Assembly (NCBI GenBank): GCA_020216925.1
Contig: JAIWOL010000009.1
Coordinates: 1-12,940, forward strand
Reading direction: 5' to 3'
From: Thiobacillus sp.
GTDB taxonomy: Bacteria > Pseudomonadota > Gammaproteobacteria > Burkholderiales > Thiobacillaceae
Length of the DNA stretch: 12,940 nt
The position numbers were made by a program, and so were the translations under genes. The notes beneath the pieces were generated by a model. It was not told the DNA's origin. It searched no databases and saw only the letters and a list, made by a program, of their open reading frames with translations. Positions within the stretch are counted from its first letter, which is position 1; every line of letters begins with the position of its first letter. Shown one piece after another: positions 1 through 12,940 of the stretch.

Positions 1-829
1 GATAGGCCTGCTGGAAGGTGGCGGTTGCGGTCGCGCCTTGCTGCGTCACCTTCAGATCGCTGATGTCGATGCTCGACTTGGGGGCCTCGATACGCGCGCG
101 GCGCTGGGCTTCCCAGACGGCACGCGACAGGCCGGGCGCGCTGAAATCGGGCGCGTAGGCCGCAAGATAGGCGTCGACATCGCGGCGCGCCCAGGCCCGG
201 GCCCAGGCCTTGACGGCGGATTCGACATTGCCGGCAGGCTGCGCGGCGACAGCTTTGGGAGCTGGTGCGGGTTCGGCCGGTTTGGCTGCCGTGACAGCGG
301 GTTTGCTGGCCGGTTTGCGCGGCTGGCCGCCGGTAATGTCCTTGATGAGAGCAAGCTTGGTTTGCGCTGCGGCATTTTTGCTGTCGAGCGCGAGCGCCTT
401 GTCGTAGGCGATCGATGCCAGCTTGGCGTAGATGTCGCCGAGGTTCTCGTGTGCAGTTGCGTAGCTGGGATGCGTGCGGATGGCCTGTTCGAGCGCGTTC
501 TTCGCCGCGTCGTACCTGCCTTGGGAGGCATACAGCACGGCGAGGTTGTTGTAGGGCTCCGGCAGTTCGGGGTAATCCTCGGTGAGGCCGGTGAACAGGG
601 CGATGGCATCGTTGGTCTTGCCCTGGTCGGCCAGGATCAGACCCTTGAGAAAACGCACCTGGGCGTCCTTGGGGTTTTTGGCCAGAAACGCATTGGCGCG
701 GGCCAGCGCTCCAGCGAGATCGCCCTTGCGGAACTGGAGATTGATATCCTGGACCTCGTTGGTCTGGGCAGACGCGGCGGATACGGCCAGGCAGAGCGCA
801 ACGGCAGCAAGGAAACGGGGCAAGGCCAT
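1..829 (-). CDS. Secreted TPR protein with C-terminal NTF2/Cds6-like domain (3' end off the window)
   Basis: 276 codons are visible and the gene continues past the left edge. Residues 1-21 form a signal peptide (hydrophobic FLAAVALCLAVSA, cleavage after ASA), so the product is probably periplasmic. Residues about 27-160 are helical TPR-like repeats: LKGLILADQGKTNDAIALF and NNLAVLYASQGRYDAAKNAL have the usual W/L-G-Y-A spacing. An Ala/Pro/Lys-rich linker (about 168-200) follows. Then comes an NTF2-like segment (VKAWARAWARRDVDAYLAAY, W239), as in the Cds6/SnoaL-like domains that accompany some L,D-transpeptidase genes. The ATG at 829 has a weak GAG 8 bases upstream; an in-frame ATG at 847 would add six residues (MNRAYH) but has no ribosome binding site. 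Role: probably a protein-interaction scaffold in the envelope. The exact function is unknown. Confidence 0.85.
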   Translation of the reverse strand, partial: MALPRFLAAVALCLAVSAASAQTNEVQDINLQFRKGDLAGALARANAFLAKNPKDAQVRFLKGLILADQGKTNDAIALFTGLTEDYPELPEPYNNLAVLYASQGRYDAAKNALEQAIRTHPSYATAHENLGDIYAKLASIAYDKALALDSKNAAAQTKLALIKDITGGQPRKPASKPAVTAAKPAEPAPAPKAVAAQPAGNVESAVKAWARAWARRDVDAYLAAYAPDFSAPGLSRAVWEAQRRARIEAPKSSIDISDLKVTQQGATATATFQQAY

Positions 830-860
830 GTGATATGCTCGATTCATCTGGAAAGCAGGC

Positions 861-890
861 ATTTTAAGGGATTATCGACTGCGCTGTGAC
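861..890 (-). promoter_or_regulatory. Possible promoter of the TPR gene
   Basis: On the minus strand a -10-like TAAAAT (861-866) lies 18 bases from a partial -35 GTCACA (885-890). Transcription would start near 854 and leave about 25 bases before the ATG at 829, which favours that start over 847. The match is only moderate. No convincing promoter for the divergent cysS was found in the same 114-base gap. Confidence 0.25.
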
Positions 891-943
891 AGTCGGCCTG
901 CCGCCGGATTCCCGTCCTGTCGATTCGTTCCGTTCTTTGCACG

Positions 944-2311
944 ATGCTCCACATCTTCAATACCCTCAGCCGCGCCAAGGAAACCTTTGTCCCGTTGCAG
1001 CCTGGCCGTGTGCGCATGTATGTCTGCGGCATGACGGTTTACGACCTGTGTCACCTTGGGCACGCGCGGGTGTTTGTCGTGTTCGACATGGTGACACGAT
1101 GGCTGCGCGCCAGCGGTTATCAGGTCGAGTACGTCAGGAATATTACGGACATCGACGACAAGATCATCAGGCGGGCCGCCGAAAACGGCGAATCGCCGGC
1201 CGCGCTGAGCGAACGCTTCATCGCCGAAATGCATGCCGACGAACGCGCGCTGGGGGTGCTGCCGCCAGACCACGAGCCGCGCGCCACACAATACGTAGCG
1301 CAGATGCTGGCCCTGATCGGCATGCTGGAGAAGAACGGACTGGCGTATCCGGCCCCCAACGGTGACGTGTATTACAGCGTGCGCCGCTTCGAGTCCTACG
1401 GCCGCCTGTCCGGCAAGAGCCTGGATGAATTGCGTGCGGGCGAGCGCGTCGAGGTCGATCCCAACAAGCGCGACCCCATGGATTTCGTGTTGTGGAAGGC
1501 GGCCAAGCCCGGCGAGCCGTCCTGGGAATCGCCTTGGGGGCCGGGGCGGCCGGGCTGGCACATCGAGTGCTCGGCGATGAGCGCTGAGCTGCTGGGCCGG
1601 CGGTTCGACATCCACGGCGGCGGCCAGGACTTGCAGTTTCCGCATCACGAGAACGAGATCGCGCAATCCGAGGGCGCGCATGGCTGCACCTTCGTCAATT
1701 ACTGGATGCACAACGGTTTCGTGCGGGTGGACAACGAGAAGATGTCAAAATCGCTCGGCAACTTTTTCACCATCCGCGAAGTGCTGCACAAGTACGACGC
1801 TGAAGTCGTGCGTTTTTTCATCCTGCGGGCGCATTACCGCAGTCCCCTGAATTATTCCGACGCGCATCTGGACGACGCGCGCGGGGCGCTCACCCGCCTG
1901 TATACGGCACTGAAGGACGTTGCCGGGACAGCTGGGCCAGTCGACTGGACGCATCCCGCCGCGGCGCGCTTCAAGGCGGCGATGGACGATGACTTCAACA
2001 CGCCCGAAGCCCTGGCCGTGCTGTTCGACCTGGCGGGCGAGGCCAACCGGGGCGATACCGCTGCGGCCGGACAGTTGCGTGCGCTGGGCGGCGTGCTGGG
2101 CCTGCTGCAACGCCCGGCTGACGGCTTTCTCAAGGCGGGCGCAGGCGAGGACGGCATGGAGGAAGCCGAAATCGAAGCCCTCATCGCCGCCCGGCTGGCG
2201 GCCCGTCAGGCGAGAAATTTTGCCGAATCGGACCGCATCCGCGATGTACTCAAAGCTGCGGGCATCGTGCTCGAAGACGGTGCGGCCGGCACCACCTGGC
2301 GGCGCAGCTGA
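944..2311 (+). CDS. cysS: Cysteinyl-tRNA synthetase
   Basis: This cytoplasmic class I aminoacyl-tRNA synthetase charges tRNA-Cys with cysteine using ATP. The 455 residues match the usual length (about 460). The start [17 protein letters not shown] is typical of the family. The HIGH signature appears as HLGH (37-40) and the second ATP motif as KMSKS (266-270). The zinc site that recognises the cysteine thiol is present: C28 in [10 protein letters not shown]209 in HIECSAM, H234 in HHENE, and E238. The C-terminal part carries the helical and anticodon-recognition regions and ends [15 protein letters not shown]...TTWRR, as usual. No clear Shine-Dalgarno sequence precedes the ATG. The gene appears monocistronic: divergent from the TPR gene and closed by a strong hairpin terminator. 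Confidence 0.98.
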
Positions 2312-2324
2312 AAGACGGTTTCCC

Positions 2325-2371
2325 CCGGCAAACAGAAAAGGGACGCCAAGCGTCCCTTTTCTGTTTGCCGG
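2325..2371. terminator. Bidirectional intrinsic terminator between convergent genes
   Basis: This is a perfect inverted repeat: the left arm at 2325-2346 and the right arm at 2350-2371 pair over 22 bases with a CAA loop. The stem contains an A-run on one side (AGAAAAGGGACGC) and the matching T-run (GCGTCCCTTTTCT), so it can stop transcription from either strand. It lies 13 bases after the cysS stop and 12 bases from the stop of the convergent methionine-rich gene. Confidence 0.93.
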
Positions 2372-2383
2372 CGCGGCCGGAAA

Positions 2384-3223
2384 TTACTTGGCAGCGGGAG
2401 CAGCCGGTGCGGCAGCCGGCTGCGCGTAGGCGGCGGGGTTCCACATGTTCATCCAGGCATTCGGATCAAAGAAATTAAACGTGCCGGTTGCGGCCTGGGC
2501 GGTGTCCGCGGAGGGCTGGGGCGTCATGCCCGTCCAGGCGCCCGGGTTGAAGAAATTGAAGCTCGCCGGCGCGGCCGCGTTGGCGGTTCCGGTTGCCGGG
2601 GCCATCCAGCTGCCCCAGGCGCCGTAAGTGGCGGGGTTCATCGATGCACCCATCCAGTTGGCATAGAGCGCAGGATTCATCGGCGCCATCATCAACTGCA
2701 TCATGCGCGGATCCATGGGGGCCATCATCCACTTGGTGTAGAGATTGGGATTCATGGACTGCATCATCATGTTCCACGTATTGGGGTCCATGGGCATCAT
2801 CATCCAGCGCATCATCTTGCCGGGGTCGGCAAACTGGGTCATGAGCGCGGTATAGAAGTTGGGGTCCATGGAAGCCCCCATCCACTTCATGTACACGTTG
2901 GGATCGCTGAACTGCATCATGTTACCCATGGCGCGAGGATCCATCATGCTGCCCATCATGCGGGCCCAATTGCCCGGATCCATCATGTTCACGCCCATCT
3001 GCGTGTAGAAGCCGGGTTCGGTCACGGCGTTGGCCCAGGGCACGAACATCTTGGGGTCGCGGTAGGCCGAGCCGTTGCGGGTGAAATCGGTCATGCGTTC
3101 CAGCCATTGCGCGCTGGTTTGCGGCGTTGCCGCGGGTTCGGGGGCGGCAGGCGCGTTACCGCTGGCAAGGGCAGCCGAACTGCCGATGAGGCCGAGTGCC
3201 ATAACGAGGATTTGAACTTTCAT
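2384..3223 (-). CDS. Secreted methionine-rich tandem-repeat protein, function unknown
   Basis: The product has 279 residues. Residues 1-20 are a clear signal peptide (MKVQILVMALGLIGSSAALA). After a Pro/Ala stretch, residues about 56-207 are tandem 12-13-residue units anchored on D/N-P, for example SMDPNFYTALMTQ, PMDPNTWNMMMQ and SMNPNLYTKWMMA, with aromatic and Met positions recurring. I count 40 methionines after the signal peptide. Two near-copies of F-N-F-F-[ND]-P-x-A-W follow (222-230 and 249-257), and the end is Ala/Pro-rich. There are no cysteines. The ATG at 3223 is chosen because AAGGAG (3229-3234) lies 5 bases upstream; an upstream in-frame ATG at 3256 would spoil the signal peptide. 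I do not recognise the family. Methionine clusters in exported proteins can bind Cu(I) or absorb oxidants, but that is only a hypothesis here. The gene stands alone with its own strong promoter. Confidence 0.9.
   Translation of the reverse strand: MKVQILVMALGLIGSSAALASGNAPAAPEPAATPQTSAQWLERMTDFTRNGSAYRDPKMFVPWANAVTEPGFYTQMGVNMMDPGNWARMMGSMMDPRAMGNMMQFSDPNVYMKWMGASMDPNFYTALMTQFADPGKMMRWMMMPMDPNTWNMMMQSMNPNLYTKWMMAPMDPRMMQLMMAPMNPALYANWMGASMNPATYGAWGSWMAPATGTANAAAPASFNFFNPGAWTGMTPQPSADTAQAATGTFNFFDPNAWMNMWNPAAYAQPAAAPAAPAAK
2603..3058 (-). repeat. Tandem 36-39-base coding repeats (D/N-P-x-x-[YWM] units)
   Basis: About twelve degenerate in-frame units of 12 or 13 codons lie within the methionine-rich gene. 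Successive D-P, E-P or N-P anchors in the protein are at residues 56, 69, 82, 95, 107, 120, 133, 146, 158, 171, 183 and 196, giving steps of 12 or 13. The units are diverged at the DNA level, so the array is old rather than a recent slippage expansion. Confidence 0.85.
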
Positions 3224-3251
3224 GTCGACTCCTTGTGCGGGTGGATAAAAC

Positions 3252-3275
3252 GACAACTAAAAAGATAATGTTGTC
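3252..3275. promoter_or_regulatory. Dyad GACAAC-N12-GTTGTC at the start of the leader
   Basis: Six-base inverted arms (3252-3257 and 3270-3275) with a 12-base A/T-rich spacer lie directly at and after the predicted transcription start of the methionine-rich gene. Such a site could be an operator for a dimeric repressor or a weak leader hairpin. With short arms it could also be chance. Confidence 0.3.
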
Positions 3276-3277
3276 TA

Positions 3278-3306
3278 ATTATTGCGTTTATGGGGCATAT
3301 TGTCAA
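3278..3306 (-). promoter_or_regulatory. Sigma70-type promoter of the methionine-rich gene
   Basis: On the minus strand there is a perfect -35 box TTGACA (3301-3306), a 17-base spacer, and AATAAT (3278-3283) as the -10 box, five of six matches to TATAAT. The start of transcription would be near 3271, giving a leader of about 48 bases before the AAGGAG and ATG. The surrounding DNA is markedly A/T-richer than the rest of the window. Confidence 0.7.
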
Positions 3307-3350
3307 TGGCTGATATTCCCCCGTGATGTCAGTCCGGCCATAATCCACTC

Positions 3351-3803
3351 ATGGCATCGACTGACTTTTTATATCTGGGCGCGCAGGACTGGCGGCATCC
3401 CGAATGGCGGGGCGGGTTTTATCCGGACGATTTGCCAGACGACTGGTTGTTGTCTTATTACAACAGCTACTTCCAGTCGGTCTACCTGACGTTGGAACAG
3501 GCGGCAGCCGCGACGCCGGCGGACTGGGAGACCTGGCTGGCGGACACGCTGGAACGCTTTGTTTTTCTTGTGGAATTCGACACCGGCCTTGCATTGCCCG
3601 CTTCGCCGAAAATCAGGCGGGTGCAGCCGGACTGGGCCGTGTCGCACGTCTGCTGGCTGGATGCGGCGCTTGACCTGCGGGCCTTGTCGCGGCGCATCGC
3701 CACCCACGCCGCCACGGGCCAGGCGCTATTCATCCTGAGCCGCGCCGCTGATTTGACGGCTTTGCACCGGGTGGGCGAACTGCGTCAGGTCATGGGTTAC
3801 TGA
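3351..3803 (+). CDS. Short DUF72-like protein
   Basis: The product has 150 residues, with no signal peptide or membrane segment. The N-terminus LYLGAQDWRHPEWRGGFYPDD, followed by LPDDWLLSYYNSYF, closely follows the opening of DUF72 (YecE-like) proteins, which begin with a GxxxWxxPxWxGxFYPxxLPxxxxLxYYxxxF pattern. Full DUF72 proteins are roughly 240-300 residues, so this is about half size. The remaining part (W129... of other family members) is not recognisable, and the C-terminal half looks like a separate alpha/beta segment ending RVGELRQVMGY. The family's biochemical role is not established. No Shine-Dalgarno sequence is evident before the ATG. The gene ends 84 bases before mlaF and could be transcribed with it, but nothing shows a functional link. 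Confidence 0.75.
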   Translation: MASTDFLYLGAQDWRHPEWRGGFYPDDLPDDWLLSYYNSYFQSVYLTLEQAAAATPADWETWLADTLERFVFLVEFDTGLALPASPKIRRVQPDWAVSHVCWLDAALDLRALSRRIATHAATGQALFILSRAADLTALHRVGELRQVMGY

Positions 3804-3887
3804 TGCCGGGTGCGCACGCAGTAAGCCCGGAAACGCCGCCGCCTCCGGTAAGATGATGCAACCGAACAACAAGACAGGTCCGATCCC

Positions 3888-4700
3888 GTGCAATCCGACA
3901 ATCTGGTCGAAATCGCAGGCGTCGCATTTGGCTACGGTGCCCGGCCGGTTCTCAAGGGCATCAATCTGACCGCCCGCCGCGGTCAGGTCGTGGCCATCAT
4001 GGGCAGTAGCGGTTGCGGCAAAACCACACTTTTGCGCCTGATCGGCGGGCAGATCAAACCTGGCCAGGGGACCGTGCGCGTGGCGGGTGAGTCGGTCGCC
4101 GATCTCGACCAGGACGGGCTTTATCGTCTGCGCCGGAAAATGGGCATGTTGTTCCAGTTTGGCGCCCTGTTCACCGATATGTCGGTGTTCGACAACGTGG
4201 CTTTCCAGTTGCGCGAGCACACCGACCTGCCCGAGGATGCGATCCGCGATCTGGTCCTGATGAAGCTCAACGCCGTGGGGCTGCGCGGCGCGGCGCACCT
4301 GATGCCGGCTGAACTTTCCGGCGGGATGGCGCGCCGGGTGGCGCTGGCGCGCGCTATTGCGCTCGATCCCATGCTGGTGATGTACGACGAACCCTTCGCC
4401 GGCCTGGATCCGATCTCGCTGGGCGTGACCGGCAACCTGATACGCCGCCTCACCGACACGCTGGGCCTGACGTCGCTCTTGGTGACGCACGACGTGCAGG
4501 AATCGCTGAAGATCGTCGATTACGTGTATTTCGTCTCCGAGGGCGTGATCGTGGCGGAAGGTACCGCCGACGCAATCCGGGCGTCCGAACTGCCCTATGT
4601 GCATCAGTTCGTGCATGGCGAGGCCGACGGCCCCGTGCCGTTCCATTACCCGGCGCGCGCCTACGCAGACGACCTGGGGCTGGGGGGGCGCGATGCTTAA
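3888..4700 (+). CDS. mlaF: Mla phospholipid transport ATPase MlaF
   Basis: This is the ATPase of the inner-membrane MlaFEDB complex, which moves phospholipids between inner and outer membrane and helps keep the outer leaflet free of them. It has 270 residues. Visible motifs are Walker [10 protein letters not shown] (39-47), Q-loop Q90 in MLFQFGALF, signature LSGGM (143-147), Walker B LVMYDE (163-168) followed by PFAGLDP, and the switch histidine H201. The [16 protein letters not shown] segment is typical of the MlaF/Ttg2A branch. The start is GTG at 3888: no ATG lies upstream in frame before the stop at 3849, and AGG sits 10 bases upstream. It overlaps mlaE by 8 bases and opens the long operon. 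I see no convincing promoter in 3804-3887. Confidence 0.95.
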
Positions 4701-5481
4701 GCGCGCGCTCGAAAACCTGGGCAACCGCACGATCCAGGGCGTGTGGCGCATGGGCTTTGCCACCCGCTTCCTGCTTGCCGTTTTGATGCATTCCGGCACG
4801 GCTTTCCGGCGGTTCGGCCTCACCATCCGCGAGATGTATTTCACGGGTGTGCTCTCGCTCATTATCATTCTGGTGTCTGGGCTGTTCGTGGGCATGGTGC
4901 TGGGCCTGCAAGGTTACGAAACGCTCCAGACCTACGGCTCGGAAGAGGCCCTGGGCATACTGGTGGCCCTCTCGCTGGTGCGAGAGCTGGGGCCGGTGGT
5001 GGCGGCGCTGCTGTTCGCCAGCCGCGCCGGCAGTGCGATCACGGCGGAAATCGGCCTGATGAAAGCCACCGAGCAGCTTTCGGCAATGGAAATGATGGCG
5101 GTCGATCCGATTGCGCGTGTGGTGGCCCCGCGTTTCTGGGCCGGCGTCATCTCGATGCCGCTTCTGGCGGCGCTGTTTTCCGCGATGGGCGTGCTTGGCG
5201 GCTACCTGGTGGGCGTGCAGCTCATCGGCGTGGACGAAGGTTCGTTCTGGGCGCAGATGCAAAGCGCGGTCGATTTCGAACAGGATGTTCTCAATGGCGT
5301 GATCAAGAGCGTCGTTTTCGGCGTGGCCATCACCGCCATCGCACTGTTCGAAGGGTACGATGCGCCGCCCACCGCCGAAGGGGTGTCGGGGGCCACGACC
5401 CGTACCGTTGTGACTTCCAGCCTGGCTGTGCTGGCGCTGGATTTTGTCTTGACCGCATTCATGTTCCGGGGACTCAACTAA
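4693..5481 (+). CDS. mlaE: Mla phospholipid transport permease MlaE
   Basis: This is the membrane subunit of the Mla ABC transporter, which pairs with MlaF and holds a ring of MlaD. It has 262 residues, the normal size. An N-terminal amphipathic stretch is followed by about five to six hydrophobic segments. The conserved family core is present at residues about 96-140: [20 protein letters not shown], then [16 protein letters not shown] and a following MAVDP motif. The ATG at 4693 lies inside the end of mlaF (8-base overlap), so translation is probably coupled. The stop at 5479-5481 directly abuts the mlaD ATG. Confidence 0.95.
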
Positions 5482-5949
5482 ATGAACCGAACCGTGCTCG
5501 ACCTCTGGGTCGGATTATTCGTCGTCGCGGGAATTGCCGCGCTGCTTTTTCTGGCGCTCAAGGTAGGCAGCATGAATACCGTCAACGCCAGCGACAGCTA
5601 TGAAGTCGTCGCCCGTTTCGAGAACATCGGCGGGCTCAAGGCGCGCGCGCCGGTGAAGAGCGCCGGGGTGGTAGTGGGGCGGGTCGACAGCATCCAGTTC
5701 GACACGCAATTCTATGAAGCCAAGGTGACGATGCGCATCGACAAGCGCTATCCTTTTCCCAAGGATACGTCTGCCGCCATTCTCACGTCGGGCCTGCTCG
5801 GCGAGCAATACATCGGTCTCGCGGCCGGCGGCGACAGCGTCATGCTCAAAAGTGGCGACACGCTGAAGATCACCCAGGATGCCGTGGTGCTGGAAAACCT
5901 CATCGGACAATTCCTCTACGGCAAGGCCCAGGAAGGAAGTACGCAATGA
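5482..5949 (+). CDS. mlaD: Mla substrate-binding MCE protein MlaD
   Basis: This inner-membrane-anchored MCE-domain protein forms a hexameric ring on MlaE and passes phospholipid to or from MlaC. It has 155 residues. One transmembrane helix lies at about 9-29 (WVGLFVVAGIAALLFLALKV), and the MCE domain at about 38-118 has the family signature ENIGGLKARAPVKSAGVVVG and GLLGEQYIGL. The C-terminal tail (VVLENLIGQFLYG) is short but contains the hydrophobic helix that lines the central pore in MlaD. It begins directly at the end of mlaE and overlaps the next gene by 4 bases (ATGA). Confidence 0.94.
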   Translation: MNRTVLDLWVGLFVVAGIAALLFLALKVGSMNTVNASDSYEVVARFENIGGLKARAPVKSAGVVVGRVDSIQFDTQFYEAKVTMRIDKRYPFPKDTSAAILTSGLLGEQYIGLAAGGDSVMLKSGDTLKITQDAVVLENLIGQFLYGKAQEGSTQ

Positions 5950-7310
5950 AACTGATCGTCCATTCCCTCATCGCCGCCGGTTGTCTGGCCTGCCTCTCCG
6001 TGCATGCCGAGAGCATCAACCTCAGCCAGGCCGTTGAAATGAGCCTGGCTGCCGATCCCCGTATCAAGGAACGCGAACAGGTGGTGGCTGCCGCCCGCGC
6101 GCTGGTACAGGAAGTGCGCGGCAACGCCGGCTGGCGTGTCAGCGCCAATGCTTTCGTCGGCCTGGCGCCCGAAGCCGCAGGCGGTTTCTACCAGGGCGGG
6201 GCATACAGTTGCGCCGTGCCGCCGTGTACGCCGCGCACCGACGGCGACAAGCTCAAGGGCATTTCGGACTGGACGCACATCGACTTTGCACTGATCAAGC
6301 CCTTGTTCACCTTCGGCAAGATCGAGCATTACAGCGATGCCGCGCAAGGCAATGCCGACGTGAAACAGGGCGAACTCAAACAGACACGCGCCGACATCGT
6401 CTACGACACCAAGCGCGCCTACTACGGCTATCTGGCTTCGCGCGACGCCTACACGTTCCTGCGCGATATCCAGGCGCGCCTCGACGACGCGATTGCCACG
6501 GTTGAGCGCAACCTCAAGGATGAAACCGGCGAATCGAAGCAGTCCGATCTCTACGCATTGCAAACCGCGCGCGGCTTGCTCGCCAAATACGTTTACCAGG
6601 CGCGGGCCATCGAAAAGATCAGCCTCGACGGCTTGCGGGTGCTGACCGGGGCGGGGCTAAAATCCGACCTGACTGTGGCCGATTCGCGCATCGAGCCGGT
6701 AGCCTTCCCGGTGGTGGAGCTGGCCGAACTCCAGGCCCGGGCGTTGCACGACCGCGCCGAAATGCAGCAGCTCGAATCCGGCCTGCGTGCGCGGCGCGCC
6801 TTGCTGGCCGCGAAGAAAGCGGATCGTCTGCCCGATGTCTACGCCGGGGTGATCGGCCAGTTCAACTACGCGTCGCGCCGCGAGCGGCTGGACAATCCCT
6901 ACCTCAACGACCCGTTCAATGGCGGTGGCCTGACGCCGGTCGTGGGCGTGAAATGGGACAGCGTGTTTGGCGTCGCCAACGCCCGGGTAGACCAGGCCCA
7001 GGCCGAACTCGAGGCGCTCAACCACAAGCGTGCCTTTGCCGTGGCTGGAATTCCGTTCGAGGTGAGCGAGGCCTACGCCAACGCGCAGGCCAACTTCGAT
7101 TCGCAGCGTGAACTGGCGGAAGCTGCGGCTGCCGCGCGACGCTGGATGGTTGCCTCGCTGGCGGATTTCACGGCAGGCGTGGAAAGCGCCGACAAGGTGG
7201 CCGACGCAATCAAGAACTACGCGCTGACCCAGACCGAATACCTGCGCACGCTCAACGACTACAACATGAACGTGGCGCAACTGGCTCGCCTGACGGGTGA
7301 ACTCAAGTAA
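5946..7310 (+). CDS. TolC-family outer-membrane protein inside the Mla operon
   Basis: The product has 454 residues. The signal peptide is residues 1-21 (cleavage after VHA). INLSQAVEMSLAADPRIK is the typical start of an OEP/TolC repeat, followed by a predicted beta region containing C89 and C94, then long helices (DIVYDTKRAYYGYLASRDAY; RDIQARLDDAIATVERNL). A second repeat follows from about 250 (AELQARALHDRAEMQQLESG), with a second strand region and GVKWDSVFGVANARVDQAQA. Known TolC proteins are trimeric outer-membrane channels. Its ATG overlaps the mlaD stop, so it is co-translated with Mla, in a place where mlaA (vacJ) might be expected. It may serve as the outer-membrane partner of Mla, or of the ABC-2 transporter encoded further downstream; neither is shown. 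LIAAGC resembles a weak lipobox. Confidence 0.88.
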   Translation: MKLIVHSLIAAGCLACLSVHAESINLSQAVEMSLAADPRIKEREQVVAAARALVQEVRGNAGWRVSANAFVGLAPEAAGGFYQGGAYSCAVPPCTPRTDGDKLKGISDWTHIDFALIKPLFTFGKIEHYSDAAQGNADVKQGELKQTRADIVYDTKRAYYGYLASRDAYTFLRDIQARLDDAIATVERNLKDETGESKQSDLYALQTARGLLAKYVYQARAIEKISLDGLRVLTGAGLKSDLTVADSRIEPVAFPVVELAELQARALHDRAEMQQLESGLRARRALLAAKKADRLPDVYAGVIGQFNYASRRERLDNPYLNDPFNGGGLTPVVGVKWDSVFGVANARVDQAQAELEALNHKRAFAVAGIPFEVSEAYANAQANFDSQRELAEAAAAARRWMVASLADFTAGVESADKVADAIKNYALTQTEYLRTLNDYNMNVAQLARLTGELK

Positions 7311-7355
7311 GCCAGCCGCGTCTACCCCATTTGAATACTTGAACAGGACTCTCCC

Positions 7356-7994
7356 ATGCTGCGTTTATTCCTGACGACTCTTGCCCTGCTGCTGGGCAGC
7401 GCGATTGCCAACGTGCGCGCCGCCGACATGGCCCCGGACGTGCTGGCGCGCACCACGACCCAGGACGTGATTGCCTTGCTCAAGCAGGACAAGGACATCC
7501 AGAACGGCAACCTCAACAAGGTTTATCAACTGGTCGAAGCCAAGATCCTGCCCAATTTCGATTTCAACCGCATGACCCAGCTCGCCGTGGGCAAGAACTG
7601 GCCGCGTGCCACCGCCCAGCAGAAACAGGCTCTGGTGACCGAATTCCGCAACCTGCTGGTGCGCACCTATGCCACATCGCTGACAGCGTTTTCCAATCAA
7701 AGCATCGATTTCAAGCCGCTGGTCATGAAGCCGGACGACGACGACGTGACCGTGCGCAGCGAGATCCGCCAGCCGGGCGGGCAGCCGCTGCCGATCGATT
7801 ACAGCATGTACAAGACCGCATTTGGCTGGAAGGTCTACGACGTGTCGATCGACGGCGTGAGTCTGGTCACCAACTATCGCGCGTCCTTTGCCTCTGCGAT
7901 CCGTCAGGGGGGCATCGACGGCCTCATCAAGACCCTGGCGGCGCAGTCGGCCAGGGCCGGCGCGCAAGCCGTGCCTGCGCGCAGCGGATCGTGA
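7356..7994 (+). CDS. mlaC: Periplasmic phospholipid shuttle MlaC
   Basis: MlaC (Ttg2D family) is a soluble periplasmic protein that carries a phospholipid between the outer-membrane partner and MlaD. It has 212 residues. The signal peptide is residues 1-22 (cleavage after VRA). Family features are ILPNFDFNRMTQLAVGKNWP, then ATAQQKQALVTEFRNLLVRT, and near the end GWKVYDVSIDGVSLVTNYR. AGGA lies 7 bases before the ATG. The 45-base gap after the TolC-like gene is the longest between functional genes in the Mla part of the operon. The stop overlaps the mlaB GTG (GTGA). Confidence 0.95.
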   Translation: MLRLFLTTLALLLGSAIANVRAADMAPDVLARTTTQDVIALLKQDKDIQNGNLNKVYQLVEAKILPNFDFNRMTQLAVGKNWPRATAQQKQALVTEFRNLLVRTYATSLTAFSNQSIDFKPLVMKPDDDDVTVRSEIRQPGGQPLPIDYSMYKTAFGWKVYDVSIDGVSLVTNYRASFASAIRQGGIDGLIKTLAAQSARAGAQAVPARSGS

Positions 7995-8260
7995 TCGCCT
8001 GCGACCAGTCGGTCTGCCGGTTCAGCGGACCACTGACCGTCGATACCGTGGGCAGCGAACTCGCGGCGCTGCGCCCCCATCTGGCCCGGGGCATCACCCG
8101 GCTGGATTTCAGCGGCGTCCACTCGGCAGATTCGGCTGCCCTGGCGCTGATATTCGGCGCGCAGCGCGCTGCCCGCGCCCCGCTCACCCTGAGCGGCCTG
8201 CCCGAGAGCTTTGTGACGCTGGCCGAACTGTACGGCGTATCCGATCTGCTGCCGGCATGA
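7991..8260 (+). CDS. mlaB: STAS-domain subunit MlaB
   Basis: This 89-residue cytoplasmic STAS protein matches the MlaB subunit that binds MlaF and stabilises the ABC complex. The core strand-helix motif is LDFSGVHSADSAALALIF (39-56). The residue after the conserved aspartate (S48) corresponds to the Ser/Thr position that is functionally important in STAS proteins. The GTG start overlaps the mlaC stop, and its own stop overlaps the next ATG, so it lies in a chain of translationally coupled genes. Divergence among small STAS proteins is high, so the name rests on both motif and position. Confidence 0.88.
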   Translation: MIACDQSVCRFSGPLTVDTVGSELAALRPHLARGITRLDFSGVHSADSAALALIFGAQRAARAPLTLSGLPESFVTLAELYGVSDLLPA

Positions 8261-9156
8261 CCCCGGCCATTCGGGTGGCCAACCTCGCCAAACGATTCGG
8301 CGGGACACAGGCGCTGGATGGCGTGTCGCTGGACATCGAACCCGGTGCATTCTTCGGCTTGCTGGGCCCGAACGGTGCCGGCAAGACCACGCTGATCTCC
8401 ATTCTGGCCGGACTTGCGCGGGCCGATGCAGGCGAAGCCTCGGTAATGGGCCACGACGTGGTGCGCGACTACCGCCAGGCGCGTCGCGCGCTTGGCGTGG
8501 TGCCGCAGGAACTGGTCTACGACCCGTTTTTCAACGTGCGCGAGACGCTCGTCATCCAGTCCGGTTATTTCGGCCTCAAACACAACGACGACTGGATCGA
8601 CGAGATCATGCACCACCTCGACCTGACGCCGCACGCGCACAAAAACACACAGGCACTGTCGGGCGGGATGAAACGCCGCCTGCTGGTGGCGCAGGCACTG
8701 GTGCACAAGCCGCCGGTGATCGTGCTCGACGAGCCCACAGCCGGAGTGGATGTCGATCTGCGGCGTTCGCTGTGGGCGTTTGTCAGCCGGCTCAACCGCG
8801 AAGGCCACACCATTCTGCTCACCACGCACTATCTGGAAGAGGCAGAAGCCCTGTGCGGGCGCATCGCCATGCTCAAGGCCGGTCGCATCGTTGCCTGCGA
8901 CACGACCCGCAATCTGCTGCAACACACCAATGAGCATTGCGCCAGTCTGCGCATCGACGCCGAAACGCTGCCGCCTGACTGGCAGGCGCGCATGCAGCGC
9001 GGCGCCGGCGGCAACTGGCGCTACAGTTTCGGCGACTACACCGAGCTCGAATCCCTGCTTGCCGCACTTCGCACCGCAGGCATACGGGTGCAGGAAATGC
9101 AGCTGCTGGAGCCCGATCTGGAGGATGTCTTCACCGACATCATGCAGCGCACATGA
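8257..9156 (+). CDS. ABC-2 type transporter ATP-binding protein (YadG-like)
   Basis: The product has 299 residues. Motifs are Walker A GPNGAGKTT (37-45), Q84 in VVPQELVYD, signature LSGGM (134-138), Walker B VIVLDE (154-159) followed by PTAGVD, and H191 in TTHYLEEAE. The C-terminal region (about 225-299) ends LLEPDLEDVFTDIM, as in ATPases of ABC-2 exporters. The start at 8257 is chosen because it overlaps the mlaB stop (ATGA) and begins right at the ATPase fold; the same frame is open further upstream, but only inside mlaC/mlaB. It pairs with the permease encoded directly after. The substrate is unknown; the context suggests an envelope lipid or glycan. Confidence 0.92.
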   Translation: MTPAIRVANLAKRFGGTQALDGVSLDIEPGAFFGLLGPNGAGKTTLISILAGLARADAGEASVMGHDVVRDYRQARRALGVVPQELVYDPFFNVRETLVIQSGYFGLKHNDDWIDEIMHHLDLTPHAHKNTQALSGGMKRRLLVAQALVHKPPVIVLDEPTAGVDVDLRRSLWAFVSRLNREGHTILLTTHYLEEAEALCGRIAMLKAGRIVACDTTRNLLQHTNEHCASLRIDAETLPPDWQARMQRGAGGNWRYSFGDYTELESLLAALRTAGIRVQEMQLLEPDLEDVFTDIMQRT

Positions 9157-9908
9157 GCGGACTGCCGGCACTGTTCTACAAGGAAATGCTGCGCTTCTGG
9201 AAAGTGGCGGTGCAGACCGTGGTGGCGCCGGTGGTCACCGCGCTGCTCTACCTGCTGATTTTTTCGCACGTGCTGGAAGATCACGTCCAGGTCTACCCCG
9301 GCGTAACCTATACCGCCTTCCTGGTGCCTGGCCTGGTGATGATGAGCATGCTGCAGAACGCGTTTTCCAACAGCTCGTCGAGCCTGATCCAGTCGAAAAT
9401 GCAGGGCAACATCGTGTTCGCGATGCTGTCGCCGCTGTCGTATCTGGAATTCTTTCTGGCCTATCTGGGCGCGGCGATCATTCGCGGTCTGGTCGTGGGC
9501 GCGGGCGTGTGGGCGGTGACCTGGGCATTCGTGCCATTCGTCATGCCGCACTGGGGCTGGCTTGCGGCGTATGCCCTGCTGGCGTGCGCGATTCTCGGCG
9601 CGCTCGGTATCGTCGCCGGCATCTGGGCCGAGAAATACGACCAGCTGGCGGCGTTTCAAAACTTTCTCATCCTGCCGCTCACCTTTCTGTCCGGCGTGTT
9701 CTATTCCATCCATTCGCTGCCGCCATTCTGGCAGACGGTGTCCCGTTTCAATCCGGTGTTCTACCTCATCGACGGTTTCCGCCATGCCTTCGTTGGCCAG
9801 TCCGACGCCGACCCATGGCTGGGCCTGCTGGTCGCCGGGGCCTGCTTTGTGGCAATATCCGCGCTCACGTTGATGCTGCTCAGAAGCGGCTACAAATTGA
9901 GGCACTGA
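9153..9908 (+). CDS. ABC-2 type transporter permease (YadH-like)
   Basis: This 251-residue inner-membrane protein has about six hydrophobic segments. The N-terminus MSGLPALFYKEMLRFWKV is a cytoplasmic coupling helix. The ABC-2 signature lies near residues 165-210: AEKYDQLAAFQNFLILPLTF, then LSGVFYSIHSLP, W, and NPVFYLIDGFRHAF. It belongs to the same family as E. coli YadH. It overlaps the ATPase gene by 4 bases and ends 3 bases before ibaG. The substrate cannot be told from sequence. Confidence 0.92.
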   Translation: MSGLPALFYKEMLRFWKVAVQTVVAPVVTALLYLLIFSHVLEDHVQVYPGVTYTAFLVPGLVMMSMLQNAFSNSSSSLIQSKMQGNIVFAMLSPLSYLEFFLAYLGAAIIRGLVVGAGVWAVTWAFVPFVMPHWGWLAAYALLACAILGALGIVAGIWAEKYDQLAAFQNFLILPLTFLSGVFYSIHSLPPFWQTVSRFNPVFYLIDGFRHAFVGQSDADPWLGLLVAGACFVAISALTLMLLRSGYKLRH

Positions 9909-9911
9909 TAC

Positions 9912-11403
<1,492 letters not shown>

Positions 11404-11413
11404 GAACACTACC

Positions 11414-11516
11414 ATGCGTTATTCCGGCATCAAGCTGACGTGCTCCAAGGGTTGTGTCCTGGACCTGAATCTGCCGCTGGATTGCGCAACGAAAGGCATC
11501 GATCAATGCGTCTGAG
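11414..11516 (+). pseudogene. Truncated, diverged copy of the hisG 5' end
   Basis: A 33-codon ORF starts 10 bases after murA. Its start, MRYSGIKLTCSKGCVLDLNL, lines up with the start of hisG (12318), [20 protein letters not shown]. Over the first 25 codons, aligned without a gap, 13 residues agree, including Met1, the G-I pair, S-K-G and D-x-x-LPL. A one-residue gap then also brings A-x-K-G-I over A-A-G-I. Of the 13 agreeing codons, seven differ only synonymously, so both copies diverged as working genes before being brought together. The substrate-loop residues are lost (SKGC for SKGR) and the ORF stops inside mntA (11-base overlap). It may still be translated as a short, four-cysteine leader peptide. 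Confidence 0.75.
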
Positions 11517-11805
11517 CGAGAATCAGGCCCGCGCCATTACGCAGATCGCGCATGAAATCGCGGGAGAGCAGGCGCAGGTGCGGGTTTTTGGCTCACGGCT
11601 GAACGATGATGCGCGCGGGGGTGATCTCGACCTCCTGCTTGAATTGACTGAACCCGTGGTCAATCCTGCGCTACTGGCCGCAAGGTTCGCCGCCCGGGTC
11701 AGTCGCTTGATGCAGGGCCGCAGCGTAGACGTCCTGCTTGCCGGCCCCAACCTCAGGCGCCTGCCCATCCATGACATCGCCTTCAGGGAAGGGAGGGTGT
11801 TATGA
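11506..11805 (+). CDS. mntA: MntA-like nucleotidyltransferase antitoxin
   Basis: This 99-residue minimal nucleotidyltransferase has the pol-beta-type signature V-R-V-F-G-S (G29-S30), then nine residues, then D40-x-D42 in GGDLDLLLE. The third acidic residue is probably D75 in SVDVLL. In characterised MntA-HepT pairs this enzyme AMPylates a tyrosine in the HEPN toxin and silences it. The ATG at 11506 is chosen because MRLSENQARAI is a usual family start and GAAAGG lies 9 bases upstream (within the hisG relic); the longer in-frame ORF from 11440 only adds out-of-frame hisG-relic sequence. The gene overlaps the HEPN gene by ATGA. Confidence 0.85.
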   Translation: MRLSENQARAITQIAHEIAGEQAQVRVFGSRLNDDARGGDLDLLLELTEPVVNPALLAARFAARVSRLMQGRSVDVLLAGPNLRRLPIHDIAFREGRVL

Positions 11806-12281
11806 CGATTGATCCAAAGATGGCACTGCGGCTACAGTTCCTGGCACGCGTCGTGCGGAAAGAAAGTCAGCACCTCGCGGGCACGGACCAGCGTCTTTTT
11901 GTCGACCCCTTTACACCGGAACGCGCCGCCCAACTTGAAACCGATGCGGATCTTGCCGAGCGGGTAGAGGCCTTCGCAGGACGAATCGGGCGCCTGCAGG
12001 ACACCCTTGGCGACAAACTATTGCCTGGGCTTCTGGCCGCCTTGGGCGAATCGCCGGCCGCAGCCATCGATAACCTGGACCGGGCCGAACGGCTGGGGTG
12101 GATCCCTTCGGCGGACGAATGGATGACCCTGCGCAAGCTCAGGAACCAGATGGTGCATGAGTATGTGGAAGACATCGCGGTGCTCGCCAGTGCGTTGCAG
12201 ACGGCCCACGAGTTCGTGCCAATGCTCACCGACGCAGCGAACAAGCTGCTTGCGGAGATCGCGCGCCGCAACTGGGAATGA
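11802..12281 (+). CDS. hepT: HEPN-domain toxin, HepT-like
   Basis: This all-helical protein has 159 residues. The HEPN RNase signature lies near the C-terminal third: R114-N-Q-M-V-H119-E-Y121, an RX4HXY motif within LRKLRNQMVHEYVEDI. In HepT toxins R and H cut RNA and the tyrosine is the site AMPylated by MntA, so the full regulatory motif is kept. The rest (LETDADLAERVEAFAGRIGR; LQDTLGDKLLPGLLAALGE) is longer than in typical HepT and I cannot assign it to a named subfamily. A strong GGAGG (11792-11796) lies 5 bases before the ATG, inside the end of mntA, so translation is coupled. An antiphage or stress role is known for the family and inferred here. Confidence 0.82.
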   Translation: MTIDPKMALRLQFLARVVRKESQHLAGTDQRLFVDPFTPERAAQLETDADLAERVEAFAGRIGRLQDTLGDKLLPGLLAALGESPAAAIDNLDRAERLGWIPSADEWMTLRKLRNQMVHEYVEDIAVLASALQTAHEFVPMLTDAANKLLAEIARRNWE

Positions 12282-12317
12282 ACAGCCGATGAACCCTGGC
12301 ATCCGATACAAACCGAC

Positions 12318-12940
12318 ATGACCTACACCGGAATCACCCTCGCCCTTTCAAAAGGGCGCATCTTCGACGAAACCCTGCCGCTGCTGGCTGCCGCCGGCAT
12401 CGTGCCGGCCGAAAACCCCGAGTCCTCGCGCAAGCTCATCATCGGCAGCAACCGCGCCGACGTGCGGTTCATCATCGTGCGCGCGAGCGACGTGCCGACC
12501 TACGTGCAATACGGCGCCGCCGACCTCGGCATCGCCGGCAAGGACGTGTTGAACGAACACGGCGGCAACGGCCTGTATCAGCCGCTCGACCTGCGCATTG
12601 CCTGCTGCCGCATGATGGTTGCCGTGCGCGAAGGCTACGATTACGCCGGCACCGTCAGGCAGGGCGCGCGCATCCGCGTCGCCACCAAATACGTCAACGC
12701 CGCGCGCGAACACTTCGCCAGCAAAGGCGTGCACATCGACCTCATCAAGCTCTACGGCTCGATGGAACTTGCCCCGCTGGTCGGCCTGTCCGACGTCATC
12801 GTCGATCTCGTTTCCACCGGCGGCACGCTCAAGGCCAACGGCCTGGTGGCGGTGGAACACATCAGCGACATCAGCTCGCGGCTGGTGGTGAACCAGGCTG
12901 CGCTCAAGCTCAAGCGCGGGTTGATCCAGCCGGTGATTGA
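12318..12940 (+). CDS. hisG: ATP phosphoribosyltransferase, short form (3' end off the window)
   Basis: HisG catalyses the first step of histidine synthesis, joining ATP and PRPP. 207 codons are visible before the right edge. The catalytic domain is clear: [18 protein letters not shown] (6-23), [47 protein letters not shown] and the PRPP-binding [11 protein letters not shown]. The sequence is nearly at the end expected for the short form (about 205-220 residues), which lacks the regulatory domain and works with HisZ; the end itself is not visible. The ATG is preceded by a 36-base gap after hepT with no clear Shine-Dalgarno sequence. A diverged partial copy of its first codons lies upstream at 11414. 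Confidence 0.95.

Follow-up and report, generated by a model that had tools for sequence, protein, structure and literature searches.

Our comparison suggests that a toxin-antitoxin-like gene pair, a fossil of the hisG start and a new hisG start arrived together from another lineage between murA and hisG of a Thiobacillus genome, and that this site has been entered repeatedly by such pairs. The window, which is the whole stretch of 12,940 nucleotides that was analysed, corresponds to contig C171 of genome G000 (source assembly 2.04 Mb, 85% complete). At its end the genes are arranged in the order murA, a 33-codon ORF, mntA, hepT, a 36-nt leader and hisG. The relic is shared with another lineage, the trees of murA and of the gene pair are in conflict, and the two hisG copies differ in their start types. 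For the comparison, 56 genomes of the genus were considered; the 46 with a hisG match, including the window genome, were retained and the ten others were dropped.

The hisG relic downstream of murA

The ORF directly after murA (11414..11516, plus strand) translates as MRYSGIKLTCSKGCVLDLNLPLDCATKGIDQCV. The original prediction described it as a remnant of the hisG start, and this description was upheld. Of its first 25 residues, 13 are identical to those of hisG, and seven of the 13 agreeing codons differ synonymously between the relic and the intact gene (both counted by eye on the printed sequence). A DNA profile was built from the first 99 nt of hisG of the 46 genomes; it took in the hisG starts of G019, G033 and G000, while the relics of these three genomes were left out. 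When the window was searched with this profile, hisG itself was returned with an E-value of 3.2e-27 and the relic as second match (11418-11503, E 8.8e-6), followed by the next match at E 0.042.

The same search was extended to the DNA upstream of hisG, covering 209,694 bases on both strands. These belonged to 72 of 81 regions, namely 80 fetched regions and the window, from which the nine without murA were omitted. Only three matches were obtained at E < 0.01, in G019 (1.9e-12), G033 (9.2e-6) and G000 (1.4e-4). All three begin directly after murA, and the next match had an E-value of 0.38. Relics are therefore present at three of the 46 murA-hisG junctions of the genus, each to the left of the same mntA-hepT-like pair. 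The relic recurs in separate assemblies (G033 and G019) and is therefore not an artefact of a single one.

The position of the relic also agrees with the place where hisG begins in relatives without the pair. The hisG start lies at most 15 nt past the murA stop in 23 of the 46 genomes, at 8-15 nt in 19 of them and at 1 nt in four, in which this spacing is the position of the hisG ATG in the printed sequences. A long gap of 95-313 nt separates the two genes in 14 genomes, and in the remaining nine the gap contains genes. An ORF like that of the window was looked for in pair-less relatives, and none was found among the 37 genomes whose junction holds no inserted genes; no profile match below E 0.01 was obtained in any of them.

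The G033 relic is better preserved than that of the window. Over 33 codons, the relics of G000 and G033 differ by 13 non-synonymous and 2 synonymous changes, in comparison to 2 non-synonymous and 8 synonymous differences between their hisG genes over codons 1-33. The constraint on the protein has therefore been lost, with the reading frame still open. On the evidence of sequence, the 33-codon ORF is a fossil of the hisG head. The shortness of the ORF could speak for a fortuitous resemblance or for a small gene of other origin, but the E-values, the position, the counterpart in G033 and the lack of such an ORF in the 37 pair-less genomes make this explanation hardly credible.

A further hisG-like piece in G006 was weak, with E-values of 0.019 and 0.6 in two profile searches, and was not counted as a relic; it may represent intergenic repeat DNA. 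A repeat TCATTGCGAGCAACGCGAAGCAATCC, with variations, is located directly after murA in the murA-hisG gaps of G002, G006, G035, G114, G122 and G129.

Start types and mosaic ancestry

The intact hisG of the window (12318..12938, plus strand; PF01634 E 1.2e-51) runs off the contig end and has the start type GGA/MTYTG, with GGA as codon of Gly5. This codon is present in the intact hisG of eight of the nine insert carriers, in three of the 14 long-gap genomes and in none of the 23 short-gap genomes (insert versus short gap, Fisher 8.6e-7). The three relics of G000, G033 and G019 carry GGC at Gly5. The relics of the window and G033 begin 9-10 nt after murA, at the place of the hisG start in short-gap genomes, and score best against members of this group (G117, G030 and G015). 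The relic of G019 begins with MGI and is devoid of codons 2-4, a form which among the 46 genomes is found only in G118 and G032. With its upstream context included, it obtained the best scores against the same two genomes, and murA of G019 groups with murA of G032 (96/95). A tandem duplication of about 20 bp near the murA end in L125 (G019:C89, about 510-560) shifts the frame and is either real or an assembly error. The interior codons of the relics separate neither short-gap from long-gap hisG nor the lineage of G019 from other short-gap genomes; because they are not clearly nearer to one group, the assignment to lineages rests on position, start form and murA.

The assumption that the relic and the intact gene have different histories was supported for the window, as the hisG starts of 38 of the 45 other genomes are nearer to its relic than its own hisG. 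For the G019 relic the same applies to 43 of 45 genomes. The G033 relic is slightly closer to others, with 8 of 45 hisG starts nearer than its own. Within the window, the relic and the start of hisG are identical in 39 of 66 nt. The hisG leader (12282..12317, plus strand) weakly resembles the leaders of long-gap genomes, with a profile E-value of 2.7 at the expected place.

The left part of the window is most similar to G115. Positions 941-9150 are mostly 86-87% identical to this genome, and the other matches listed reach at most 80% over 2 kb or at most 83% over shorter stretches. The murA gene (10150..11403, plus strand; Pfam PF00275 E 3.9e-118) appears to be resident. It is sister to murA of G115 (100/85), with a nucleotide identity of 88-90% to G115 and 81-83% to G033. 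In G115, hisG begins 1 nt after murA with the start MNTGI, and neither relic nor pair is present at the junction. In G121, which ranks next to G115 in similarity to the left part, the contig ends before murA. On the minus strand at 2380-3222, the window encodes a secreted-looking protein with many Met/Asn/Pro/Trp-rich repeats, as read by eye.

In the segment between murA and hisG, nucleotide identities to G033 are 81% over 100 nt of the relic, 92% for mntA, 91% for hepT and 97% over the 36 nt of the leader. The hisG of the window is 91% identical to that of G033, a value also reached by G002, G006, G035 and G114 and, over a shorter stretch, by G123; its identity to hisG of G115 is 85%. Tree tests of murA and hisG were run with IQ-TREE, that of murA on the 42 of 46 genomes with a full-length gene. 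The murA data reject a group of G000 and G033 (dlnL 225, AU p 1.5e-5), whereas the tree of the pair joins these two genomes at 100/100 and three other groupings that were tried were rejected (AU p < 1e-33). The predicted difference in phylogeny between murA and a part of the adjoining segment was thus recovered. Taken by itself, the mosaic hisG tree does not allow vertical descent to be rejected (AU p 0.25-0.52).

Sites that discriminate between G115 and G033 were used to locate the border. In murA up to position 11175, 129 of these sites are G115-like and 44 are G033-like; over its final 228 nt the signal is mixed, with 10 G115-like and 7 G033-like sites; and in hisG, 54 sites are G033-like and 17 are G115-like. 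These sites and the absence of the relic from G115 point to 11190..11413 as the probable zone of the left recombination breakpoint, a border which is loose because the two kinds of site are intermingled at the end of murA. For the window genome, the claim that a resident hisG left its 5' end behind finds no support in the sister G115, in which both relic and pair are missing. The alternative offered in the original prediction, namely that the relic entered with the module, is in better agreement with the data: for relic, pair and leader the nearest genome is G033, and murA is sister to G115. The absence of relic and pair from G115, together with the relic, pair and leader shared with G033, argues that the relic came with the block. 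Its import together with the pair into the window lineage is the most likely reading of these sequences.

The gene pair and the murA-hisG junction

The mntA-like gene (11506..11805, plus strand) codes for a putative minimal nucleotidyltransferase of 99 aa, the predicted antitoxin (PF01909 E 0.0021, 18.8 bits against a cut-off of 21; PADLOC PDC-S09 E 2.2e-5). In its motif, GSRLNDDARGGDLD, nine residues separate GS from DXD. This GSX9DXD form, and not GSX10DXD, was found in the window and in 78 of 79 scored related loci; in the match of the 79th locus no motif of the GSX9DXD type was found. Because the motif departs from GSX10DXD, the pair is called HEPN-MNT-like. In HepT/MntA (type VII) systems, the toxicity of the HEPN protein is neutralised through its adenylylation by the MNT protein. 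The hepT-like gene (11802..12281, plus strand) codes for a HEPN protein of 159 aa, a predicted RNase toxin. Its product conforms to the HEPN fold and contains the motif RX4HXY (RNQMVHEY in the window), which is present in 78 of 80 loci. Among 21 aligned HepT members, PF01934 was matched in all at E <= 0.1 (best 4.8e-4) and PF08780 in 19, and the window HepT lies below both Pfam cut-offs. A comparison with PDB sequences revealed no significant HEPN or MNT match, and NCBIfam returned nothing for mntA, hepT or the relic. The HepT/MntA toxin-antitoxin pair of Shewanella oneidensis, as described in the available part of its report, shares with the present pair the RX4HXY motif, the HEPN fold of the toxin and the neighbouring MNT gene (PMC7641770). 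In contrast to that pair, the pair of the window has GSX9DXD in place of GSX10DXD, and its predicted HepT falls below the Pfam cut-offs.

The murA-hisG junction is a hotspot, with toxin- or antitoxin-like genes in nine of the 46 genomes. The pair type of the window occupies it in G000, G033, G019, G034 and G006. A second HEPN-MNT type, whose HepT is about 43% identical, is located there in G114 and a third, with 29% identity, in G027, and Phd-like antitoxin ORFs were recognised by eye in G002 and G010. HepT-like matches in the genus amount to 13 places, with two G006 pieces taken as one, and seven of them lie at this junction. The pair at the junction is represented in the named records L031, L103, L032 and L033, which carry the titles Thiobacillus denitrificans, Thiobacillus sp., Hydrogenophilales and Proteobacteria, respectively. 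A profile search of the inserts of G114, G027, G002 and G010 detected no hisG relic below E 0.01. G034 possesses the pair and is devoid of the relic. Its mntA follows the murA stop as TGA-C-ATG, with its start in the exact hisG start place of the murA kin G113 and G115. A leader of about 15 nt before mntA (GGCATCNATCA) is common to G000, G033 and G006 and, more distantly, G019. The hepT gene of G006 looks broken by a frameshift, because its matches fall in two different frames (L112/L103), while mntA is open. On the other side of hisG in G006 (L112), two ORFs resembling a PIN-domain toxin and an antitoxin were seen by eye, which places hisG between two such systems.

Among the five carriers of the window pair type, four have an ORF that opens 3-10 nt past the murA stop and terminates at the same TGA inside mntA. 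In the window this stop (11514-11516) lies within mntA, as the latter starts at 11506. In the fifth carrier, G034, 1 nt separates the murA stop from the start of mntA itself. In G114, with its other pair type, the 45 nt after murA contain no start of such an ORF. Between 11250 and 12400, the plus strand gave no terminator-like site, and neither of the two strands gave a promoter-like one; a search of 11000-12940 against Rfam gave nothing at the gathering threshold. As the ORFs end inside mntA and terminator- and promoter-like sites were not detected, we infer that murA and mntA may be transcribed together and that the relic ORF may relay translation from one to the other. The relay ORF may also be due to chance, since the TGA belongs to the conserved start of mntA itself and an open frame in the right phase can arise by chance. 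A second fossil was noticed between murA and the different HEPN-MNT pair of G027 (L119, G027:C131:10900-16900), where an 82-codon ORF is located at 3562-3807 on the minus strand. The first 42 residues of this ORF match the tail of dTDP-4-dehydrorhamnose 3,5-epimerase (PF00908 E 4.2e-5, below the cut-off), and it overlaps mntA by 4 nt.

Origin of the arrangement and setting of hisG

On balance, we favour a sequence of events in which a donor block replaced the head of hisG, the whole unit later moved into the window lineage, and the fossil came to serve as relay for a HEPN-MNT-like pair. In the ancestor, hisG would have started about 10 nt after murA. A donor block consisting of mntA-hepT, a hisG leader and a hisG 5' end would have recombined into this ancestral hisG, with the right crossover inside hisG by homology and the left join near hisG codon 27-29, perhaps aided by the short shared stretch AGGCATC. 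This exchange would have left hisG complete, with the start and leader of the donor, and the former head would have ended up isolated before mntA. Later, relic, pair, leader and hisG would have been transferred by homologous recombination into the window lineage, the left crossover being placed close to the 3' end of murA. The pair would now be a predicted toxin-antitoxin system read from the murA transcript, in which the relic ORF would hand ribosomes that have reached the murA stop over to the start of mntA. The course and direction of the first event and an activity of the pair are likewise presumptive. The scenario of the original prediction, in which a block recombined into the resident hisG and left its 5' end behind, is not supported for the window genome; it fits G019, whose relic has the MGI start of its own lineage and whose murA groups with that of G032.

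An entry of the block into the hisG of the window lineage itself is unlikely. A relic would indeed be expected from such an event, as G019 illustrates, but hisG of G115 lies 1 nt after murA with the start MNTGI, and the window relic lies 10 nt after murA, begins with MRYSGI and is 81% identical to that of G033. Two separate events would then be required to produce relics, ends and leaders that match. A duplication of the hisG start in place, with the pair inserted afterwards between the copies, would need no donor hisG and would also result in a relic beside an intact copy. The nearness of other hisG starts to the relics of the window (38/45) and G019 (43/45), and the contrast between GGA in intact copies and GGC in relics, render it quite unlikely, although the case of G033 is less clear (8/45).

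A possible, if less convincing, explanation is a single capture followed by spread, in which the pair was fused once to a hisG fragment, this unit gave rise to all carriers and the left part of the relic was overwritten by resident hisG through homologous recombination. It would account for the shared mntA leader (GGCATCNATCA) and for the relics ending at about the same codon. However, the G019 relic looks like decayed hisG throughout, and no change in common with the other relics was noticed by eye, and the hisG-like piece of G006 is weak and may be an intergenic repeat. Site-specific integration of a mobile element into the hisG 5' end, in the manner of SXT at prfC, would have a similar outcome, namely a host gene that receives an insertion at its head and is still present. 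We consider it very improbable, given that no integrase ORF is located between murA and hisG, where only relic, mntA, hepT and leader were found, that the relic does not form a clean repeat with the hisG start (39 of 66 nt), and that the inserts of G114, G027, G002 and G010 contain no hisG relic below E 0.01.

The entry of toxin-antitoxin pairs without integrase into conserved chromosomal places has mostly been inferred from presence and absence. At the murA-hisG junction, scars are preserved, with three hisG fossils of two start forms to the left of the same pair within one genus. These fossils, the pair-less relatives and the mosaic border therefore make both the recombination route and the reuse of a fossil as leader testable. 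Under a wider and more tentative reading of head replacement, hisG heads would have been replaced at least twice at the murA-hisG junction of Thiobacillus (G033/G000 and G019). The pair would travel with a spare 5' end of its target gene, and the old head would be stranded before the antitoxin gene. In G034 the antitoxin start would occupy the exact hisG start place, and in G027 a tail of rmlC would be the relay for another pair type. Only tentatively do we propose that, as a general route, small toxin-antitoxin pairs settle beside core genes through head replacement without an integrase and recruit the frame of the fossil as a relay.

Related situations are known from other bacteria. In Thermus thermophilus HB8, an MNT-HEPN module is located in the lysine biosynthesis operon and is absent in strain HB27 (Makarova et al. 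2009, PMC2701414). As in the window, two genes lie beside a biosynthetic gene and are absent from close relatives; unlike the present case, the available portion of that account mentions no gene fossil, head replacement or repeated use of the site (PMC2701414). SXT/R391 elements integrate at the 5' end of prfC, and according to the accessible part of the source the gene is kept beside the element, a likeness to the insertion at hisG (PMC5122569). In contrast to these elements, the block described here comprises about 1 kb, is devoid of an integrase and of clean repeats, and seems to move by homologous recombination. In the open-access literature searched, we found no report of such a pair at murA-hisG, of a hisG fossil beside one or of a head replacement.

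The original prediction had placed the pair in an essential operon, a setting that was not recovered. In 43 of the 45 genus genomes with both genes, including that of the window, hisD is located on another contig than hisG; in the remaining two it lies on the same contig at distances of 0.19 and 0.34 Mb. A his-operon setting was therefore rejected: hisG stands alone beside a variable region and not with hisD. The genes downstream of hisG vary among the genomes, and by eye some of these ORFs resemble what we take to be asparagine synthases, flippases and sugar-nucleotide enzymes. An exchange of the variable region through its flanks would explain the movement of hisG-carrying blocks. In L115 (G033), the start of an IS30-like transposase is fused in frame to another coding stretch after hisG (3981-5869), and a flippase-like gene then follows, both recognised by eye.
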